A DNA stretch of 64,000 bases, taken from the NCBI RefSeq assembly GCF_015482775.1, contig NZ_CP058214.1, forward strand, positions 1,736,001 through 1,800,000, read 5' to 3'. Source of the DNA: Kaustia mangrovi (GTDB lineage Bacteria; Pseudomonadota; Alphaproteobacteria; Rhizobiales; Im1). A program made the position numbers and the translations under genes. Below the pieces are notes generated by a model. The model did no database searches. It was not told the origin of the DNA and was given only the letters and a program-made list of their open reading frames with translations. Below are positions 1 to 64,000 of the stretch, piece by piece (the stretch's first letter is position 1; every line of letters starts with the position of its first letter).

Positions 1-232
1 CCTTCGCCTCGGCTGGCACGACCATGTCGCCGACAAAGGGCTCCGCCTCGTGCCCCTCGCCGCGGATCAGCCCGACGGTCTCCATGACGGCCGCCTCGTC
101 GCGGTCGACGGCGAGCACCCGCGCGCCCTCGCGCGCATAGAGAACGGCGGAGGCCTTGCCGTTGCCCCAGCCCGGCCCGACCGCTCCGGCGCCGATCACG
201 GCGACCCGCTTGCCCTGGACGCGTCCGGTCAT
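1..232 (-). CDS. Short-chain dehydrogenase/reductase, N-terminal part (cut by window edge)
   Basis: Only the first 77 or so residues are inside the window; the rest lies before base 1. The start has a Rossmann fold with a glycine-rich nucleotide loop of the pattern GAGAVGPGWGNGKA at about residues 13-26, then an acidic residue after beta-2 (VDRD), which favours NAD(H) over NADP(H). This extended loop occurs in SDR oxidoreductases often annotated as hydroxysteroid or acyl dehydrogenases. The ATG overlaps the TGA of the TRAP large subunit by four bases, so the gene is the distal member of the TRAP operon and probably oxidises the imported substrate. The substrate cannot be read from this fragment. 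Confidence 0.8.
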   Translation of the reverse strand, partial: MTGRVQGKRVAVIGAGAVGPGWGNGKASAVLYAREGARVLAVDRDEAAVMETVGLIRGEGHEAEPFVGDMVVPAEAK

Positions 233-1596
233 TGCATCACCATCTGCGGAAGCCTGAGCGCGATCTCCGGGAAGGCGATCACAAGACCGAGGACCAGGAG
301 CTGGACCAGCACGAAGGGCAGCACGCCGCGATAGATGTCGCGCATGGGCAGGCTGTCGCCCGCCGCCCCCTTCAGATAGAAGAGCGCGAAGCCGAATGGC
401 GGCGTCAGGAAGCTCGTCTGGAGGTTGAGCGAGACGAGGATCGCGAACCAGTAGATCATCTCCGCCTTGGCGACATGGTCGCCCAGATCCATCACCTCCA
501 CGATGGGGGCGAAGATCGGCAGCATGATCAGCGTGATCTCGATCCAGTCGAAGAAGAAACCCATGGCGAAGATCATCGCCATGATGGCGAACAGCAGCCC
601 CCATTCGCCGAAGGGCAGCGCACGCGCCAGCTCCACGATGAAATGCTCGCCGCCGACCTTGCGGAAGATGTAGGAGAAGGCGGTCGCACCCACGAAGATG
701 AAGAAGAGCATGCCGAGCGAGCGGATCGAGCCGTTCATCGAGGCCTGCAGCGTGTCCCGGTCGAGCCTGCCGCGCAGCAGGCCGAGCAGGAGCGCGGCGG
801 CCACGCCCACGCCGGAGGCCTCCGTCGGCGTCGCGATGCCGCCGAGGATCGAGCCCAGAACGGCAACGATCATCACCAGCGGCGCGAGCACCGATTTCAG
901 CGTCTCCAGCCACAGGCCCCTCGCCTCCTCCGCGCCGAGCGGCGGCGCCTTCGGCGCAAGCTGCGGCTGCAGGAAGGAGCGCACGACGATATAGGCCACA
1001 TAGCACACCGACAGCAAAAGCCCCGGCAGGAGCGCGGCGATGAACAGGTGGCCGAGCGAGACCGACAGGAGGTCGCCCATGAAGACTAGCATCACCGACG
1101 GCGGGATGAGGATGCCGAGCGTGCCGGCGGAGGCGACGGTGCCCGCCGAGAGCCCCTTGTCGTAGCCGCGCTCGAGCATTGTGGGGACGGCGAGCATGGT
1201 GAGCATGACCACCGAGGCGCCGATGATGCCGGTGGCCGCCGCCAGGATCGTGCCCATGAGGACCACCGCCAGCGCCAGCCCGCCGGGGATCGCGCGCATG
1301 AGCCGCTGCAATGTCAGGAGCAGGTCTTCCGCGATCCGGGTCTTCTCCATGATCAGCCCCATGAAGATGAACATGGGCGCTGCGACCAGCACGGCATTGT
1401 CGATGGTGCCGGAGAAGATCCGGTTGGGGATGAGGGTCGCGTGAATGAGGCGCATGTCGCCGGTCCACACGGCGAGCAGGCCGAAGACCAGCGACACGCC
1501 CATCAGCATGATCGCCACGGGCGCGCCGGAGAACAGCGCGACGATCAGCGATACGAACATCGCGCCCGGCAGGGCTGAGGAGACGATCTCCGCCAT
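229..1596 (-). CDS. TRAP transporter large permease subunit (DctM family)
   Basis: 455 residues, almost wholly hydrophobic, with about a dozen membrane segments, as usual for the TRAP large subunit that carries the sodium-coupled transport path. The diagnostic GGIATPTEASG stretch is near residues 255-268, and a late TPPFG turn matches the family end. It lies three bases downstream of the small subunit and overlaps the SDR start by four bases, so dctP, dctQ, dctM and the SDR form one minus-strand operon. The substrate class is probably a carboxylate, as for TRAP carriers in general; nothing in the sequence narrows it. Expression is probably controlled by the divergent IclR gene through the palindromes near base 3250. 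Confidence 0.95.
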   Translation of the reverse strand: MAEIVSSALPGAMFVSLIVALFSGAPVAIMLMGVSLVFGLLAVWTGDMRLIHATLIPNRIFSGTIDNAVLVAAPMFIFMGLIMEKTRIAEDLLLTLQRLMRAIPGGLALAVVLMGTILAAATGIIGASVVMLTMLAVPTMLERGYDKGLSAGTVASAGTLGILIPPSVMLVFMGDLLSVSLGHLFIAALLPGLLLSVCYVAYIVVRSFLQPQLAPKAPPLGAEEARGLWLETLKSVLAPLVMIVAVLGSILGGIATPTEASGVGVAAALLLGLLRGRLDRDTLQASMNGSIRSLGMLFFIFVGATAFSYIFRKVGGEHFIVELARALPFGEWGLLFAIMAMIFAMGFFFDWIEITLIMLPIFAPIVEVMDLGDHVAKAEMIYWFAILVSLNLQTSFLTPPFGFALFYLKGAAGDSLPMRDIYRGVLPFVLVQLLVLGLVIAFPEIALRLPQMVMQ

Positions 1597-1599
1597 CGC

Positions 1600-2133
1600 T
1601 CAGCGCTCCCAGGGGTCGCGCAGGAGATCGGGGCGCCTGAGCGCCACGACGGTCCGCATGAGGACGGAGAGCCCGCCGAGAATGGTCAGCACCGCGCCGA
1701 TGGGGATCGCCGACTTGATGATCCAGCGGTCCGGCAGCCCGACGCCGCCGGGGCTGCCCTCGCCACGCACGAAGGCCCGCCAGGTGAAGTCCGTGCCGAA
1801 CCACACCAGAAGCGCCATGAACGGGATCAGGAATGCCACGATGGCGAAGATCTCGATCCGGAACCGGGTCGCGGGCCGCATGTTGCTGGAGAACAGGTCG
1901 ATGCGCACATGCGCGTTCTCGATATAGGCCCAGCCGAAGCACAGGACCGCAATGGCACCGTGGAGATGCCATTCCAGCTCCTGCAGCTTGAAGGACCCTG
2001 TCGCGAAGAAGCGCCGGCCGATCACGTCGTAGAGGATGACCGCCATCAGCACGACGAGCAGCCAGCCGCAGCCGCGCGCCACGATGCGGCACGGCGCGGC
2101 CATGAGGTCGGACAATCGCAACAGGGTCTTCAT
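1600..2133 (-). CDS. TRAP transporter small permease subunit (DctQ family)
   Basis: 177 residues with four predicted membrane helices, the normal size and topology. The loop after helix 2 carries AHVRIDLF, the usual DctQ signature. It partners with the large subunit three bases downstream and with the binding protein 30 bases upstream. The C-terminal tail is basic and cytoplasmic. The ATG is the only start that keeps the first helix intact. Confidence 0.93.
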   Translation of the reverse strand: MKTLLRLSDLMAAPCRIVARGCGWLLVVLMAVILYDVIGRRFFATGSFKLQELEWHLHGAIAVLCFGWAYIENAHVRIDLFSSNMRPATRFRIEIFAIVAFLIPFMALLVWFGTDFTWRAFVRGEGSPGGVGLPDRWIIKSAIPIGAVLTILGGLSVLMRTVVALRRPDLLRDPWER

Positions 2134-2163
2134 CGGATCAGTCGACGGGGCCGGTCGCCATGG

Positions 2164-3189
2164 TTACTGCAGATAGCCGATGTCGGACCACGTCTTGAAG
2201 TTCTCGCGGAACTTGGAGAGGCTCTCCCAGGCGCGCTTGAAGTCGGGATCGGCGGCGGTCTGCTCGGCGACCACCTCGTCCCACGCCTTGCGGAACGCGG
2301 CCATCATCTCGTCGTTCCACATGTGAACCTTCACGCCTTCCTTCTTCAGCGTCTCCAGCGGCTCGATCTGCTTGGCCTCTCCCTCCGCGGACGTCATGGC
2401 GACATTGGCCGCGCAGGCCGTCTTGATCACCGCACGCTGCTGCTCGCTCAGCCCGTCCCAGACATCCTGGTTGACGATGAAGGTGATGAGCGAGGTCTGC
2501 TGGTGCCAGCCCGGGAAATAGTAGTGGGAGGCGTATTCGTTCATGCCCACCGATTCGTCGATCAGCGGGAAGGAGACCTCCGCGGCGTCGATCGTGCCGA
2601 GCCGCAGGCCGGTCATCGTATCGGCCACCGGCATGGACTGCGCCTGCACGCCGAGCTTGGCCATGACCGCCGCGCCGAGGCCGAAGATGCGCATCTTGAT
2701 ACCCTGGAGGTCTTCCGGCTTGTTGATCTCCTTGGCGAACCAGCCGGAGGCCTCCGGCACCAGGATGGCGCAGAGCTCGGTGTGGATGTTGTAGGGCTTG
2801 GTGATGTCGGCCCAGATCTCCTTGCCGCCGCCATAGTACCACCACGCCGTATATTCGCGGATGTCGGGCCCGAAGGGGACGGCGGTGAAGATCGCCGCGG
2901 ACGGGATGATGCCCTGCGCGAAGCCGGGGCTGTACCAGCCGGCATCCACCGCGCCGGTGGAGATCGCGTCCCACATCTCGTTGCCGCCGACAATGGCGCC
3001 GGGCTCGTTGAACTCGATCTTGAGTTCGCCGCCGGTCAGCTCGTCGACCTTCTCCGTGAGGCCGACGCCGCTCTCGCCCAGAAGCGGCAGGGACGAGGGA
3101 TAGACGCTCTGCATCACCAGCGTCTTCGCCTCGGCGGCGCAGGTCAGCGCCAGAACGGCCGCGAGGGCCGTGCAGATCCGTTTCATCAT
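2164..3189 (-). CDS. TRAP transporter periplasmic solute-binding protein (DctP family)
   Basis: The start chosen is the double ATG at 3189/3186, preceded by GGGAGGAAC, giving about 341 residues. A longer frame to 3240 has no ribosome site. Residues 1-21 (basic start, hydrophobic core, small residues before KTLVM) form a Sec signal peptide. The mature part has the DctP layout, with PFGPDIREY and a KMRIFGLGAAVMAKLG stretch, the region where the substrate-carboxylate arginine (here in KMRI) normally lies. As first gene of the operon it faces the IclR gene across a 190-base divergent spacer. The ligand is unknown; dehydrogenase and acyl-CoA genes nearby hint at an organic acid. Confidence 0.93.
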   Translation of the reverse strand: MMKRICTALAAVLALTCAAEAKTLVMQSVYPSSLPLLGESGVGLTEKVDELTGGELKIEFNEPGAIVGGNEMWDAISTGAVDAGWYSPGFAQGIIPSAAIFTAVPFGPDIREYTAWWYYGGGKEIWADITKPYNIHTELCAILVPEASGWFAKEINKPEDLQGIKMRIFGLGAAVMAKLGVQAQSMPVADTMTGLRLGTIDAAEVSFPLIDESVGMNEYASHYYFPGWHQQTSLITFIVNQDVWDGLSEQQRAVIKTACAANVAMTSAEGEAKQIEPLETLKKEGVKVHMWNDEMMAAFRKAWDEVVAEQTAADPDFKRAWESLSKFRENFKTWSDIGYLQ

Positions 3190-3242
3190 GTTCCTCCCAA
3201 TCGGTTCTTGTCGTTCAGGGCTACCGCCCGCAACACCCATTG

Positions 3243-3255
3243 TCCATATAATGGA
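3243..3255. promoter_or_regulatory. Palindromic operator 1 (probable IclR site)
   Basis: TCCATATAATGGA is an inverted repeat with five-base arms (TCCAT/ATGGA) and three central bases. It lies 54 bases upstream of the TRAP binding-protein start. Its arms and spacer length match the second site at 3370-3384, so both are probably bound by the IclR protein encoded next door. Seen: the repeats. Inferred: the binding protein. Confidence 0.6.
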
Positions 3256-3369
3256 TAGAACGCCGATGGAAGATTAGCGACGAAAAACGGAACATGTAAG
3301 AGATAAGTTGAATTTTTTTGCGTGACGTTGGAAATTATCTGTCGCCAGACGGCAGATCGGGAGAAAACC

Positions 3370-3384
3370 ATCCATAATATGGAT
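3370..3384. promoter_or_regulatory. Palindromic operator 2, overlapping the iclR start codon
   Basis: ATCCATAATATGGAT is a perfect palindrome with seven-base arms around one central A. It contains the ATG proposed as iclR start (3379-3381), so a protein bound here would block transcription or translation of iclR itself. The core TCCAT-N3-ATGGA equals that of 3243-3255. This supports autoregulation plus control of the divergent TRAP operon. Confidence 0.6.
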
Positions 3385-4200
3385 ACTGCGACGCAACATA
3401 GGGACGCCGAGAGCGGCGGGGCGCAGAGCGTCGACCGGGCCCTTGGGCTGTTGTCGCTGGTCGCACGCGCCGGCGGAAAGCCGGTCCCGATCGGCGCCCT
3501 GGTCGAACAAAGCGGGCTGAGCCGCCCGACCGTGCGGCGCATGCTGCTGGCGCTCATGCGAGCCGGCCTCGTCGAGCAGGACGACGTCACGCGCAGCTAC
3601 GCGCTCGGGCCGGAAAGCTATGTGATCGGCCTCATGGCAAGCCGCCGGTTCAACCTGCTGGACGTGTCGATGGACAGTCTCATGGCCCTGTCGGCGGAAA
3701 GCGGCGACACGAGCTTCCTGTCGGTGCGCCGGGGCAACCAGTCGGTCTGCCTGCACCGCGAGGACGGCGCCTTTCCGATCCGGACCCAGGCGCTGCAGGC
3801 CGGCGAGCGACACCCGCTCGGCGTCGGCGCCGGCGGGATGGCGATCCTCGCCTGCCTCCCCGACGCGGAGGCCGGCGAGATCATCGCGGAGAACGCGGCC
3901 ATCCTCGCCCGCGACTATCCCAACTATTCGCCGGACCTGCTGCACCGGCACATAGGCGAGACGCGCGCGCGCGGCTGGGCGCTCAATCCGGGCCTCTACC
4001 TGGCCAATTCATGGGCGGTGGGCATGGCGCTCCATGCGCCCGACGGGCAGGTCATCGGCGCCCTGTCCATCGCCGCGCTCGACAGCCGAATGCAGCCCGA
4101 GCGCCAGCGCGAGCTGGCCGCGCTCATGACACGCGAGGCCCGCGCGGTGGAGCACAAGCTCAGCCGCCGGCTGAATTTCGAGAACCCCTGCACACCATAA
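3379..4200 (+). CDS. IclR-family transcriptional regulator
   Basis: About 273 residues from ATG 3379; an in-frame GTG at 3322 would add 19 residues of non-family sequence. A winged helix-turn-helix covers roughly residues 18-75 (ALVEQSGLSRPTVRRML is the recognition part). The C-terminal IclR effector domain follows, with the typical AGERHPLGVGAGGMAIL segment and LSIAA near the end. It is divergent from the TRAP operon and stands 25 bases before the thiolase-like gene, so it may control both sides. Two matching palindromes in the upstream spacer are its likely operators; one covers its own start codon. The effector is unknown but may be the TRAP substrate or its CoA ester. Confidence 0.9.
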   Translation: MDTATQHRDAESGGAQSVDRALGLLSLVARAGGKPVPIGALVEQSGLSRPTVRRMLLALMRAGLVEQDDVTRSYALGPESYVIGLMASRRFNLLDVSMDSLMALSAESGDTSFLSVRRGNQSVCLHREDGAFPIRTQALQAGERHPLGVGAGGMAILACLPDAEAGEIIAENAAILARDYPNYSPDLLHRHIGETRARGWALNPGLYLANSWAVGMALHAPDGQVIGALSIAALDSRMQPERQRELAALMTREARAVEHKLSRRLNFENPCTP

Positions 4201-4225
4201 AGAGACGGTTCCCCGGGAGGACAGG

Positions 4226-5395
4226 ATGCAGCATGCACAGATCGTGGGCTGGGCCCACGGCAAGTTCGGAAAGTCGGAAGCCCCCGGCCTCGAGGCGCTC
4301 ATGGCGGGCGTGATCCCGGAGGCCCTGGACCATGCCGATATCGCCGCCGTCGACATAGACGGCGTGTTCGTCGGCGTCTTCAACAACGGCTTCTCCGCGC
4401 AGGCCTTCGAGGGCGCGCTTGCGGGCATGGCGCTCGACGAGCTCGCCGCCACCCCTGCGGTGCGGATGGAGAATGCCTGCGCTACGGGTTCCGCCGCCCT
4501 CTATGCCGCGATGGACTTCATCGCCGCGGGCCGCGGCGAGATCGCGCTGGTGGTCGGCGCGGAGAAGATGACCGCCGTGCCGACGGAGCGGGCCGGCGAC
4601 ATCATGCTGAGCGGGTCCTACCGCGCCGAGGAAGGCGATGTGGATGGCGGCTTCGCCGGCATTTTCGGGCGAATCGCGGACAGCTACTTCCAGGCCCATG
4701 GCGACCGGTCCGAAGAGCTCGCCATGATCGCGGCCAAGAACCACCGCCACGGCATGCTCAACCCCTATGCCCATCTGCACAAGGATCTCGGCACCGCGTT
4801 CTGCAACACCGTCAGCGACAGGAACCCGCTGGTGGCGGGTCCCTTGCGGCGCACGGACTGCTCGCTCATCTCCGACGGCGCCGCCGCCCTCGTCGTCGCC
4901 TCCCCCGAGGCGGCCGCCAGCATGGCGCGCGCCATCGGCTTCCGGGCGCGCAACCAGGTCAACGACGTGCTCGCCCTGTCGCGCCGCGACCCGACCGAGT
5001 TCGCCGGCGCCCGCGGCGCCTGGAGGGCGTCGCTGGAGGAGGCCGGCGTGACGCTGGACGATCTCGACCTCGTGGAGACCCATGACTGCTTCACCATCGC
5101 CGAGCTGATCGAATACGAGGCGATGGGACTCGCCGAGCGCGGCAAGGCCGGCGATATCATCCGCGACGGGGTCACGACGCGCGAGGGCCGCCTGCCCGTG
5201 AACCCGTCGGGCGGGCTGAAGTCGCGCGGCCATCCCCTCGGCGCCACCGGCGTGTCCCAGCACGTCATGGCCGCGATGCAGCTCGCGGGCGATGCCGGCG
5301 ACATGCAGATCGACGACGCGGAGCTCGCCGCCGTCTTCAACATGGGCGGCGCCGCCGTCGCCAACTATGTCTCGATCATGGAGCGCGTGAAATGA
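4226..5395 (+). CDS. Thiolase-like / SCP2-type acyl-CoA acyltransferase
   Basis: 389 residues with the two-lobed thiolase fold. The nucleophile is Cys85 in ENACATGSA and the catalytic His336 lies in SRGHPLGATG. The usual second cysteine in the C-terminal CxGGG loop is replaced: the loop reads FNMGGAA, with Asn372. This is the pattern of the SCP2-thiolase or lipid-transfer subgroup, which often favours branched, sterol or aromatic acyl-CoAs. A GGGAGG ribosome site precedes the ATG. The stop overlaps the start of the acyl-CoA synthetase by four bases (ATGA), so the two are translationally coupled. Probable role: thiolytic or acyl-transfer step on the CoA ester made by that synthetase. Confidence 0.87.
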   Translation: MQHAQIVGWAHGKFGKSEAPGLEALMAGVIPEALDHADIAAVDIDGVFVGVFNNGFSAQAFEGALAGMALDELAATPAVRMENACATGSAALYAAMDFIAAGRGEIALVVGAEKMTAVPTERAGDIMLSGSYRAEEGDVDGGFAGIFGRIADSYFQAHGDRSEELAMIAAKNHRHGMLNPYAHLHKDLGTAFCNTVSDRNPLVAGPLRRTDCSLISDGAAALVVASPEAAASMARAIGFRARNQVNDVLALSRRDPTEFAGARGAWRASLEEAGVTLDDLDLVETHDCFTIAELIEYEAMGLAERGKAGDIIRDGVTTREGRLPVNPSGGLKSRGHPLGATGVSQHVMAAMQLAGDAGDMQIDDAELAAVFNMGGAAVANYVSIMERVK

Positions 5396-7020
5396 GCCCG
5401 GCGACAGAAAACCGCGATACCGCCCTGCCCTGGTCGACGCGGTCGTCCAACATAGCGCATTTCCTCACGCGCAATGCGCGCCGCCTCGCCGACCGGCCCG
5501 CCATCGTGTGGGGCGACCGGCGCTGGAGCTGGCAGGAGCTCGACGCCCGCGTCTCCGCGCTCGCCGCCGCCATGCGCGCCCGGTTCGGACTGAAGCACGG
5601 CGACCGGGTCCTGGTCCAGTCGCCCAACAACAACCAGATCACCGAGATCATGCTCGCCTGCTTCCGGCTGGGGGCGGTCTGGGTTCCGTCGAACTTCCGC
5701 CAGGGGCCCGAGGAGGTCGCCTATCTGGGCGAGAAGGCGGACGTCTCGCTCGTCTTCTGCGAGGCGGGCTTCCCCGGCCATGCGGAGGCCTGCGCCAGGG
5801 CCGTCCCGGACCTCGCCGGCACGGTGTGCATCGGCGAAGGCGATTTCGGCACGTCCTACGAGGCGCTCATCGCCGATCATGCCGGAACGGACATGCCCAA
5901 TGCCGATGTCGACCGCGACGATCCCTGCTGGCTGTTCTTCACCTCCGGCTCCACCGGGCGCCCCAAGGCGGTGGTGCTGACCCACGGCCAGCTCACCTTC
6001 ACCATCGTCAACCATCTCAACGACCTCATGCCGGGCACGGGGGCAGACGATGTCAGCCTCGTCGTCGCCCCGCTCTCTCACGGGGCCGGCATGCACCAGC
6101 TCACACAGATCGCGGCGGGCGCGGCAAGCGTGCTCCTGCCCCCCGGCCGGTTCGACCCGGAGGTGGCCTGGGAGCTCGTCGCGCGCCACGGGGTGACCAA
6201 CATGTTCACCGTGCCCACCATCGTGAAGATGCTGGTGGAGCACCCGGCCGTCGACGCGTTCGACCATTCGAGCCTGCGCTATGTGGTCTATGCCGGCGCG
6301 CCCATGTACCGGGAGGACCAGAAATATGCGCTCGGCAAGCTCGGCCACGTCCTCGTCCAGTATTTCGGCCTCGGCGAGGTGACCGGCGCGATCACCGTCC
6401 TGCCGCCCGGCGACCACCATGTCGAGGACGGTCCCAAGGCCCGCATCGGCACCTGCGGCATCGAGCGCACGGGCCTCCATGTCACGATCCAGGACGAGGA
6501 CGGCCGCCACCTTGCCCCCTTCGAGACGGGCGAGATCTGCGTCACGGGCCCCGCCGTGTGCGCCGGCTACTACAAGGACGACGAGGCCAACGCCAAGGCG
6601 TTCCGCGACGGCTGGTTCCGCACGGGCGATCTCGGCCACATGGACCGGGAGGGCTATCTCTACATCACCGGCCGGGCCTCCGACATGTTCATCTCCGGCG
6701 GCTCCAACGTCTATCCGCGCGAGATCGAGGAGGTGATGCTCACCCATCCCGCGCTGCGCGAGGTCGCAATCATCGGCGTCCCCCACGGCAAATGGGGCGA
6801 GGTCGGCCTCGCGGTCTGCGTGACCCATCCCGGCGAGACGGTCACGCAGGCCGAGCTCGCCGCGATGCTGGAGAGCAGGCTCGCGCGCTACAAGCAGCCG
6901 CACCACTATGTCTTCCTCGACGAGATGCCGAAGACCGGTTACGGCAAGATCACCAAGAAGCTGGTGCGCGAGGAGCTTGCAGCCCGCGGCCTGCTGCCGA
7001 CAGGGGAGACCGCGCCATGA
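5392..7020 (+). CDS. Acyl-CoA synthetase / AMP-dependent ligase
   Basis: 542 residues of the ANL superfamily. The P-loop TSGSTGRPKAVVLTH is at about 184-198, an aromatic-GLGE adenylate motif (YFGLGEVTG) near 320, the hinge region GWFRTGDLG near 405, and the C-terminal catalytic lysine is Lys519 in GYGKITKK. All residues needed for adenylation and thioesterification are present. It activates a carboxylic acid with ATP and CoA. The acid is unknown; no close match to a named fatty or aromatic acid ligase stands out. It overlaps the thiolase-like gene upstream and the PPC-domain gene downstream by four bases each, giving a tightly coupled three-gene unit. Confidence 0.92.
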   Translation: MSPATENRDTALPWSTRSSNIAHFLTRNARRLADRPAIVWGDRRWSWQELDARVSALAAAMRARFGLKHGDRVLVQSPNNNQITEIMLACFRLGAVWVPSNFRQGPEEVAYLGEKADVSLVFCEAGFPGHAEACARAVPDLAGTVCIGEGDFGTSYEALIADHAGTDMPNADVDRDDPCWLFFTSGSTGRPKAVVLTHGQLTFTIVNHLNDLMPGTGADDVSLVVAPLSHGAGMHQLTQIAAGAASVLLPPGRFDPEVAWELVARHGVTNMFTVPTIVKMLVEHPAVDAFDHSSLRYVVYAGAPMYREDQKYALGKLGHVLVQYFGLGEVTGAITVLPPGDHHVEDGPKARIGTCGIERTGLHVTIQDEDGRHLAPFETGEICVTGPAVCAGYYKDDEANAKAFRDGWFRTGDLGHMDREGYLYITGRASDMFISGGSNVYPREIEEVMLTHPALREVAIIGVPHGKWGEVGLAVCVTHPGETVTQAELAAMLESRLARYKQPHHYVFLDEMPKTGYGKITKKLVREELAARGLLPTGETAP

Positions 7021-7859
7021 GCCGTTCGCATCTCATCAGGCATCCCGGCCCGCCGACCACGCCGCGCCGCCATGTGATCCGGGGCGTCGCCCGCGAGGTC
7101 TCCGCGGAGCTGCCCGCCGGCGCCATCCTCATGGATGCGGTCGCCGCCGCCATGGAGGACATCGGCTCCGACTGCGCCGTGCTGCGCCTCGACGGTCTCG
7201 AAATGGGTCCCTACGACTATGTGATGCCTGCGGCCTCGCCCGACGAGGAGCACGCCGCATGGTACAGCGCCGTCCATTCCGGCACCGCGGCGCGTCTCGA
7301 CTGCGCGACCGCCATGGTCGGCCGCCGCGACGGCGACTGGTTCCTGCACTGCCACGCCCTGTGGGATGTGGATACACCACAGCCGAAAGCCGGCCATCTC
7401 CTGCCCGACCGGGTGACGCTCGCCGCCCCGGCCCGCATCTCGGGGCTTGCCTTCGACGGCGGCTGTTTCGACGTCACCCCGGATGCGGAGACCAATTTCT
7501 CCTTCTTCCGTCCGCGCCGGACCGGACCGACGGAGGAAACGAATGCCGCCATCGTCACGCTCGCCCCGCACGAGGATCTCTCGGCCGCCATTGGCGAGCT
7601 CTCCCGCGAGCTCGGCCTTGTCGCACCGACCCTCCTCGGCATCGGCAGCCTGATCGGGGCCGATTTCACGGACGCGCCGTCCATGCCGTCGCCCATTTCG
7701 GAAGTGCTGCTTCTGGACGGCGCGGGCGTCGGGAGCGATGGCCGGCCCGACCTGCCGATGCTCTGCGTCGATCCGCAGGGCAATCTGTTCCGCGGCCATA
7801 TCGCCCCGGGCGGCGCCCCGGTCTGCGTCACCTTCGAGCTGATCCTCGCCGACCTCTGA
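7017..7859 (+). CDS. PPC/DUF296-domain protein (two repeats)
   Basis: 280 residues starting at the ATG that overlaps the synthetase stop by four bases; the open frame runs much further upstream only as a shadow of the synthetase. The chain looks like two related halves, each ending in a hydrophobic strand. The last segment (GNLFRGHIAPGGAPVCVTFELIL) resembles the DUF296 or PPC fold, a trimeric domain found in plant AT-hook proteins and in bacterial proteins of unknown job. The motif DGDWFLHCHALW contains two histidines and a cysteine that could bind metal. No membrane or signal segment. The function is unknown; coupling to the ligase suggests a role in the same acyl-CoA route. Confidence 0.7.
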   Translation: MSRSHLIRHPGPPTTPRRHVIRGVAREVSAELPAGAILMDAVAAAMEDIGSDCAVLRLDGLEMGPYDYVMPAASPDEEHAAWYSAVHSGTAARLDCATAMVGRRDGDWFLHCHALWDVDTPQPKAGHLLPDRVTLAAPARISGLAFDGGCFDVTPDAETNFSFFRPRRTGPTEETNAAIVTLAPHEDLSAAIGELSRELGLVAPTLLGIGSLIGADFTDAPSMPSPISEVLLLDGAGVGSDGRPDLPMLCVDPQGNLFRGHIAPGGAPVCVTFELILADL

Positions 7860-7917
7860 GGCGGGCGGAAACCTTGGCGGCGACGGCCGGGCAAGCGGGC
7901 AGGTGCAGGGATCTGAA

Positions 7918-8553
7918 CTACCGGCCGGCCTCGCGATAGTGCCTGGCCATGCGCGCAAAGTGCGTGACCTGCCAGCCCACCGTCCTGAGCTGGGAGACCG
8001 CCTGGCCGTCGGCCAGGCTGCCATCCTCGCCGAACACCGGCAGGGAGGTGTTGACCACCGCGCCGAGCGGCGTCGGCCATCCCCTCAGCGCATGCGCGAT
8101 GGCGCGCAGGGCCGCGAGCGTCTGGCCACCCGCCTGCCAGCCGCCCGCGCAGCAGATGCAGCCGACCGCGCACCCATCGAAATAGACCCGCTCGTCGCCG
8201 CGCAGATCCTCCGTATAGTCGAGCGCGTTCTTCAGCAGACCCGACAGCGAACCGTGATAGGCCGGCGAGGCGATGATGACGCCGTCGCATTTGCGGAACA
8301 GCGAGACGAGCCTTGCCGCCTCCGGTGTCCGGTCGGACACGCCCGGCGCATACATGGGCAGCTTGAGATCGTCGCCGGCCACGAGGGCGGTTTCCGCCCC
8401 CTCCTCGCGCGCCGCCTCCAGGCTGATCTGGAGCACGCGCTCGGTGGCCGAGCCGCGCCGGCTCGTCCCGCCTATGCCGAGGATGAAGGGCTGCCGCGAG
8501 GTCGTTTCCATGACGAACGCCGTATCGCCTATGCCAGGTTGGACACCCATCAT
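7918..8553 (-). CDS. NADPH-dependent FMN reductase (flavodoxin-like)
   Basis: 211 residues, or 197 from the internal Met at 8511. The N-terminal GIGGTSRRGSATERVL loop (about residues 26-41) binds the FMN phosphate, and ASPAYHGSLSGLLKNALDY is the signature of the NADPH_dep FMN-reductase family. The ATG overlaps the stop of the luciferase-like monooxygenase by four bases, so the pair is coupled. That fits a two-component system in which this enzyme supplies reduced flavin to the oxygenase. A CICCAGGW cysteine pair is unusual but not obviously functional. Confidence 0.88.
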   Translation of the reverse strand: MMGVQPGIGDTAFVMETTSRQPFILGIGGTSRRGSATERVLQISLEAAREEGAETALVAGDDLKLPMYAPGVSDRTPEAARLVSLFRKCDGVIIASPAYHGSLSGLLKNALDYTEDLRGDERVYFDGCAVGCICCAGGWQAGGQTLAALRAIAHALRGWPTPLGAVVNTSLPVFGEDGSLADGQAVSQLRTVGWQVTHFARMARHYREAGR

Positions 8554-9638
8554 GCCGCGCGCGCTCCCGGAACGGGCACGCCGACCTTGCCGAGATCGCC
8601 GACGCGCTTCTCCACCATGGGAAGCACCTCCTTGCCGAAACGCTCCATGGATTTGAGGACCCGATCCTGGGAGATGCCGGGAATGGCCATGAAGCAGCTC
8701 ATATGGCTGGGCTGGAGCGCCTCGATATCGCGCACCAGCTTCTCCGCGACCGTCTCCGCATCGCCGATCAGCGTGTGCTCGACGATCTCCTCCAGCGGCG
8801 GCTCGTCGGCAGCCGGCGTCTCCTTGAGGAACGCCCCGTCGAGCTCGCCATAGCCCTGCCGCATCGCCATGGCGATGCGCCGGACGTAGCGCGCGCCGTC
8901 GGCCGCCCTGAGCGCCTCGTCACGGTCGTCGGTGACGAACACGTAGCGCTGCAGCGCGAAGGGCATGCTGGCCGGGTCGCCGCCGGCAAGACGATAGGTC
9001 TCCTGCACCTTGGCGCGGATCTGGCCGATGACCTCCACCGTGTTCCAGCCCGTGGTGAAGAACGGCACATAGCCGCGCTCGACCGCGCGCCGCTGGGTAT
9101 CGACATCGCCCGCCATGCCGGCGATGTAGATCTCCGGGCGCTTCTGGAGCGTGCGCACGGAGAAGCTGGTCTCCGGCATCGCGATATGCTCGCCCCTGAA
9201 GGTCAGCGGGTCGCCGGCGAGATAGGCATCCACGAAGTCCAGCGTCTCCAGGAAGATCTCCCGGCCCTGCTTGAGGTCGACGCCGAACTTGTGGAACTCG
9301 TACTCCTGATACCCCGTGCCGAAACCGAGAACGATACGCCCGCCGGAGAGCTGGTCGGCCATGCCGATATCCTCCAGCATGCGGATCGGCTCGTAGAGCG
9401 GCACGACGAACACCGCCGGGCCGAGCTTGATCCGGCTCGTCTGCCCGGCCATGTAGGTCGCCATGGTGAGTGGCGAGGGGCACAGGCAGTAATTGGAGAA
9501 GTGATGCTCGGCGAACCAGGCGGTCTCGAAGCCGAGCTCCTCCACGAGCCGGACCTGGTCGGCGGTCTCCGCATAGATCTCGCGCGGCGTCCTGGAGCGA
9601 TCGCGCTGGGTCATGAGGCAAAACAGACCGAAATGCAT
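8550..9638 (-). CDS. Luciferase-like (LLM class) flavin-dependent monooxygenase
   Basis: 362 residues from the ATG at 9638, preceded by GGGAG. The start reads MHFGLFCLMTQRD, typical of bacterial-luciferase-type TIM barrels. AWFAEHHFSNYC is the conserved substrate and flavin segment, and SGGRIVLGFGTGYQEYEF is the phosphate-binding region. A late insert, TPAADEPPLEEIVEHTLIGD, is common in this class. It uses reduced FMN and O2 and is probably fed by the FMN reductase translated directly after it. Two SDRs lie just upstream in the same orientation. The substrate is not identifiable. Confidence 0.9.
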   Translation of the reverse strand: MHFGLFCLMTQRDRSRTPREIYAETADQVRLVEELGFETAWFAEHHFSNYCLCPSPLTMATYMAGQTSRIKLGPAVFVVPLYEPIRMLEDIGMADQLSGGRIVLGFGTGYQEYEFHKFGVDLKQGREIFLETLDFVDAYLAGDPLTFRGEHIAMPETSFSVRTLQKRPEIYIAGMAGDVDTQRRAVERGYVPFFTTGWNTVEVIGQIRAKVQETYRLAGGDPASMPFALQRYVFVTDDRDEALRAADGARYVRRIAMAMRQGYGELDGAFLKETPAADEPPLEEIVEHTLIGDAETVAEKLVRDIEALQPSHMSCFMAIPGISQDRVLKSMERFGKEVLPMVEKRVGDLGKVGVPVPGARAA

Positions 9639-9658
9639 GATGGAAACTCCCTTTCGCG

Positions 9659-10426
9659 TCAGAATCCGACGATTGTCTCGCCGCCATTGGGGCTGATGGC
9701 CTGGCCGGTGATGAAGTCCGCCTGTCCGGACGCCAGGAAGGCCACCGCATAGGCGATCTCCTCCGGTTGCGCCCAGCGCCCGAGCGGCACGCGCTTCTCC
9801 TTCTCGCGGATCTTGTCCCAGCCTTGCACCTTCACCGGCATCTCGGTGACGACGCCGCCGGGGCAGACCGCGTTGACATGGATGTTCCAGGACGCGAGCT
9901 CCTTCGCCCACGCCTTGGTGAGCCCGAGAAGCGCCGTCTTGGCCGCGCAGTAATGAGAGGCCGTCTCGTGGCCGTTCATGCCCCATATGGAGGAGATGTT
10001 GACGATCTTGCCGGACCGGCGCTCCTTCATGACGGGAATGACGGCCTGCCCGCAGAAGAACGAGCCCTTGACGTGAATATCGAACATGCGCTGGTAGCGC
10101 GCCTCGTCGATCTCCTCGATCGCGGCGTGCTCGCCGATGCCGGCATTGTTGACGAGAATGTCGACCGGGCCGAGGGTCGTGCCGATCTCGGCGACCAAGT
10201 CGGCCATGGCGCGCGGATCGTCGACGCTGGCGTGGGACACCATGGCCCGCCGGCCCAGCCCGCGCACGGCGTCGGCCGTCTCGCCCGCCTCGTCCTCAAG
10301 GACGTCGTGGACCACGATGTCGGCCCCGCGCCTGGCCATGAGCAGCGCATGGGCCCGCCCCATACCGCGGCCGGAGCCGGTGATCCAGGCCACCTTGCCG
10401 TCCAGTCCGATCGGATCGCTTGGCAT
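9659..10426 (-). CDS. SDR-family oxidoreductase A (tandem paralogue)
   Basis: 255 residues from the ATG at 10426, preceded by GGAGGG; a longer frame to 10468 overlaps the neighbour without a ribosome site. Cofactor loop TGSGRGMG at about 16-23, NNAG at about 93-96, and catalytic Ser146, Tyr159 and Lys163 (YCAAK) are intact. The C-terminus PNGGETIVG is shared with the next gene, and the two align over their full length, so they arose by tandem duplication. It probably acts in oxidation of a hydroxyl on the same compound handled by the neighbouring monooxygenase and ABC transporter. The substrate is unknown. Confidence 0.9.
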   Translation of the reverse strand: MPSDPIGLDGKVAWITGSGRGMGRAHALLMARRGADIVVHDVLEDEAGETADAVRGLGRRAMVSHASVDDPRAMADLVAEIGTTLGPVDILVNNAGIGEHAAIEEIDEARYQRMFDIHVKGSFFCGQAVIPVMKERRSGKIVNISSIWGMNGHETASHYCAAKTALLGLTKAWAKELASWNIHVNAVCPGGVVTEMPVKVQGWDKIREKEKRVPLGRWAQPEEIAYAVAFLASGQADFITGQAISPNGGETIVGF

Positions 10427-10439
10427 CGTCCCTCCCTCC

Positions 10440-11195
10440 TCAGTAGCCGACAATGGTCTCGCCCCCATTGGGGCTGAGCACCTGTCCGGTGACGAAATCG
10501 GCCTCGGGCGACGCCAGATAGGCCACGGCGTAAGACATTTCGACGGGCTCGCAATAGCGCTTCAGCGGCACCTTCTCCTCCTTCGCCTTGAGGATCTCCG
10601 TATTGTCGAGCTTGACCGGCCCGCCGGAGCGCACGCCGCCCGGCGCGACGGCGTTGACGTGGATGTTCCAGGGCGCGAGCTCCTTGGCCCATGCCTTGGT
10701 GAAACCGAGCAGCGCGGCCTTGGCGGCGCAGTAATGCGGCGCGACCGGCGCGCCCGCCATGCCCCAGATGGAGGAGATGTTCACGATCTTGCCGTAGCGC
10801 CTCTCCTTCATGGCCGGCAGGACGGCCTGTGTGCAGAAGAACGAGCCGCGCACATGGACGTCGAACATCCGGCCGAAGTCCTCCTCGGTGATCTCCTCCG
10901 TCTGCGCGCGCTGTCCGAAGCCCGCATTGTTGACGAGGATGTCGATGCCCCCCAGCGTGACCGCCGCCTCGCCGACCATGGCCCTGACCGCCGCGACATC
11001 GGCCATGTCGACCACGCCGACATGGGCGCGGCGCCCCTTGGCGAGGACCAGCTCGGCCGTCTCGTGCGCGGCATCCTCGCGGATATCGGAGACGACGATA
11101 TCGGCGCCACGCTCGGCCATGAGCAGCGCATGGGCCCGTCCCATGCCGTCGCCCGAACCGGTGATCAGGGCAATCTTGTTATCCAGCACTCCCAT
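10440..11195 (-). CDS. SDR-family oxidoreductase B (tandem paralogue)
   Basis: 251 residues with TGSGDGMG at about 12-19, NNAG at about 89-92, catalytic Ser141 or 142, Tyr155 and Lys159. It is the close paralogue of SDR A. Differences cluster in the substrate loop after strand 6 (APGGVRSGGPVKLDN against CPGGVVTEMPVKVQG), which suggests divergent specificity or stereochemistry rather than a redundant copy. It sits six bases downstream of the ABC ATPase stop-side and 13 bases upstream of SDR A, within the same minus-strand transcript. Confidence 0.9.
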   Translation of the reverse strand: MGVLDNKIALITGSGDGMGRAHALLMAERGADIVVSDIREDAAHETAELVLAKGRRAHVGVVDMADVAAVRAMVGEAAVTLGGIDILVNNAGFGQRAQTEEITEEDFGRMFDVHVRGSFFCTQAVLPAMKERRYGKIVNISSIWGMAGAPVAPHYCAAKAALLGFTKAWAKELAPWNIHVNAVAPGGVRSGGPVKLDNTEILKAKEEKVPLKRYCEPVEMSYAVAYLASPEADFVTGQVLSPNGGETIVGY

Positions 11196-11201
11196 CTGCT
11201 C

Positions 11202-12311
11202 CTACTCCTTGGGGATCAGCAACGTATCCGCGGCAGGCCAGGTCAGGGTGACCGGCCGGCCCACATCGAACAGTTCCACCTGGCGCTGGGAGGCCAGCCG
11301 GACCGTGACCGAGCGCGCCTCGTCCAGCTTCACGCGATAGCGCACCGTGCCGGCCGTATAGACGGCGTCGGCGACCGTTCCGCCGATCCGGTTGGAGCAC
11401 GCGACCTCGCCGGTCAGCGTCCCCTCCGCGATGGCGATGGATTCCGGGCGCACGCAGATGACGTGGCTGCCGCCCCCGACCGCGCCGGCGCCGGGCGGTG
11501 CGGCCGCCTTGAGCGCCACGTCGCCCCCGATATCGACGCGCGCCAACCCGTCGCCCGCCGGCGAGGCGGCATCCACCTCGAACAGGTTGGCATCGCCGAG
11601 GAAGCTCGCCACGAAGGCGTTGCGCGGGTGCTCGTAGAGCTCGCGCGGACGGCCATGCTGGATGATGCGCCCGCCATTCATGATGGCGATGCGGTCGGAC
11701 ATGGTCGCCGCCTCGTCCTGATCGTGGGTGACATAGAGGATCGTGGCGCGGATCTGGCGGTGGAACGCCTTGATCTCGAACTGCATCTCCTCGCGCAGGT
11801 TCTTGTCGAGCGCGCCCAGCGGCTCGTCCATCAGCAGGATCCGGGGGTCGTAGACGGCGGCGCGGGCAAGCGCCACACGCTGCTGCTGGCCACCGGAGAG
11901 CTGACCGATGGCGCGCTTGCCCATATCCGGCAGGCGCACCGTCGCCAGCATGCGCTCGACCCGCTCGCGCACATCCCGCGCGGCCATCTTGCGCAGCCTC
12001 AGGGGGAAGGCGACATTGTCGAACACCGACATGTGCGGGAACAGCGCATAGTTCTGGAACACCATCCCGATATTGCGCCGGAAGGGCGGCATGGAGACGA
12101 CGTCGTCGCCATCGATCTCGATATGGCCGCCCGTCGGGGGAATGAAGCCCGCCACCGCACCGAGCAGCGTGGACTTGCCGGACCCGCTCGGCCCGATCAG
12201 CGAGAAGAACTCGCCGGGCTCGATCTCGATGGAGGTGGGTTCGAGCGCCGTCACGTCGCCATAGCGCTTGGCGACGTCGCGCAGGACGAGGCGCGCACCG
12301 TGGTCAGCCAT
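11202..12311 (-). CDS. ABC transporter ATP-binding protein, spermidine/putrescine (PotA) type
   Basis: 369 residues from ATG 12311. Walker A GPSGSGKST, Q-loop VFQNYALFPHM, signature LSGGQQQRVALARA, Walker B LLMDEPLGALD and the switch histidine THDQDEA are all present. The C-terminal third is a TOBE-type regulatory domain of the PotA/FbpC class. The start overlaps the last eight bases of the upstream permease. It energises the two permeases and PotD-like receptor that follow on the minus strand. The TOBE_2 form supports a polyamine, amino-alcohol or similar cationic or zwitterionic substrate, though this group is broad. Confidence 0.93.
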   Translation of the reverse strand: MADHGARLVLRDVAKRYGDVTALEPTSIEIEPGEFFSLIGPSGSGKSTLLGAVAGFIPPTGGHIEIDGDDVVSMPPFRRNIGMVFQNYALFPHMSVFDNVAFPLRLRKMAARDVRERVERMLATVRLPDMGKRAIGQLSGGQQQRVALARAAVYDPRILLMDEPLGALDKNLREEMQFEIKAFHRQIRATILYVTHDQDEAATMSDRIAIMNGGRIIQHGRPRELYEHPRNAFVASFLGDANLFEVDAASPAGDGLARVDIGGDVALKAAAPPGAGAVGGGSHVICVRPESIAIAEGTLTGEVACSNRIGGTVADAVYTAGTVRYRVKLDEARSVTVRLASQRQVELFDVGRPVTLTWPAADTLLIPKE

Positions 12312-13119
12312 GGGCGCCTCCCGTGCGCCGAGCCGCCGACCATTGCAGCAGGGCCACAACCGCCAGCATCACCAGCGTGAAGGCGAAGACGAGCGTGGCG
12401 ACCGCCGCGATGGTGGGGGTCAGGAAATCGGAGAGCTGTTCCCAGATCAGCCGCGGCAGCGTCCGCGTCGAGGCGCCGGTGAGGAACAGCGAGAGCATCA
12501 GCTCATCGAAGGAGGTGGCGAAGGCGAGGATGCCGCCCACGATCACGCCAATTCGTATCATCGGAAACGTCACCTTCCAGAAGGTCTGCCAGAGATTGGC
12601 CCCGAGCGTCATGGCGGCGAGCTCAAGCGCGCCGGAATAGCCCGTCAGCGAGGCCGAGACAGTGATGAAGACAAGGGGAAACCCGATCGCGGTATGGCCG
12701 ATGATCGCCGCGAAATGGCTGCGCAGCAGGCCGAGATCCAGCATGACCGGATAGAGCCCGATGGCGAGGATCACATGCGGCATCATCATCGGCGCCACGA
12801 CGATGGCGGAGGCCATGCCGGCCCAGGAGAACCCGCCGCGCGTCACCGTGATGGCCGCCAGCGTGCCGAGCACCATGGAGAGGACCGCGGTCGGCACGCC
12901 GATCAGCAGGCTGTTGATCACCGCGTCGAGCCAGGCGGAGTTCTCCGCCATGCGGTGATACCATTTGAGCGACCAGCTCTCCGGCGGAAAGGAGAGATAG
13001 TTCTGCCCGCTGAACGAGAGCGGCACGACCACGAAGGCCGGCAGGATGAGATAGAGGAGGATCAGGCCTGCAAGGCCGGCAAGCGCCACCCGCGCGATCC
13101 TGTATGCTGCGCTTTCCAT
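12304..13119 (-). CDS. ABC transporter permease, PotC type
   Basis: 271 residues with six membrane helices. The EAA-loop (AAMTLGANLWQTFWKVTFP), which docks on the ATPase, is at about residues 170-188. Helix 1 runs from about residue 10 to 30. The stop overlaps the ATPase start. It is the second of two permeases, three bases after the first one, and pairs with it as a heterodimer. No unusual insertions are visible. Confidence 0.93.
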   Translation of the reverse strand: MESAAYRIARVALAGLAGLILLYLILPAFVVVPLSFSGQNYLSFPPESWSLKWYHRMAENSAWLDAVINSLLIGVPTAVLSMVLGTLAAITVTRGGFSWAGMASAIVVAPMMMPHVILAIGLYPVMLDLGLLRSHFAAIIGHTAIGFPLVFITVSASLTGYSGALELAAMTLGANLWQTFWKVTFPMIRIGVIVGGILAFATSFDELMLSLFLTGASTRTLPRLIWEQLSDFLTPTIAAVATLVFAFTLVMLAVVALLQWSAARRTGGAHG

Positions 13120-13122
13120 GGG

Positions 13123-13995
13123 TCACGCCCCCTTCGCGAAGCCGCCGGCAGCGCCGCCGGTGACGCGCACATAGAGCGCATAGATCACCAGCGTGATGAC
13201 GAGCAGCAGGGTCGCCAGCGACGAGGCGAGCCCCCAGTCGAAGAACACATTCGCCTGCTGCTCGATCAGCACCGCCGCCATGAGGTGCTTCGGGCCGCCG
13301 AGCAGGGCGGGCGTGATGAAGAAGCCGAGCGACAGCATGAACACCACCGCCGAGCCCGCGCTGATGCCGGGCACGGAGAGCGGCAGGAACACTTTCGCGA
13401 AGGCGATCAGCGGGTTGGCGCCCATCACCTCCGCGGCACGGATCAGCGAGCGGTCGATGGCGCGCATATTGGCCACTAGCGGCAGGATCATGAACGGCAG
13501 CATGATATGCACCATGCCGACATTGACCGCGAGCGTCCCGGGGATGAAGCGGAACGGCTCGTCGGCCACGCCAAGCGCCACGAAGGCGTCGTTCAGTACG
13601 CCCTTTCGCTGGAAGACGACCATCCAGGAGTAAGACCGGATCACCGCACTGGTCCACAGCGGGATAATGACGAAGGCCGCCATGACCTGGAGCCGCGTGC
13701 CGCGTGCCGACGACATCACATAGGCCACCGGATAGGCGATCACGAGACAGAGCAGCGTGACGATCAGCGTCGTCTCCACGGTGTTGTAGAGCACATGGAC
13801 ATAGAGGCTGCTCTCGGTGATGCGCGCATAATTCTGAAACCCCGGCACCGGGTCCGTGAAGCCGCGCGCGACCACCAGGACAAGCGGCCAGAAGAAGAAC
13901 AGGGCGAGGAACAGGGCGGGCGGCACGATCAGCCAGCGATAGCCGGTCGTCGCCGTCCATGCTCCGGGCCTGTTGTCTCTGTTTCTCGACAGCAA
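13123..13995 (-). CDS. ABC transporter permease, PotB type
   Basis: 290 residues and six membrane helices; the EAA-loop reads AAEVMGANPLIAFAKVFLP. A short polar N-terminus (RNRDNRPGAW) precedes helix 1. It follows the binding-protein gene after a 134-base spacer containing a GC-rich hairpin, which probably lowers permease expression relative to the receptor. The partner permease starts three bases after its stop. Confidence 0.92.
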   Translation of the reverse strand: MLSRNRDNRPGAWTATTGYRWLIVPPALFLALFFFWPLVLVVARGFTDPVPGFQNYARITESSLYVHVLYNTVETTLIVTLLCLVIAYPVAYVMSSARGTRLQVMAAFVIIPLWTSAVIRSYSWMVVFQRKGVLNDAFVALGVADEPFRFIPGTLAVNVGMVHIMLPFMILPLVANMRAIDRSLIRAAEVMGANPLIAFAKVFLPLSVPGISAGSAVVFMLSLGFFITPALLGGPKHLMAAVLIEQQANVFFDWGLASSLATLLLVITLVIYALYVRVTGGAAGGFAKGA

Positions 13996-14014
13996 CGCTC
14001 AACACTCCCCTCGT

Positions 14015-14041
14015 GCCGGCGAGGCCTTCCGCCCCGCCGGC
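14015..14041 (-). terminator. Hairpin between binding protein and permeases (probable attenuating stem-loop)
   Basis: GCCGGCG and CGCCGGC form a seven-base stem around a 13-base loop, with further GC-rich pairing on both sides. It lies in the only real gap of the transporter operon, directly after the binding-protein stop. There is no U tract, so it is more likely an RNA-processing or partial-termination element than a full terminator. Confidence 0.35.
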
Positions 14042-14129
14042 CTCACTGCCCGCCCCCGGATCCCGCATGGCGGGGAACCGGGGGAGCGCCATTGCCCGCG
14101 CCGTGCCCCGCACAGCGCGGGCCGCGGCT

Positions 14130-15185
14130 TCAGCTCAACAGCCATTCGTTGAAGCGCTCGGAGACCTTCTGTCCATTGTCGACCCAATAGTCGAGGTCGA
14201 GCAGGATGCCCTTGTCGTAGTTCTGCGGCGAGGACGGGAGCGCCTCCTTCGTCCTGTCGTCGAGCAGGGCAAAGGCCTCCTTGTTCACCGGCCCGTAGGG
14301 GATCTCGCGCGAATAGTCGGCCTGGGCCTTGGGAGACAGGCAGAAATTGATGAGCTCCATGGCCTCCTTCGCATTCGGCGCGCCCTTCGGCACCGCCCAG
14401 GCATCGTTGACGAAGACCGCCTGGTCGAAGGTGAAGTCGACAGGCGCCCCGTCGAGCTTGGGCTGATGCACGCGCCCGTTCCAGATCGCACCGACATCGA
14501 CCTCGCCGTCCAGAAGGAGCTGGGCGCCCTGCGCCCCGCGCTCCCACCAGACCAGCTTGTCCCTGATCTTGCCGAGGCTCTTCAGGCCGCGCTCGACATC
14601 GAGCGGATAGAGCTCGTCCATGGCGACGCCATCCGCCAGAAGCGCGGCCTCGAGCGTCTGATAGGGTCGCTTCCACAGGCCGATGCGGCCGTCATAGGCC
14701 CACATCTCCGCCCAGTTCTGCGGCGGGTTCGCGGTCACGTTCTCCGTGTTCCAGGCCACGTGATAGGCCGCGACATCGGTGAGCACGAGGTCCTTGCGCG
14801 CCGCGCCGGCGATCAGGTTCGTCTTGTCGACGACGGAGTAGTCGATCGGCTCCAGCATGCCCTCGCGTCCGAGCAGCAGGAGCTGCTCCGGCGGCGCCTG
14901 GACCACGTCCCATTCCACCTGCCCCTGCTCGACCATCGCCTTGAGCTTGGCCAGCGGATTGGACGTGGTGACAATCTCGATATCCGTCTTTTCGGTGAAC
15001 GGCGTGAAGATTGATTTCTTGTACGCATTCTCAAGCTTGCCCCCGCCGGTGGCGACGACGAGCTGGCTGGCCTTGGCCGAGACGCCCCTTGAGGACAGAA
15101 GCGCAAGCGACGCCGCCCCGCCAGCCAGTCCCAGAGCCTGACGCCGGGTCCACCCCGGCCTGCCGATTGGTTTCAACTTCGACAT
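14130..15185 (-). CDS. Extracellular solute-binding protein, PotD-like, with Tat signal
   Basis: 351 residues. The N-terminus contains a twin-arginine motif (TRRQALGLA, Arg14-Arg15) followed by a hydrophobic run and a VSAKA cleavage region, so export is probably by the Tat route, folded. The mature domain has the bilobed type II fold of spermidine/putrescine receptors (GGGKLENAYKKSIFTPF near the start; WYWVDNGQ-like end). It is the receptor for the permeases and ATPase downstream. Its ligand is inferred only from family: polyamine, opine or similar small molecule. The neighbouring class III aminotransferase would fit a primary amine. Confidence 0.9.
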   Translation of the reverse strand: MSKLKPIGRPGWTRRQALGLAGGAASLALLSSRGVSAKASQLVVATGGGKLENAYKKSIFTPFTEKTDIEIVTTSNPLAKLKAMVEQGQVEWDVVQAPPEQLLLLGREGMLEPIDYSVVDKTNLIAGAARKDLVLTDVAAYHVAWNTENVTANPPQNWAEMWAYDGRIGLWKRPYQTLEAALLADGVAMDELYPLDVERGLKSLGKIRDKLVWWERGAQGAQLLLDGEVDVGAIWNGRVHQPKLDGAPVDFTFDQAVFVNDAWAVPKGAPNAKEAMELINFCLSPKAQADYSREIPYGPVNKEAFALLDDRTKEALPSSPQNYDKGILLDLDYWVDNGQKVSERFNEWLLS

Positions 15186-15237
15186 GATCTCACCTCCCTT
15201 GGCTCAAACGCGTTGACACATCACCCCGGTCCCGGGC

Positions 15238-15996
15238 TCATCTCATCCCGAGACCCCCGTTGACCATGACGGTTTCGCCCGTCATGAAGCGATTGCCGGG
15301 CGAGGCGAGAAACACGATCACCTCGGCAATATCGTCCGGCGCCCCCACCCGGCCGAGCGGAATGGTCTTGCCGCGCTCGGCAAGATCGTAGCGTTCCACG
15401 ATGCGCTCCGTGGCCGTCGGGCCGGGGGCGACGCCGTTCACCAATATCCCGTGGCAAGCCAGATCCGCGGCCACCGAGCGGGTCAGGCTCACGACCGCAG
15501 CCTTCGCCGCGGCGTAATGGAACATGCCGGGCCTCGGCACGAACGCGGCGTTCGAGGCCACATTGACGATCCGCCCTCCTCCGCCGTCGATCATCGCGCT
15601 GCAGAGATGTTTCATGGCGAGCCAGACCGACTTGGCGTTCGCGTCGAAGACGAGATCCCACTCCCCGACATCGGCCTCGCGAAAGGTGGAATAGCGCCAC
15701 GTTCCGGCATTGTTGACGAGCACATCGAGCCGGCCGCCGAGCCCGGCGACCGTCTCGCCAAGGCCCGCCACCTGCTCCTCCCTGGAGAGGTCGCACGCCA
15801 CAGCCTGCGCGCGGACGCCGGCATTGCGGGCCTGGCGCGCGGTGGCCTCCACCGCCTCGCCGTCGAGATCGGGCAGCACGAGATCTGCGCCCTCGCCCGC
15901 GAGCATCAGCGCGACCTCGCGGCCGATGCCGCGCCCCGCGCCCGTCACCATCGCCACCTGCCCGTCAAACGCGCGCACCGCCATGGCCCGCCTCAC
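15238..15996 (-). CDS. SDR-family oxidoreductase C
   Basis: 252 residues from a GTG at 15996 that overlaps the preceding stop by four bases (GTGA); an ATG four codons later is an alternative. TGAGRGIG at about 18-25, NNAG near 95-98, catalytic Ser148, Tyr161 and Lys165 (YAAAK) are intact. LPDLD after beta-2 favours NAD. It pairs with SDR D: both share GETV-[MI]-x-NGG ends and FLASP[AG]NR. It is followed by the PotD-like receptor 52 bases downstream, probably in one transcript. Confidence 0.88.
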   Translation of the reverse strand: MRRAMAVRAFDGQVAMVTGAGRGIGREVALMLAGEGADLVLPDLDGEAVEATARQARNAGVRAQAVACDLSREEQVAGLGETVAGLGGRLDVLVNNAGTWRYSTFREADVGEWDLVFDANAKSVWLAMKHLCSAMIDGGGGRIVNVASNAAFVPRPGMFHYAAAKAAVVSLTRSVAADLACHGILVNGVAPGPTATERIVERYDLAERGKTIPLGRVGAPDDIAEVIVFLASPGNRFMTGETVMVNGGLGMR

Positions 15997-16739
15997 ACCA
16001 TGACCGTGCCGCCATTGGCGATCACGGTCTCGCCGACGACATACCGGTTGGCGGGCGAGGCGAGGAACAGGATGACCTCGCCGATATCCTGGGGCTCCGC
16101 GGCATGGCCGACCGGAATGGCCTTGGCGCGCTCGGCGAACCAGTCCTGCTGGCGCGCGATCTCCGTCGCGATGGCACCGGGGCTCACCGCGTTGACCAGG
16201 ACCTGTTGCGGGGCCAGCTCGGCCGCCAGCGATTTCGTGAGGCTGACCACCGCCGCCTTGGCAGCCGCGTAATGGGGAAGGTTCGGCTTGGCGCGGTGGG
16301 CGTCCGTCGAGGCGACGTTGACGATGCGCCCGTAGCCGCGCTCCACCATCAGGCCCATCAGGGCGCGCGATGTCAGGAAGGGGACGGTGACATTGGTCCG
16401 GAAGGTCCAGTCCCAGTCCGTCAGTGTGATCTCGTGGGCGCGCCCGAAGCGCCAGCCCCCGGCATTGTTGACGAGAATGTCGAGCCGGCCGCCATGCGCC
16501 GTGGCTATGGTCTCGCGCAGTCCGGCAAGCTCGTCCTCGTCGGCCAGGTCGATGCCGATGCCGGTGGCCTTCAGGCCGCGTCCGCGCAAGCCTTCCGCAT
16601 TGGCCTCGGCCGCGGCACCGTCCAGATCGAGCAGCAGGACGTGCGCTCCGCGCTCCGCCAGCATCGCTGCCACGGCCTGCCCCAGCCCCCGCGCCGCGCC
16701 TGTTACCGCCGCAACCTGATCCTCGAAGCTTCCGGTCAT
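15993..16739 (-). CDS. SDR-family oxidoreductase D
   Basis: 248 residues from ATG 16739, placed after GGGAGGGAGG; the longer frame to 16766 is rejected. TGAARGLG at about 13-20, NNAG at 91-94, catalytic Ser144, Tyr157 and Lys161. It is the first gene of the long minus-strand run and is divergent from the aminotransferase across a 173-base spacer with two dyads. It is a paralogue of SDR C. Having two SDR pairs around one transporter suggests a multi-step oxidation of a polyhydroxylated or stereochemically mixed substrate. Confidence 0.88.
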   Translation of the reverse strand: MTGSFEDQVAAVTGAARGLGQAVAAMLAERGAHVLLLDLDGAAAEANAEGLRGRGLKATGIGIDLADEDELAGLRETIATAHGGRLDILVNNAGGWRFGRAHEITLTDWDWTFRTNVTVPFLTSRALMGLMVERGYGRIVNVASTDAHRAKPNLPHYAAAKAAVVSLTKSLAAELAPQQVLVNAVSPGAIATEIARQQDWFAERAKAIPVGHAAEPQDIGEVILFLASPANRYVVGETVIANGGTVMV

Positions 16740-16771
16740 CCGTTTCGCCTCCCTCCCACGAAACATCGGAA

Positions 16772-16781
16772 TGTTATAACA
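16772..16781. promoter_or_regulatory. Palindrome TGTTATAACA in divergent SDR/aminotransferase promoter
   Basis: TGTTATAACA is a perfect ten-base palindrome 33 bases upstream of SDR D. The bases that follow it (ATAACACGA) nearly recur as ATTACACGA at about 19188-19196, just upstream of the RpiR gene. That is weak support for an RpiR operator. Confidence 0.35.
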
Positions 16782-16821
16782 CGACGATGCACCGATTGTA
16801 TCACTATGTCAAATCTTGAAT

Positions 16822-16837
16822 CGTTTGTTGCAAAACG
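16822..16837. promoter_or_regulatory. Dyad upstream of aminotransferase
   Basis: CGTTT and AAACG flank GTTGCA, giving a 16-base dyad 76 bases upstream of the aminotransferase start. It sits in the AT-richer part of the divergent spacer where promoters are expected. The binding protein is unknown. Confidence 0.3.
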
Positions 16838-16912
16838 GTGCGAAGCCGTCTACCGTTCGCGCCTAGGTTGGTTGACAGCACCAGAACGGTTCTCTCGAGG
16901 AAGATCCTGCGC

Positions 16913-18289
16913 ATGCACGACGCAAAGCCAGCACGGCCCGCACCGGTCGGATCCGCCGAATCCCACGTCTTTCACCGTTTCCCGAAGGTGACGATGCCGA
17001 GGGCCGTCTCCGGCGAGGGCGTGTACATCGTCGACGACGGCGGCAAGCGCTATATCGACGCCTCGGGCGGGGCGGCGGTGAGCTGCCTCGGCCACAGCCA
17101 TCCCGGCCCGATACGGGCCGTGCAGGAGCAGGTGGAACGCCTTGCCTTCGCCCATACGAGCTTCTTCACCAGCGATGCCGTGGAGGAGCTCGCCGACCTC
17201 CTCGTGGAGGGCGCGCCGGGCGATCTCGACAGGGTCTATCTGGTGTCCGGCGGGTCGGAGGCCGTGGAGACGGCCCTCAAGCTCGCCCGGCAATATTGCG
17301 TGGAGATCGGCCAGCCGCAGCGCCACCGGGTCATATCGCGGCGGCAGAGCTATCACGGCAACACGCTCGGCGCGCTCGGCGCGGGCGGCAATGCGTGGCG
17401 GCGCGCCACCTACGAACCCCTGCTCGCACCGGGCACCCATATCGCGCCCTGCTACGCCTATCGCGACCGCCGCGACGACGAGACCGAGTTCGAATACGGC
17501 CAGAGGGTGGCCGACGAGCTCGAGCAAGCCATCCTCCAGGCCGGCCCGGAGACAGTGATGTGCTTCCTCGCCGAGACGGTCGCCGGCGCAACCCTCGGCG
17601 CGGTGCCGGCCGTGGAGGGCTATTTCCGCCGCATCCGCGAGATCTGCGACCGCTACGGCGTGCTGCTCATCCTAGACGAGGTGATGGCCGGCATGGGGCG
17701 TACCGGCACGCTCTATGCCTGCGAGCAGGAGGGCGTGGCACCCGATCTCGTCTGCATCGCCAAGGGCCTCGGCGCCGGCTACCAACCGGTCGGCGCGGTC
17801 GTGGCGAGCCGGCGGATCTATGACGGCATCGTCTCCGGCTCCGGCTTCTTCCAGCACGGCCACACCTATAGCGGCCACGTCACCGCCTGCGCCGCCGCCG
17901 TGGCGGTCCAGCGCGCGATCCGCGAGGAGAACCTTCTGGAGAATGTCCGCTGCCAGGGCGACTATCTCGCCACGCGGCTCACCGAGCGCTTCGGCAATCA
18001 CCGCCACGTCGGCAACATTCGCGGGCGCGGGCTCTTCATGGGGCTCGAGCTCGTTGCCGACCGCGCCAGCAAGGAGCCGTTCGACCCCTCCTTCAGGGTC
18101 GCCGCCCGGCTCAAGGCGGCCGCGCTCGAGCACGGCCTCATCTGCTATCCGATGGGCGGCGTCCTCGACGGACAGCGGGGCGACCACGCCCTGCTCGCCC
18201 CACCCTTCATCGTCACCGAGAACCAGGTCGACGAGATCGTGGACAAGCTCGACGCCTCGCTCGCCTCGGTCCTGTCCGACATATCCTGA
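16913..18289 (+). CDS. Class III (omega) aminotransferase, PLP-dependent
   Basis: 458 residues from ATG 16913, nine bases after GAGGAAG. The fold-type I core is clear: SGGSEAVETALKLAR binds the PLP phosphate, Asp255 in LILDEVMAGMGRTG contacts the pyridine nitrogen, and Lys284 in CIAKGLGAGYQPVGA is the Schiff-base lysine. The family covers beta-alanine:pyruvate, putrescine and other amine transaminases. The gene is divergent from the SDR/ABC operon and convergent with the RpiR gene (three-base gap). Its likely job is to remove the amino group of a compound imported by the polyamine-type transporter, giving an aldehyde or keto acid for the SDRs. Confidence 0.93.
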   Translation: MHDAKPARPAPVGSAESHVFHRFPKVTMPRAVSGEGVYIVDDGGKRYIDASGGAAVSCLGHSHPGPIRAVQEQVERLAFAHTSFFTSDAVEELADLLVEGAPGDLDRVYLVSGGSEAVETALKLARQYCVEIGQPQRHRVISRRQSYHGNTLGALGAGGNAWRRATYEPLLAPGTHIAPCYAYRDRRDDETEFEYGQRVADELEQAILQAGPETVMCFLAETVAGATLGAVPAVEGYFRRIREICDRYGVLLILDEVMAGMGRTGTLYACEQEGVAPDLVCIAKGLGAGYQPVGAVVASRRIYDGIVSGSGFFQHGHTYSGHVTACAAAVAVQRAIREENLLENVRCQGDYLATRLTERFGNHRHVGNIRGRGLFMGLELVADRASKEPFDPSFRVAARLKAAALEHGLICYPMGGVLDGQRGDHALLAPPFIVTENQVDEIVDKLDASLASVLSDIS

Positions 18290-18292
18290 GGG

Positions 18293-19174
18293 TCAGTCCC
18301 GCCCGTCGACATAGACGCCGAAGCTGTCGAGCTGCAGCTCGCTCCTGGCAATCTCCGCCATGGTCTCGTCGCCGCTTTCCGACACCAGCAGCGCGACGAG
18401 CGCCTGGGCCACGGCGAAGCCTGGCAGGATGGTCGGAAACAGCGACGGCGTGGCGTTCGACACAACGATGCCGACCTCCGCCGGCCCGATCACCGGCGCG
18501 ACCCGGCTGTCGCTCACCGCGACGATCCGTGCGCCGCGCCCGCGCGCGAATTTCACCGCCTTCACCGTGTCCCGCGCATAGGGCTGATAGGAGAAGGCGA
18601 TCAGGACGTCGTTGCTGTCGACATTGCGCAGCTCGTCGGCGAAGGTGCCGCCGACGCCGGTCAGCAGCACCGTCTTGTTCATGAACATCCGGCAGACATA
18701 GTGGAAGTAGAACGCGATGGGGAACAGGCTGCGCAGGCCGAGAATGTAGACCCGGCGCGCGCCCGAGATCAGCGCGCAGGCCTTGTTGAGCTGCTCCAGG
18801 GCGTCGGCGTCGAATGTGGCGCGCAGATTGTCCTGTTCCTGCGCGACCATGTTCTCCACCAGCGTCGCGCTGGCCGAGCCGCGCGGCTGCCGGCGCAGCG
18901 TCTGCGCCCTGCCCGACCATGACGAGGACGAACCGCGCGCCATGAGCCAGTCCCGGAACCGGTCGCGGAACGGATCGTAGCTGTCGAAGCCGAGCTGGCG
19001 GGCGAGCCTCAGCATGGTGCTGGGATGCACCTTGGCGCTCTCGGCCGCCGAGCGCATGGAGTTGAGCGCGATCGTCTCCGGATTGTCGATCACGAAGCGG
19101 GCGGCCTGGCGCAATTGCGGGCTGAGACCGGAAAAACGCTGCTCGATGAGGCTTATGATCTCGCTGTCGTTCAT
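18293..19174 (-). CDS. RpiR/MurR-family transcriptional regulator (HTH + SIS)
   Basis: 293 residues. The N-terminal HTH_6 domain (about 1-80) includes SAAESAKVHPSTMLRLARQLGF. The SIS sugar-phosphate-type domain spans about 125-265, with ILGLRSLFPIAFYF and AFSYQPYARDTVKAVKFA. Non-sugar RpiR regulators exist next to amine and amino-acid pathways, so the effector need not be a phosphosugar. It is convergent with the aminotransferase and is the only regulator inside the 7.9-19.2 kb cluster, hence the best candidate to control it. Confidence 0.9.
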   Translation of the reverse strand: MNDSEIISLIEQRFSGLSPQLRQAARFVIDNPETIALNSMRSAAESAKVHPSTMLRLARQLGFDSYDPFRDRFRDWLMARGSSSSWSGRAQTLRRQPRGSASATLVENMVAQEQDNLRATFDADALEQLNKACALISGARRVYILGLRSLFPIAFYFHYVCRMFMNKTVLLTGVGGTFADELRNVDSNDVLIAFSYQPYARDTVKAVKFARGRGARIVAVSDSRVAPVIGPAEVGIVVSNATPSLFPTILPGFAVAQALVALLVSESGDETMAEIARSELQLDSFGVYVDGRD

Positions 19175-19282
19175 AGCGCCCAGATATTACACGAGTCCCC
19201 GGCCCGGGCGAGACCGCAACATGCCTGCATCGCCGCTTCGGGACCGTTTTCCAGAGACTTGTCCGCAAACTGCCGCGTCGGC

Positions 19283-20197
19283 CTAGCCGGCCGGGCGGTC
19301 GCCATACACCTCGGCACGGCATTCCTCCTCGCGGCCGCGCACGACGCGGCGGCCGGCGAGGTCTCCGCGCGTTTCCGTGACGACGGTGCACTGGCCCTCG
19401 GGCTCGGTGTCGGTGTGGAAATAGATGACCACCCAGTCCCTGATCCGGCCGAGCTCGTGGGCAAGCCGCGTATTGGAGTAGAGCGCGGTGAACTCCCAGG
19501 CGTCGCGCCGCGTATGGAGGATCGGCAGCCAGGCCTCGCCCGACGGGTTGAAGCGCTTCGGCGCGATGAGCTGGAGACGGCCGTCTTGCGCCTTCCGCCG
19601 GTACTCGTCGTCGACATCGAGAATCAGGGCGACGGAGGGGCGCATGCCGGGCTGAGGGCGCGCTCGAACCCTCAGCCGCCCGAGCCTCTGGGCGAGCTCG
19701 GCATCGAGCATCCTCAGGCGCCGGTCGCCCATGCCGGCCACGCCCGCCGCCCGGCCGTCGTGAATGGCGGTCTCCAGCGCCTCCAGGCTGTCCAGATGAA
19801 GCTCCTCGTGGAGCCGGCGGGCAAGCTCCGGGCCGATGCCCGGCAGGGTCCGGAACAGGTTTTCCGGATCGAGCTGCCCGCGCACGCGGTCGAGCTGGGG
19901 CCAGCGCCCCGTGGTCAGCATCTGAGCGATCGCGGCGGCGATGGAGGGGCCGATGCCCGGAAGCGCCATCAGCGCCTCCCGCCCCCCGTCCGCGAAGAGG
20001 CCGGCCACCGGGTGCTCCAGATGATCGAGCAGGTCGGCGGCACGGCGATAGGCGCCGACGCGGAAGCCGTCGGCCTCCTGCTGCTCGAGCACGTCGGCAT
20101 AGTCGCGCAGCCGGCCGGCGATGGCCGCATTGCCGCCGCCCGCCTCATCCGGCGCGCCCATCACCCCGGGTCTCGGGCTGCGGTCGGCCATCGTCAT
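19283..20197 (-). CDS. Helix-hairpin-helix DNA-binding protein (PolX N-terminal-like)
   Basis: 304 residues. The ATG overlaps the stop of the HPF gene (start 20197, stop 20194-20196). The first 60 residues resemble the polymerase-beta 8-kDa domain (AGRLRDYADVLEQQ, FRVGAYRRAADLLDHLE). Two classical HhH motifs follow: ALPGIGPSIAAAIAQML near 79-95 and TLPGIGPELARRLHEEL near 116-132, with a possible third at GMGDRRL. No nucleotidyltransferase or PHP active site follows; the C-terminal half is a separate domain of unknown role. It probably binds structured or damaged DNA. Coupling to the hibernation factor suggests expression in stress or stationary phase. Confidence 0.75.
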   Translation of the reverse strand: MTMADRSPRPGVMGAPDEAGGGNAAIAGRLRDYADVLEQQEADGFRVGAYRRAADLLDHLEHPVAGLFADGGREALMALPGIGPSIAAAIAQMLTTGRWPQLDRVRGQLDPENLFRTLPGIGPELARRLHEELHLDSLEALETAIHDGRAAGVAGMGDRRLRMLDAELAQRLGRLRVRARPQPGMRPSVALILDVDDEYRRKAQDGRLQLIAPKRFNPSGEAWLPILHTRRDAWEFTALYSNTRLAHELGRIRDWVVIYFHTDTEPEGQCTVVTETRGDLAGRRVVRGREEECRAEVYGDRPAG

Positions 20198-20766
20198 CGC
20201 ATGGCATGCTTGCCCATGAGCTTCACCGTACTGGCCTGCGGGCCCTTCTCGCCCATTTCCTCCGCGAAGGTCACGCGGGTTCCGGGCCCGAGCGCGGCCA
20301 TGTCGGCGTTCAGAAGGCTGTTGCGGTGGAAATAAATCTCGCGGCCATCCGCCGTCTCCAGGAAGCCATGATCGCCCGACGGCGCGAGCCTCGCCACCGT
20401 CGCGACCGGCGACTGCTCGTGGGTCTTGACCTTGCCCTGCAGCTTGCGGACATGGTCCTGGAGTTGCCGCCGCGCCCGCCTGAAGGCGTCGCTGATGGCG
20501 AAGCGCACATCGGCATGGCGTTCGTCGACCTTCGGCGTCCGGCTGGTATTGACCTCGCGCCCGTCCGGCAGCGAGAGATGGATATTGACCTCGTAGAGAC
20601 CGCCCGAGCGCTGATGTTCCCCGGGCCCCTTCAGGACCACGCGGCAGGCGGTGATGCGCCCGAACCGCGTCTCCAGCTCGCCGACATGTTCCTCGATGAA
20701 GTCCTGCAGCGTCAGGCCGGGGCTCATGCCCTGATAGGCGATCTCGACCGGGGTCTCCATATCCAT
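20194..20766 (-). CDS. HPF/RaiA ribosome hibernation domain fused to a cold-shock domain
   Basis: 190 residues in two parts. Residues 5-110 have the S30AE (HPF/RaiA) beta-alpha-beta fold with conserved spacing; SDAFRRARRQLQDHVRKLQG is the long second helix that enters the ribosomal A/P site. Residues 120-188 form a cold-shock OB fold with HGFLETADGREIYFHR (RNP-like motifs) and GPQASTVKL. The long dimerisation tail of long-form HPF is absent, replaced by the cold-shock domain. A perfect FNR/FixK-type box lies 71 bases upstream. Probable role: silencing ribosomes and binding RNA at low oxygen. The stop overlaps the HhH gene. Confidence 0.87.
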   Translation of the reverse strand: MDMETPVEIAYQGMSPGLTLQDFIEEHVGELETRFGRITACRVVLKGPGEHQRSGGLYEVNIHLSLPDGREVNTSRTPKVDERHADVRFAISDAFRRARRQLQDHVRKLQGKVKTHEQSPVATVARLAPSGDHGFLETADGREIYFHRNSLLNADMAALGPGTRVTFAEEMGEKGPQASTVKLMGKHAMR

Positions 20767-20836
20767 CCTCCGTTATTGTCCGGGAAGGCCCTTGAAGGGC
20801 TTGGTGTCTTGTACCGCGCGGAGGGCGGACCCGGCC

Positions 20837-20850
20837 TTGATACGGATCAA
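20837..20850. promoter_or_regulatory. FNR/FixK-type box (perfect)
   Basis: TTGATACGGATCAA fits TTGAT-N4-ATCAA exactly. It is centred about 77 bases upstream of the HPF-cold-shock start, a usual distance for an activator site at about -41 from a start point with a short leader. It predicts induction when oxygen falls. No FNR or FixK gene lies in the window, so the protein must be encoded elsewhere. Confidence 0.7.
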
Positions 20851-20889
20851 ACGGGCCGCGCAACCGGACCCGGATGGCTGGTCGCCGCC

Positions 20890-21168
20890 TCAGCTCCCGC
20901 CATGCCCTTTCCGTGGCCGGAGCAAGGCCATGTCGTCGCCGGCATCGTCCGGCCGGTCGACGATCTCGGCGTCGTCGCGGTCGATCCGGTCGCGCAGCCT
21001 GTGCAGGCCCTGCTTGGCCGCCCGGACCTGCCGGACAATGGCCTCGAGATAGGCGCGGTCCGCCGGATTGTCGCTGTTGCGCAACTCGTGGCGCAGGACT
21101 TCGAGATAGCAGTCTGCGGCCTGGAGGCTGTTGGCAAGCTCATGGAGAACAGGTCGAAGCGGCTTCAT
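20890..21168 (-). CDS. Small helical protein resembling a histidine-kinase dimerisation (H-box) hairpin
   Basis: 92 residues from ATG 21168; a frame to 21228 has an arginine-rich start that is probably not translated. Residues 9-26 read HELANSLQAADCYLEVL, close to the H-box of HisKA domains (HE[LI]xN/T-x-L). A second amphipathic helix follows (YLEAIVRQVRAAKQGLHRLRD). No catalytic ATPase domain follows; the tail is short and charged. It could be a phosphotransfer hairpin or just a two-helix protein of similar look. It stands upstream of the HPF gene on the same strand, with an FNR-like box further upstream. Confidence 0.55.
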   Translation of the reverse strand: MKPLRPVLHELANSLQAADCYLEVLRHELRNSDNPADRAYLEAIVRQVRAAKQGLHRLRDRIDRDDAEIVDRPDDAGDDMALLRPRKGHGGS

Positions 21169-21338
21169 GACGGTCTCGCGGACCCGACGTCGCAGCCTCA
21201 CCCCTTCTCCGGTGAGCCTTGTCGGCATCGGGGCAATGGCGGGCCAAGCCCACCCATGGCAAAGGGAAAGTATGACTCCAACTGCACGCCCGGATCAATA
21301 AAGCCCGTTCACGACGATGGTTCGACGGGTCGCGCCGA

Positions 21339-21352
21339 TTGATCCATGTCAT
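21339..21352. promoter_or_regulatory. Near-consensus FNR/FixK-type box in a 315-base divergent spacer
   Basis: TTGATCCATGTCAT keeps the TTGAT half and most of the right half (consensus ATCAA). It lies between the H-box-like gene (starts 21168, minus) and the holin-like gene (starts 21484, plus), so it could serve either. The rest of the 21169-21483 spacer holds no open frame with coding character. Confidence 0.45.
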
Positions 21353-21483
21353 GGCCGCGGGACAGCGCGGCGGCTCACGATGGGGCGTGAGCTGCCCGGG
21401 CGCTCCATCACGCGGAGCGTGACGCCGGAAGCGGGCTCTGCCCTGCCCATCCGGCCCGGCAGCCGGGATGAGGAGCAGGCACG

Positions 21484-21732
21484 ATGAACAAGTTGCAGCC
21501 CCTGGCGCTCGGTGCCGCATTCGGCATTCTGGGCGCCATCTACATGTTCTTTCTCGGCATCACGGCGATGTTCGGATGGGGCACCCCCATCGTGGAGGCC
21601 ATCGCCTCCTTCTATATCGGCTACGGCGCGTCGCTCGGCGGAGCGATCATCGGAGCGGTCTGGGCGTTTGTCGATTGCTTCATCGCGGGCTTCCTGACCG
21701 CCTGGCTCTATAACCGGTTCGTCCGGCCGTAG
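21484..21732 (+). CDS. Small membrane protein, bacteriophage-holin-like family
   Basis: 82 residues with two or three hydrophobic segments (about 7-30, 36-50 and 54-76) separated by GWGTPIVEAI. It matches a short chromosomal family usually labelled bacteriophage holin, defined by SFYIGYGASLGGAIIGAVWAF and a final AWLYNRF. These proteins occur without phage genes and no lysis gene is present here, so lysis is unlikely. A GAGGAGCAGGCACG leader provides the ribosome site. It is divergent from the HPF group and may share the FNR-like box. Confidence 0.75.
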   Translation: MNKLQPLALGAAFGILGAIYMFFLGITAMFGWGTPIVEAIASFYIGYGASLGGAIIGAVWAFVDCFIAGFLTAWLYNRFVRP

Positions 21733-21777
21733 CGGCCCGGACGGAGCCGTTGCCGGGACGATCGGGCGGGCCGCCCC

Positions 21778-22143
21778 CTAGAATGTGAGGAGCCACTTGC
21801 CGTTGGGATACTTGCACAGCGGTGCGGTGTAGGGGTTGCCCTGTCCGGTCAGGAACTCGTGGGTGATCACCGCGCAGCGCATGCCGTCGCGCTCGAAGGT
21901 CTTCTTCAGGACAGCCTCGCCGCTGCGCCCGGTCTTGTCGAGCTGCCATTTGCTTGTCGCACCCACCTTGTAGGTCTCCAGCACCTGGCGAATGCTCTGT
22001 CGGATCAGGGCGATCTCGTCCTTCGACAGGGCGTTGCTGCCCCGCCCGAACGGGCTGTTGAGCTGGGCCGACGCCGGAACCGCACTGCCCGCCGACAGGA
22101 CCGCGATACAGGCGGCAAGGAGGACTCTGGAGAGGGTAGACAT
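21778..22143 (-). CDS. Exported protein of the surface-antigen-like family (RT0821-type fold)
   Basis: 121 residues with a Sec signal peptide (MSTLSRVLLAACIAVLSAG then SAVPASAQ). The mature part has the arrangement of small alphaproteobacterial outer-membrane or periplasmic proteins often called surface antigens: a helix (SKDEIALIRQSIRQVLE), a strand with W, then two cysteines (MRCAVI and APLCKYPNGKW) probably disulphide-bonded. There is no lipobox, so it is soluble or peripherally bound. The function is unknown. Confidence 0.7.
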   Translation of the reverse strand: MSTLSRVLLAACIAVLSAGSAVPASAQLNSPFGRGSNALSKDEIALIRQSIRQVLETYKVGATSKWQLDKTGRSGEAVLKKTFERDGMRCAVITHEFLTGQGNPYTAPLCKYPNGKWLLTF

Positions 22144-22335
22144 GGGCCGTCAAGCTCCCTGATCTGCGGCTGGCGTTCATCGCTTTCGCCCGCCACTATG
22201 CCCCACTCCGTTTTGCAAGGTAAACCGGCTTTCGTGCCATGGATGACCGACGCCATATTGCTCGGTCTGCGTCTTACCCTCTATGAATAGGCTTCCCACC
22301 GCGAGCAACTCCAAAGCGAAACGAATGCTGGAACG

Positions 22336-23466
22336 ATGATCCGCTACCCGAGCCCCCGAATATCCGCGCTTGTCCCGTCTGTGCTGGTCGCCCTCTTCGT
22401 GCTCGTGGCGGCCACCTGCCAGGCCGGCGCGCAGGACAGCCAGCCATCGTCGCCGGAAGCGACGCCGGAACGCGTCACCGTCGGCGTGAGGCTCAGCGCA
22501 CCCTTCGTGATAGCAGAGGGCGACGGCTTCACCGGGCTGTCCGTGGAGCTCTGGGAGGACCTCGCCTCGCGCCTTGGTCTTCAATGGGATTACAGGACCT
22601 ACGATACGGCACGCGCCCTTGTCGATGCGACCGCCGCGGGCGAGGTGGATGTCGCGGTGACCAATCTGACGGTCACGGAGAGGCGGGCCCAGCGTGTCGA
22701 CTTCACCCAGCCCTGGTTCGACGGGGGCCTGCGCATCCTCACGCGCGCCGACCAGGGCAGCAGTTTCCGGGACGTGATCGCCGGCCTGCGCGACAGCGGC
22801 TACCTCAGGGCCTATGCCTGGATCGGCTTCGTCATTCTCGCCGCCACCTTGGGCATGACCATCTTCTACCGCCGGTTCGACAGCGACTTCCCGGCCCGAT
22901 GGCGCGACGGGCTCGCGGAGAGCTTCTACAACGTCATGGTCGTCGTGACATCCGGCAAGATGGCCATGAGCAAGAACCTGTTCGGATGGATCGGCCGCAT
23001 CTTCCAGGGCATCTGGCTGCTCGCCGGCGTGGCCCTGATCGCCTATGTCACCTCGACCGTCACCAGCGTGATGACCGCGCTCGCCATCACCAGCCAGATC
23101 AACAGCGTCGACGACCTGCCCGGCAAGACGGTCGGCGTCCTGGACGGCAGCGTCGGCGAGGATTATGCCGAGGAGGCCGGGCTGAGGATCCTGGCCTTCC
23201 CGGATCTCGAAAACGCCGCCGATGCGCTGCTCGACGGCACGGTCGTCGCCGTCATCGCCGATACCGCAGTCCTCGAATATTATGCCAAGACGCATGCGGA
23301 CCAGCCGCTCGAGGTCGTCGGGCGCATCTTCGAGCCGAGCAAATACGCCTTCGCCACGACGCGCAATGACGGCCTGCGCCGCCCGCTCACCATCGAGATC
23401 CTGAAAGCCCACGAAGCCGACGAAATCGAGGCGCTGAGGATCAAGTATTTCGGCGAGGGATCGTGA
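22336..23466 (+). CDS. Prokaryotic ionotropic-glutamate-receptor-like channel (periplasmic binding lobes split by a pore)
   Basis: 376 residues. A signal peptide (1-32) precedes binding lobe S1 (about 46-140), with the amino-acid-receptor Arg in NLTVTERRAQRVDFT. A membrane helix follows at about 160-178, a re-entrant P-loop candidate at 193-212 (SFYNVMVVVTSGKMAMSK), a second helix at 218-248 with AYVTSTVTSVMTAL, and then lobe S2 (255-370, including DDLPGKTVGVLDGS and VAVIADTAVLEYY). This S1-M1-P-M2-S2 order is that of GluR0-type channels. The potassium-channel filter TVGYG is missing; the pore reads TSGKMAM. Stand-alone ABC receptors lack the internal helices, so that alternative is unlikely. 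It is a single-gene unit. Confidence 0.82.
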   Translation: MIRYPSPRISALVPSVLVALFVLVAATCQAGAQDSQPSSPEATPERVTVGVRLSAPFVIAEGDGFTGLSVELWEDLASRLGLQWDYRTYDTARALVDATAAGEVDVAVTNLTVTERRAQRVDFTQPWFDGGLRILTRADQGSSFRDVIAGLRDSGYLRAYAWIGFVILAATLGMTIFYRRFDSDFPARWRDGLAESFYNVMVVVTSGKMAMSKNLFGWIGRIFQGIWLLAGVALIAYVTSTVTSVMTALAITSQINSVDDLPGKTVGVLDGSVGEDYAEEAGLRILAFPDLENAADALLDGTVVAVIADTAVLEYYAKTHADQPLEVVGRIFEPSKYAFATTRNDGLRRPLTIEILKAHEADEIEALRIKYFGEGS

Positions 23467-23668
23467 CGAGGCAAGCCTGCCCCCGCCGCCCATGGCGGCA
23501 TCGTCGGCCGGCGTGGCCGGGGGATAGCGCGCCGGATAACCAGATCGGACTTGGATTGTCAGTGCACTGTGTTAGCGTTTGCCTTGCCGGCCAAGGGGCA
23601 TGGCGTGCGGACCGGACGTTCGGGCGCATGCAGGGCTGGCGGATCGACCAACCGGGGAGTTCACAATC

Positions 23669-24292
23669 ATGACCTTGTTTCGGACCCTGGCGGTGTTCGC
23701 CGCCGCATTGGTGGTGGGGGCCGTCGGTCTCTCGTCGACCGGCCATGCGCGTGTTCCCGGCAGCTATCAGCAGACCTGCCGCGACATCCGCATCGTCAAT
23801 GTCGGATCCTCCGACGCGCAGCTCATCGCGCAATGCCGCAAGCGCAACGGCAAATGGAACAAGTCCAGCATCGCCTACAAGCGCTGCAGGAGCGACATCT
23901 ACAATGACAACGGCAAGCTGCGCTGCGACGAGCGAGGCAAGCCGCTGCCGCGGGGAAGCTGGCAGGAAACCTGCCGCGACGCCGACATTCGCGGCAACAC
24001 CCTCACCGCGCGCTGCAGGACGCGCAGCGGCGACATGCGCAAGACCAGCATCAACTATCGCCAGTGCCGCAGCGAGATCTACAATGACGATGGCCATCTG
24101 CGCTGCAAGGGTGCCGGGAGGATGCCCGGCGGAAGCTGGAAGGAGACCTGCCGCAATGCCCGCCTCGACGGCAACAAGCTTCATGCGGTCTGCCAGAAGC
24201 GCGACGGAAGCTGGAGAAAGACGGATATCAAGTACAACAAGTGCAAGAATGACCGGGTCATGAACGACAATGGCCATCTGAAGTGCGGCTGA
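23669..24292 (+). CDS. Secreted cyanovirin-N-homology (CVNH) lectin-like protein with three repeats
   Basis: 207 residues from ATG 23669 after GGGGAG; a longer in-frame start at 23579 is poorly supported. Signal peptide 1-27. Three repeats follow at about 31-86, 96-146 and 155-206, each beginning GS[YW]xxTCR and ending NGxLxC or DGxLxC. Cysteines are at 37/56/73/86, 102/116/133/146 and 161/175/192/206. The first two of each set match the classical CVNH disulphide; the other two are extra. Ordinary CVNH domains contain two repeats that swap strands, so an odd third copy is unusual. The protein is strongly basic. The likely role is glycan binding outside the cytoplasm; the ligand is unknown. 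Confidence 0.83.
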   Translation: MTLFRTLAVFAAALVVGAVGLSSTGHARVPGSYQQTCRDIRIVNVGSSDAQLIAQCRKRNGKWNKSSIAYKRCRSDIYNDNGKLRCDERGKPLPRGSWQETCRDADIRGNTLTARCRTRSGDMRKTSINYRQCRSEIYNDDGHLRCKGAGRMPGGSWKETCRNARLDGNKLHAVCQKRDGSWRKTDIKYNKCKNDRVMNDNGHLKCG

Positions 24293-24337
24293 GGAACCGG
24301 GTCGTCTGATCCCGGCAACCCGCACGGACGGCACCGG

Positions 24338-24379
24338 GGCCGGCGGTCGCGGCGTATCGCGCGCCAGCAGCCGCCGGCC
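24338..24379 (+). terminator. Long GC hairpin after the CVNH gene
   Basis: GGCCGGCGG pairs perfectly with CCGCCGGCC across a 24-base loop, and imperfect GC pairing continues outside the stem. It lies 46 bases after the CVNH stop and ends 54 bases before the next start. No U tract follows, so it may be a Rho-assisted terminator or an mRNA 3-prime stabiliser. Confidence 0.4.
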
Positions 24380-24432
24380 ACCCCGGCGCGGATGTTGCGG
24401 GACAACGCCCCGCCAAATGGAAGGATGCAAGC

Positions 24433-25458
24433 ATGAGACGGCTTCGCCCACACCGGAACCTGTTCCTCGCAGCCATCGCGGTCGCGGCGCTCGCGGCATT
24501 GACGGCCTCCGGCGCGGTCCGGGCGGACGCCCAGGGAACCAAGCCGTTCACGCTGACCGTCCTCACCTACAACGTCAACGACCTGCCCTGGCCGCTGCGC
24601 AAGAACTCGGAGCCGCAGCTTGCCTATATCGGCAAGGACCTCGCCAGGCGCCGCGCCGCCGGCGACGGACCGGACGTCGTGTTCCTGCAGGAGGCCTTCA
24701 CCTCGCGCAGCCGCAAGCTGATTGAGGCGGCCGGATATCCTTATGTGTTCAAGGGCCCCGGCCGGCGCAGCACCAGCGGCAAGGGTGTCGGCGCGAAGGC
24801 GAAGGAGCCGATCAGGATGCGCACCGAGCAGACCGGCATGAATACGAGGAAATTCGTCAATTCCGGCCTCTATGTGCTCAGCCGGTACCCGTTCGTCGCG
24901 CGCGACAGCGAGCTGTTCGGCTCCGATTGCTCGGGCAATGACTGCCTGGCCAACAAGTCCGTCATCCATGTGCGTATCGCGCTGCCCGAGCCCTATACGC
25001 CCTTCGACCTCGTGACCTCGCACATGGATTCCAACATCCGCTCCGAAGCCCCCGAGGAGAAGCGGCTGCAGGCCCATCATGCCCAGACCGACAAGCTCGT
25101 GGCCTTCGTCGACGAGACGGTCCGCCCGCGCTCCGGCATCCTTGCCGGCGACCTGAACATCAAGGTCGCCCCGCGCTATATCTATTTCTCCGAGCATCTC
25201 GGCGGCATCAATGCGGGCGAGCTGTGCTTCAACACCGCCAAGTCCTGCACGCTGGGGCCGAACGCCACCGAAAAGTCCCTCTGGAAGAAGACGAACGACC
25301 ACCAGTTCATCATCGAGGGCAACAACTACAAGATCACGCCCATCCGCATGATGCGCAATTACGACGAGAAGCCCCAGGGACGCGAGCTCTCCGACCATCT
25401 GGGCTTCGAGGCGACCTACAGCCTCATGCCGATCCAGGCGCCGCGCGGGAACGAATAG
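24433..25458 (+). CDS. Secreted endonuclease/exonuclease/phosphatase (EEP) family hydrolase, sphingomyelinase-like
   Basis: 341 residues with a signal peptide (about 1-33, ending AVRADAQG). EEP active-site blocks occur in order: LTYNVNDLPW (metal-binding Asn), VVFLQEAF (metal-binding Glu), SGLYVLSRYPF, VTSHMDSN (His in the THLxS-like block), ILAGDLNIK (Asp and Asn) and ELSDHLGFEATY (catalytic Asp-His). This order fits bacterial neutral sphingomyelinases or secreted phosphodiesterases rather than AP endonucleases, since it is exported and has the LSDH ending. A pair of cysteines (SDCSGNDC) probably forms a disulphide. The substrate could be a phospholipid, cyclic glucan linkage or extracellular nucleic acid. 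It follows the CVNH gene after 140 bases. Confidence 0.85.
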   Translation: MRRLRPHRNLFLAAIAVAALAALTASGAVRADAQGTKPFTLTVLTYNVNDLPWPLRKNSEPQLAYIGKDLARRRAAGDGPDVVFLQEAFTSRSRKLIEAAGYPYVFKGPGRRSTSGKGVGAKAKEPIRMRTEQTGMNTRKFVNSGLYVLSRYPFVARDSELFGSDCSGNDCLANKSVIHVRIALPEPYTPFDLVTSHMDSNIRSEAPEEKRLQAHHAQTDKLVAFVDETVRPRSGILAGDLNIKVAPRYIYFSEHLGGINAGELCFNTAKSCTLGPNATEKSLWKKTNDHQFIIEGNNYKITPIRMMRNYDEKPQGRELSDHLGFEATYSLMPIQAPRGNE

Positions 25459-25575
25459 TGCGCCGCCGCGTCATCCGCCCTTGATGGCAACTTGCGTGGC
25501 GGACATTTTCGCGGTTGGACTCATTCGGCAAACCACGGATAACGGTCTCGGCGCGGCAACGCCCTTGGGGGGAAA

Positions 25576-27197
25576 ATGCCAGGTTTCCTAACGCTCTCGA
25601 TCCTGAGCCGCTATGTCTCGTTCGGACTCTGCATCGTACTTGCGGCCATGTTCGTCCCGCTCGGGGGCAGCATCCCGTCTATGCAGCGCTCGCGACCGTC
25701 TTCGGCCTCCTGTCGGTCCTGGGCGTCCACGACCTCGTCCAGACCCGGCATGCGGTCACCCGGAACTATCCGGTCGTCGGGCACATCCGTTTCCTGATCG
25801 AACGGTTCCGCCCGGAGCTGCGCCAGTATCTCTTCGAGACCGACTTCGAGAAGCTGCCCTTCTCGCGTATCCAGCGCTCGCTCGTCTATGCGCGGGCGAA
25901 GTCGGAACCGGACCAGCGCCCCTTCGGCACGCTCGCCGACACCTACGAGAACGGCTACGAGTTCATCTGCCACTCCACGGCGCCGATCGCCATGGGGGAT
26001 CCGGCGGGCTTCCGCACGACGATCGGCAACGACCAGACGGCCCAGCCCTATTCGGGCTCGGTGCTCAATATCTCCGCAATGAGCTTCGGCGCGCTCAGCG
26101 CCAACGCGATCCTTTCCCTGAACAAGGGTGCGAAGCTGGGCGGCTTCGCCCAGGACACCGGCGAAGGCAGCATCAGCCCCTATCACCGGCGCAATGGCGG
26201 CGACCTCGTCTGGCAGATCGCCAGCGGCTATTTCGGATGCCGCAACGAGGACGGATCCTTCTCCGCGGAGCGCTTCGCGGCCCAGGCGGTCGACCCGCAG
26301 GTCAAGATGATCGAGGTGAAGCTCAGCCAGGGCGCCAAGCCGGGCCATGGCGGCATCCTGCCCGCGCGCAAGATCAGCCCCGAGATCGCGGCGACGCGCG
26401 GCATTTCCATGGGCGCCGATTGCGTGTCTCCGCCGTTCCACAGGAGCTTTCGCACGCCGCTGGAGATGGTCGCCTTCCTCGCCGAGTTGCGCCGCCTGTC
26501 CGGTGGCAAGCCGGTCGGCTTCAAGCTCGCCCTCGGCCAGCCCTGGGAGTTCATGGCCATCGTCAAGGCCATGCGCGAGACGGGGATCGTGCCGGACTTC
26601 GTCGTGGTGGACGGTTCGGAGGGCGGCACCGGGTCCGCGCCGCTCGAACTGACCGACCATGTCGGCGTGCCGATGCGCGAGGCGCTGCTCTTCGTCCACA
26701 ACACGCTCGTCGGCACGGGGCTGCGCGGAAAGATCCGGATCGGCGTCAGCGGAAAGGTCATCTCCGCCTTCGACATCGCCTGCGTGCTCGGCATGGGCGC
26801 AGACTGGGTCAATTGCGCACGCGGCTTCATGTTCGCGATCGGCTGCATCCAGTCCCAGAGCTGCCACACGAACAAGTGCCCGACCGGGGTGGCGACGCAG
26901 GATCCCCTGCGCCAGCGCGCGCTGGACGTGACCGACAAGGCCCAGCGCGTGGCGAGCTTCCACCGCAACACGCTCAACGCGCTCGCCGAACTCCTGGCCT
27001 GCGCCGGGCTGGAACACCCCGGCGAGTTGCGCCCCCATCACCTCGTCCGGCGGGTCAGCTCCAGCGAGATCCGTCTGTTCTCCGAGCTGCTCACCTATCT
27101 GGAAGACGGCGAGCTGCTGGACGAGACCATCCGCCACCCCTTCTACAGGGCGATGTGGCGCGCCGCCCGCCCCGACAGCTTCGCCCGCGCCGACTGA
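25576..27197 (+). CDS. FMN-binding glutamate-synthase-like protein, interrupted by one-base frameshift
   Basis: The N-terminal membrane helix (MPGFLTLSILSRYVSFGLCIV) is read in the frame starting at 25576; the rest is in the frame that ends at 27197. The switch is at a run of five G at 25663-25667. Adding one G joins them as VPLGGQHPVYAALATVF, giving a normal 540-residue protein. The GltS-type barrel has AMSFGALS, TGEGSISPYH, GAKPGHGG and VDGSEGGTGSAP for FMN and substrate, and CIQSQSCHTNKC for the [3Fe-4S] cluster. The glutaminase domain is absent, as usual for this membrane-anchored subfamily, whose donor and substrate are not settled. The GGGGGGAAA leader supports the 25576 start. Confidence 0.85.
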
Positions 27198-27258
27198 CCG
27201 GCCCGCCGGGGCACCGCTCCGGAACAGGCCACCCTCGCGCCGCGGGTCAAAGGTACCC

Positions 27259-28149
27259 CTAGATCAGGCCCTGCTCGCTCAGGAAGTTGCCGGCGACCTC
27301 CTCTATGGTCTTCTTGTCCACGTCCACCGACGCGTTCAGCTTGCGCATGGTGTCGTCGTCCAGCTTGGCCGACAGGCCGTTCAGCACCTCCGCGAGCTCG
27401 GGATTGGCGTCGAGCGTTTCCTTGCGGATGACGGGCGTGATGGCATAGGCCGGGAAGAAGCCCCGGTCGTCCTCGAGCGTCACGAAGTCGAAGGCGGCGA
27501 TGCGCCCGTCGGTGGCGAAGACCAGCCCGACATCGACCTGGTTCTCCTTGAGCGCCTGATAGGTCAGACCGCTCTCCATCGCTTTCAGGAGGCTGCGCGG
27601 ATAGCGGAAGTCATAGGTCTTCTGCAGGCCGCGCAGGCCATCCTCGCGGTGCGGAAATTCCGCGTTCACGGCGAAGGAGAGCTCCTCGCCGGCCTCCAGC
27701 TTGGCCTTCAGGTCGCTGATCGAGGCGATGCCCTTCTCCTCCGCCTCGCTCCTGTTCATCGCGAGCGCGTAGGTGTTGTTGGCCTTCGACGGGTTCAGCC
27801 AGACGAGGCCCTTCTCTGCGTCGAGTTCCTTGACCTTCTCGTAGGTCTCCTCCGGCGAGAGGCGCTCCTTGACCTTGTTGTAAACGACGAGCGAGGTGCC
27901 GGTATATTCCCAGTAGACGTCGACCTGGCCGTTTTCCTGGGCCTGGCGCAGCACGGTGGAGCCGAGGCCGTCGCGCTTGTCGACGTCGTAGCCCTTGGCG
28001 GCGAGAAGCTGCTCGGTCATCTCCGCGAGCAGGAGCTGTTCGGTGAAGTTCTTGCCTCCGACCGTGATGGTCTCGGCCGTGGCGGCGGTCGCCGTGCCGA
28101 GGGCCAGCGCGGCCACGAGGGTTACGGTGCGTGCGATTGACTTGAACAT
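27259..28149 (-). CDS. Quaternary-amine ABC transporter binding protein 1 (OpuC/ProX type)
   Basis: 296 residues from ATG 28149; longer frames are shadows of the permease. Signal peptide 1-25 ends TAATAE. The mature start TITVGGKNFTEQLLLAEM and VDVYWEYTGTSLVVYNKVK are signatures of OsmF/OpuCC-type receptors for glycine betaine, choline and related cations. YWEYTGT supplies aromatic residues for the cation box. It is the last gene of the minus-strand order permease, ATPase, permease, receptor. A close paralogue lies at 35230-36117 without its own permeases. Confidence 0.92.
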   Translation of the reverse strand: MFKSIARTVTLVAALALGTATAATAETITVGGKNFTEQLLLAEMTEQLLAAKGYDVDKRDGLGSTVLRQAQENGQVDVYWEYTGTSLVVYNKVKERLSPEETYEKVKELDAEKGLVWLNPSKANNTYALAMNRSEAEEKGIASISDLKAKLEAGEELSFAVNAEFPHREDGLRGLQKTYDFRYPRSLLKAMESGLTYQALKENQVDVGLVFATDGRIAAFDFVTLEDDRGFFPAYAITPVIRKETLDANPELAEVLNGLSAKLDDDTMRKLNASVDVDKKTIEEVAGNFLSEQGLI

Positions 28150-28193
28150 GGTGTCTTTCCTCTTTTCCGTTTCGGGAGGTGTCTCCCGTCGAT

Positions 28194-28940
28194 CTAGCGC
28201 TGCGGATTGACGCCGCGCGGGATGGCCCAGTACTGGATCTGGGCGATGGCGAAATCGGTCGCGATCGCGAGTGCCGCGGTCGGCACGGCGCCGGCCAGCA
28301 TCATGCCGAACTCGTTGAGGGCGATCCCGGTGAAGATCAGCTCGCCCAGGCCCCCGCCACCGATCAGGAAGGCGAGCGGCACGGTGCCCACATTGATGGT
28401 GAGCGCGGTGCGGATGCCGGCGAAGATCACATAGAGCGCATTGGGCAGCTCGACGCGCAGCAGCATGGTGCGCGGCGACATGCCCATGCCGTTCGCCGCC
28501 TCCTTCATATGGGCGGGCACCGCCTTCAGCCCGGCATAGGTGTTGCGCACGATGGGCAGAAGCGAGGCGATGAACAGGCCGAAGATTGCCGGAACGGCGC
28601 CGATGCCGAGCAGGCTCATGGACAGGGCGAGGATCGCCAGCGTCGGGATCGTCGTACCGATATTGAACACCTGCATGACGGTTTCGGCGAAGCGCGCCAT
28701 GGACGGGCGCGACAGCCAGATGCCGATGGCGATGCCGGCCACGATGGCAAGGCCGCCCGAAATCGCGACCAGCCTCATGTGCTGCACGGCCAGATATTCG
28801 ATATCGGGCCAGTAATACACGAACTCGTCGATCAGCCCGGTCGCCGATACCAGGATGCCGAATCCGAAGGCGGCCAGGAGCCCGATCCAGCCGAGGACCC
28901 GGTTGCCCACACTCTCGCGGGCGCTTGCAGCGGCGGCCAT
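28194..28940 (-). CDS. Quaternary-amine ABC transporter permease (OpuCD type)
   Basis: 248 residues from ATG 28940, which shares one base with the ATPase stop (TGATG). Five or six membrane helices; the EAA-loop EAANGMGMSPRTMLLRVEL lies near residues 143-161. A preceding helix pair contains NIGTTIPTLAILAL, typical of OpuC-type channels. It pairs with the 217-residue permease upstream. Confidence 0.92.
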   Translation of the reverse strand: MAAAASARESVGNRVLGWIGLLAAFGFGILVSATGLIDEFVYYWPDIEYLAVQHMRLVAISGGLAIVAGIAIGIWLSRPSMARFAETVMQVFNIGTTIPTLAILALSMSLLGIGAVPAIFGLFIASLLPIVRNTYAGLKAVPAHMKEAANGMGMSPRTMLLRVELPNALYVIFAGIRTALTINVGTVPLAFLIGGGGLGELIFTGIALNEFGMMLAGAVPTAALAIATDFAIAQIQYWAIPRGVNPQR

Positions 28941-30124
28941 CACGACGCCTCCTCTGCCTGCGCCACCGGGGTTCCCGGCGGCGGCACGTTCGGATCGGGC
29001 AGCTCGCTCCTGTCGGTATAGGTCGCGCCCAGGTGATGCGTGATCTGGCGCTGGGTGATGTAGCCGCGGAACCGGCCATCGTCGTCCACGCAGGCGAGCC
29101 AGGTCACGTTGTGGGTGAACATCTCCGAGACGGCCGTGCGCAGGTCGGCATCTATACTGACCGTCTTCGGATAGCCCGCCCAATGCTCCTTCACGGCGCC
29201 GCTGGCGTCCTTCACGTCGTTATAGTGCACATAGCCGCGCGGACGCCCGCGCGGTCCGACGACGACGGCGTTCTGGTGCTCGTGGTCCTCCATGAGCTTG
29301 ACCGCCTTCCTGATGTCGTCCTCGGGCACGATCTTCGGCGGTTCGGCATCCATCGCCTCATAGACCCTGACGAGCCTGAGCCGCTTCAGCGTGCGGTCGC
29401 CGCCGACGAAATCGGCGATGAACTCGTTGATCGGATGGGCGAGGACGTTATCGGGCGTGTCGTACTGGATCAGCCGTCCGGCGCGGAAAATGGCGATGCG
29501 GTCGCCCATCTTCACCGCCTCGTCGATATCGTGGCTGACGAACATGATGGTCTTGCGCATCTCCTGCTGGAGCTTCAGGAACTCGTCCTGGATGACCTCC
29601 CGGTTGATCGGGTCGATGGCGCCGAACGGCTCGTCCATCAGCATGACCGGCGGGTCGGCGGCGAGCGCGCGGGCCACCCCGACGCGCTGCTGCTGGCCGC
29701 CGGACAGTTCCTTCGGGTAGCGCTTGAGGAAGATGGAGGGATCGAGCGCGACCATCTCCAGGAGCTCCGCGGCGCGGGCGCGCGATTTCTTCTTCTCCCA
29801 GCCCAGCAGGTCCGGCACGACGGCGATGTTCTCCTCCACCGTCATGTTGGGGAACAGGCCGATCTGCTGGATGACGTAACCGATATTGCGGCGCAGCTCG
29901 ATCTCGTTGACGCCGTCGGTATCCTCGCCGTCGATGAGGATCTTGCCGCTCGTCTTCGGGATGATCCGGTTGATCATCTTGAGCGTGGTGGTCTTGCCGC
30001 AGCCGGAGGGGCCGAGCAGGATCGCCGTCTCGCCGGCCGGCACCTCCAGATTGACGTGATCGACCGCGGTGACCGGCTCGCCGCCGGCGTCGAAGATCTT
30101 GGTGAGGTTCTTCAGCGTAATCAT
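28940..30124 (-). CDS. Quaternary-amine ABC transporter ATPase with tandem CBS domains (OpuCA/ProV type)
   Basis: 394 residues. Walker A GPSGCGKTT, signature LSGGQQQRVGVARA, Walker B LMDEPFGAIDP and the switch histidine VSHDIDEA are intact. Two CBS repeats occupy about 265-375 (AVKLMEDHEHQNAVVV; TVSIDADLRTAVSEMF). In OpuA/OpuC relatives these sense ionic strength, but this copy also has a 20-residue proline-rich tail, so osmotic control is not certain. The gene lies 13 bases after the first permease. Confidence 0.93.
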   Translation of the reverse strand: MITLKNLTKIFDAGGEPVTAVDHVNLEVPAGETAILLGPSGCGKTTTLKMINRIIPKTSGKILIDGEDTDGVNEIELRRNIGYVIQQIGLFPNMTVEENIAVVPDLLGWEKKKSRARAAELLEMVALDPSIFLKRYPKELSGGQQQRVGVARALAADPPVMLMDEPFGAIDPINREVIQDEFLKLQQEMRKTIMFVSHDIDEAVKMGDRIAIFRAGRLIQYDTPDNVLAHPINEFIADFVGGDRTLKRLRLVRVYEAMDAEPPKIVPEDDIRKAVKLMEDHEHQNAVVVGPRGRPRGYVHYNDVKDASGAVKEHWAGYPKTVSIDADLRTAVSEMFTHNVTWLACVDDDGRFRGYITQRQITHHLGATYTDRSELPDPNVPPPGTPVAQAEEAS

Positions 30125-30137
30125 CGTGTCATCCCCC

Positions 30138-30791
30138 TCAGCGGGTCCCGGCGGGCGTCAGGCGGCGCTGCACCCAGTAAAGGAAATAGTCGGCGGCGAT
30201 GGCGAGCAGGCTGACCGCGAGCGCGCCGGTGATGAGCTGGCGCGGATCGGTCTGCGAGATGCCGCGGCTGATCAGCGTGCCGAGCCCGCCCGCGCCGATA
30301 TAGGCGGCAATCGCGGTGATCCCGATATTCATCACCACCGCCGTCCTCACGCCCGCCATGATCACCGGGATGGCGAGCGGGATCTCCACGCGCCACAGCC
30401 GCTGGACCGGCTTCATGCCCATGCCGCGAGCGGCCTCGCGCAGCGCCGGATCGACATTGTTGATGGCGGTATAGGTGTTGCGGATGATCGGGAGCTGCGA
30501 ATAGAGCAGCACCGCGATCACCGCCGGCAGATAGCCGATGCCGTGCCCGATGAGCGACAGGACCGGAATCATGATGCCGAACAGCGCGATCGAGGGCACC
30601 GTGACGATGATGCTCGCAATGTAGAGCACGATATCGGCGGCGGACCTGTTCTGGGTGATCGCGATGCCGATGGGCACGCCGGTCAGGACCGCAAGCCCGA
30701 CGGCCACCGCGACGATGGAGATGTGCTCCATCGTCAACTCGCCGATGACGCCGAGATTGCTCGTAATGAACGCAATCGTTTCCAAGGCCAC
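30138..30791 (-). CDS. Quaternary-amine ABC transporter permease (OpuCB type)
   Basis: 217 residues, about five membrane helices, with the EAA-loop EAARGMGMKPVQRLWRVEIP. It is the first gene of the transporter operon; 67 bases separate it from the LysR gene upstream on the same strand. Size and order (permease, ATPase, permease, receptor) are those of OpuC systems. Catabolic genes on both sides suggest nutrient uptake rather than pure osmoprotection. Confidence 0.92.
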   Translation of the reverse strand: MALETIAFITSNLGVIGELTMEHISIVAVAVGLAVLTGVPIGIAITQNRSAADIVLYIASIIVTVPSIALFGIMIPVLSLIGHGIGYLPAVIAVLLYSQLPIIRNTYTAINNVDPALREAARGMGMKPVQRLWRVEIPLAIPVIMAGVRTAVVMNIGITAIAAYIGAGGLGTLISRGISQTDPRQLITGALAVSLLAIAADYFLYWVQRRLTPAGTR

Positions 30792-30858
30792 CCTCCCCTT
30801 CGGTCGTGCCGCCGCCAGCCCCTCTCCCCCGGGTGGCGACGGAACGGTGTTCCAGTTC

Positions 30859-31734
30859 TCAAACCGCGGCCGCGAACCCCTCGTGCCGCTCGGCCGCCTC
30901 CAGCAGGAGATCGCGGACCATGCGGACCGGCTCGGTCAGCACCGGCGCGACCGAATGCATCTCCACCACCACGGCGCCGAGCGTGGGCATGCCGTCCTCC
31001 GGCCCCAGCACGCGGCAGCCCTCGGGCAGCGCACGCTCCGTCTTCACGGCGACGCCAAGCCCGGTCTGCACGGCGATGTTCGTGCTTGTCGGATTGGCGC
31101 TGGTGAAGGCGATGCGCCAGCGCCGCCCGGCGCGGTTCAATGCGGCAATCGCCGTCGCGCGATAGACGCATCCATCCGGATTGACGGCCAGCGGAATGAC
31201 GTCGCTGTCGCTCGGGGCGAAATCCTTCGCAGCCACCCAGCACAGGGCCTCCTGCCCGATCACCGTTCCGCCATTGCTGTTGGGATGGCGGATCGTGATG
31301 GCGATATCGAGAAGCCCGTCATGGACGCGCTCGACGAGTTCTGGGCTCTCGTCGCAGACGACCGCGAGCCGCGCATCCGGATATCGCGCCGTGAAGATCG
31401 GCAGCACGAACGGCAGATAGACGACCGCCTGCTCGTCGGTCATGCCGACACGCACCTCCTGCATCTCCGCCGACTTCACGATCGCCTCCTCCGCCTCGCC
31501 ATTGAGGCGCAGGATCCGCTGGGCGTAGGGGACGAGGATGGCCCCCGCCTCCGTGAGCGCGACGGAGCGGCTCGTACGGTCGAACAGGCTGACGCCGATG
31601 CGCTCCTCCAGCCTCTTGATCTGCAGGCTGACCGCAGACTGGGTGAGGTTGAGCTGCTTGCCGGCGGCGCTGAAGCCGCCGAGCTCGGCAACGGCCAGAA
31701 ATGTCCTGAGTAGATCGGAGTCCATCCCGGTCAT
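30859..31734 (-). CDS. LysR-family transcriptional regulator
   Basis: 291 residues, or 288 from the second Met (MDSDLLRTF). The winged HTH covers 1-65 (ELGGFSAAGKQLNLTQSAVSLQIKRLEE). The rest is the periplasmic-binding-like effector domain. It sits between the transporter operon (same strand) and the divergent oxygenase gene, so it probably controls the oxygenase/MmgE pair, the transporter, or both. The 152-base divergent spacer is its likely target. Confidence 0.9.
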   Translation of the reverse strand: MTGMDSDLLRTFLAVAELGGFSAAGKQLNLTQSAVSLQIKRLEERIGVSLFDRTSRSVALTEAGAILVPYAQRILRLNGEAEEAIVKSAEMQEVRVGMTDEQAVVYLPFVLPIFTARYPDARLAVVCDESPELVERVHDGLLDIAITIRHPNSNGGTVIGQEALCWVAAKDFAPSDSDVIPLAVNPDGCVYRATAIAALNRAGRRWRIAFTSANPTSTNIAVQTGLGVAVKTERALPEGCRVLGPEDGMPTLGAVVVEMHSVAPVLTEPVRMVRDLLLEAAERHEGFAAAV

Positions 31735-31886
31735 GCCTCGATCGTTAATCTATTTCGAAACATCATCGATACTATGGCACATCGTCGTTTCACTTATCAA
31801 TGGACGCCTTGTAGGGTCGCGCGGACTGACATCATGACTGTCCCCAACCACACTGATCCCTGCGACCTGAATCGGGAGCGACCCCC
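31735..31886. promoter_or_regulatory. Divergent LysR/oxygenase promoter region
   Basis: This AT-richer 152-base spacer separates the LysR gene from the oxygenase gene. It holds CGAAAC at about 31756-31761 and an inverted partner GTTTCA at about 31788-31793, plus several T-N11-A arrangements as LysR proteins prefer. No single site is convincing by eye. Confidence 0.35.
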
Positions 31887-32774
31887 ATGTCCATATCCGC
31901 CAAAGCCCTTCCGGAAACCGCCCTGCCGCTCGGCGAGGTCGTCGATCTCGACCGCTACCCGATCGACCGTCTCGACACCCCTGAGGCCATGGCGCTCGTC
32001 GCGCGCTGCCGTGCCCAGCTCAACGACGATGGCTGTGTCGTCCTCGACGGCTTCATCCGGCCCGACGCGCTGGAGCGGCTCGAGGCGGAGACGGGGCATC
32101 TGGGGCCCCACGCCCATTACAACTCGACCGTCACCAACATCTACAACAGCGACGGCGACCCCTCCCTGCCGGAGGACCATCCGGTCAACATCTTCAACGA
32201 GCGCACCAACGGCTTCGTCGCCGGCGACATGATCCCGGACGGCACGCTGATCCGCTCGCTTTACGAGAACCGGGCCTTCCAGGCGTTCATCGCCGCCGCG
32301 ATGGAGGAGCCGGAGCTTCACGAATATGCCGACCCGCTGGCCGGCCTCGTGGTCAACTGCCTCAAGCCCGGCTGCCAGCATCCCTGGCACTACGACTCCA
32401 ACGACTTCATCGTGACCATGATGACCAGGGCCCCCGAAGCCGGCGGCACCTTCGAGTACTGCCCGCAGATCCGCGAGGCGGGCAACGAGAACATCGAGGC
32501 GGTGAACGCCGTTCTCGCCGGCGACCGGGCGCCCGTGCGCGCCCTCGACCTGAAGCCCGGCGACCTGCAGATCTTCTATGGCCGCCTGTCGCTCCACCGC
32601 GTCGCCAGGGTGGAGGGCGAGCGCGACCGTCACACCGTGATCTTCGGCTATGCCCGCGAGCCCGGCTTCATCGGCCGCGCCGCGCGCACCCGCAAGCTCT
32701 TCGGCCGCGTCGCGCCGATCCACGAGCGCGAAGAGCGCAACGGGCTTAAGCGCACCGACACGCTGCAGGACTGA
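31887..32774 (+). CDS. 2-oxoglutarate/Fe(II)-dependent oxygenase (ArpA/HalD-like)
   Basis: 295 residues. The iron ligands are His168 and Asp170 (HYDSNDF) and His237 (LSLHRVAR); Arg248 in RDRHTVIFGY would bind 2-oxoglutarate. The presence of Asp170 indicates hydroxylation; halogenases of this fold carry Gly or Ala there. The wide arrangement and SNDFIVTMM stretch recall the ArpA or HalD group that acts on free amino acids and small zwitterions. It begins the plus-strand pair with the MmgE/PrpD gene and is divergent from LysR. A role in oxidising a betaine-like molecule imported by the flanking transporter is an inference. Confidence 0.82.
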   Translation: MSISAKALPETALPLGEVVDLDRYPIDRLDTPEAMALVARCRAQLNDDGCVVLDGFIRPDALERLEAETGHLGPHAHYNSTVTNIYNSDGDPSLPEDHPVNIFNERTNGFVAGDMIPDGTLIRSLYENRAFQAFIAAAMEEPELHEYADPLAGLVVNCLKPGCQHPWHYDSNDFIVTMMTRAPEAGGTFEYCPQIREAGNENIEAVNAVLAGDRAPVRALDLKPGDLQIFYGRLSLHRVARVEGERDRHTVIFGYAREPGFIGRAARTRKLFGRVAPIHEREERNGLKRTDTLQD

Positions 32775-32834
32775 GGGCCGGTGTACCGCCGGCGGCGGAG
32801 CGTTTCCTGGACGGACAATCTCGACGGGGTCGTC

Positions 32835-34190
32835 ATGGCCATTACGGACTTTCTGCGCGAAACCGGTTTCGGGAACATTCCCGAGACCGTCACCCGGCAG
32901 TCCCGGCTGTGGTTCCTCGACCTTGTCGGCGTCGCCGCCGCCGGCAGCCGGACGCCGCTCTCCGGCCTGATCCGCGATCACGCATGCGCCCATTTCGCCG
33001 CCGGCGGCCGCGGCGCGCGGATCCTGTTCGACGGGCGTACCGTGAGCCCGTCCGGCGCCGCGCTGGCCGGCGGCATGACCATCGACGCGCTCGACGCCCA
33101 TGACGGGCACCGGCTGACCAAGGGCCATGCCGGCTGCGGCGCGCTGCCCGCCGTGCTCGCCTATATGGATGCCGAGGACATCGCGGACGGGCGCGAACTC
33201 CTGATCGGCCTGATCCTCGGCTACGAGATCGGCACGCGCGCCGGGATCGCGCTCCACCGCCTGGCCCGCGACTACCACACTTCCGGCGCCTGGATCGCCG
33301 TCGCCACGGCGGCCATCGGCGTGCGCATGCTGGGTCTCGGCGGGCCGGCGGCGCGCCATGCCATCGGCATCGGCGAGTATCACGGACCGCGCAGCCCGAT
33401 GATGCGCTGCATCGACCATCCGACCATGGTCAAGGACGGGTCCGGCTGGGGCGCGATGGCGGGCGTGTCGGCGGCCTACCTCGCACAGGACGGCTTCACC
33501 GGGGCGCCCGCGACGCTCGTGGACTCGCCGGACACCGCCGATCTGTGGCGGGATCTCGGACAGCGCTGGCGCGTACTCGAACAATATTACAAGCCCTTTC
33601 CCGTCTGCCGATGGGCCCAGCCGGCCATCGAGGCGGCACTGGCGCTGAAGGCCGGCCACGGCGTCGCGGCGGACGACATCGCACGGATCGAGGTGGAGAG
33701 CTTCGACGAAGCCGTCCGGCTCGCCACACGCCGCCCGCAGACCACCGAGGAAGCCCAGTATTCGCTGCCCTTCCCCGTCGCCGCGGCGGCGGTGCGCGGC
33801 CGTCTGGGGATCGACGAGGTCGCCGGCGACGCGCTTGGCGACCCCGGGATCCGGCGTCTGAGCGAGACGATGGCGCTGACCGCCGATCCGGCGCTCTCCG
33901 CCCGCTTCCCGGAGCGGCGCATCGCACGTGTGCGGTTCCTGCTGCGCAATGGATCCATCCTCTCGAGCGGCGACACGGAGGCCTTCGGAGACCCGGAGCG
34001 GCCGGCAACGGCCAACCGGATACGCGACAAGTTCGAGACCTATGCCGAACCGGTGCTCGGTGCCGAACGGACACGAACGATCGCCCGATCCATCGAGACC
34101 ATCGGCACGGACACTCCCGGCCAAGAGCCGATCCTCGGGCGGCTCCTTGCATCCCCGCCCGACGGCCTGAGCGCACGCCTGCCGCGGTGA
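32835..34190 (+). CDS. MmgE/PrpD-family protein (2-methylcitrate-dehydratase-like)
   Basis: 451 residues from ATG 32835; a GTG at 32781 would add an arginine-rich stretch not expected in the family. The family begins with a helix like ITDFLRETGFGNIPETV, and conserved blocks follow: SGAALAGGMTIDALDAHDGH (residues of the putative active site), GHAGCGALPA, GYEIGTRAG, KDGSGWGAMAGVSAAYLA and YYKPFPVCRWAQPAIEA. Known relatives dehydrate 2-methylcitrate or act on itaconyl-type acids, but many are in unrelated pathways. Here it follows the oxygenase by about 60 bases and probably acts on the product. Confidence 0.87.
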   Translation: MAITDFLRETGFGNIPETVTRQSRLWFLDLVGVAAAGSRTPLSGLIRDHACAHFAAGGRGARILFDGRTVSPSGAALAGGMTIDALDAHDGHRLTKGHAGCGALPAVLAYMDAEDIADGRELLIGLILGYEIGTRAGIALHRLARDYHTSGAWIAVATAAIGVRMLGLGGPAARHAIGIGEYHGPRSPMMRCIDHPTMVKDGSGWGAMAGVSAAYLAQDGFTGAPATLVDSPDTADLWRDLGQRWRVLEQYYKPFPVCRWAQPAIEAALALKAGHGVAADDIARIEVESFDEAVRLATRRPQTTEEAQYSLPFPVAAAAVRGRLGIDEVAGDALGDPGIRRLSETMALTADPALSARFPERRIARVRFLLRNGSILSSGDTEAFGDPERPATANRIRDKFETYAEPVLGAERTRTIARSIETIGTDTPGQEPILGRLLASPPDGLSARLPR

Positions 34191-34246
34191 ACCGGTCCGG
34201 CCCGCCGCGCGCGCCCGCCATCCGGACCGGACATGATCGCCGATCC

Positions 34247-35197
34247 TCAACCGACCCGGGCCTCCTGGCGCTGCGGGGCGGCGAGGCGCACGATCTCGCG
34301 CAGGATTCGCGCGAAGCTCTCGCGCGCCCGGCCGACCGTGTGGCGCGCCCGGAGATAGCCATGCACGAGCCCCTGCTCCTCGTGCCAGTCCGCCTGCCCG
34401 CCGGCCGCCAGGATCCCGTCGCGATAGGCCTCCCCGTCCGACGAGAGCGGGTCGCACTGGGCGGTGAACACGGCCGTGGGCGCCACGCCGGAGAGGTCCG
34501 GCTCGGCCAGGGGCGTGTATCGCGGATCGCCGGAGACATCCCGGCCATCCGTCCTGACGGCGTTGTAGAACGCGACATCGCGTGCGGTGAGAAGCGGCGC
34601 GTCGGCATGGGTCACATAGGAGCCGGCGGTCATGTCCCCGCCGAGACTTGGATAGATCAGCACCTGGCCGGCCGGCGCGCGCCGATGGTTCCGCACCCCG
34701 TGGGCAAGGCATGCGGCGAGCATTCCGCCGGCGGATTCCCCGACGAGGACGATGGGGCCCCGGACGGTCTCGGCCAGCCATTCGAAGGCTGCCACGGCGT
34801 CGTCCAGCGAGGCGGTATCCTTGTGTTCGGGTGCCAGTCGATAGTCGACCGAGACCGTCTCGCATCCGGTTCCCGCGCAGATTTCCGCGCAGATATCGTC
34901 ATGGCTGTCGAGCCCGCCCAGCATAAAGCCGCCGCCGTGGAAATAGAGCACTGCGGCGTCCCCGGGCGCATCCGCCCGGTAGGTACGGATCGGGATCGAC
35001 CGTCGGTCCGCCGGGATCGCGTCCGTCCGCACGGTCACACCGTCCGGACGGCCGGCGGAGAAGGCGCGGCACATCTTGTCGTAGATCGCGCGGCTCCTGG
35101 CAATCGGGAGCAGATGCGCATCCGGCGGATAGAAGGCATTCGTGTGCTCGACGAACGCCTGTGTCTCGGCGTCGAGGAGCGTACGGTAATCCGTCAT
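34247..35197 (-). CDS. Alpha/beta hydrolase, hormone-sensitive-lipase (esterase IV) family
   Basis: 316 residues from ATG 35197 (six more from 35215). The oxyanion motif YFHGGGFMLGG is near residue 86-96, the nucleophile Ser in VGESAGGML near 152, the acid in AQCDPLSSDG and the histidine in GLVHGYLRAR. All catalytic parts are present. It is cytoplasmic (no signal). It hydrolyses esters or lactones; small acyl esters are typical. It lies 32 bases downstream of binding protein 2 in the minus-strand unit M24, isochorismatase, receptor, hydrolase. Confidence 0.9.
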   Translation of the reverse strand: MTDYRTLLDAETQAFVEHTNAFYPPDAHLLPIARSRAIYDKMCRAFSAGRPDGVTVRTDAIPADRRSIPIRTYRADAPGDAAVLYFHGGGFMLGGLDSHDDICAEICAGTGCETVSVDYRLAPEHKDTASLDDAVAAFEWLAETVRGPIVLVGESAGGMLAACLAHGVRNHRRAPAGQVLIYPSLGGDMTAGSYVTHADAPLLTARDVAFYNAVRTDGRDVSGDPRYTPLAEPDLSGVAPTAVFTAQCDPLSSDGEAYRDGILAAGGQADWHEEQGLVHGYLRARHTVGRARESFARILREIVRLAAPQRQEARVG

Positions 35198-35229
35198 ATG
35201 CGCATTGCCTCCCATTGGGTGCCGCCGCT

Positions 35230-36117
35230 TCAGAGGAGACCCTGCTCCTTCAGGAAGGTCTCCGCGACCGCGTCGATGGTCTTCTTGTGGACGTCCACCT
35301 CGCCGTTGAGGCGCTGCATGGTGGCGTCGTCGAACTTGCCCGACAGCGTCTCGAGGATGTCCTTGAGCTCCGGATTGGCCTTGAGCGTCTCCTCCCGGAC
35401 GACCGGCACGAGCGCATAATTCGGGAAGAAATTCTTGTCGTCCTCAAGCAGGGTGAGGTTCATCGACGCGATCCGCCCGTCGGTGGCGCCCACGGTCGAC
35501 ACGTCCACATCGCCATTGGCGAGCGCGGGATAGACGAGCCCGATCTCCATCGGCCGGATGTTCGCGCGGCCCGCCTTGAAGTCATAGACCTTCTCCAGCC
35601 CGATCAGCCCGTCCTCGCGCCTCGGGAACTCCGCCGTCGCCCCCATGACCACCGGCGTGCCGTCGCGATAGGCGGCCGCGAGGTCGGAAATCGTCTCCAT
35701 GCCGTCCGTCTTGGGACTGTCCTGCCGGATCGCGAGGGCATAGGTGTTGTTCGCCCTGGAGGGAGCGAGCCAGACGAGCCCCTTCTCCGCGTCGAGCTCC
35801 TTGACCGTCTCGTAGGTCTCCTCCGGCGAGAGCTGCTCCTTGACCTTGTTGTAGACGACGAGCGAGGTGCCGGTGTATTCCCAGTAGATATCGATCTGCC
35901 CGTTCTCCTGCGCCTTGCGCAGCACGGTGGAGCCGAGGCCGTCGTTCTTCTCGACGTCGTATCCCTTCGCCTCCAGCAATTGTCTGGTCATCTCCGCGAC
36001 AAGGAACTGCTCGGTGAAGTCCTTGCCGCCGACCGTGATGGTTTCGGCAACGGTCGAGCCGGCCCCGAGAGCGAGCGCGATTGTGACGGCGACAAGCCGT
36101 GCGACTGGTTTGAACAT
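35230..36117 (-). CDS. Quaternary-amine ABC transporter binding protein 2 (orphan OpuC/ProX type)
   Basis: 295 residues from ATG 36117, aligned with the start of receptor 1; an ATG three codons upstream (36126) is possible. Signal peptide ends GSTVAE. TITVGGKDFTEQFLVAEM and IDIYWEYTGTSLVVYNKVK nearly repeat the receptor 1 motifs. Differences cluster in the second lobe (GATAEFPRREDG against AVNAEFPHREDG; VSTVGATDG against VGLVFATDG), so the ligand or affinity may differ. No permease or ATPase lies in this unit; it probably docks on the transporter at 28194-30791. Confidence 0.92.
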   Translation of the reverse strand: MFKPVARLVAVTIALALGAGSTVAETITVGGKDFTEQFLVAEMTRQLLEAKGYDVEKNDGLGSTVLRKAQENGQIDIYWEYTGTSLVVYNKVKEQLSPEETYETVKELDAEKGLVWLAPSRANNTYALAIRQDSPKTDGMETISDLAAAYRDGTPVVMGATAEFPRREDGLIGLEKVYDFKAGRANIRPMEIGLVYPALANGDVDVSTVGATDGRIASMNLTLLEDDKNFFPNYALVPVVREETLKANPELKDILETLSGKFDDATMQRLNGEVDVHKKTIDAVAETFLKEQGLL

Positions 36118-36185
36118 GGTCTCCATCCCTTCCGTCTTTCGGGAGGCACCCGTGTGTGGACGGGCGCCACCCGACCGCCCCCTCG

Positions 36186-36868
36186 CTAAAGTCCCGCGTA
36201 GAGTCCTGGCGCGGTCTCGTAGTCGAAGCGCAGGGGCACCGATCCCTCGAGCCTCCACGCCTCGACCGTCTCGCCGGCCATCAGCCTGCACGCGCCCTCG
36301 GTATCGGTGACGGCGCCGCCGTAAAGCCGGTTGGCCATGTTGAGGATCGCCGTCTGGTGCATGGCGTGGCTGCCGCTGCCGCAGGCATCCTTGACGAGAA
36401 CGACCCTGAAGCCGAGATCGACGGCCTGCTTGGCCGTCGCCTGGATGCAGGCCTCCGTCCACACGCCCGCAACGAACAGCCATTCGATACCGTCGGCGCG
36501 CAGCTTGCGCTCCAGCGCGCCCCCGTCGAACGCGCTGGCATCGGACTTGGTGAAGACGGTGTCGCCATCGACAGGCCCCACTTCCGCGCAGATATCCGAC
36601 AGCGGGCTGCCCTTCTCGCTGAAGGCCGACGTGCCGTCCGGCATGGCCGGATGCAGCGGCCGCGACGCCCGCACGATATCGTCGACGATATAGGCCGAAT
36701 GGATCACCGGGATGCCGACCCCCGCGCCGTCCGCTGCAACCGGGCGACATTGGCGAGGAGCCGGTCGAACCCCGCCACGAGATATCTCGGATCCTGCCGA
36801 TGCTCCTCCTGGAGGTCGACGAAGAGCGACGCGGCGCACCCGGGGTCAATCGCAAAAGTCCGCCGCAT
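36186..36868 (-). CDS. Isochorismatase-family cysteine hydrolase, interrupted by one-base frameshift
   Basis: The true start is ATG 36868 (MRRTFAIDPGCAASLFVDLQ), one base before the M24 stop. This frame runs to about 36720, and the remainder is in the frame ending at 36186. The switch is at a run of five C (plus strand) at 36719-36723. One added base restores VARLQRTARGVGIPVIHSAY and a 227-residue protein. The triad is then Asp18, about Lys108 (FTKSDASAF) and about Cys141 (VWTEACIQAT). Relatives are amidases such as N-carbamoylsarcosine or carnitine amidase and nicotinamidase. An amide of a betaine-like compound is a fair guess. Confidence 0.82.
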
Positions 36869-38172
36869 TCACACCTCGCTGCCCAAGAGCTCGTCCTCAT
36901 AGGGGAACCGGGAGATCAGCTCCGTCCCCTTGTCCGTGATCAGGATCTCGTCCTCGAGCTTGACGCCCTGACGTCCGCCCTTCTCGCCGATATAGCTCTC
37001 CACGCTCACCACCATGCCGGGGAGGAGGCGGCCGTCGCGCCCATAGGTCTCGTAGTCGATCGCATGGGCGATGAACGGCGTCTCGCCATGCATGCCGACG
37101 CCGTGCATGACGGAGGTGTAGCGCTGCTCGACGAACCGCTCGGGATCGTCCAGGCCTTCTCCGCGACCTCGCGGAACTCCATGCCGGGCTTCACGATGGC
37201 GATATTGTGCTGGACCTGGTCGTAGGCCATCCGATAGAGCGCCTTCTGCTCGTCGCTCGCCCTGCCCGGCCCGCAGCGGAATGTGCGGGAGAAATCGGAA
37301 TAATAGCCGTAGCAGCCGATCGTGTCGGTATCGAGCGCGACCAGCTCGCCGGGCCTGACCTTGCGGCCGCCGGCCTCGTTGAACCAGGGGTTCGTGCGCT
37401 GGCCGGAGGAGAGCAGGCGCGTCTCGATGAACTCGCCGCCCTGGCGGATCACCTCGTGATACATGATGGCGAAGAGCTCGTTCTCCGAGATGCCCGGCCG
37501 GATCGCCTCGCGCACCGCCGCGACCGCGGCTTCCGCCCCGGCCATGCTGGACTGCAGGCACCGGATCTCCTCCGGCGTCTTGACCGCGCGCACGGCGAGG
37601 ATCTCGCCCTGGCAGTCCCTGACCTCGCAGCCCCGCTTCTGGAGCGCCACGGCGTGCAGATGCTGGCAGCGGTCGAGGCCGATCTTCATCGAGCCGCCGC
37701 CATGGGTCTTGAGAAGATCCGCGATCTCGTCGGCGAAGGGGCCTGCGGTCTCGTCGTCGCGGCCGGAGACCGACGACCAGACGAGCTTTGAGGGCCGCGC
37801 CTCGTCCACCGTGTCGAGCGCCATCGTCACATGATAGCTCTGGGGATACTCGAACAGGATGATCGGCCCCTTAGCGGGGACGAAGAAATAGCGCGTCGAG
37901 TTGCGCAGGAAATAGCCGAACATGTTGCGCGAGCCGGTCGCGTAGCGCTGGTTATAGGGGTCGAACAGCACGACCGCGCCATATCCGGCCTCGCCCATCC
38001 AGTCGCGCAGCCGCTTCAGGCGGCCCGTCCTGAGCGCGTCGGTGTCGATATAGGACGGTTCCGTGTCCGACAGCCACATTCCGCCCGACGGATCGGCGAG
38101 ATCGGGATGCCTCATCCGCTCGGAGAAATCGACGTCGTCCACCTTGTCGGGATCGAAAACAACTATACTCAT
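36869..38172 (-). CDS. M24-fold metalloenzyme resembling DddP / Xaa-Pro peptidases, with one-base frameshift
   Basis: Start ATG 38172 (MSIVVFDPDK) after GGAGAGGG. The first frame runs to about 37145, and the rest is in the frame ending at 36869. Adding one base at the GGG (plus strand) at 37142-37144 gives WTIPERFVEQRY and a 434-residue protein. Metal ligands are then Asp281, Asp283, Asp293, His357, Glu392 and Glu407. This spacing equals that recalled for DddP DMSP lyase, and GGEFIETRLLSSGQRTNPWF is DddP-like. The position of the DddP catalytic Asp (six after the His) is Gly363, with Glu364 next. A lyase, amidohydrolase or peptidase role is possible. It is the first gene of its operon. Confidence 0.82.
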
Positions 38173-38315
38173 CTGGCCCTCTCCATATCGCAGAAGAGTG
38201 ACCCATTTGCTCACTCGATAATGTTCATGATTCCGCATATTTCATGCGCAAAACCGCACAACACGCAACATGCCGGCGCGGCAGGCCCATGGCAGGCCCC
38301 ATGGTCCTGCTCGCC

Positions 38316-39356
38316 TCATGCCGCATCCGGGCCCTCGCTCCCGGCGATTCTGCCCGGCGCCCGGGCCGCGCGCCGGTGCCCCGTCCGGGATCTCCTGGCC
38401 TCGCTCGGCGTGTGGCCGAACCGGTCCTTGAAGGCGCGCGAGAAGCTCGATGCGCTCTCGAAGCCGCAGGACAGGGCGATCTCGGCGATCCGGAGCGTGG
38501 AATGCATCAGGAGATCGGTCGCGCGACGAAGCCGCAAGGCCCGGTAATAGGCGCTGGGCACGGTCCTGAGCTCCTGCCGGAAGGCCCGCTCCAGCTTGTC
38601 GTCCGACACGCCGAGCCGCCTGGCGAGCGCGGACATGCTCACGCGGTCCTCCACCTCGTCCTCCATGATGGCCACCGCCGACAGCACCAGCTCGTCGCGG
38701 ATGCCCGTCCGCAGGCGCAGGGGCATCATCTTCCTGTCCACGCTCGCCCTCAGCGGGCTGTGCACATACCACTCCGCCACCCCCGCCGCGAGCGCGGCAC
38801 CGTAGTCGCCGGCAATCATCTCCAGCATCATGTCGAGGCTCGCGACCCCGCCGGCGGAGGTGAACCGCTTCCGGTCGATGACATAGAGGTCGCGGCGCAT
38901 GTCGAGCTCGGGGAAGGCTTCCGCGAAGGCCGACTGGCTCGACCAGTGCAGCGTGCAGGCATGGCCGTCGAGCAGCCCGGCCCGGGCGAGGAAGAACGCC
39001 GCGTCCGCGACCGCGCCGATGGAGGCGCCGGCCCTGAGGCTCTTCCTGATCCACACCAGCGCGTCGCCCGCGACGAGGTGGTCGGCGTCGCCGCCCGAAC
39101 ACACCACGATGCGGTCGACGGCGGGAGCGGTGCGCGCGGAATGGTCGGGCGCAAAGTCGACGCCGTTCGACGCGGCGACCCTGCCATCGCCCACTCCCAC
39201 CGTGATCCAGGAATAGCAGGGCTTGCCGGCGAGCACATTCGCGGCCCTGAGGGGTTCGACGACGGAGCTGAACGCCATCATCGGAAAGCCCGGAAAGACG
39301 AGGATCGCGAAGCTGATGCCCGCGTCCGGATCCGGATGTGGAGATGTGTCCGCCAT
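38316..39356 (-). CDS. GlxA-type AraC-family regulator (DJ-1/PfpI domain + AraC HTH)
   Basis: 346 residues from ATG 39356 (MADTSPHPD). Residues 18-190 are an amidotransferase-like DJ-1 fold (ISFAILVFPGFPMMAFSSVVEPLRAAN; AFFLARAGLLDG; SAGGVASLDMMLEMI). Residues 215-315 are the AraC double HTH (SMSALARRLGVSDDKLERAF; IAEIALSCGFESASSFSRAFKDRFG). This architecture is that of CdhR, GbdR and related regulators of carnitine, glycine betaine and arginine catabolism. It lies 143 bases upstream of the M24 gene in the same orientation and is the likely activator of that operon. Confidence 0.92.
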   Translation of the reverse strand: MADTSPHPDPDAGISFAILVFPGFPMMAFSSVVEPLRAANVLAGKPCYSWITVGVGDGRVAASNGVDFAPDHSARTAPAVDRIVVCSGGDADHLVAGDALVWIRKSLRAGASIGAVADAAFFLARAGLLDGHACTLHWSSQSAFAEAFPELDMRRDLYVIDRKRFTSAGGVASLDMMLEMIAGDYGAALAAGVAEWYVHSPLRASVDRKMMPLRLRTGIRDELVLSAVAIMEDEVEDRVSMSALARRLGVSDDKLERAFRQELRTVPSAYYRALRLRRATDLLMHSTLRIAEIALSCGFESASSFSRAFKDRFGHTPSEARRSRTGHRRAARAPGRIAGSEGPDAA

Positions 39357-39459
39357 ATCGAGCGACCCGGTGCCGAGTGATCGTGACCGGTATTGGCACG
39401 ACATTTTCGCCGCCGGCGCAACCCCCCGGACGCGGAGGGCGGCCCCGGCGGGCCGGTCG

Positions 39460-40098
39460 TCAATAGGCGACGGTGAAGCGCGCTCCGCGATGGCGCGGCC
39501 GTTCGGCCTCGTCGAGCAGCGCGACGGCGAAATCCTCCATCGAGATGCGCGAGCGGCCGTCGCCATCGAGCAGTATCTCGTCGCCGCCGAGACGGTAGCG
39601 GCCCGTGCGGTCCCCCGGCTCCAGCAGCGCGGGCGGACTCAGATAGGTCCAATCCGCCCCGGTCTCCTTCCGGCACGCCTCGAACTGCGCGCAACAGGCA
39701 AGCGCGATATCCCGCCAGGCCGCGCCGACATAGCGCGGATCGTCCACCGCCAGCCCACCCGTATCGGGCACGCGCAGGCTGGCCGCACCGCCAACCAGAA
39801 GCAGGCGGACACCCGTTCGGGCAGCACCCGCCAGCAGCGCCTCGGCCATGGTCACGAGCGTACCCTCCTGGCCCGCCGGCGGACGCGTGGCCCCAATCGC
39901 CAGATCCCGGCCGGCGCTCAGCTCCGCGACATCGTCGGCGCGCGCCGCATCGCCGGAGCGGGTCTCCACGCCGGCCGGCAGATCGGCAAGCCGCGCGGGA
40001 TCGCGTCCCACGGCGGTCACCTCGTGGCCCCGCTCGACCGCTTCCGCCACCACACGGCGGCCAACGTTCCCGGTTGCACCGAAGACAGTGATACGCAT
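39460..40098 (-). CDS. NAD(P)-binding atypical SDR (NmrA/YwnB-like)
   Basis: 212 residues from ATG 40098, after GAGGAGGACAAGCC. The start MRITVFGATGNVGRRV is an NADP-binding loop of the GATGxxG form. There is no YxxxK; the middle contains LLLVGGAASL and DWTYLSPPALLEPG, as in the YwnB or Rv-type flavin-reductase-like proteins. It may be a redox sensor or quinone/flavin reductase. It stands alone between the GlxA gene and the EamA exporter, all on the minus strand, with about 60-100 base gaps. Confidence 0.82.
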   Translation of the reverse strand: MRITVFGATGNVGRRVVAEAVERGHEVTAVGRDPARLADLPAGVETRSGDAARADDVAELSAGRDLAIGATRPPAGQEGTLVTMAEALLAGAARTGVRLLLVGGAASLRVPDTGGLAVDDPRYVGAAWRDIALACCAQFEACRKETGADWTYLSPPALLEPGDRTGRYRLGGDEILLDGDGRSRISMEDFAVALLDEAERPRHRGARFTVAY

Positions 40099-40157
40099 GG
40101 CTTGTCCTCCTCTTGAGTCCGTTTGAGGCTGTTGTCGCAAAGGGATTGGGGATGGTG

Positions 40158-41114
40158 TCACGACGAGGCCGCACACCGGCGCGGCGCGGCCGGCGTCGCA
40201 GGCGGATCCACGGGCCGGCGTAGCAGGAGTGCGATCGCCAGCACGACCATCAGGCTGCCAGGTACCCACTGCCAGCCCATGCGCTCAGGCTCGCCGACGA
40301 CCACCAGAACCACCGAGACGAAGGGCACCAGATAGGTGTAGGCCGTGACCGCGCCCGGCGTCAGCGCCCCGGTGCCCCGCTGCATGAGCCAATAGGTGAC
40401 ACCGCTGGAAAATACGCCGAGATAGGCCACCAGCAGGATATCGGAGACGGTCATGGCGGCCAGCGCCCGCGGCGCCTCCGCGGCCAGCCCCATCAGGCCG
40501 ACCAGCACGGCTCCGACGACCAGGCTCCAGAAGGTGCGCACGCCTGCCCCGTCCGGCAGCCAGCCACGCGCCAGCCCCCATTTGGTCAGTACGGGGTAGA
40601 GGGCGGAGCCGAGGCAGCCGAGGAAGAACGCGGTCTCCCCGGCACCGAGCTGCAGGCCGCCGGCCTGGCCGGCTTTCCCCGCCCAGGCGAGCGCCAGCGC
40701 GCCGCCCGCGCCCAACGCCAGAATGGCAAGCAGCCCGCCCGCACGCCGTTCCACGCCGAACAGCCGGCCGAGCCCGTAGGCCAGCAGCGGCACGCTGACA
40801 TAGAGCGTCGACATGGACAGCGCCGTGGCCCGGTGGGCGGCCCAGAACATGGCACCGAAGAAACCGGCCGTGCACAGCCCCATGAGCACATAGAGTACCA
40901 GCCCCTGCCGGCTCGGCCGGAAGGCGGGCGCCCGGCGCACCAGCGGCCAGAGCGCCAGCGACGCGATGGTGAACCGCATCGCGGTCAGCAAGAGCGGCGG
41001 CAGGCCCTCGCTCATGAGCCCCACCGCCGGGAAGGAGAGCCCCACGATCAACGCCCACAGCAGCATTCCGGTGTGGGCGCTTCCCACAGTCTGCCTCGCC
41101 TCCGACATCGTCAT
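40158..41114 (-). CDS. EamA/DMT-family exporter, ten membrane helices
   Basis: 318 residues (316 from the second Met) with ten hydrophobic helices in two EamA repeats of about 135 residues each. The repeats match the RhtA/YdcZ-like drug/metabolite exporter layout. AVTAYTYLVPFVSVVL near the C-terminus is characteristic. It probably exports an amino acid, purine or toxic metabolite. A 15-base dyad 104 bases upstream is repeated before the LysR gene at 41512, so that regulator likely controls it. Confidence 0.9.
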   Translation of the reverse strand: MTMSEARQTVGSAHTGMLLWALIVGLSFPAVGLMSEGLPPLLLTAMRFTIASLALWPLVRRAPAFRPSRQGLVLYVLMGLCTAGFFGAMFWAAHRATALSMSTLYVSVPLLAYGLGRLFGVERRAGGLLAILALGAGGALALAWAGKAGQAGGLQLGAGETAFFLGCLGSALYPVLTKWGLARGWLPDGAGVRTFWSLVVGAVLVGLMGLAAEAPRALAAMTVSDILLVAYLGVFSSGVTYWLMQRGTGALTPGAVTAYTYLVPFVSVVLVVVGEPERMGWQWVPGSLMVVLAIALLLRRPVDPPATPAAPRRCAASS

Positions 41115-41217
41115 CCCGCGCCTCCTCCTGGCCCGTGCGCCGCGAATGGCGCGACCGTGACCTCGAACCTAATTGGCGGCACTTCAGGTTATAATCCGCC
41201 TTTCAGTGGCGAAACTA

Positions 41218-41232
41218 TTCACTGTCAGTGAA
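41218..41232. promoter_or_regulatory. LysR operator candidate 1 (upstream of EamA exporter)
   Basis: TTCACTGTCAGTGAA is a perfect 15-base palindrome (seven-base arms, central T), preceded by CTA and followed by C. It ends one base before the DUF1127 stop and lies upstream of the exporter gene. The context CTATTCACT-N-T-N2-GTGAAC recurs at 41489-41507. Confidence 0.55.
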
Positions 41233-41433
41233 CTAACGCCGCGTGAAGGCGGGAAACAGCGGCCGCCAGAACGGCTGGGCCAGCTCCCGGTCCACATCCT
41301 CACGCGTCAGGCCCATATCGGCCAGGACGTGGTCGCCGAGACCGGCCTGGAGCGTGAGGGCTGAACGCCAGTGGCGCGGCCACCCTGGACCTGCCCGCCG
41401 CTGCCCGCCGCAACCGGCAGGTCGCGCGGCCAT
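41233..41433 (-). CDS. DUF1127 small protein
   Basis: 66 residues from ATG 41433. The C-terminal half GDHVLADMGLTREDVDREL followed by PFWRPLF is the DUF1127 (YjiS-type) signature, usually about 45 residues in an arginine-rich small protein. Known members bind small RNAs or affect phosphate and polyamine metabolism in some alphaproteobacteria. The ribosome site is poor (GGAGA next to the ATG), so the level may be low. It is between the exporter and the LysR gene, flanked by the two LysR dyads. Confidence 0.7.
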   Translation of the reverse strand: MAARPAGCGGQRRAGPGWPRHWRSALTLQAGLGDHVLADMGLTREDVDRELAQPFWRPLFPAFTRR

Positions 41434-41491
41434 TCTCCACAGGCGATCGTTTGCCCATGGGTCTGTAATATGCGAACCGGATGCAGGACTA

Positions 41492-41506
41492 TTCACTTTG
41501 GGTGAA
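41492..41506. promoter_or_regulatory. LysR operator candidate 2 (upstream of lysR)
   Basis: TTCACTTTGGGTGAA has five-base arms (TTCAC/GTGAA) and sits six bases before the lysR ATG, inside the leader. The flanks CTA and C equal those of 41218-41232. Its position over the ribosome site suggests negative autoregulation. Confidence 0.5.
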
Positions 41507-41511
41507 CGGCA

Positions 41512-42420
41512 ATGGATCGCCTGACCGCGCTGACCGTCTTCCGCCACGTGGTGGAGCTGAAGAGCTTCGCCGCCGCCGCGCGGCATATGCGCCTGTCGCC
41601 GGCGGCCGTCAGCAAGAATATCGGCGAGCTGGAGGCCCATCTGGGCGTGCGGCTGCTCAACCGCACGACCCGGCGCATGAGCCTGACGGAGGCCGGCACG
41701 CTCTATTACGACCAGATCGTGCGCGTCCTGGACGAGCTGGAGGAGGCCGACAGCTCGCTCGGGCCCCTGCAACGCAGGCCGACCGGCCTGTTGCGGGTCA
41801 GCGCGCCGATGACGCTGACGCTCGTCTGCCTGTCTCCCGCCCTGCCGAAATTCCTCGCCCGCCATCCCGAGCTCAGCCTCGATCTCCGGATGGACGACCG
41901 GCGGGTCGATATCGTCGAGGAAGGCTTCGATGTCGCCATCCGCGCAAGCGACCGGCTGGAGGATTCCAGCCTGATCGCACGCAGGCTCATGACCATGCCG
42001 CACGTTGTCTGCGGCGCGCCGTCCTATTTCGAGCGATCCGGGGCGCCCGCGTCGCCGGAGAGCCTCGAGGATCACACCTGCATACAGTTCACACTGTCCG
42101 GCCATGTCGACGAATGGACATTCGAGAAGGCGGGGCGCTCGGTGCGCATCCCCGTCAACGGACGCTACAGGGTAACCTCGAGCCTCGCCGTGCGCGACGC
42201 CCTGCGCGCCGGCTTCGGCCTGAGCCTCATGCCGCTGGCCTATGTCCGCGAGGACATCGAACAGGGGCGCCTGCAGACGGTCCTCGACGACTGGTCCGCG
42301 GTGAATCTCTCCGTCTATGCGGTCTACCCCTCGCGGCGCCACGTCGTCGCCAAGGTCCGCGCCTTCCTCGACTTCCTGGTCGAGGAGCTGGGCCCGGGCG
42401 CGAGCGCGCCCCGGGACTGA
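41512..42420 (+). CDS. LysR-family transcriptional regulator (CrgA/PecT-like group)
   Basis: 302 residues. The HTH covers 1-60 (RHVVELKSFAAAARHMRLSPAAVSKNIGELE), and the effector domain starts near 90 with RPTGLLRVSAPMTL. HLGVRLLNRTTRRMSLTEAG links them, as in the large family of LysR proteins that often repress an adjacent transporter or reductase. It is divergent from DUF1127 and the EamA exporter; two similar dyads mark likely targets. The effector is unknown. Confidence 0.9.
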   Translation: MDRLTALTVFRHVVELKSFAAAARHMRLSPAAVSKNIGELEAHLGVRLLNRTTRRMSLTEAGTLYYDQIVRVLDELEEADSSLGPLQRRPTGLLRVSAPMTLTLVCLSPALPKFLARHPELSLDLRMDDRRVDIVEEGFDVAIRASDRLEDSSLIARRLMTMPHVVCGAPSYFERSGAPASPESLEDHTCIQFTLSGHVDEWTFEKAGRSVRIPVNGRYRVTSSLAVRDALRAGFGLSLMPLAYVREDIEQGRLQTVLDDWSAVNLSVYAVYPSRRHVVAKVRAFLDFLVEELGPGASAPRD

Positions 42421-42481
42421 ACCGCCATCCGGCGCGCGATGCGCCGGCGCGGTGTCACGGTCCGGTTGACTTGCCGCAAAA

Positions 42482-42491
42482 TGGTATACAA
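42482..42491 (+). promoter_or_regulatory. GntR box A, upstream of enoyl-CoA hydratase/CoA-transferase
   Basis: TGGTATACAA in the context AAATGGTATACAATA. A TTGACT hexamer at 42466-42471 stands 15 bases before TACAAT (42487-42492), so the box would overlap the promoter -10 and act as a repressor site. The leader to the hydratase start is 184 bases; it holds nothing else recognisable. Confidence 0.6.
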
Positions 42492-42675
42492 TAATCAGGC
42501 CAACGAAGAACGAGCTTCAGGGAAACGCCACGGGACCGGGCGCGGGCCTGCGACCATCGATCGCTTGCCCGCAAGCCGCCATCGCCGGATCCCGGGTTCC
42601 ACCACCACCGCTTCGACGGCGTCGGAGCCGTTGCCGCCCGTGCCCGCCTTGCGGCACACGACGGAAGGGATCGCG

Positions 42676-43458
42676 ATGACAGGCCGCATTCTGCATGAGC
42701 GACTGGACGGCGGCATCGTCCGTGTCGTCATCGACAACCCGCAGCGGCGAAACGCGATGAACAACGCCATGTGGGACGCGCTGGGCGCCCTCATGCGCGA
42801 GTTCGACGCCGACGAGAGCCTGCGCTGCATCGTCGTGACCGGAGCCGGCGAGGAGGCGTTCGGCGCCGGCGCCGATATCTCGGAATTCGAGGAGAACCGC
42901 TCCACCGCGCAGAAGGCGATGCGCTTTGCCGAGCGCACCCACGCCACGCTCCGCGCGATCAAGGATTGCCGCCACCCGATCGTCGCATCCATCCGGGGCC
43001 TGTGCGTCGGCGGCGGCCTGGAGATGGCGCTGTGCGCCGACCTGCGCATCGCCGCGGAAGGCGCACGCTTCGGCATCCCGGTCAAGCGGCTGGGCCTCGT
43101 CGTGGCCTATGAGGAGATGCAGGGGCTGGTCGAGACCGTCGGCAAGGCGAACACGCTGCGCATCCTGCTGGAGGGCGACATCTTCGGCGCAGAGGAGGCG
43201 CTGCGCATGGGGCTCGTCAACCACCTCCTCCCGGCGGAAGGCTTCGAGGACAGCGTGATGGAGCGGGTCCGGCTGATCGCGGAGGGCGCGCCACTCGTCG
43301 CCCGCTGGCACAAGACCTTCGCCAACCGCCTCATGGACGGCGCGCCACTCACCGACGAGGAGCGCGCGCAGAGCTACGCCTGCTTCGACACGGAGGATTT
43401 CCGGATCGGCTACCGAGCCTTTCTGGAGAAGCGCAAGCCGGACTTCACCGGCACATGA
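42676..43458 (+). CDS. Enoyl-CoA hydratase/isomerase (crotonase) family protein
   Basis: 260 residues from ATG 42676 (MTGRILHERLDGG); longer frames to 42439 have no family sequence. The oxyanion-hole blocks are GAGEEAFGAGADISEFEE and GLCVGGGLEMALCADLRIA. The first catalytic glutamate position of hydratases (after GGGLE...) reads VKRLGLVVAYEEMQ, so hydratase, isomerase or hydrolase activity cannot be told apart. The stop overlaps the CoA-transferase start by four bases (ATGA). The pair would activate an acid and process its CoA ester. It is probably controlled by GntR box A. Confidence 0.92.
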   Translation: MTGRILHERLDGGIVRVVIDNPQRRNAMNNAMWDALGALMREFDADESLRCIVVTGAGEEAFGAGADISEFEENRSTAQKAMRFAERTHATLRAIKDCRHPIVASIRGLCVGGGLEMALCADLRIAAEGARFGIPVKRLGLVVAYEEMQGLVETVGKANTLRILLEGDIFGAEEALRMGLVNHLLPAEGFEDSVMERVRLIAEGAPLVARWHKTFANRLMDGAPLTDEERAQSYACFDTEDFRIGYRAFLEKRKPDFTGT

Positions 43459-44690
43459 CGACAGCGGAGACAGCCAAGGACATGACCGCTCTAGAAGGCC
43501 TCAAGGTCGTCGACCTGACGCACATCATGGCGGGGCCGACCTGCACGCTGATGCTCGCCGACATGGGCGCCGACGTCATCAAGGTGGAGAAGCTGCCCGG
43601 CGGCGACGACACGCGGCGCAGCATCCCGCCGGCAATCGGCGAGGAATCGGCCGCCTTCCTCATGATGAACCGCTCCAAGCGCGGCATCGCGCTCGACCTG
43701 CGCAGCGAGGGCGGCAAGCGCGTGCTGCACAGGCTCCTCAAGGAGGCCGACGTGGTGGTGGAGAACTACCGCCGCCAGACCCTGCCCAAGCTCGGTTTCG
43801 ACTATGAGAGCCTGCGCGAGGACAATCCGGGTCTCATCTATTGCGCCATTTCCGGCTTCGGCCGAACGGGCCCCTACAAGGACCGCGGCGGCTTCGACCT
43901 CGTCGCCCAGGCCATGAGCGGCATCATGTCGATCACCGGCACGAAGAAGGGCGAGCCGCCGGTGAAATGCGGCGCGCCGCTGACCGACATCACCGCGGGG
44001 CTGCTCGCCGTCATCGGCATTCTCGCCGCGCTTCGCGCCCGCGAGCAGACGGGGCGCGGGCAGATGGTTGAGACCTCGCTCCTGGAGGCCGGCATCATCC
44101 ACACCTACTGGCAGTCCGCGATCACGCTGGCGACCGGCACGTCCCCCGGCCCCATGGGGTCGGCCCATCCGCTGAACGCCCCCTATCAGGCGTTCGAGAC
44201 ATCCGATGGCTGGCTCGTGGTCGGCGGCGCCAACGAGACCAACTGGCGCCGGCTGGTCGACCTGCTCGGCGCGCCGGAACTGGCAGACGATCCCCGCTTC
44301 AGGACCAATGCCGACCGCATGCAGAACCTGAAGGCGCTCGAGACGGCACTCAATGCCCATTTCCGCCAGGCGACCACGGCCGATTGGCTGGAGCGGCTGG
44401 AGGCCGCGGGCGTTCCCGCCGGCCCCGTCTACGACATCGCGCAGATGCACGAGGACCCGCAGGTGCGCGAGCGCGACATGGTGACGGATGTCGAGCACGC
44501 CACGCTCGGCACGGTGAAGACGCTCGGCCTGCCCATCAAGTTCTCCGACACGCCCGGCGGTCCGCGCTTCGCCGCCCCCGTCTACGGGCAGCACACGAGC
44601 GAGATCCTCATGGAACACGGCTTCTCGCAGGCCGAGATCGAGGCGCTGGCCGACGAAGGCGCGATCGGCATGGCCGTCACTGAGGAGTAA
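43455..44690 (+). CDS. CaiB/BaiF (class III) CoA-transferase
   Basis: 411 residues, translationally coupled to the hydratase. GLKVVDLTHIMAGPTCTLMLADMGADVIKVE at the start (in two blocks) and NRSKRGIALDLRSEGG are hallmark regions. The catalytic aspartate is in GGFDLVAQAMSG, and the sequence ends with the normal small domain. It moves CoA between a donor such as succinyl- or acetyl-CoA and a carboxylic acid. With the hydratase it could handle a hydroxy- or unsaturated acid taken up by one of the TRAP systems. Confidence 0.93.
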   Translation: MTTAETAKDMTALEGLKVVDLTHIMAGPTCTLMLADMGADVIKVEKLPGGDDTRRSIPPAIGEESAAFLMMNRSKRGIALDLRSEGGKRVLHRLLKEADVVVENYRRQTLPKLGFDYESLREDNPGLIYCAISGFGRTGPYKDRGGFDLVAQAMSGIMSITGTKKGEPPVKCGAPLTDITAGLLAVIGILAALRAREQTGRGQMVETSLLEAGIIHTYWQSAITLATGTSPGPMGSAHPLNAPYQAFETSDGWLVVGGANETNWRRLVDLLGAPELADDPRFRTNADRMQNLKALETALNAHFRQATTADWLERLEAAGVPAGPVYDIAQMHEDPQVRERDMVTDVEHATLGTVKTLGLPIKFSDTPGGPRFAAPVYGQHTSEILMEHGFSQAEIEALADEGAIGMAVTEE

Positions 44691-44758
44691 GGGCAAGCGA
44701 TGGGTTACGCGGAAAGACTGCCCGGATCCCCCTTACCCGACGCCTTCGGCGCCACCCC

Positions 44759-44850
44759 CTCCCGCGAGGGGAGAGGATTGAGTGACCGCATCGCCTCGCT
44801 TCCCCTCTCCCCTCGCGGGAGAGGGAGGGGCCCGGCGCACGCGCGCCGGG
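44759..44850. repeat. Palindromic intergenic repeat / bidirectional hairpins
   Basis: CTCCCGCGAGGGGAGAGG (44759-44776) pairs perfectly with CCTCTCCCCTCGCGGGAG (44804-44821), an 18-base stem. A second hairpin CCCGGCGC-ACGC-GCGCCGGG follows at 44831-44850. Both lie between the convergent CoA-transferase and gntR genes. This looks like a dispersed palindromic repeat common in high-GC alphaproteobacteria and would serve as a terminator in both directions. The rest of 44691-44897 holds no gene. Confidence 0.6.
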
Positions 44851-44897
44851 AGGGTGAGGGGGCCTGGGCGACAGCCCCAACCCGACACGCCGGCACC

Positions 44898-45623
44898 TCA
44901 GGACGCCGCAGCCTCGCCGGCCTCCGCTTCCCTGGCCATGATCTCCTGCATCTTGTCCCAGGCCTGGATGACATGACGGCGCAGGATCGCCTGCAGCGCC
45001 CCGGCGTCGCGCCCCTCCAGCGCCTCCAGGATCTGCTCGTGCTCCTTGATCGCGCTCTCCCAGCGCTCGGTCTTCAGGTTGCAGATATAGCGGGCCCGGT
45101 AGACGCGGGCGTTGATCATCCTGTGATGGGCGATCAGCGCGCTGTTGCGCGACATCGCGACGAGCCCCAGATGGATCGCCTGGTTACGGTGGAAATAGCC
45201 CAGCCTGTCGCCGCGCGTATAGGCGGCGAGCATCTCGAAATGCAGGGCGCGAAGCTCCGCCATCTCCGCGTCGGTGCCATGCGCGCAGGCAAGCTCGCCG
45301 GCAAAGGCCTCCAGAACGCCGAGAAGCTGGAGCAGCTCCCGGATATCCTTGCTGCTCGGCGCCGCCACCACCGCGCCGCGATTGGGATGAACCTCGACAA
45401 GGCCTTCCGCCGACAGGATCTTGATCGCCTCGCGCAGCGGCGTCCGCGACACGTCGAGGCGTTCGGACAGCGTGCGCTCGCGGATCGGCGCGCCAGGCGG
45501 CAGCTCGTCCTGAATGATCATCTCGCGAATGCGGTCGGCCACCTGGGCGCCCTTCGCGCCGCCGACCTTGACGGGCGAAGGATGCGACGTGCGTCCGAGA
45601 AGGGTCGTTACTTTGCTCGTCAT
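44898..45623 (-). CDS. GntR-family regulator, FCD (FadR) subgroup
   Basis: 241 residues from ATG 45623, eight bases after GGGGGAG. The winged HTH covers about 22-90 (IREMIIQDELPPGAPIRERTLSERLDVSRTPLREAIKILS). The all-helical FCD effector domain follows, with Asp and three His positions for metal (FHRNQAIHLGLV, HHRMINARV, HEQILEAL, RRHV). FCD regulators bind boxes of the form TNGTATNCNA; six such boxes lie in 42.4-57.4 kb, including one 17 bases before this start. It is probably a repressor of the whole set. Confidence 0.92.
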   Translation of the reverse strand: MTSKVTTLLGRTSHPSPVKVGGAKGAQVADRIREMIIQDELPPGAPIRERTLSERLDVSRTPLREAIKILSAEGLVEVHPNRGAVVAAPSSKDIRELLQLLGVLEAFAGELACAHGTDAEMAELRALHFEMLAAYTRGDRLGYFHRNQAIHLGLVAMSRNSALIAHHRMINARVYRARYICNLKTERWESAIKEHEQILEALEGRDAGALQAILRRHVIQAWDKMQEIMAREAEAGEAAAS

Positions 45624-45639
45624 CTGCAATCTCCCCCTA

Positions 45640-45649
45640 TTGCATACCA
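45640..45649 (-). promoter_or_regulatory. GntR box B, divergent gntR/pdxA promoter
   Basis: TTGCATACCA, the reverse complement of TGGTATGCAA, 17 bases upstream of the gntR ATG and 73 bases upstream of the PdxA-like start. It allows autoregulation and shared control. Confidence 0.6.
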
Positions 45650-45721
45650 CGAACGCGCCGCCTCCCGGAACCCTGCGGGCTGTCCGCCATCGGGCGGGGC
45701 GAGGATGAAGGATACACGATC

Positions 45722-46750
45722 ATGACCACAAGCCTGGCCCTCGTCATGGGAGACCCCGCCGGCATCGGTCCGGAACTGGCGGTCCGCCTGCTGGCGGAGA
45801 AGGACCTCACGCGCCGGGCACGCATCCTCGTCATCGGCGACGAGCGGCTCATCCGGCAGGCCGCGCAAGCCAATGACGTCGACCTCGACCTGCAGACGGT
45901 CCGCGAACGCCAGGCGGCAAGGCCGGGCGAGGCCGGACCGGTGCTCTACGACACGGCGAATGCCGACCCGCAGGCCATCGCGCCCGGCCGCGCCTGCGCG
46001 GAGGGCGGGCGCTCGGTGCTGGAGAACCTGACAACGGCGCTCGATCTCGCGCGCGACGGCGTGGTGGAGGCGATCACCTTCGTGCCGTTCAACAAGCAGG
46101 CTCTCCGGATGGCCGGCAACACCTTCGAGGACGAGCTCGGCTTCATCACCGACTATCTCGGCCACGAGGCCCCTTGCGCGGAGTTCAATGTGGTCGACGA
46201 CATCTGGAATGCGCGCGTGACGTCCCATGTGCCGCTGCGCGCCGTCGCCGACCTGATCACCGAAGAGCGGATCCTCGACCGCCTCGACCTCACCGTCCGC
46301 GCCTTGCGCGAGGCGGGCATCGAAGAGCCACGCATCGCCGTCGCCGCCCTCAACCCCCATGCCGGGGACGGCGGCGCCTTCGGGCGGGAGGACATCGACA
46401 TCGTCGAGCCGGCGGTGGCCAAGGCGCGCGCCAGGGGACTGGCGGTCGAGGGCCCCTTCCCCTCGGACACGGTCTATCTGCGCGCCCGCGCCGGCGAGGC
46501 CGATGCCGTCTTGAGCATGTACCACGACCAGGGCCAGATCGCGATCAAGCTCATCGGCTTCGACCGCGGCGTCACCGTGCTCGCCGGCCTGCCTGTGCCG
46601 GTCACCACGCCGGCCCACGGCACCGCCTACGACATCGTCGGCAAGGGCACGGCCAATCTGGAGCCGACCCGGCGGGCCTTCGCCATCGCCTGCCGCATGG
46701 CGGAAAGCCGCCGCGCGGCATTGGACGGAAAACCTGACCGGCACGGTTAG
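45722..46750 (+). CDS. PdxA-family NAD-dependent dehydrogenase, probably catabolic
   Basis: 342 residues. GDPAGIGPEL at the start, the metal-binding histidines in TSHVPLRAV, ALNPHAGDGG and SMYHDQGQIAIK, and the ending TPAHGTAYDIVGKG are all present, so the dehydrogenase-decarboxylase active site is intact. True PdxA makes pyridoxine from 4-phosphohydroxythreonine, but here the gene lies in a catabolic cluster. Relatives act on 4-phospho-erythronate or -threonate, or on aromatic cis-diol carboxylates. No DUF1537 kinase is nearby, so a phospho-tetronate route is not supported in this window. Confidence 0.88.
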   Translation: MTTSLALVMGDPAGIGPELAVRLLAEKDLTRRARILVIGDERLIRQAAQANDVDLDLQTVRERQAARPGEAGPVLYDTANADPQAIAPGRACAEGGRSVLENLTTALDLARDGVVEAITFVPFNKQALRMAGNTFEDELGFITDYLGHEAPCAEFNVVDDIWNARVTSHVPLRAVADLITEERILDRLDLTVRALREAGIEEPRIAVAALNPHAGDGGAFGREDIDIVEPAVAKARARGLAVEGPFPSDTVYLRARAGEADAVLSMYHDQGQIAIKLIGFDRGVTVLAGLPVPVTTPAHGTAYDIVGKGTANLEPTRRAFAIACRMAESRRAALDGKPDRHG

Positions 46751-46767
46751 AACTGCGCGCCGTTAAA

Positions 46768-46777
46768 TGGTATACAA
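46768..46777 (+). promoter_or_regulatory. GntR box C, upstream of TRAP operon 2
   Basis: TGGTATACAA in the context TAAATGGTATACAAAT, nearly the same as box A. It lies 71 bases upstream of the binding-protein start and just after the PdxA-like stop, so the TRAP genes have their own promoter. Confidence 0.6.
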
Positions 46778-46847
46778 ATCAGAACAAGAATAATCACGAC
46801 CGCCGCGAGGGTGGATGAACCGCCCCGCACAATCCCGGGAGGAAACC

Positions 46848-47849
46848 ATGACCAGAGCGTTGAAACCCCTCACAACGGCCTTCGCCGCCGGCCTGCTCGC
46901 CACGGGGCTCGGCTTGAGCTCCGCCTCAGCGCAGGATGCCGAGCTGCAGTTCGGCACGACGAGCCCGCCCGGCAACATGCAGTCCAATTCGGCGGAGGAG
47001 TTCGCGCGCCGGGTGAACGAGCGCATCGGAGACTACGGCAAGGTCGACGTCTACACCTCCAGCCAGCTCGGCAACGACAAGGAGATGCTGCAGAAGCTGC
47101 GGCTCGGCACCCAGGACATGTCGCAGCCCTCCACCATCATGTCGACGGTGGTGCCGGAGTTCGGGCTGTTCGACATGCCCTATCTGGTCAAGGACCGCGC
47201 GCACATGAAGTGCATCGCGCAGGAGATCATCTGGCCGATCCTGGCGCCCAAACTCGAGGAGAAGGGCTACAAGCTGATCGGGGTGTGGGAGAATGGCTTC
47301 CGCAACATCTCCAACAATGTGCGCCCGATCGACACGCCGTCCGACCTTGAGGGCGTGAAGCTCAGGACGCCGCGCGGCGTCTGGCGCGTGAGGATGTTCG
47401 AGACCTATGGCGCCAACCCGACGCCCATGCCCTTCTCGGAGGTCTTCGTGGCGCTCCAGACCGGCGTCATCGACGGCCAGGAGAACCCTTACGCCAACAT
47501 CTATGCCGGCAAGTTCCACGAGGTGCAGAAATATCTCTCCGAGACGCGCCACGTCTACACGCCGAGCTTCCCGACGGCGAGTCTGTCGAAGTTCAACGCC
47601 TATCCCGAAGAGGTCCAGAAGGCGATCCTGGACACGGCCGCGGAGGTGCAGGACTGGACCTATGAGGAGGCCGCCCGGCTCGACGACGAGACCAAGCAGA
47701 AGCTGCTCGACGCGGGCATGGAGTTCAACGAGGCCGACCGCGACGCCTTCGTGGAGGCCAGCAAGCCCGTCTACGACACCTTCGCAGAGGAGGTCGAGGG
47801 CGGCCGCGAGCTGATCGACAAGGCCCTGGCGCTCGCCGACGGCTGCTGA
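46848..47849 (+). CDS. TRAP solute-binding protein (second TRAP system)
   Basis: 333 residues from ATG 46848 after GGGAGGAA; 11 more codons to 46815 are open but poorly placed. Signal peptide about 1-27 (ending SSASAQ). Family blocks include LGTQDMSQPSTIMS, LKLRTPRGVWRVRMFE-like lobe linker with the carboxylate-binding Arg, and ALQTGVIDGQENPYAN. The gene is followed by a strong hairpin and then the two permease subunits. No ligand assignment is possible. Confidence 0.92.
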   Translation: MTRALKPLTTAFAAGLLATGLGLSSASAQDAELQFGTTSPPGNMQSNSAEEFARRVNERIGDYGKVDVYTSSQLGNDKEMLQKLRLGTQDMSQPSTIMSTVVPEFGLFDMPYLVKDRAHMKCIAQEIIWPILAPKLEEKGYKLIGVWENGFRNISNNVRPIDTPSDLEGVKLRTPRGVWRVRMFETYGANPTPMPFSEVFVALQTGVIDGQENPYANIYAGKFHEVQKYLSETRHVYTPSFPTASLSKFNAYPEEVQKAILDTAAEVQDWTYEEAARLDDETKQKLLDAGMEFNEADRDAFVEASKPVYDTFAEEVEGGRELIDKALALADGC

Positions 47850-47859
47850 CGAGAACCGG

Positions 47860-47886
47860 CCCGCCGCGCTTATGTCGCGGCGGGCT
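47860..47886 (+). terminator. Perfect hairpin between TRAP binding protein and permeases
   Basis: GCCCGCCGCG pairs with CGCGGCGGGC around CTTATGT: a ten-base perfect stem with a seven-base loop, ten bases after the binding-protein stop. It would stop part of the transcription or protect the upstream mRNA, giving more receptor than permease. No long U tract follows. Confidence 0.6.
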
Positions 47887-47938
47887 CCGCCTGCTCGCCG
47901 CCTGCCGCCGCAACCGCCAATTCCCGGGGCTTCCGCCA

Positions 47939-48460
47939 ATGTTGGACCGTTTTCGCACGGGGCTCGAACGGGTCCTTGCTATCGTAAGCATCGGGCTGAT
48001 GGCCGCCCTCGCCATCCTGGTCGTCGCCGCGGTGATCTCCCGCAAGCTCGGCTCATCCTTCACCTGGTACGACGAGGTCGCCTCGGTGATGCTGGCCTGG
48101 ATCACCTATTACGGCGCGGCGCTCGCGGCCCTGAAGCGCGCCCATCTGGGCTTTCCGAACCTCGTCGCGACCCTGCCGCCGGGCCTGCGGCTGCCGCTCG
48201 TCCTGCTGGCGGAGGGGCTGGTGATCTTCTTCTTCGTCATGGTCACCTGGTCCGGCTATCAGGTCGTGGAAATCCTGCGCGGCGATACCCTGACCTCGCT
48301 GCCCTGGGTGCCGGTGCGGTTCACCCAGTCGGTCATCCCGATCGGCGGGGCCCTGTTCATCGTGGCGGAACTCCTCACCGTTCCGGAGCGCCTGTCTGAG
48401 GCCCGGCACGGCGCGCCGGCCGCCGATCCCGACCGGGTCCTCGAAGGGGTGGAGAAATGA
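47939..48460 (+). CDS. TRAP small permease subunit (second TRAP system)
   Basis: 173 residues with four membrane helices. KRAHLGFPNL occupies the place of the conserved DctQ loop, and YDEVASVMLAWITYYG is the helix 2 region with W and E residues usual in the family. The ATG follows an 89-base spacer with the hairpin. The stop overlaps the large-subunit start by four bases. Confidence 0.9.
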   Translation: MLDRFRTGLERVLAIVSIGLMAALAILVVAAVISRKLGSSFTWYDEVASVMLAWITYYGAALAALKRAHLGFPNLVATLPPGLRLPLVLLAEGLVIFFFVMVTWSGYQVVEILRGDTLTSLPWVPVRFTQSVIPIGGALFIVAELLTVPERLSEARHGAPAADPDRVLEGVEK

Positions 48461-49740
48461 TCGCGCTCGCCATGCTGATCGGCCTGATCGCGCTCGTCCT
48501 CATCAACGTGCCGATCGCGGTGGCACTCGGCCTCACCGCCATGACGGCGCTGTGGTACTCCTACGGCTTCGCGTCGCTGCTCAATATGGGCGTCGTGCTG
48601 TTCGAGGGCGCGACCAAGTTTCCGCTGCTTGCCATACCGCTCTTCGTGCTCGCCGGCGCGATCATGAACACCTCCGGCATCTCGCGCCGGCTGATCGCCT
48701 TCGCCTCCGCCATTGTCGGCTTCATCAAGGGCGGGCTGTCGATGGTCAATATCGCGACCTCGCTGTTCTTCGCGGAGATTTCCGGCTCCGCCGTGGCGGA
48801 TGTGGCCGCGCTCGGCTCCATCCTCATCCCCTCGATGAAGAGGCGCGGCTACCCGAAGGCGTTCACTGCCGCGGTGACCTCCTCGTCGGCCTCGCTCGCC
48901 ATCATCATTCCGCCCTCGATCCCCATGATCCTCTACGCGGTCATGGCCGACAGCTCGGTGGTGCAGCTCTTCGTGGCCGGCATCGTGCCCGGCGTGATCG
49001 GCGCGGGGCTCCTGATGGGACTGTCCTACTGGTTCGCCGTGCGCCAGTCCTTTCCCGTGGAGGAGGTCTTCCAGCTCCGCCGGCTCTGGGTCACCTTCAA
49101 GGAGGCCGCCTGGGCCTTCCTCCTGCCGATCATCATTCTCGGCGGCATCTTCGGGGGCGTCGTCACCGCCACGGAAGGGGCGGGCCTCGCGGTCGCCGCC
49201 GCGCTCTTCGTCGGCGGCGTGGTCTATCGCGAGCTCGACTGGCGCCAGCTCGTGGCGAGCCTCAAGGACGGCGCGATCCAGACCGCCGTCGTCATGCTGC
49301 TGGTCGCGACCTCGGCCCTTCTCGGCCAGTATCTCACCCAGGCCCGCGTGCCGCAGATGCTGACCGAGACCATCGTCTCGATCACCCAGGACAAATATGC
49401 CGTGCTCGCCATGCTGAACGTGCTGTTCCTCGTGCTCGGCATGTTCCTGCACGGCGCGGCGGCGATCATCCTGGTGGTTCCGATCGTGCTGCCGATCGTT
49501 CACGCCGTCGGCATCGACCCCGTGCATTTCGGCCTGATCGTGACGCTGAACCTCGCCATCGGCCAGCAGACCCCGCCGGTTGCAAGCGTGCTGATCACCG
49601 CATGCTCCATCGCCAAGGCCGATGTCTGGGAGGTCACCAAGGTGAATGTCTACTTCATCGCCGCGCTGTTCGCGCTCCTGATGCTCGTCACCTATGTGCC
49701 GGCCGTGCCGATGACCCTGGTGGACATCTTCTACCGGTGA
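48457..49740 (+). CDS. TRAP large permease subunit (second TRAP system)
   Basis: 427 residues and about twelve membrane segments. IPLFVLAGAIMNTSGISRRL, GSAVADVAALGSILIPSM and TATEGAGLAVAAAL match the DctM core. The ending TCSIAKADVWEVTKVNVYF and VPAVPMTLVDIF is standard. It is convergent with the COG4091-type dehydrogenase, 48 bases away. It is coupled to the small subunit by ATGA overlap. Confidence 0.93.
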   Translation: MIALAMLIGLIALVLINVPIAVALGLTAMTALWYSYGFASLLNMGVVLFEGATKFPLLAIPLFVLAGAIMNTSGISRRLIAFASAIVGFIKGGLSMVNIATSLFFAEISGSAVADVAALGSILIPSMKRRGYPKAFTAAVTSSSASLAIIIPPSIPMILYAVMADSSVVQLFVAGIVPGVIGAGLLMGLSYWFAVRQSFPVEEVFQLRRLWVTFKEAAWAFLLPIIILGGIFGGVVTATEGAGLAVAAALFVGGVVYRELDWRQLVASLKDGAIQTAVVMLLVATSALLGQYLTQARVPQMLTETIVSITQDKYAVLAMLNVLFLVLGMFLHGAAAIILVVPIVLPIVHAVGIDPVHFGLIVTLNLAIGQQTPPVASVLITACSIAKADVWEVTKVNVYFIAALFALLMLVTYVPAVPMTLVDIFYR

Positions 49741-49788
49741 GGGCGCTTTCTTGCCAGATTTCCAGACTGCCCGGGCACCGGACCGGCC

Positions 49789-51174
49789 TCACGAAAAGAA
49801 CAGCGCGTCCTGCTCGCGGCGCAGGCGCGCCAGGGTCGAGTCCGCCGGGATGTCCACCATCGCCGCCGTGATCGGCGCGCCGGCCGCGATATCGACCCGC
49901 GCGCTCGCCCCCGCCAGGAGATAGTAGGGCAGAGGGTCACCGTCGCCGAGGGGACGTGCCGGCGTCATGGCCGGCGCCGCCCCGCCAATGGCGTGGCGAT
50001 GGCCGATGGCGAACGGCGTGCCCGCGCGAATGTCCCTCTCCGCGACAGCAGTGAGGTCGATACGGGGCCGGATATCGCTGCCGGCCGTCGAGCGCCCGGC
50101 ACGGCAGGCCGACAGGATCGACATCGGCGCCTCCGCGCCCAGGAGATGGACCGGATTGTGGATCAGCACCCGCGTGCGGTAGGCGCTGACGGGAATGCCC
50201 TTCTGGCCGAACAGCCCGCCCGTCTCGCCATCGGGCGTGCCCACGACGGCGAACACCCCGCCGGCGAAGGACAGCTCGTCCGGCCGGCGAAAGCAGTTGA
50301 AGATGTCGACGACGCCGGTCGCCTCCAGAAGCCCGCCCTCGCCGGACGGTCCGAACAGGTCGGGAAGCTCCAGCGTGCGCGCGATCGGCGCATGCAGGGC
50401 GGGAACATCCGGCTTGAGCCCCGTCGCGTTGCACACGATGGTCATCTCGCAGAGATCGGGAACGGTGCGATGGGCGAAATCCGACAGGAGACCGGCGCGT
50501 TCAGCGACCGTCCCGGCAAGGCGGGCGGGCTCTCCATGCCACAGGCCGGCAAGCTCCGCGGCGTCGACCGTGCGGCCCTGCGCCGACAGCGTGCCGGCGG
50601 CAGGATCGTGGACGAAATCGTACTCGCTGGCCTTGCCCGCCGCGACGATCTCGAGCCCCAGTAGCCGGGCCCAGGCGACGAGACCGATCAGAAGGCTCGG
50701 CTGGTCGCCGTCGACGGGTGTGTAGACGACGCCCGCGCGGCGCGCCTTGTCCGCCAGCAGCGGGCCCGCCACGCTCTCCGCCTCCTTGGTCACCATGACG
50801 ACGTGCTTGCCGTGGCCGATGGCGGCCTCCGCGATCCGCGCCGCCTCCTCCGGCTGCCCCGTCGCCTCGAGCACGATATCGATCGGTAGTTCCAGCATGA
50901 GATCGGCGGCGGGCACGACCACGGCCCTGCCCGCGTCCATCGCGGCCAGCGCCGCCTTCGCGCTCTCGCAGATCGCGATGTCGGCGGCATCGACCCCGAT
51001 GGCGCCGAACGCCGCGGCGGCCCGCTCGACATCGCGGTCGCACGCAACCCGCGCCTCGAGCCCCGGCACCAGGCGCGCCTGGGACAGGAAGCTGCGCCCG
51101 AACTCGCCGACCCCGACCAGGCCGGCCCGGATCGGCGCGCCATCGCCCGCGCCGAGAAAGCCTTCTGGATTCAT
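49789..51174 (-). CDS. NAD(P)-dependent dehydrogenase with C-terminal SAF domain (COG4091 type)
   Basis: 461 residues from ATG 51174; longer frames run through the promoter region. Rossmann loop VGVGEFGRSFLSQ at about 20-32, VLEATGQPEEAARIAE near 100, and a homoserine-dehydrogenase-like middle with VVYTPVDGDQPS. The last 100 residues form an SAF domain (RIDLTAVAERDIRAGTPFAIG; YYLLAGASARVDIAAGAPI), as in antifreeze-like and UxaA/altronate proteins that handle sugar acids. The family is often labelled predicted homoserine dehydrogenase. With two TRAP systems adjacent, oxidation of a sugar-acid-like substrate is likely. GntR box D stands 49 bases upstream. Confidence 0.88.
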   Translation of the reverse strand: MNPEGFLGAGDGAPIRAGLVGVGEFGRSFLSQARLVPGLEARVACDRDVERAAAAFGAIGVDAADIAICESAKAALAAMDAGRAVVVPAADLMLELPIDIVLEATGQPEEAARIAEAAIGHGKHVVMVTKEAESVAGPLLADKARRAGVVYTPVDGDQPSLLIGLVAWARLLGLEIVAAGKASEYDFVHDPAAGTLSAQGRTVDAAELAGLWHGEPARLAGTVAERAGLLSDFAHRTVPDLCEMTIVCNATGLKPDVPALHAPIARTLELPDLFGPSGEGGLLEATGVVDIFNCFRRPDELSFAGGVFAVVGTPDGETGGLFGQKGIPVSAYRTRVLIHNPVHLLGAEAPMSILSACRAGRSTAGSDIRPRIDLTAVAERDIRAGTPFAIGHRHAIGGAAPAMTPARPLGDGDPLPYYLLAGASARVDIAAGAPITAAMVDIPADSTLARLRREQDALFFS

Positions 51175-51222
51175 GGAAGTCCTGGCCCTTTCCGACCGTG
51201 GCATGGAGTGGAATCCGGAAGA

Positions 51223-51232
51223 TGGTATGCGA
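51223..51232 (-). promoter_or_regulatory. GntR box D, upstream of COG4091-type dehydrogenase
   Basis: TGGTATGCGA in the context AGATGGTATGCGATT, one base from box E. It lies in the 182-base divergent spacer with TRAP operon 3; a weaker CGGTATATCA at about 51259-51268 is nearby. Confidence 0.5.
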
Positions 51233-51309
51233 TTGCGAGAAGATCGGTCAATCATTGCCGGTATATCATGTTTTGACTGGCAATCACCGGCTCGTTGACG
51301 GTTCAGTTT

Positions 51310-51319
51310 TGGTATGCAA
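51310..51319 (+). promoter_or_regulatory. GntR box E, upstream of TRAP operon 3
   Basis: TGGTATGCAA in the context TTTTGGTATGCAAAC, 37 bases before the binding-protein start and preceded by TTGACG at 51295-51300. It is the same as box B read on the other strand. Confidence 0.6.
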
Positions 51320-51356
51320 ACGTTGCCGGAATAATGATCCATAAGGGAGGAAGTCC

Positions 51357-52340
51357 GTGTTCAGAGCCGGATTGATTGCGGCGGCGGCCACGCTTGCCGT
51401 CATGGCGGCCAGCGTCGGCGCCCAGGCGCAGACGACGCTGCGCTTCGCCCACACCCAGCCCACAAGTGACACCCATCACCTCGCCGCCGAGCGTTTCGCC
51501 GAACTGGTCGAGGAGCGGACCGATGGCGAAATCACCATCTCGATCCATCCCGCCGGCGAGCTCGGCAACGATCCCGCGATCCTCGAGGGCATCCGCCTTG
51601 GCACGATCGACATCGGCCAGACCGGCAATCCCTTCTACACCCGCTTCGAGCCGAAGCTGAACGTGCTCGACCTGCCCTTCCTGTTCTCCGATTACGAGCA
51701 TGTCTACCAGACGATCGACGGCGAGATCGGCCAGGAGCTTCTCGGAGAGCTGGAGAAGCACGGCATGAAGGGCCTCGCCTTCTGGGAGATCGGCTTCCGC
51801 AAGCTCACCAACTCCAAGCGCGCGGTGAAGACGCCGGAGGACATCAAGGGCCTCAAGATCCGCACCACGCCGAACCCGGCGCATGTCCAGGCCTTCGAGC
51901 TTCTGGGCGCCGCCCCGACGCCCATGGCCTTCACCGAGGTCTATCTGGCGCTTGAGACCGGGACGGTCGACGGCCAGGAGAACCCGCTCAACATCATCCG
52001 CTCCAACCAGTTCCAGGAGGTGCAGAGCCACCTCTCCTTCACCGATCACGCCTATACCGTGTCCATCGTCTCCATGAACCTCGCCAAGTTCGACGCCCTG
52101 CCGGAGGACCAGCAGAAGATCCTGCTGGACGCGGCCGGAGAGGCCGCCGTCTACCAGCGCAAGCTCAACCGTGAGCAGGCGTCTTCCGATCTGGAGGCGA
52201 TCGAGGCGGCCGGCGTCGAGGTTGTGGAGGATGTCGACCGCGAGGCCTTCAAGACGATGGTCTACGAGCCGGTCAAGAAGACCTATGTCGACAGATTCGG
52301 ACCCGAGATCGTCGATCAGATCGAGTCCATGAGCCGGTAG
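51357..52340 (+). CDS. TRAP solute-binding protein (third TRAP system)
   Basis: 327 residues from a GTG at 51357, chosen for the AAGGGAGGAAG ribosome site just ahead. Signal peptide about 1-22 (ending GAQAQTT). The sequence belongs to the large DctP/SiaP-type group: LRFAHTQPTSDTHH, NVLDLPFLFSDYEHVYQ, GLKIRTTPNPAHVQAFELLGA (binding Arg in KIRT) and LETGTVDGQENPLNII. It differs clearly from the second TRAP receptor, so the two are not recent duplicates. GntR box E lies 37 bases upstream. Confidence 0.93.
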   Translation: MFRAGLIAAAATLAVMAASVGAQAQTTLRFAHTQPTSDTHHLAAERFAELVEERTDGEITISIHPAGELGNDPAILEGIRLGTIDIGQTGNPFYTRFEPKLNVLDLPFLFSDYEHVYQTIDGEIGQELLGELEKHGMKGLAFWEIGFRKLTNSKRAVKTPEDIKGLKIRTTPNPAHVQAFELLGAAPTPMAFTEVYLALETGTVDGQENPLNIIRSNQFQEVQSHLSFTDHAYTVSIVSMNLAKFDALPEDQQKILLDAAGEAAVYQRKLNREQASSDLEAIEAAGVEVVEDVDREAFKTMVYEPVKKTYVDRFGPEIVDQIESMSR

Positions 52341-52348
52341 CGCGGATC

Positions 52349-52827
52349 ATGCGCCAGGCGGTCTCGACTGCCATCAGATGGCTTGAGCGTCTGCTCGACG
52401 CGGCGGCCGCCCTCCTTCTGGTGGGCGTCCTCGCGGTGACGGCCGCGCGCGTCGTCTCCCGATACCTCATCGGCGAAGCCCTGCCGTGGAGCGAGGAGCT
52501 GACGCGCCTCCTCTTCGTCTGGCTCGTGCTGATCGGCGCGGCGCGGTGCGCCCATCTGCGCGTCGATCTGCTGTCCGGCATGCTGGCCCCCGCGCCCGCC
52601 GCGGCCTCGAGCTGGCAACCGCAGCGCTCTCCGTCGGGCTTATCGGCCTCATGATCTGGAAGGGGCTGGGCCTCATCAGGCTCACCGCCTATGACCGCTA
52701 CACCGCACTCGATCTCTCGCTCCAGTATCTCTACTGGTCGCTCGTGGTGGGCGGCGGCCTGTGGATCGTGACGACCGTCATCGCCGTATGGCGGCCGGCG
52801 AACCATTCGGAGACGCCCGAGCAATGA
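52349..52827 (+). CDS. TRAP small permease subunit (third TRAP system), interrupted by one-base frameshift
   Basis: The first half (MRQAVSTAIRWLERLLDAAA through AHLRVDLLSGML) is in the frame starting at 52349; the second half (RRGLELATAALSVGLIGLMI onward) is in the frame ending at 52827. The switch is at a run of five C at 52587-52591. One extra C gives LAPRARRGLELATA and a 159-residue protein with four helices, the normal size. AHLRVDLLSG is the DctQ loop. The stop overlaps the large-subunit start (ATGA). If the change is real, the transporter would be inactive. Confidence 0.85.
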
Positions 52828-54110
52828 CGCTGGCGCTGCTTCTGGGCTCCATGCTCGGCCTCGTGTTCCTCGGCGTGCCTCTCGCCTTCGCCCTGCTCGG
52901 TGCCTCGCTCCTGACGCTGCTGGTGACCCGGCCCGGCCTGCCGCTCGAGGTCGTGCCGCAATTCTTCATCCAGGGCATGGACAATTTCCCGCTGCTCGCC
53001 ATCGCCCTGTTCTTCCTGGCAGGCGAGCTGATGGTGTCCTCCGGAGTGACGAGACGCATCCTCGCCTTCGCGCAGGCCATTGTCGGGCATCTGCGCGGCG
53101 GCCTCGCCCAGGTCGGCATCATCGCCTCCTTCGTCATGGCCGGCGTTTCGGGCTCGGCCGTGGCGGATGCCGCCGCCGTCGGCTCCGTGCTCATCCGCTC
53201 CATGAAGCAGGCGGGCTATCCGGCCGCTTTCTCCGCCGCGGTGGTGGCCACCGCGTCGATCCTCGGCCCCATCATCCCGCCCTCCATCCCGATGATCATC
53301 TATGCCGTGCTCGCCGGCGTCTCCGTGGGCGGCATGTTCCTCGCCGGCGTCGTGCCCGGCATTCTCATCGCGCTGGGGCTCGCCGCGGTCGCCCATCGCC
53401 GTGCCGGCCAGCTCGCCCTGCCGCGGACCGCTCGCGCCGACCGCGCCACGGTGGCGCGCGAGACCGGCAGCGCGTTCTTCGCGCTGCTCGCCCCTCTCAT
53501 CATCGTCGGCGGCATTCGCGGCGGCGTCTTCACCCCCACCGAGGCCGGCGCCATCGCCGCGGTCTATGTGCTGGCCATCGGCGCGGCCATCTATCGGGGG
53601 CTCGACCTCTCGAAAGTGGCCGGCGCCCTGGTGCGTGCGGCTCACGGCACGGCATCGGTTCTGGTGGTGCTCGGGGCCTCCTCGATCTTCGCCTGGATCA
53701 TCGCCGATCAGGGCATCAGCCGCGACTTCGCCGCAACGATCACCGGGCTCGGCGCGCCGCCCTGGCTGCTCATCCTCCTGTTCAACCTGATGTTCCTCGC
53801 CATCGGCATGTTCCTCGACCCGATCGCGGCGCTCATCATCCTGGTGCCCATCATGATCCCGCTCCTGCCGGAGCTCGCCCTCGCGCCGATCCAGTTCGGC
53901 GTCATGATCGTGCTCAACCTGATGATCGGCATGTGCACCCCGCCGGTCGGCTATCTGATCTTCATCACCGGCGGCATCGCGGAGGTGCCGGCCGGGCAGG
54001 TGGTGCGCCAGTCCCTGCCCTTCCTCGCCGTGCTGCTCGTCGTGCTCGGGCTCGTCTCCTACGTTCCCGCCATAACGCTGACCCTGCCGCGCCTCATTGC
54101 CGGCGGCTGA
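52824..54110 (+). CDS. TRAP large permease subunit (third TRAP system)
   Basis: 428 residues from ATG 52824 (MTLALLLGSMLG). Core blocks: FPLLAIALFFLAGELMVSSG, GSAVADAAAVGSVLIRSM, GPIIPPSIPMIIYAVLAG, GVFTPTEAGAIAAVYVL and CTPPVGYLIF. Twelve or so membrane segments; the length is normal. It is coupled to the small subunit upstream, and the amidohydrolase follows after 20 bases, so operon 3 is dctP, dctQ, dctM, amidohydrolase. Confidence 0.93.
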   Translation: MTLALLLGSMLGLVFLGVPLAFALLGASLLTLLVTRPGLPLEVVPQFFIQGMDNFPLLAIALFFLAGELMVSSGVTRRILAFAQAIVGHLRGGLAQVGIIASFVMAGVSGSAVADAAAVGSVLIRSMKQAGYPAAFSAAVVATASILGPIIPPSIPMIIYAVLAGVSVGGMFLAGVVPGILIALGLAAVAHRRAGQLALPRTARADRATVARETGSAFFALLAPLIIVGGIRGGVFTPTEAGAIAAVYVLAIGAAIYRGLDLSKVAGALVRAAHGTASVLVVLGASSIFAWIIADQGISRDFAATITGLGAPPWLLILLFNLMFLAIGMFLDPIAALIILVPIMIPLLPELALAPIQFGVMIVLNLMIGMCTPPVGYLIFITGGIAEVPAGQVVRQSLPFLAVLLVVLGLVSYVPAITLTLPRLIAGG

Positions 54111-54130
54111 CCGCGAAAGGATCCCATCCC

Positions 54131-55057
54131 ATGGATGCCGATTTCCCGATCGTCGACGCCCACCACCATCTCTGGGACCTTGGACGCAACTACTATCCCT
54201 GGCTGTCCGACCGGCCGGAGAAGGACTTCTTTCTCGGCGACTATTCGGCTCTCAAGCGCGATTTCCTGCCCGCCGATTACCGCCGCGCGACGCAGGGCTA
54301 CAACGTCGTCGCCACGGTGCATGTCGAGGCGGAATGGGACCGCTCGCGCCAGGTGGCCGAGACCGAATGGCTCCATGAGGTCGCCGCCGAGACGGGTATG
54401 CCGGATGCCGTCGTCGGCCATGCCTGGCTCGCCGACGACAATTGCGAGGAGGTGCTCGCCGGCCATGCCGCCTTTCCGCTCATGCGCGGCATCCGGTCGA
54501 AACCCGTGACGGCACCGAGCCCCGACAGGATCGAGAAAGGTGCAGCCGGCACCATGCAGGACCCCAGATGGCGCGCCGGCTTCCGCCTGCTGCACCGATA
54601 CGGCCTGACCTACGATCTGCGCGTGCCCTTCTGGCACCTGCCCGAGGCTGCCGAGATCGCGGCACTCTGTCCCGAGACGCCGATGGTGCTCAATCATACC
54701 GGTTTTCCCTGGGATAGAAGCGAGGGCGGCCTGAAGGCCTGGCGCGAGGCGATGCGCATCATCGCCGAGGCGCCGCATGTCTCGCTCAAGATCTCCGAAC
54801 TGGGTCTGCGCGACGAGCCCTGGGAGCTCGACGGCAACCGCCGCGTCGTGCTCGAGGCCATCGATATCTTCGGCATCGACCGGTGCATGTTCGCCAGCAA
54901 CCTGCCGGTCTCGGCGCTGCGGGCGGACTTCGCCACCATTGTGGAGGGGATCTCCTCCATGGTCGCCGATTTCCCACGCGAGGACCGCGAGAAGCTCTTC
55001 ACCCTGAATGCCGCCCGCTTCTATCGGCTCGACCTGCCGGCATCCGCCTCGCGGTAG
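54131..55057 (+). CDS. Amidohydrolase_2-family hydrolase (fuconolactonase/PDC-hydrolase-like)
   Basis: 308 residues from ATG 54131. VDAHHHLWDLGRNYYPWL is the HxH-W motif of the amidohydrolase_2 family (L-fuconolactone, 2-pyrone-4,6-dicarboxylate and related lactone hydrolases). HVEAEWDRS, LNHTGFPWDRS and FASNLPVS supply further active-site positions; the usual late Asp block appears as MFASNLPVSALRADF, with Asn replacing Asp, which is known in some members. It probably opens a lactone formed by a dehydrogenase of this cluster. The last 37 bases overlap the 3-prime end of the convergent gene. Confidence 0.87.
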   Translation: MDADFPIVDAHHHLWDLGRNYYPWLSDRPEKDFFLGDYSALKRDFLPADYRRATQGYNVVATVHVEAEWDRSRQVAETEWLHEVAAETGMPDAVVGHAWLADDNCEEVLAGHAAFPLMRGIRSKPVTAPSPDRIEKGAAGTMQDPRWRAGFRLLHRYGLTYDLRVPFWHLPEAAEIAALCPETPMVLNHTGFPWDRSEGGLKAWREAMRIIAEAPHVSLKISELGLRDEPWELDGNRRVVLEAIDIFGIDRCMFASNLPVSALRADFATIVEGISSMVADFPREDREKLFTLNAARFYRLDLPASASR

Positions 55058-55911
55058 CGCCGGATCACCTGGCTGTCGTCGAGCCGCCCCTTGCCCTCGC
55101 GCGACAGGGCCTCGTAGACGCCATGGGCGAGTTCGGCATGGGGCAGGTCCATTCCGGCGCCGCGCCCGGCCTCCAGAACGATGCCGAGATCCTTCACGAA
55201 GATGTCGACGGCGCTCATGACCGGCGGGTCGTCCATCAGCATGCGCGGCCCGCGATTGTTGAGCATCCAGCTCGACGCCGCCGACCCGCCGAGAATCTTC
55301 AGGACCACCTCCGGGTCGACGCCGATGCGCTCCGCAAGCGCCAGTCCTTCCGCCGCGACCACGATGTGAACCCCGCACAGGAGCTGGTTGACGGCCTTCA
55401 CCGTCGCCCCCTGCCCCGGCTCCTCGCCGACATGGAAGACCTTGTCGCCGAGCGCGTCGAGCAGGGGTTTCGCGGTCTTGAACGTCTCGTCAGGCCCCGC
55501 CGCCATGATCGTGAGGGTCGCCGTTTCCGCCCCCGCCGCGCCGCCGGAAACGGGCGCGTCGAGGAAGCGCCGGCCGGTCGCCGTGACGCGCGCGGCAAGG
55601 TTTGCGGCCGCGTCCGGCGCGCAGGTCGCCATGAGGACGACGATGCCGTCCTCCGCCATTGCCTCCAGCGCGCCCGCCTCGAACAGCGCCTCTTCGGCCT
55701 GCCGGTCATTCACCACCATGAGCACGAGGATGTCCGCGCCGGCCGCCGCCTCCGCCGCACGCGCCGCGCCTGCGCCGCCCGCAGCGACCAGAGCCTCGAC
55801 CGCCTCCGGCCGGACATCGAAGCCCGTCACGGCGAACCCCCGTGCGACGAGATTGGCGGCCATGGGACTTCCCATGGCGCCGAGACCGACAAAGCCGACC
55901 CTGGCCGTCAT
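55021..55911 (-). CDS. Beta-hydroxyacid dehydrogenase (3-hydroxyisobutyrate/tartronate-semialdehyde reductase family)
   Basis: 296 residues. GLGAMGSPMAANLVARGF at about 7-24 is the NAD-binding loop, APVSGGAAGAETATL the substrate motif, and Lys in TVKAVNQLLCG is the catalytic lysine. NNRGPRM and the C-terminal helix bundle match the family. It reduces or oxidises a beta-hydroxy acid such as tartronate semialdehyde, glyoxylate-derived acids or 3-hydroxyisobutyrate. It is convergent with the amidohydrolase and overlaps it by 37 bases. Confidence 0.92.
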   Translation of the reverse strand: MTARVGFVGLGAMGSPMAANLVARGFAVTGFDVRPEAVEALVAAGGAGAARAAEAAAGADILVLMVVNDRQAEEALFEAGALEAMAEDGIVVLMATCAPDAAANLAARVTATGRRFLDAPVSGGAAGAETATLTIMAAGPDETFKTAKPLLDALGDKVFHVGEEPGQGATVKAVNQLLCGVHIVVAAEGLALAERIGVDPEVVLKILGGSAASSWMLNNRGPRMLMDDPPVMSAVDIFVKDLGIVLEAGRGAGMDLPHAELAHGVYEALSREGKGRLDDSQVIRRYREADAGRSSR

Positions 55912-56234
55912 GACACAACCTCCCTTTCCTTCCGAAGCCTCGTGGGAACTCCCTTGCGATCATGCCGCGCCGCCCCGTCGCCGGCACCCCGAAATCCATC
56001 CTGCGGGCAGCGCCGGGGGTCTGCGCGGTGCATCGCGACGGGCTGTCCGACGGCAGCGCTTGTGCTGGGCACAAACGTCAAGCACGGCATCTATCGATGG
56101 CGCCCCCGCCATAAGAACGGCGAGTCCCGTCATTTCGACGGAATTATCCGGCAAATCCGGCAATTGACCTTCTTCAAAGTGACGATGGCGTGCAGGACAC
56201 TTTACCGGTGTCACGGACAAGGCGGAGGGGGTAA
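55912..56234. promoter_or_regulatory. 323-base divergent spacer with dyad at 56196-56212
   Basis: No gene is supported here. The region holds a direct repeat CCGGCAAAT/CCGGCAATT at about 56150-56166, a TTGACC hexamer following it, and a dyad GACAC-TTTACCG-GTGTC at 56196-56212, 22 bases before the next start. It separates the divergent beta-hydroxyacid dehydrogenase and saccharopine-dehydrogenase-like genes. No clear GntR box is present. Confidence 0.4.
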
Positions 56235-57335
56235 ATGACGAAAATCGCGATCATCGGTGCGGGCAAGATCGGCAGAGCCATCGCATCCATGCTCGAGGCG
56301 ACCGGCGACTACCGGGTGACTGTCGCCGACCGCTCTGCGGAGCAGCTTGCACGGATGGGCGAGCGGGGCTCGATCGAGACGCGCGAGGTCGACGTGGCCG
56401 ACGGCGCATCGCTCGACAGCCTTCTCCAGGGCCACTTCGCGGTGATCAGCGCCCTGCCCTACGACCTGACGGTGCCGGTCGCGCAAGCGGCCGCACGCTG
56501 CAAGGTCCATTATCTCGACCTGACGGAAGATGTCGCCAGCACGCAGGCGGTGAAGGCCCTGGGTGCGGACAGCGAACGTGCCTTCATTCCGCAATGCGGC
56601 CTGGCCCCCGGCTTCGTCTCCATCGTCGCCGCCGATCTGGCGCGGCGCCTCGACACGCTCGATGCCCTGCGCCTCAGGGTCGGCGCGCTGCCCCAGTTCC
56701 CCTCCAATGCGCTCAACTACAATCTGACCTGGAGCACCGACGGCGTCATCAACGAGTATTGCGAGCCCTGCGAGGCCATCGTCAACGGCAAGCGCACACT
56801 GGTCGCTCCGCTCGAGGAGCGGGAGGAATTCTCGCTCGACGGCATCACCTACGAGGCGTTCAACACGTCGGGCGGGCTCGGTTCGCTGTGCGAGACGCTG
56901 GAAGGGCGCGTGCGGACCCTCAACTATCGCACCATCCGCTATCCCGGCCACGCAGCGATAATGCGTGCGCTGCTTCACGATCTCCGCCTTGCCGAACGGC
57001 GCGACGTCCTCAAGGACATCTTCGAGAAGGCCTTGCCTGCAACGCTGCAGGATGTGGTCGTCGTTTTCGTCACTGCGACAGGCGAGAGGAAGGGCCAGTT
57101 CGTGCAGGAAACATACGCCAACAAGATCTATAGCCGCACGGTCGGCGGCGAGGTTCAAAGCGCCATCCAGGTGACGACGTCGGCCGGCGTCTGCGCGATT
57201 CTCGACCTGCTGGCCGAGGGCGCATTGCCGCAAAAGGGCTTTGTCCGCCCCGAACAGGTGCCTCTGGAACGCTTTCTCGCCAACCGTTTTGGCCGCGTCT
57301 ATGCGCGCGCCGAGGACATCGCGCATGCGGCCTGA
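56235..57335 (+). CDS. Saccharopine-dehydrogenase-like NAD(P)-binding protein
   Basis: 366 residues. KIAIIGAGKIGRAIASMLE at 3-21 is the nucleotide loop, VISALPYDLTVPVAQAA and VHYLDLTEDV the conserved neighbours, and CGLAPGFVSIVAADLARRLD the start of the catalytic domain. The C-terminal half NTSGGLGSLCETLEGR and TIRYPGHAAIM matches L-lysine 6-dehydrogenase/Lys9-type enzymes that form or cleave secondary amines. GGCGGAGGGGG precedes the ATG. It is a single gene, possibly regulated through the dyad at 56196. It may act on an opine or an amino acid released by the downstream hydrolases. Confidence 0.88.
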   Translation: MTKIAIIGAGKIGRAIASMLEATGDYRVTVADRSAEQLARMGERGSIETREVDVADGASLDSLLQGHFAVISALPYDLTVPVAQAAARCKVHYLDLTEDVASTQAVKALGADSERAFIPQCGLAPGFVSIVAADLARRLDTLDALRLRVGALPQFPSNALNYNLTWSTDGVINEYCEPCEAIVNGKRTLVAPLEEREEFSLDGITYEAFNTSGGLGSLCETLEGRVRTLNYRTIRYPGHAAIMRALLHDLRLAERRDVLKDIFEKALPATLQDVVVVFVTATGERKGQFVQETYANKIYSRTVGGEVQSAIQVTTSAGVCAILDLLAEGALPQKGFVRPEQVPLERFLANRFGRVYARAEDIAHAA

Positions 57336-57394
57336 GGGAGCCGGCCGCACGAAAATGTCCGTGTCGGATTTATGACCGCTTTCAATGCCGAATT

Positions 57395-57404
57395 GTGTAT
57401 GCAA
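57395..57404 (+). promoter_or_regulatory. GntR box F (variant), upstream of M81 peptidase
   Basis: GTGTATGCAA in the context ATTGTGTATGCAAGA agrees with TGGTATGCAA in eight of ten positions and has TTG/CAA arms. It lies 78 bases upstream of the M81 gene. It is the weakest of the six. Confidence 0.4.
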
Positions 57405-57481
57405 GAAATATGCTCGCGCCATGGGGTCGTATCGTCTGAAGTAGAATCACCGCAAGGCGTCAGGGGGGAGGAAATCGGAAC

Positions 57482-58954
57482 ATGCCGGCACGCATACTCG
57501 TCGCGGAGTTCATGCACGAGACGAACACCTTCAGCGTGCAGCCCACCGACGAACGGGCGTTTCGCAATGCCGGCTGCTATCTTGGCGACGAACTCGCAAC
57601 CGCCTTCGGCGGCACGCACACAGCGCTCGGCGCGGCGTTCGAGGCGGCCCAGAAGTATGGCTGGCACCTCGTCCACCCGGTTGCCGCCCACGCCAATCCC
57701 TCCGGACGCGTCACCGACAGCACCTTTGAGCATTTCGCCTCGCTGATCGTCGATAGCTGCCGCGATGTCGACGGCATCCTCCTGCATCTCCACGGCGCGA
57801 TGGCGACGGAAAGCAGCGACGATGGCGAGGGCCTGCTGCTCTCGCGGATTCGCGAGGCCGTCGGCCCCGACATCCCGGTCGCCGTCGTCCTCGATCTCCA
57901 TGCCACGGTGACGGAAGCGATGGCGGAAAACGCCAACGCGCTGATCTCCTACCGCACCTATCCGCATATCGACGAATATGACCGCATGTGGCAGGCCGCC
58001 GACCTGATGAAGCGGATGTTCGACGAGGGCATTCGCCCGCGCGTCGCGGTCGCGCGCCGCCCCATTCTCTATGCGCTCGACGGCGGCCGCACGACCTCGC
58101 CCCCCTTCCGGGAGCTCCTGCGGCGCGGAGACGAGATCGAGGCAAGCGGGCGCGCGCTGGTCGTCAGCATGCAGGCGGGCTTTTCCTCCGCCGATGTCCA
58201 CGATATCGGCCCGTCCGCCGCGGTGACCGGCCTGGACGCCGAGGATGCCAGGGCAGTCGCGGAGACGCTGATGGACTACGCCTGGGAGCAGCGGGAGGTC
58301 TCCACCATCGGCTTCACGCCGCTGGAGGAGGCGCTTGCCAGGGCGAAGGCCGGCGAGCGCAATGCAGTCAAGCCTCTGGTCATTTCGGACTACTCCGACA
58401 ATCCGGGCTCGGGCGCCTATGGCGACGCCACGCGGCTCCTGTCGGCCATCCTCGATGCCGGCCTGTCGAATGTCGGCTTCCACGCGATCTGCGATCCCGA
58501 GGCCGCGCTCGCGGCACAGGCCGCCGGCGTCGGCAACAGCGTGACGCTGATGCTCGGCGGCAAGATCGACCCGACCATGGGCGGCGGGCCGATCGAGGTG
58601 ACGGGGCGGGTGGTCTCGCTGACGGACGGACGCTTTATCGCCCATGGCCCGATGGGCGGCGGCGCCTGGCGCAATCACGGCCTGAGCGCACTTGTCAGGG
58701 TCGACGGCGTGGAGATCGTCATCATCACGCATAACGGGCAGGCGACGGATCTGGCGCAGTTCACCTCGCTCGGCGTCGACCCGACGAAGAAGGCCACCCT
58801 GGTGGTCAAGTCGATGCAGCATTTCCGCGCGGCCTTCGAGCCCATCGCGCGGGAGGTCGTCGAGGTCGATACCGGCGCCCTGTCGACACGCAATTTCGCC
58901 GAGCGGCCCTACCGCAAGATACGCCGCCCGATCTGGCCACTCGACGCCATCTGA
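57482..58954 (+). CDS. M81-family (MlrC-like) metallopeptidase
   Basis: 490 residues. RILVAEFMHETNTFSVQ at the start contains the metal-ligand E and H; LLHLHGAM, VVLDLHATV and YRTYPHIDEYDR supply further zinc ligands; the second domain has VISDYSDNPGSGAYGDATRLL and GGKIDPTMGGGPI. MlrC finishes microcystin breakdown, but most relatives are uncharacterised and sit beside transporters for peptides or amino-acid derivatives. A 59-base gap leads to the YtcJ-type gene, and together they precede the Dpp-like transporter. There is no signal peptide, so it is cytoplasmic. Confidence 0.9.
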   Translation: MPARILVAEFMHETNTFSVQPTDERAFRNAGCYLGDELATAFGGTHTALGAAFEAAQKYGWHLVHPVAAHANPSGRVTDSTFEHFASLIVDSCRDVDGILLHLHGAMATESSDDGEGLLLSRIREAVGPDIPVAVVLDLHATVTEAMAENANALISYRTYPHIDEYDRMWQAADLMKRMFDEGIRPRVAVARRPILYALDGGRTTSPPFRELLRRGDEIEASGRALVVSMQAGFSSADVHDIGPSAAVTGLDAEDARAVAETLMDYAWEQREVSTIGFTPLEEALARAKAGERNAVKPLVISDYSDNPGSGAYGDATRLLSAILDAGLSNVGFHAICDPEAALAAQAAGVGNSVTLMLGGKIDPTMGGGPIEVTGRVVSLTDGRFIAHGPMGGGAWRNHGLSALVRVDGVEIVIITHNGQATDLAQFTSLGVDPTKKATLVVKSMQHFRAAFEPIAREVVEVDTGALSTRNFAERPYRKIRRPIWPLDAI

Positions 58955-59013
58955 GGGCCTGAGGACACGCAAGCGCGCATCCGCGCGGGACAGACTAACG
59001 GGGGACAGCAGCA

Positions 59014-60669
59014 TTGAGCGCTCAAGATCACGGCGGTAGGTCGGGCACGGTTACCGCCGACATCATCCTGCGCAACGGTCCGATCTGGTGCGGCCGCGAG
59101 GAGGGGGTCGTGGAGGCCATGGCGATCTGGCAGGGGCGCGTGCTCGCCACCGGCACCGATGCCGCGATATCCGCGCTCGCCGGCCCTGAGACGCGCGTGA
59201 TCGATCTCGACGGGCGTCTTGCCACCCCCGGCCTCAACGACGCGCATCTGCATCTGGTGTCGCTGGGGCTCGTCATGGACTGGGTCGACGCACGGCCCAC
59301 GACGGTCTCCACGCTGGATGGCCTGCTCGACGCGATTGCCAGGCGCGCGGCACAAAGCGCACCGGGCGAATGGGTCCTGGCGCGCGGCTATGACCAGACG
59401 AAGCTCGACGTGAAGCGCCACCCGCTGCGCGAGGAACTGGACCGGGCGGCGCCCGACAATCCGGTCTTCCTGATCCGGACCTGCGGGCACGTCCAGATCT
59501 GCAACTCCAGAGCGCTCGAGCTGGCGGGCATCGACGAGGCGACGCCGCAACCGCAGGGCGGCGTCATCGAGCACCGGGACGGCAGGCTCACCGGGCTCCT
59601 CGCCGAGAATGCCAGCGATCCGGTCTGGGCGGCGATGCCGCATCCCGACGAGGCCATGATCGTGGACGCCATCGAGCGGGCCGGCCGCCATCTCCTGTCC
59701 TTGGGCATCACAAGCTGCATGGACGCCGCCGTCGGCCAGCGCGGCGGGTTCGCAGAGATCGCCGCCTATAACCGCGCAAGGCGCGACGGGCGCCTGCCGG
59801 TCCGCACCTGGCTGACGCTGCTCGGCGACGGCAAGGGCGCCATCGTACCGCAATGCCTAGAGGCGGGCCTTATTTCCGGCACCGGCGACGACATGCTGCG
59901 CGTGGGCGCGGTGAAGCTCTTCCTCGACGGCTCCGCCGGGGGGCGGACGGCGTGGATGTCGACCCCCTATCTCGGCGACGACGGCGAGCTCGGCGTGCAG
60001 ATGTTCCCGGATGCGGAGCTGGACGCCCAGGTCATGGACCTGCACGAGAAGGGCTATCAGCTCGCCTGTCACGCCATCGGCGATGCGGCCATCGAGCAGT
60101 TGATCACCGCCTACGAGAAGGCGCTCGCCGTCCATCCCGATCCCGACCGCCGCCACCGCATAGAACATTGCGGCTTCTCGACGGCCGACCATCACCGGCG
60201 GATGGTCGAGGGCGGGATCTACCCCTCGCCTCAGCAGGCCTTCATCCACGATTTCGGCGATGCCTACATCTCGGTTCTCGGCCCGGAACGCTCTTTGTCG
60301 AGCTATCCGCTGGGCACCTGGATGAGGTTGGGACTGAAGCCGCCGACGGGCAGCGACGCCCCCGTATGCGAGCCGAACCCGTTCCCGAACCTCCACGCCA
60401 TGATCACCCGCGAGACCTGGAAGGGGACGGTGATGGACGCGCGCGAATGCGTCTCGGTCGAGGAGGCGCTGCAGGCCTATACGGAGTTCGGTGCGTTCTC
60501 CCAGAAGATGGAACACGTCAAGGGCAAGCTGGTGCCCGGCTATCTGGCCGATGTCGCGATCTTCTCGCGCGACCTGCTCTCGGCGACGCCGGAGGAGATC
60601 CTCAAGGACACCGCTTGCGACATGACGATCCTCGACGGCGAGGTCGTTTACGACAGGCACGCGCGCTGA
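59014..60669 (+). CDS. YtcJ-type metal-dependent amidohydrolase
   Basis: 551 residues from a TTG at 59014, supported by GGGGGACAG upstream and because the next ATG would cut the first beta sheet (TADIILRNGPIWCG). Metal-site motifs: NDAHLHL (HxH), RIEHCGFS, CHAIGDAAIE and SDAPVCEPNPF (Asp). The subgroup (COG1574) hydrolyses N-acyl or imide bonds in amino-acid derivatives. It is preceded by the M81 gene and followed after 123 bases by the peptide-type binding protein, a common arrangement for importing and hydrolysing modified peptides or amides. Confidence 0.9.
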   Translation: MSAQDHGGRSGTVTADIILRNGPIWCGREEGVVEAMAIWQGRVLATGTDAAISALAGPETRVIDLDGRLATPGLNDAHLHLVSLGLVMDWVDARPTTVSTLDGLLDAIARRAAQSAPGEWVLARGYDQTKLDVKRHPLREELDRAAPDNPVFLIRTCGHVQICNSRALELAGIDEATPQPQGGVIEHRDGRLTGLLAENASDPVWAAMPHPDEAMIVDAIERAGRHLLSLGITSCMDAAVGQRGGFAEIAAYNRARRDGRLPVRTWLTLLGDGKGAIVPQCLEAGLISGTGDDMLRVGAVKLFLDGSAGGRTAWMSTPYLGDDGELGVQMFPDAELDAQVMDLHEKGYQLACHAIGDAAIEQLITAYEKALAVHPDPDRRHRIEHCGFSTADHHRRMVEGGIYPSPQQAFIHDFGDAYISVLGPERSLSSYPLGTWMRLGLKPPTGSDAPVCEPNPFPNLHAMITRETWKGTVMDARECVSVEEALQAYTEFGAFSQKMEHVKGKLVPGYLADVAIFSRDLLSATPEEILKDTACDMTILDGEVVYDRHAR

Positions 60670-60792
60670 GACGGATGCGGCGCGGCTGCTCTGCGGATGC
60701 ACCGAAAGGCAAAGGGGGAGATCGACAAGACAGACAGGACGGGGAGGACCGGTCCGACAGACGAGATCAGAACGAAAAAGGAGGAGGAGTGA

Positions 60793-62388
60793 ATGATCAA
60801 CAGATTTCTGATGGCAGCAACCACTGCACTGGCTCTCTCGCTGACAGCCGGTGCCCACGCACAGGAGCCGCGCGACGGCGGTACGATCCGGTACACCGCG
60901 GCCTACGGCCCGAGCTTCGCCGGCCTCGACATCCATTCCACGAACCGCACCCAGGACGCGATCTGGGCGATGGCGATGCATCGCGGCCTGTATGGCTGGG
61001 ATCCGGTGGCGAAGAAGCCGACCCTGGAACTCGCCGAGAGCGTCGACGTGTCCGACGACGGCCTCGTCTATACCTACAAGCTGCGCGACGACGCCTATTT
61101 CCATAATGGCCGCAAGATGACGGCCGACGACATCGTCTGGACCTATACCGACATCATGGACGGGTCCAAGGCCTATCCCGGCGCGCGCTACGTTCGCCTG
61201 ATCGAGGGGGCCGAGGACGTCGAGAGCGGCAAGGCCAAGACGATTTCCGGCCTGAAGAAGATCGATGACCATACGCTGGAGATCACGCTCACCGAGCCGG
61301 TCGAGCCGGGCTATTACCTCAACCAGATGACGACCGCGATCTATCCGGCCAAGGAGGCGCAGGAGAAGGGCTTCGCCAGCCACCCGATCGGCCTCGGGCC
61401 CTTCAAGTTCGAGGAGTACGTTCCCGGCTCGCGCATGGCGTTCTCGCGCTTCGACAAGTTCTACAAGAAGGACCTGCCGCACGCCGACAAGCTCGTCATC
61501 ACGCCGATGGGCGAGGCTTCGGCGCGCAATGTGGCCTTCCGCAACCAGGAGATCGACGCCTCGATCCTCGGTCCGGTCCAGTACCAGACATACAGCGCCG
61601 ATCCCGAGCTGTCGAAGAACATGGTCGAGGTCGCGGAATATTACACGCGCGTGATGGGCTTCAATCCCGGCTACGAGCCGTTTGCCGACAAGCGCGTGCG
61701 CCAGGCGATCAACTACGCGATCAATACGGACCTGATCATCAAGAAGCTTGCCAAGGGCAAGGCCTATCCGGCCGCCGGCTGGCTGCCGCCGTCGTCGTCC
61801 GCTTATGACAAGAGCATGAAACCCTACGCCTACGATCCGGACAAGGCGAAGGCGCTGCTCAAGGAGGCCGGCTATGCCGATGGCTTCGAGTTCGAGGTCA
61901 TCGCGACATCGAACGAAAGCTGGGGCGTGCCGATCATCGAGGCGATCGTGCCGATGCTGGCCAAGGTCGGCATCAAGGTGACGATCAAGCCGGTCGAGGG
62001 CTCGGTGCTTTCGGAGAGCGTGCGTGCCGGCAAGTTCCAGGCGTTCATGTGGTCGCTCGAGACCGGACCGGACCCGCTTGCGGCCCTGAAATGCTTCGAT
62101 TCCTCGACGCCGCAATCGGCCTGCAACTACACCAAGTTCGACAACGCCGAATTCGACAAGCTGCTGGAGCAGGCCGGCAACGAGAAGGACCAGGCCAAGC
62201 GCATAGAGACCCTGCAGAAGGCCAACAAGATCGTCTATGACGAGGCGCCTTACTGGTTCTACAACTGCAACAAGGCGGTCATGGCCTACCAGCCGTGGCT
62301 GCATGGCCTGCAGGCCAACCCCGTCGATCTGGCTCTCCAGAACTACGAGGATATCTGGGTCGACGACAGCTCGCCTGTCGCGGAATAA
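60793..62388 (+). CDS. ABC transporter periplasmic binding protein (DppA/OppA family)
   Basis: 531 residues with signal peptide 1-24 (ending AGAHAQEP). SBP_bac_5 blocks: LAESVDVSDDGLVYTYKLRD, KMTADDIVWTYTDIM, KRVRQAINYAINTDLII and YEDIWVDDS at the end. AFMWSLETGPDPLAALKCF and SACNYTKFDNAEFDKLLEQ line the ligand site region. GGAGGAG precedes the ATG. It is followed by dppB- and dppC-type genes. The ligand is a dipeptide, nickel chelate, glycoside or opine; the neighbouring hydrolases favour a peptide-like molecule. Confidence 0.93.
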   Translation: MINRFLMAATTALALSLTAGAHAQEPRDGGTIRYTAAYGPSFAGLDIHSTNRTQDAIWAMAMHRGLYGWDPVAKKPTLELAESVDVSDDGLVYTYKLRDDAYFHNGRKMTADDIVWTYTDIMDGSKAYPGARYVRLIEGAEDVESGKAKTISGLKKIDDHTLEITLTEPVEPGYYLNQMTTAIYPAKEAQEKGFASHPIGLGPFKFEEYVPGSRMAFSRFDKFYKKDLPHADKLVITPMGEASARNVAFRNQEIDASILGPVQYQTYSADPELSKNMVEVAEYYTRVMGFNPGYEPFADKRVRQAINYAINTDLIIKKLAKGKAYPAAGWLPPSSSAYDKSMKPYAYDPDKAKALLKEAGYADGFEFEVIATSNESWGVPIIEAIVPMLAKVGIKVTIKPVEGSVLSESVRAGKFQAFMWSLETGPDPLAALKCFDSSTPQSACNYTKFDNAEFDKLLEQAGNEKDQAKRIETLQKANKIVYDEAPYWFYNCNKAVMAYQPWLHGLQANPVDLALQNYEDIWVDDSSPVAE

Positions 62389-62445
62389 CCGGGACCTGTG
62401 GATGCCCGCGGGCTGGCTCTCGGGCATCCATTCCAGGAGCTCTCC

Positions 62446-63381
62446 ATGCTGCAATACCTTGTGCGGCGGATCGTGCAGATGGTCCCGATCCTCCTCGCCG
62501 TCGCCCTGCTGATCTTCGTCGTGTTCAGCGTCATTCCCGGCACCTTCGCGTCGAGCGTCGGAGCCGATGGCCGCGGCATGCTGGACGACAAGGTCATCGA
62601 GCGGATGAACGAGCAGTTCGGGCTCAACGATCCGGTCTATGTCCGCTTCGGGCAGTATGTGCTGGACCTGATGCAGCTCGATCTCGGCGACTCGTTCCGC
62701 ACGCGCCGGCCGGTTGTGGAGGAGCTTGCCTCGCGGGCCTTGCCGACACTGAGGCTCATCGCCGGCTCGATGCTCTTTGCCATCCTCATCGGCCTGCCGC
62801 TCGGCTTCCTTGCCGCGCTCAAGCCGGGCACCCTGCTCGACAGCGTGTCGATGGTCACCGCGGTCTCCGGCCTGTCCATCCCGAAATTCTGGCTCGGGCT
62901 TTTGATGATGTTCCTGTTCGCGCTGACGCTCGGCTGGCTGCCGAGCTTCGGCTACGGCTCGGGCGGAGTGCGGCATCTCATCCTGCCGTCCATCGCGCTC
63001 GGTGTGGCGCCGATGGCGCTGCTGGCGCGCACCACGCGGGCCGCCGTGCTCGACATCCTCAATGCCGACTTCGTGCGCACGGCACGGTCCAAGGGCATGA
63101 GCGAGATCAGGGTCGTGCGCTGGCATCTCGTACGCAACGCGCTCGTGATTGTCCTGACGACGATCGGCCTTCAGTTCGGCACGGTCATCGGCGAGGCCGT
63201 GGTCATCGAGCAGCTCTTCTCGTGGCCCGGCATCGGCTCGCTCATGGTCGACAGCGTCACCCTGCGCGACATTCCCGTCGTCCAGGGCTGCATCCTGGTC
63301 ATCGTTCTCTTCTTCCTGGTCGTCAACATGCTCATCGACGTCCTGTGTGCCATCATCGATCCAAGGATTAAGTACGATTAG
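62446..63381 (+). CDS. ABC transporter permease, DppB type
   Basis: 311 residues from ATG 62446 (MLQYLVRRIVQMVPILLAV) after AGGAG; a longer frame to 62398 is not likely. Six membrane helices, the DppB N-terminal helix, LNDPVYVRFGQYVLDLMQLDLG, and the EAA-loop RTARSKGMSEIRVVRWHL. IGEAVVIEQLFSWPGIGSLM is the family signature. It comes 57 bases after the receptor and overlaps or abuts the next permease. Confidence 0.95.
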   Translation: MLQYLVRRIVQMVPILLAVALLIFVVFSVIPGTFASSVGADGRGMLDDKVIERMNEQFGLNDPVYVRFGQYVLDLMQLDLGDSFRTRRPVVEELASRALPTLRLIAGSMLFAILIGLPLGFLAALKPGTLLDSVSMVTAVSGLSIPKFWLGLLMMFLFALTLGWLPSFGYGSGGVRHLILPSIALGVAPMALLARTTRAAVLDILNADFVRTARSKGMSEIRVVRWHLVRNALVIVLTTIGLQFGTVIGEAVVIEQLFSWPGIGSLMVDSVTLRDIPVVQGCILVIVLFFLVVNMLIDVLCAIIDPRIKYD

Positions 63382-64000
63382 GACCCTCTCGCAATACCAC
63401 GCCAATCTGTGGATAGGCGGCATCCTGTTCGCGCTCATCGTGCTTGCGGGTGTCTTCGCGCCCTGGCTGGCCCATACCGATCCGGTCATGGACGCCGACC
63501 TGATGAATTCCGGCCTGCCGCCCGGCCACAACTTCTGGTTCGGCACGGACGACCAGGGCCGCGACATCTACAGCCGCGTCCTCTACGGCGCGCGCGTGTC
63601 GCTGACGGTCGGCATCGTCTCGCAGCTCATCAACACCGTCATCGGTGTCGCGCTCGGCCTGTCGGCCGGCTACTGGGGCGGTTGGTGGGACGATTTCATC
63701 AACGGGCTGACCAACATGATGCTGGCCATCCCCTCGCTCGTCTTCGCACTCGCCATCATGGCGATCCTGAGCCCGGGGCTGACCAGCCTCCTGATCGCGC
63801 TCGGGCTCACCAACTGGTCCTTCACCTGCCGGCTATCGCGGGCCTCGACCCTTTCGGTCAAGTCGCAGGGCTATGTCCAGGCGGCGAAGGTGCTTGGCTA
63901 CAGCGACCTGCGCATCATGGCGACGCAGATCCTGCCCAACATCCTCGGGCCCATCGTCATCATCGCCACGCTCGGAATGGGCGGTGCGGTGCTGGCCGAG
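63347..64000 (+). CDS. ABC transporter permease, DppC type (cut by window end)
   Basis: About 218 residues are visible and the gene runs off the window. The frame is certain from 63380 on (RTLSQYHANLWIGGILFALI). The start is not: GTG 63347 overlaps dppB by 35 bases, and no ATG lies between; an ATT at 63377 overlapping the dppB stop is the other option. FGTDDQGRDIYSRVLYGARVSLTVG is the DppC signature and QAAKVLGYSDLRIMATQILP the EAA-loop. It pairs with DppB. Confidence 0.88.
   Translation, partial: MPSSIQGLSTIRTLSQYHANLWIGGILFALIVLAGVFAPWLAHTDPVMDADLMNSGLPPGHNFWFGTDDQGRDIYSRVLYGARVSLTVGIVSQLINTVIGVALGLSAGYWGGWWDDFINGLTNMMLAIPSLVFALAIMAILSPGLTSLLIALGLTNWSFTCRLSRASTLSVKSQGYVQAAKVLGYSDLRIMATQILPNILGPIVIIATLGMGGAVLAE

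Follow-up and report, generated by a model that had tools for sequence, protein, structure and literature searches.

Cyanovirin-N (CV-N) is an antiviral lectin that has been engineered extensively, and its interlocked halves complicate single-site or higher-valency versions. Both halves of the molecule pair a three-stranded sheet from one repeat with a hairpin donated by its partner; short hinges favour domain swapping. The discontinuous half is delimited as residues 1–38/90–101 in the portion of one source consulted (PMC9725752) and as 1–39 and 90–101 in an extract of another (PMC11112747). Direct side-chain contacts with the sugar are attributed, in the available part of a further report, to N42, T57, and probably also E41 (PMC8091458); by numbering, N42 belongs to repeat 1 and T57 to repeat 2. 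In the three-repeat protein encoded by the Kaustia mangrovi locus described here, by contrast, each repeat is predicted to be self-contained in its folding.

Three four-cysteine CVN repeats in one open frame

The window, a stretch of 64,000 nucleotides of K. mangrovi DNA (contig NZ_CP058214.1), contains at 23669–24292 on the forward strand an open frame which begins with ATG and, from the list of open frames and its translation, encodes a protein of 207 residues. Its features are given below, with repeat boundaries from a single-repeat HMM and site residues mapped by eye onto T57, R76, and N42 of CV-N, as numbered in the part of PMC8091458 consulted.

23669..23749, + strand: putative signal-peptide-like N terminus (residues 1–27), judged by eye
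23759..23926, + strand: CVN repeat 1 (residues 31–86); cysteines 37, 56, 73, and 86; site residues T36, R59, and N79
23927..23953, + strand: linker 1 (9 residues); pLDDT block mean 71
23954..24106, + strand: CVN repeat 2 (residues 96–146); cysteines 102, 116, 133, and 146; site residues T101, R119, and N139
24107..24130, + strand: linker 2 (8 residues); pLDDT block mean 75
24131..24286, + strand: CVN repeat 3 (residues 155–206); cysteines 161, 175, 192, and 206; site residues T160, R178, and N199

The protein has exactly twelve cysteines, four in each of the three repeats, as a preliminary description made from the sequence had claimed when it reported three repeats, each with a second cysteine pair. 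The signal-peptide-like segment, recognized by eye, is free of cysteine. The lectin would probably be exported, either to the periplasm or to the exterior.

Assignment to the CVNH family, likewise proposed earlier, is borne out by the Pfam profile PF08881 (E = 2e-25; 90 bits against a cut-off of 24.5), which is independent of the single-repeat HMM, and the first cysteine pair of the family is found in each of the three repeats. The NCBIfam mannose-binding lectin model NF052356 also exceeds its equivalog cut-off of 80, with a whole-protein score of 98 bits that sums two stretches, and a phmmer comparison with the wild-type CV-N chain gave an E value of 1.4e-6. Scores of the three repeats against the single-repeat HMM (75–81 bits) are inflated because these repeats served among its seeds. 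A PF08881 search of the genome itself returned matches of 53 and 52.4 bits at this gene and no second CVNH place. Pfam matches to COLFI and Galaxin_repeat were weak and under their own cut-offs, and were set aside. The description of the protein as very basic stands with a refinement: the net charge, counted from the first repeat onward, is +21 and the highest among the listed relatives, while the pI of 9.9 is high but exceeded by those of relatives L044 (10.9), L045 (10.7), and L006 (10.1).

The observation of three repeats with four cysteines each is confirmed as real and lies far beyond chance. The three repeats are 46–59% identical in pairwise comparison, a divergence which argues against both recent duplication and an assembly artefact, and chance and misassembly are ruled out as its source. 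That the gene might nevertheless be a non-functional copy, through decay or misassembly, is very improbable. Such a copy could be suspected from its rare and patchy occurrence: when the protein was used as query, only one of four genomes in its taxonomic family, its own, gave a match and the three others none, and PF08881 matched 3 of 297 genomes in the order, 9 of 385 in the class, and 5 of 398 in the phylum, its own included each time. The GC content of the gene is also lower than that of the window (62.7% versus 67.2%). However, the frame is intact, all 12 cysteines and the Thr/Asn site residues are kept, the repeats are far from identical, and the GC3 of 0.85 is near those of the neighbours (0.87 and 0.89).

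Several frames surround the gene. Upstream, the product of 22336–23466 (+) matches SBP_bac_3 at residues 47–374 and, under the cut-off, Lig_chan at residues 163–264, and resembles prokaryotic ligand-gated channels of the glutamate-receptor type. The frame at 24433–25458 (+), which begins 140 bases downstream of the lectin gene on the same strand, encodes a signal-like N terminus and an Exo_endo_phos domain that is weakly sphingomyelin phosphodiesterase-like; it has one match in the genome. Further away, the frames in 27259–30791 (−) resemble by eye an osmoprotectant-type ABC transporter with permeases, binding protein, and ATPase. When the window proteins 22336–23466, 24433–25458, and 21484–21732 were compared by tblastn (E 1e-3) with the limited flanks of 27 loci of relatives (L019–L045), no match was obtained, so that the neighbours offer no functional clue. 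A search of 23400–24450 for terminator-like sites found none (mean for shuffles, 1.0), so that the lectin gene may be co-transcribed with the one that follows.

Copy number and cysteine content among relatives

Most relatives came from a pattern scan of genome contigs, which favours four-cysteine proteins because its patterns were derived from proteins of that kind. The 26 loci obtained were predominantly from Alphaproteobacteria (Phenylobacterium, Brevundimonas, Asticcacaulis, Xanthobacter, Caulobacter, and MAGs), with others in Arenimonas, Collimonas, two Acidobacteriaceae MAGs, a Dadabacteria MAG, and an Eremiobacterota MAG. Two pattern-based scans of viral contigs, the first directed at close relatives only, confirmed no relative indicative of phage or viral origin, and phage records yielded no match to the protein.

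Repeats were counted with the single-repeat HMM in open frames of at least 45 residues, at E values up to 1e-3 and with more than 5 bits per repeat. After removal of duplicate rows (L002 and L005, equal to L001; L015, equal to L009; L007, equal to L036; L008, equal to L035; and L009, equal to L037), 43 proteins including that of K. mangrovi remained, with 99 distinct repeats when identical ones were counted once; L047 and L048 stand outside this set. One, two, three, four, five, and six repeats were present in 10, 17, 9, 4, 2, and 1 proteins, respectively, an odd number thus occurring in 21 of 43, although these counts are not independent events since many rows are closely related (L030/L031, L024/L025, L044/L045, and Phenylobacterium). 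Most single-repeat proteins carry an extra region of ∼110 residues, the bare repeat being represented by L041 only. Four cysteines were present in 94 of the 99 distinct repeats, in a sample partly biased to this type. The exceptions were four two-cysteine repeats in L006 and L014, both encoded by a single genome, and repeat 3 of L029, which has three and lacks the fourth only; among the 15 distinct proteins recovered by the Pfam search alone, two were of the two-cysteine kind. Absence of the third and fourth cysteines together in the four two-cysteine repeats fits a C3–C4 disulphide.

The range of one to six repeats, with odd numbers in about half of the proteins and four cysteines in nearly all repeats, indicates that doubled cysteines and odd copy numbers are normal for this subfamily, and that three repeats are neither an anomaly nor a sign of misassembly. 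The expectation of two repeats as the norm consequently fails for this bacterial group. It had also been considered that close homologues might all have two or four repeats; eight others have three, in Rhizobium, Asticcacaulis (two), Xanthobacter (two), two Alphaproteobacteria MAGs, and the Dadabacteria MAG. A three-repeat relative on a Rhizobium lusitanum plasmid is 36% identical over 86% of the protein. With nine of the 43 proteins in this class, three repeats are not exceptional, nor do the models described below suggest that one is left unpaired. Among the two-cysteine type, all five proteins seen (L006, L014, L047, L048, and CV-N) have two repeats, in a small and related sample with two members from one genome; repeat 2 of the Nostoc relative has a single cysteine.

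Some relatives show further variation in architecture. Xanthobacter loci L030 (3707–6783) and L031 (3832–6777) each contain three adjacent CVNH genes with three, four, and five four-cysteine repeats, a natural copy-number series. The six-repeat protein of Arenimonas (L020, 5593–6894) has near-identical repeats 4–6, pointing to recent internal expansion. In four of six relatives submitted to Pfam (L023, L027, L042, and L044), one to three repeats are followed by a beta/gamma-crystallin domain, and a similar region was recognized by eye after one to three CVN repeats in L013, L016, L017, L018, and L026.

Predicted fold, hinge length, and sugar site

An AlphaFold2 (AF2) model of the mature protein, from an alignment of 32 rows (the protein itself and 31 partly overlapping windows from 21 loci), had a pLDDT of 87.8 and a pTM of 0.47, with the same strands occurring three times and confidence dipping at the linkers. 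High local with low global confidence is the pattern given by independent beads, here of ∼50 residues each, in a model whose alignment rows are homologous repeats, such that contacts within and between repeats are hard to separate. Foldseek fits of the whole model were poor (TMq ∼0.2 and rmsd 12–25 Å in the first 25 rows). The monomer model has the CVNH-like fold anticipated earlier: when a single bead (model residues ∼68–120) was compared with solved structures by VIA-align, the first 15 rows were all CVNH chains, with Z scores of 7.5–9.0, 45–53 residues aligned, and rmsd values of 1.1–2.4, and the next unrelated row had a Z of 3.6. The best match of this repeat 2 bead had Z 9.0 and rmsd 2.4 over 50 residues. 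The fit was weaker for microvirin (Z 5.1, rmsd 3.1), for NcCVNH (Z 3.0), and for the crystal chains 3ezm, 1lom, 4j4c, 3lhc, and 3s3z (Z 4.4–4.5, rmsd 10.5–11.1), which, judging in part by their titles, come from swapped or tandem forms of CV-N.

The aligned ranges of the bead span the CVNH chain from its first to its last residues (ends at 101–108; 151 and 167 in two LysM-bearing chains). Alignment of ∼50 residues end to end along a chain of ∼101 fits the discontinuous half of CV-N. Had the bead matched one contiguous repeat, the aligned range would have stopped near residue 50; since it runs to the chain end, the hairpin seems to lie on its own sheet, a topology judged from the first and last residues of the aligned ranges and from pTM. 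A two-repeat relative, L036 from Rhodospirillales bacterium TMPK1, was modelled on a 39-row alignment to see whether the third repeat caused the bead pattern. Its model was similar (pLDDT 82.9, pTM 0.49), with linker residues 57–65 below 50 pLDDT and one bead matching whole-chain CVNH ranges at Z up to 8.3. Judging from the two models, all repeats seem to fold independently of one another, in L036 as well, and a four-cysteine repeat probably retains its hairpin for itself, together with a complete sugar site. An odd repeat number had been thought to imply either swapping between molecules or one unpaired, self-folding repeat; self-folding is favoured by the predicted beads, the single unpaired repeat is not.

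Hinge length provides a sequence measure apart from AF2. Between Cys2 and the hairpin Gly, the spacing was 25–31 in 93 of the 94 four-cysteine repeats (26–28 in 87 of them), with a single outlier at 41, a type to which the odd and weakly scoring repeat of L010 belongs. By comparison, it was 22 in all four two-cysteine repeats of the 43-protein set and in four repeats of the Nostoc and Sinorhizobium relatives (L047 and L048), and 23 in both CV-N repeats. Thus, the hinge is longer where the second cysteine pair is present in the repeats compared. The HMMER profile alignment likewise leaves CV-N four residues short at the third cysteine, with a shorter junction. Linkers in four-cysteine proteins are 6–68 residues long, and junctions in two-cysteine proteins ∼2–6, touching the lower end of the former. 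Together with the copy-number range, the hinge difference agrees with self-contained repeats.

An alternative is that two adjacent repeats adopt the canonical CV-N fold with exchanged hairpins while the third pairs with another molecule, giving a dimer of three CVNH units. Canonical CVNH proteins do pair two repeats, according to the portion of PMC9725752 consulted, and CV-N is able to domain-swap through its hinge at residues 50–53, as stated in the available part of PMC4926178; moreover, linker 2 is short at 8 residues, and both AF2 models are of monomers. Against this, separate beads appear in both the three-repeat protein and the two-repeat L036, the repeat occurs singly in 10 of the 43 proteins, and linkers can be as long as 68 residues. 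A dimer of this kind is considered distinctly unlikely. The explanation judged probable is a secreted lectin in which three four-cysteine CVN modules, each self-contained, are strung together like beads by short linkers. In such a module, the longer hinge, carrying the third cysteine, would allow the hairpin to fold back onto its own sheet; cysteines 1 and 2 would hold the sheet together, as they do in CV-N, and cysteines 3 and 4 would probably fasten the hinge to the hairpin end. A complete sugar site would then lie within each module, the key Thr and Asn both being supplied by one repeat.

The equivalents of these residues are kept in all three repeats (T36/N79, T101/N139, and T160/N199), and of the 99 repeats 98 have Ser/Thr before Cys1 and 96 have the hairpin Asn. 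If hairpins are not exchanged, Thr and Asn come from the same repeat, and one repeat would constitute one site. Arg occupies the R76 position in each repeat of this protein and in 37 of the 99 repeats as a whole; the E41 position holds Tyr, Tyr, and Met here, and Glu in 10 of the 99. With E41 lost here and R76 variable among relatives, the sugar may differ from mannobiose, and whether mannose specificity is kept by this protein may be doubted. It is accordingly possible, if on the whole unlikely, that the beads are self-contained and mannose binding has been lost, the ligand being another sugar or, through charge, an acidic polysaccharide, DNA, or LPS. The high net charge, the loss of the E41 equivalent in this protein, and the variation of the R76 equivalent among relatives favour this, as does the statement, in the part of PMC9725752 consulted, that most CV-N family members prefer a different glycan. 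Conversely, the Thr, Asn, and Arg-76 equivalents of this protein and the near-universal Ser/Thr and Asn of its relatives are kept, and the NCBIfam mannose-binding model scores above its cut-off.

For the self-contained modules preferred here, copy number would set valency, and the protein would be trivalent; cross-linking of cell-surface glycans or exopolysaccharide, helped by positive charge, would suit an exported, basic protein acting in adhesion, agglutination, or matrix binding. From the predictions, hinge lengths, and copy-number counts, the bacterial branch seems to represent the cyanovirin fold in a modular form without swapping. A wider reading, for which belief and doubt are evenly balanced, is that the four-cysteine repeat is a self-contained lectin domain of ∼50 residues, an unswapped half-cyanovirin, spread as a module of one to six copies, odd numbers allowed, through Alphaproteobacteria and some other bacteria, and that the canonical form derived from it, or the reverse; derivation of the canonical form would have involved shortening of the hinge, loss of the second cysteine pair, and locking of two repeats by hairpin exchange. 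A natural family whose repeats stand alone would provide lectin modules of minimal size (∼50 residues), would allow the way in which hinge length decides between self-folding and domain swapping to be tested in nature, and would hint at the origin of the interlocked cyanovirin fold.

Comparison with known cyanovirin-type systems

A literature search on single-repeat, tandem, multi-repeat, and bacterial CVNH proteins, with subscription journals mostly outside its scope, found no four-cysteine or self-folding repeat in the titles and abstract openings of the matches listed. The closest described system is CV-N of Nostoc ellipsosporum (PDB 1iiy, 2ezm, 3ezm, and others), which resembles the protein in repeat sequence, the first cysteine pair, and the Thr/Asn site. 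In CV-N, exactly two repeats, with two cysteines apiece, are joined by ∼2 residues; the hinge is shorter and the hairpins are exchanged. In contrast, the K. mangrovi protein has three repeats with four cysteines each and, by profile alignment and measured distances, a longer hinge and linkers of 8–9 residues, and in the predicted models its repeats are self-contained, with the hairpin not on the sheet of another repeat. The engineered tandem proteins CVN2L0 and CVN2L10 (3s3y and 3s3z) also have more than two CVN repeats per chain, but consist of canonical two-repeat units in a domain-swapped arrangement, as described in the part of PMC4926178 consulted. The protein is a member of the bacterial four-cysteine CVNH group, which includes L020, L030/L031, and L027, a Phenylobacterium protein with a beta/gamma-crystallin domain. 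It shares with the group the repeat itself, a frequent Pro-x-Gly-Ser-Tyr-like repeat start, and flexible-looking linkers; other members differ from it in copy number (one to six), in having, in some cases, a beta/gamma-crystallin domain, and in their lower net charge. The Magnaporthe CVNH-LysM lectin (2l9y and 5c8o) likewise has CVNH repeats far apart in the chain, with LysM between the two repeats, which still form one CVNH fold.
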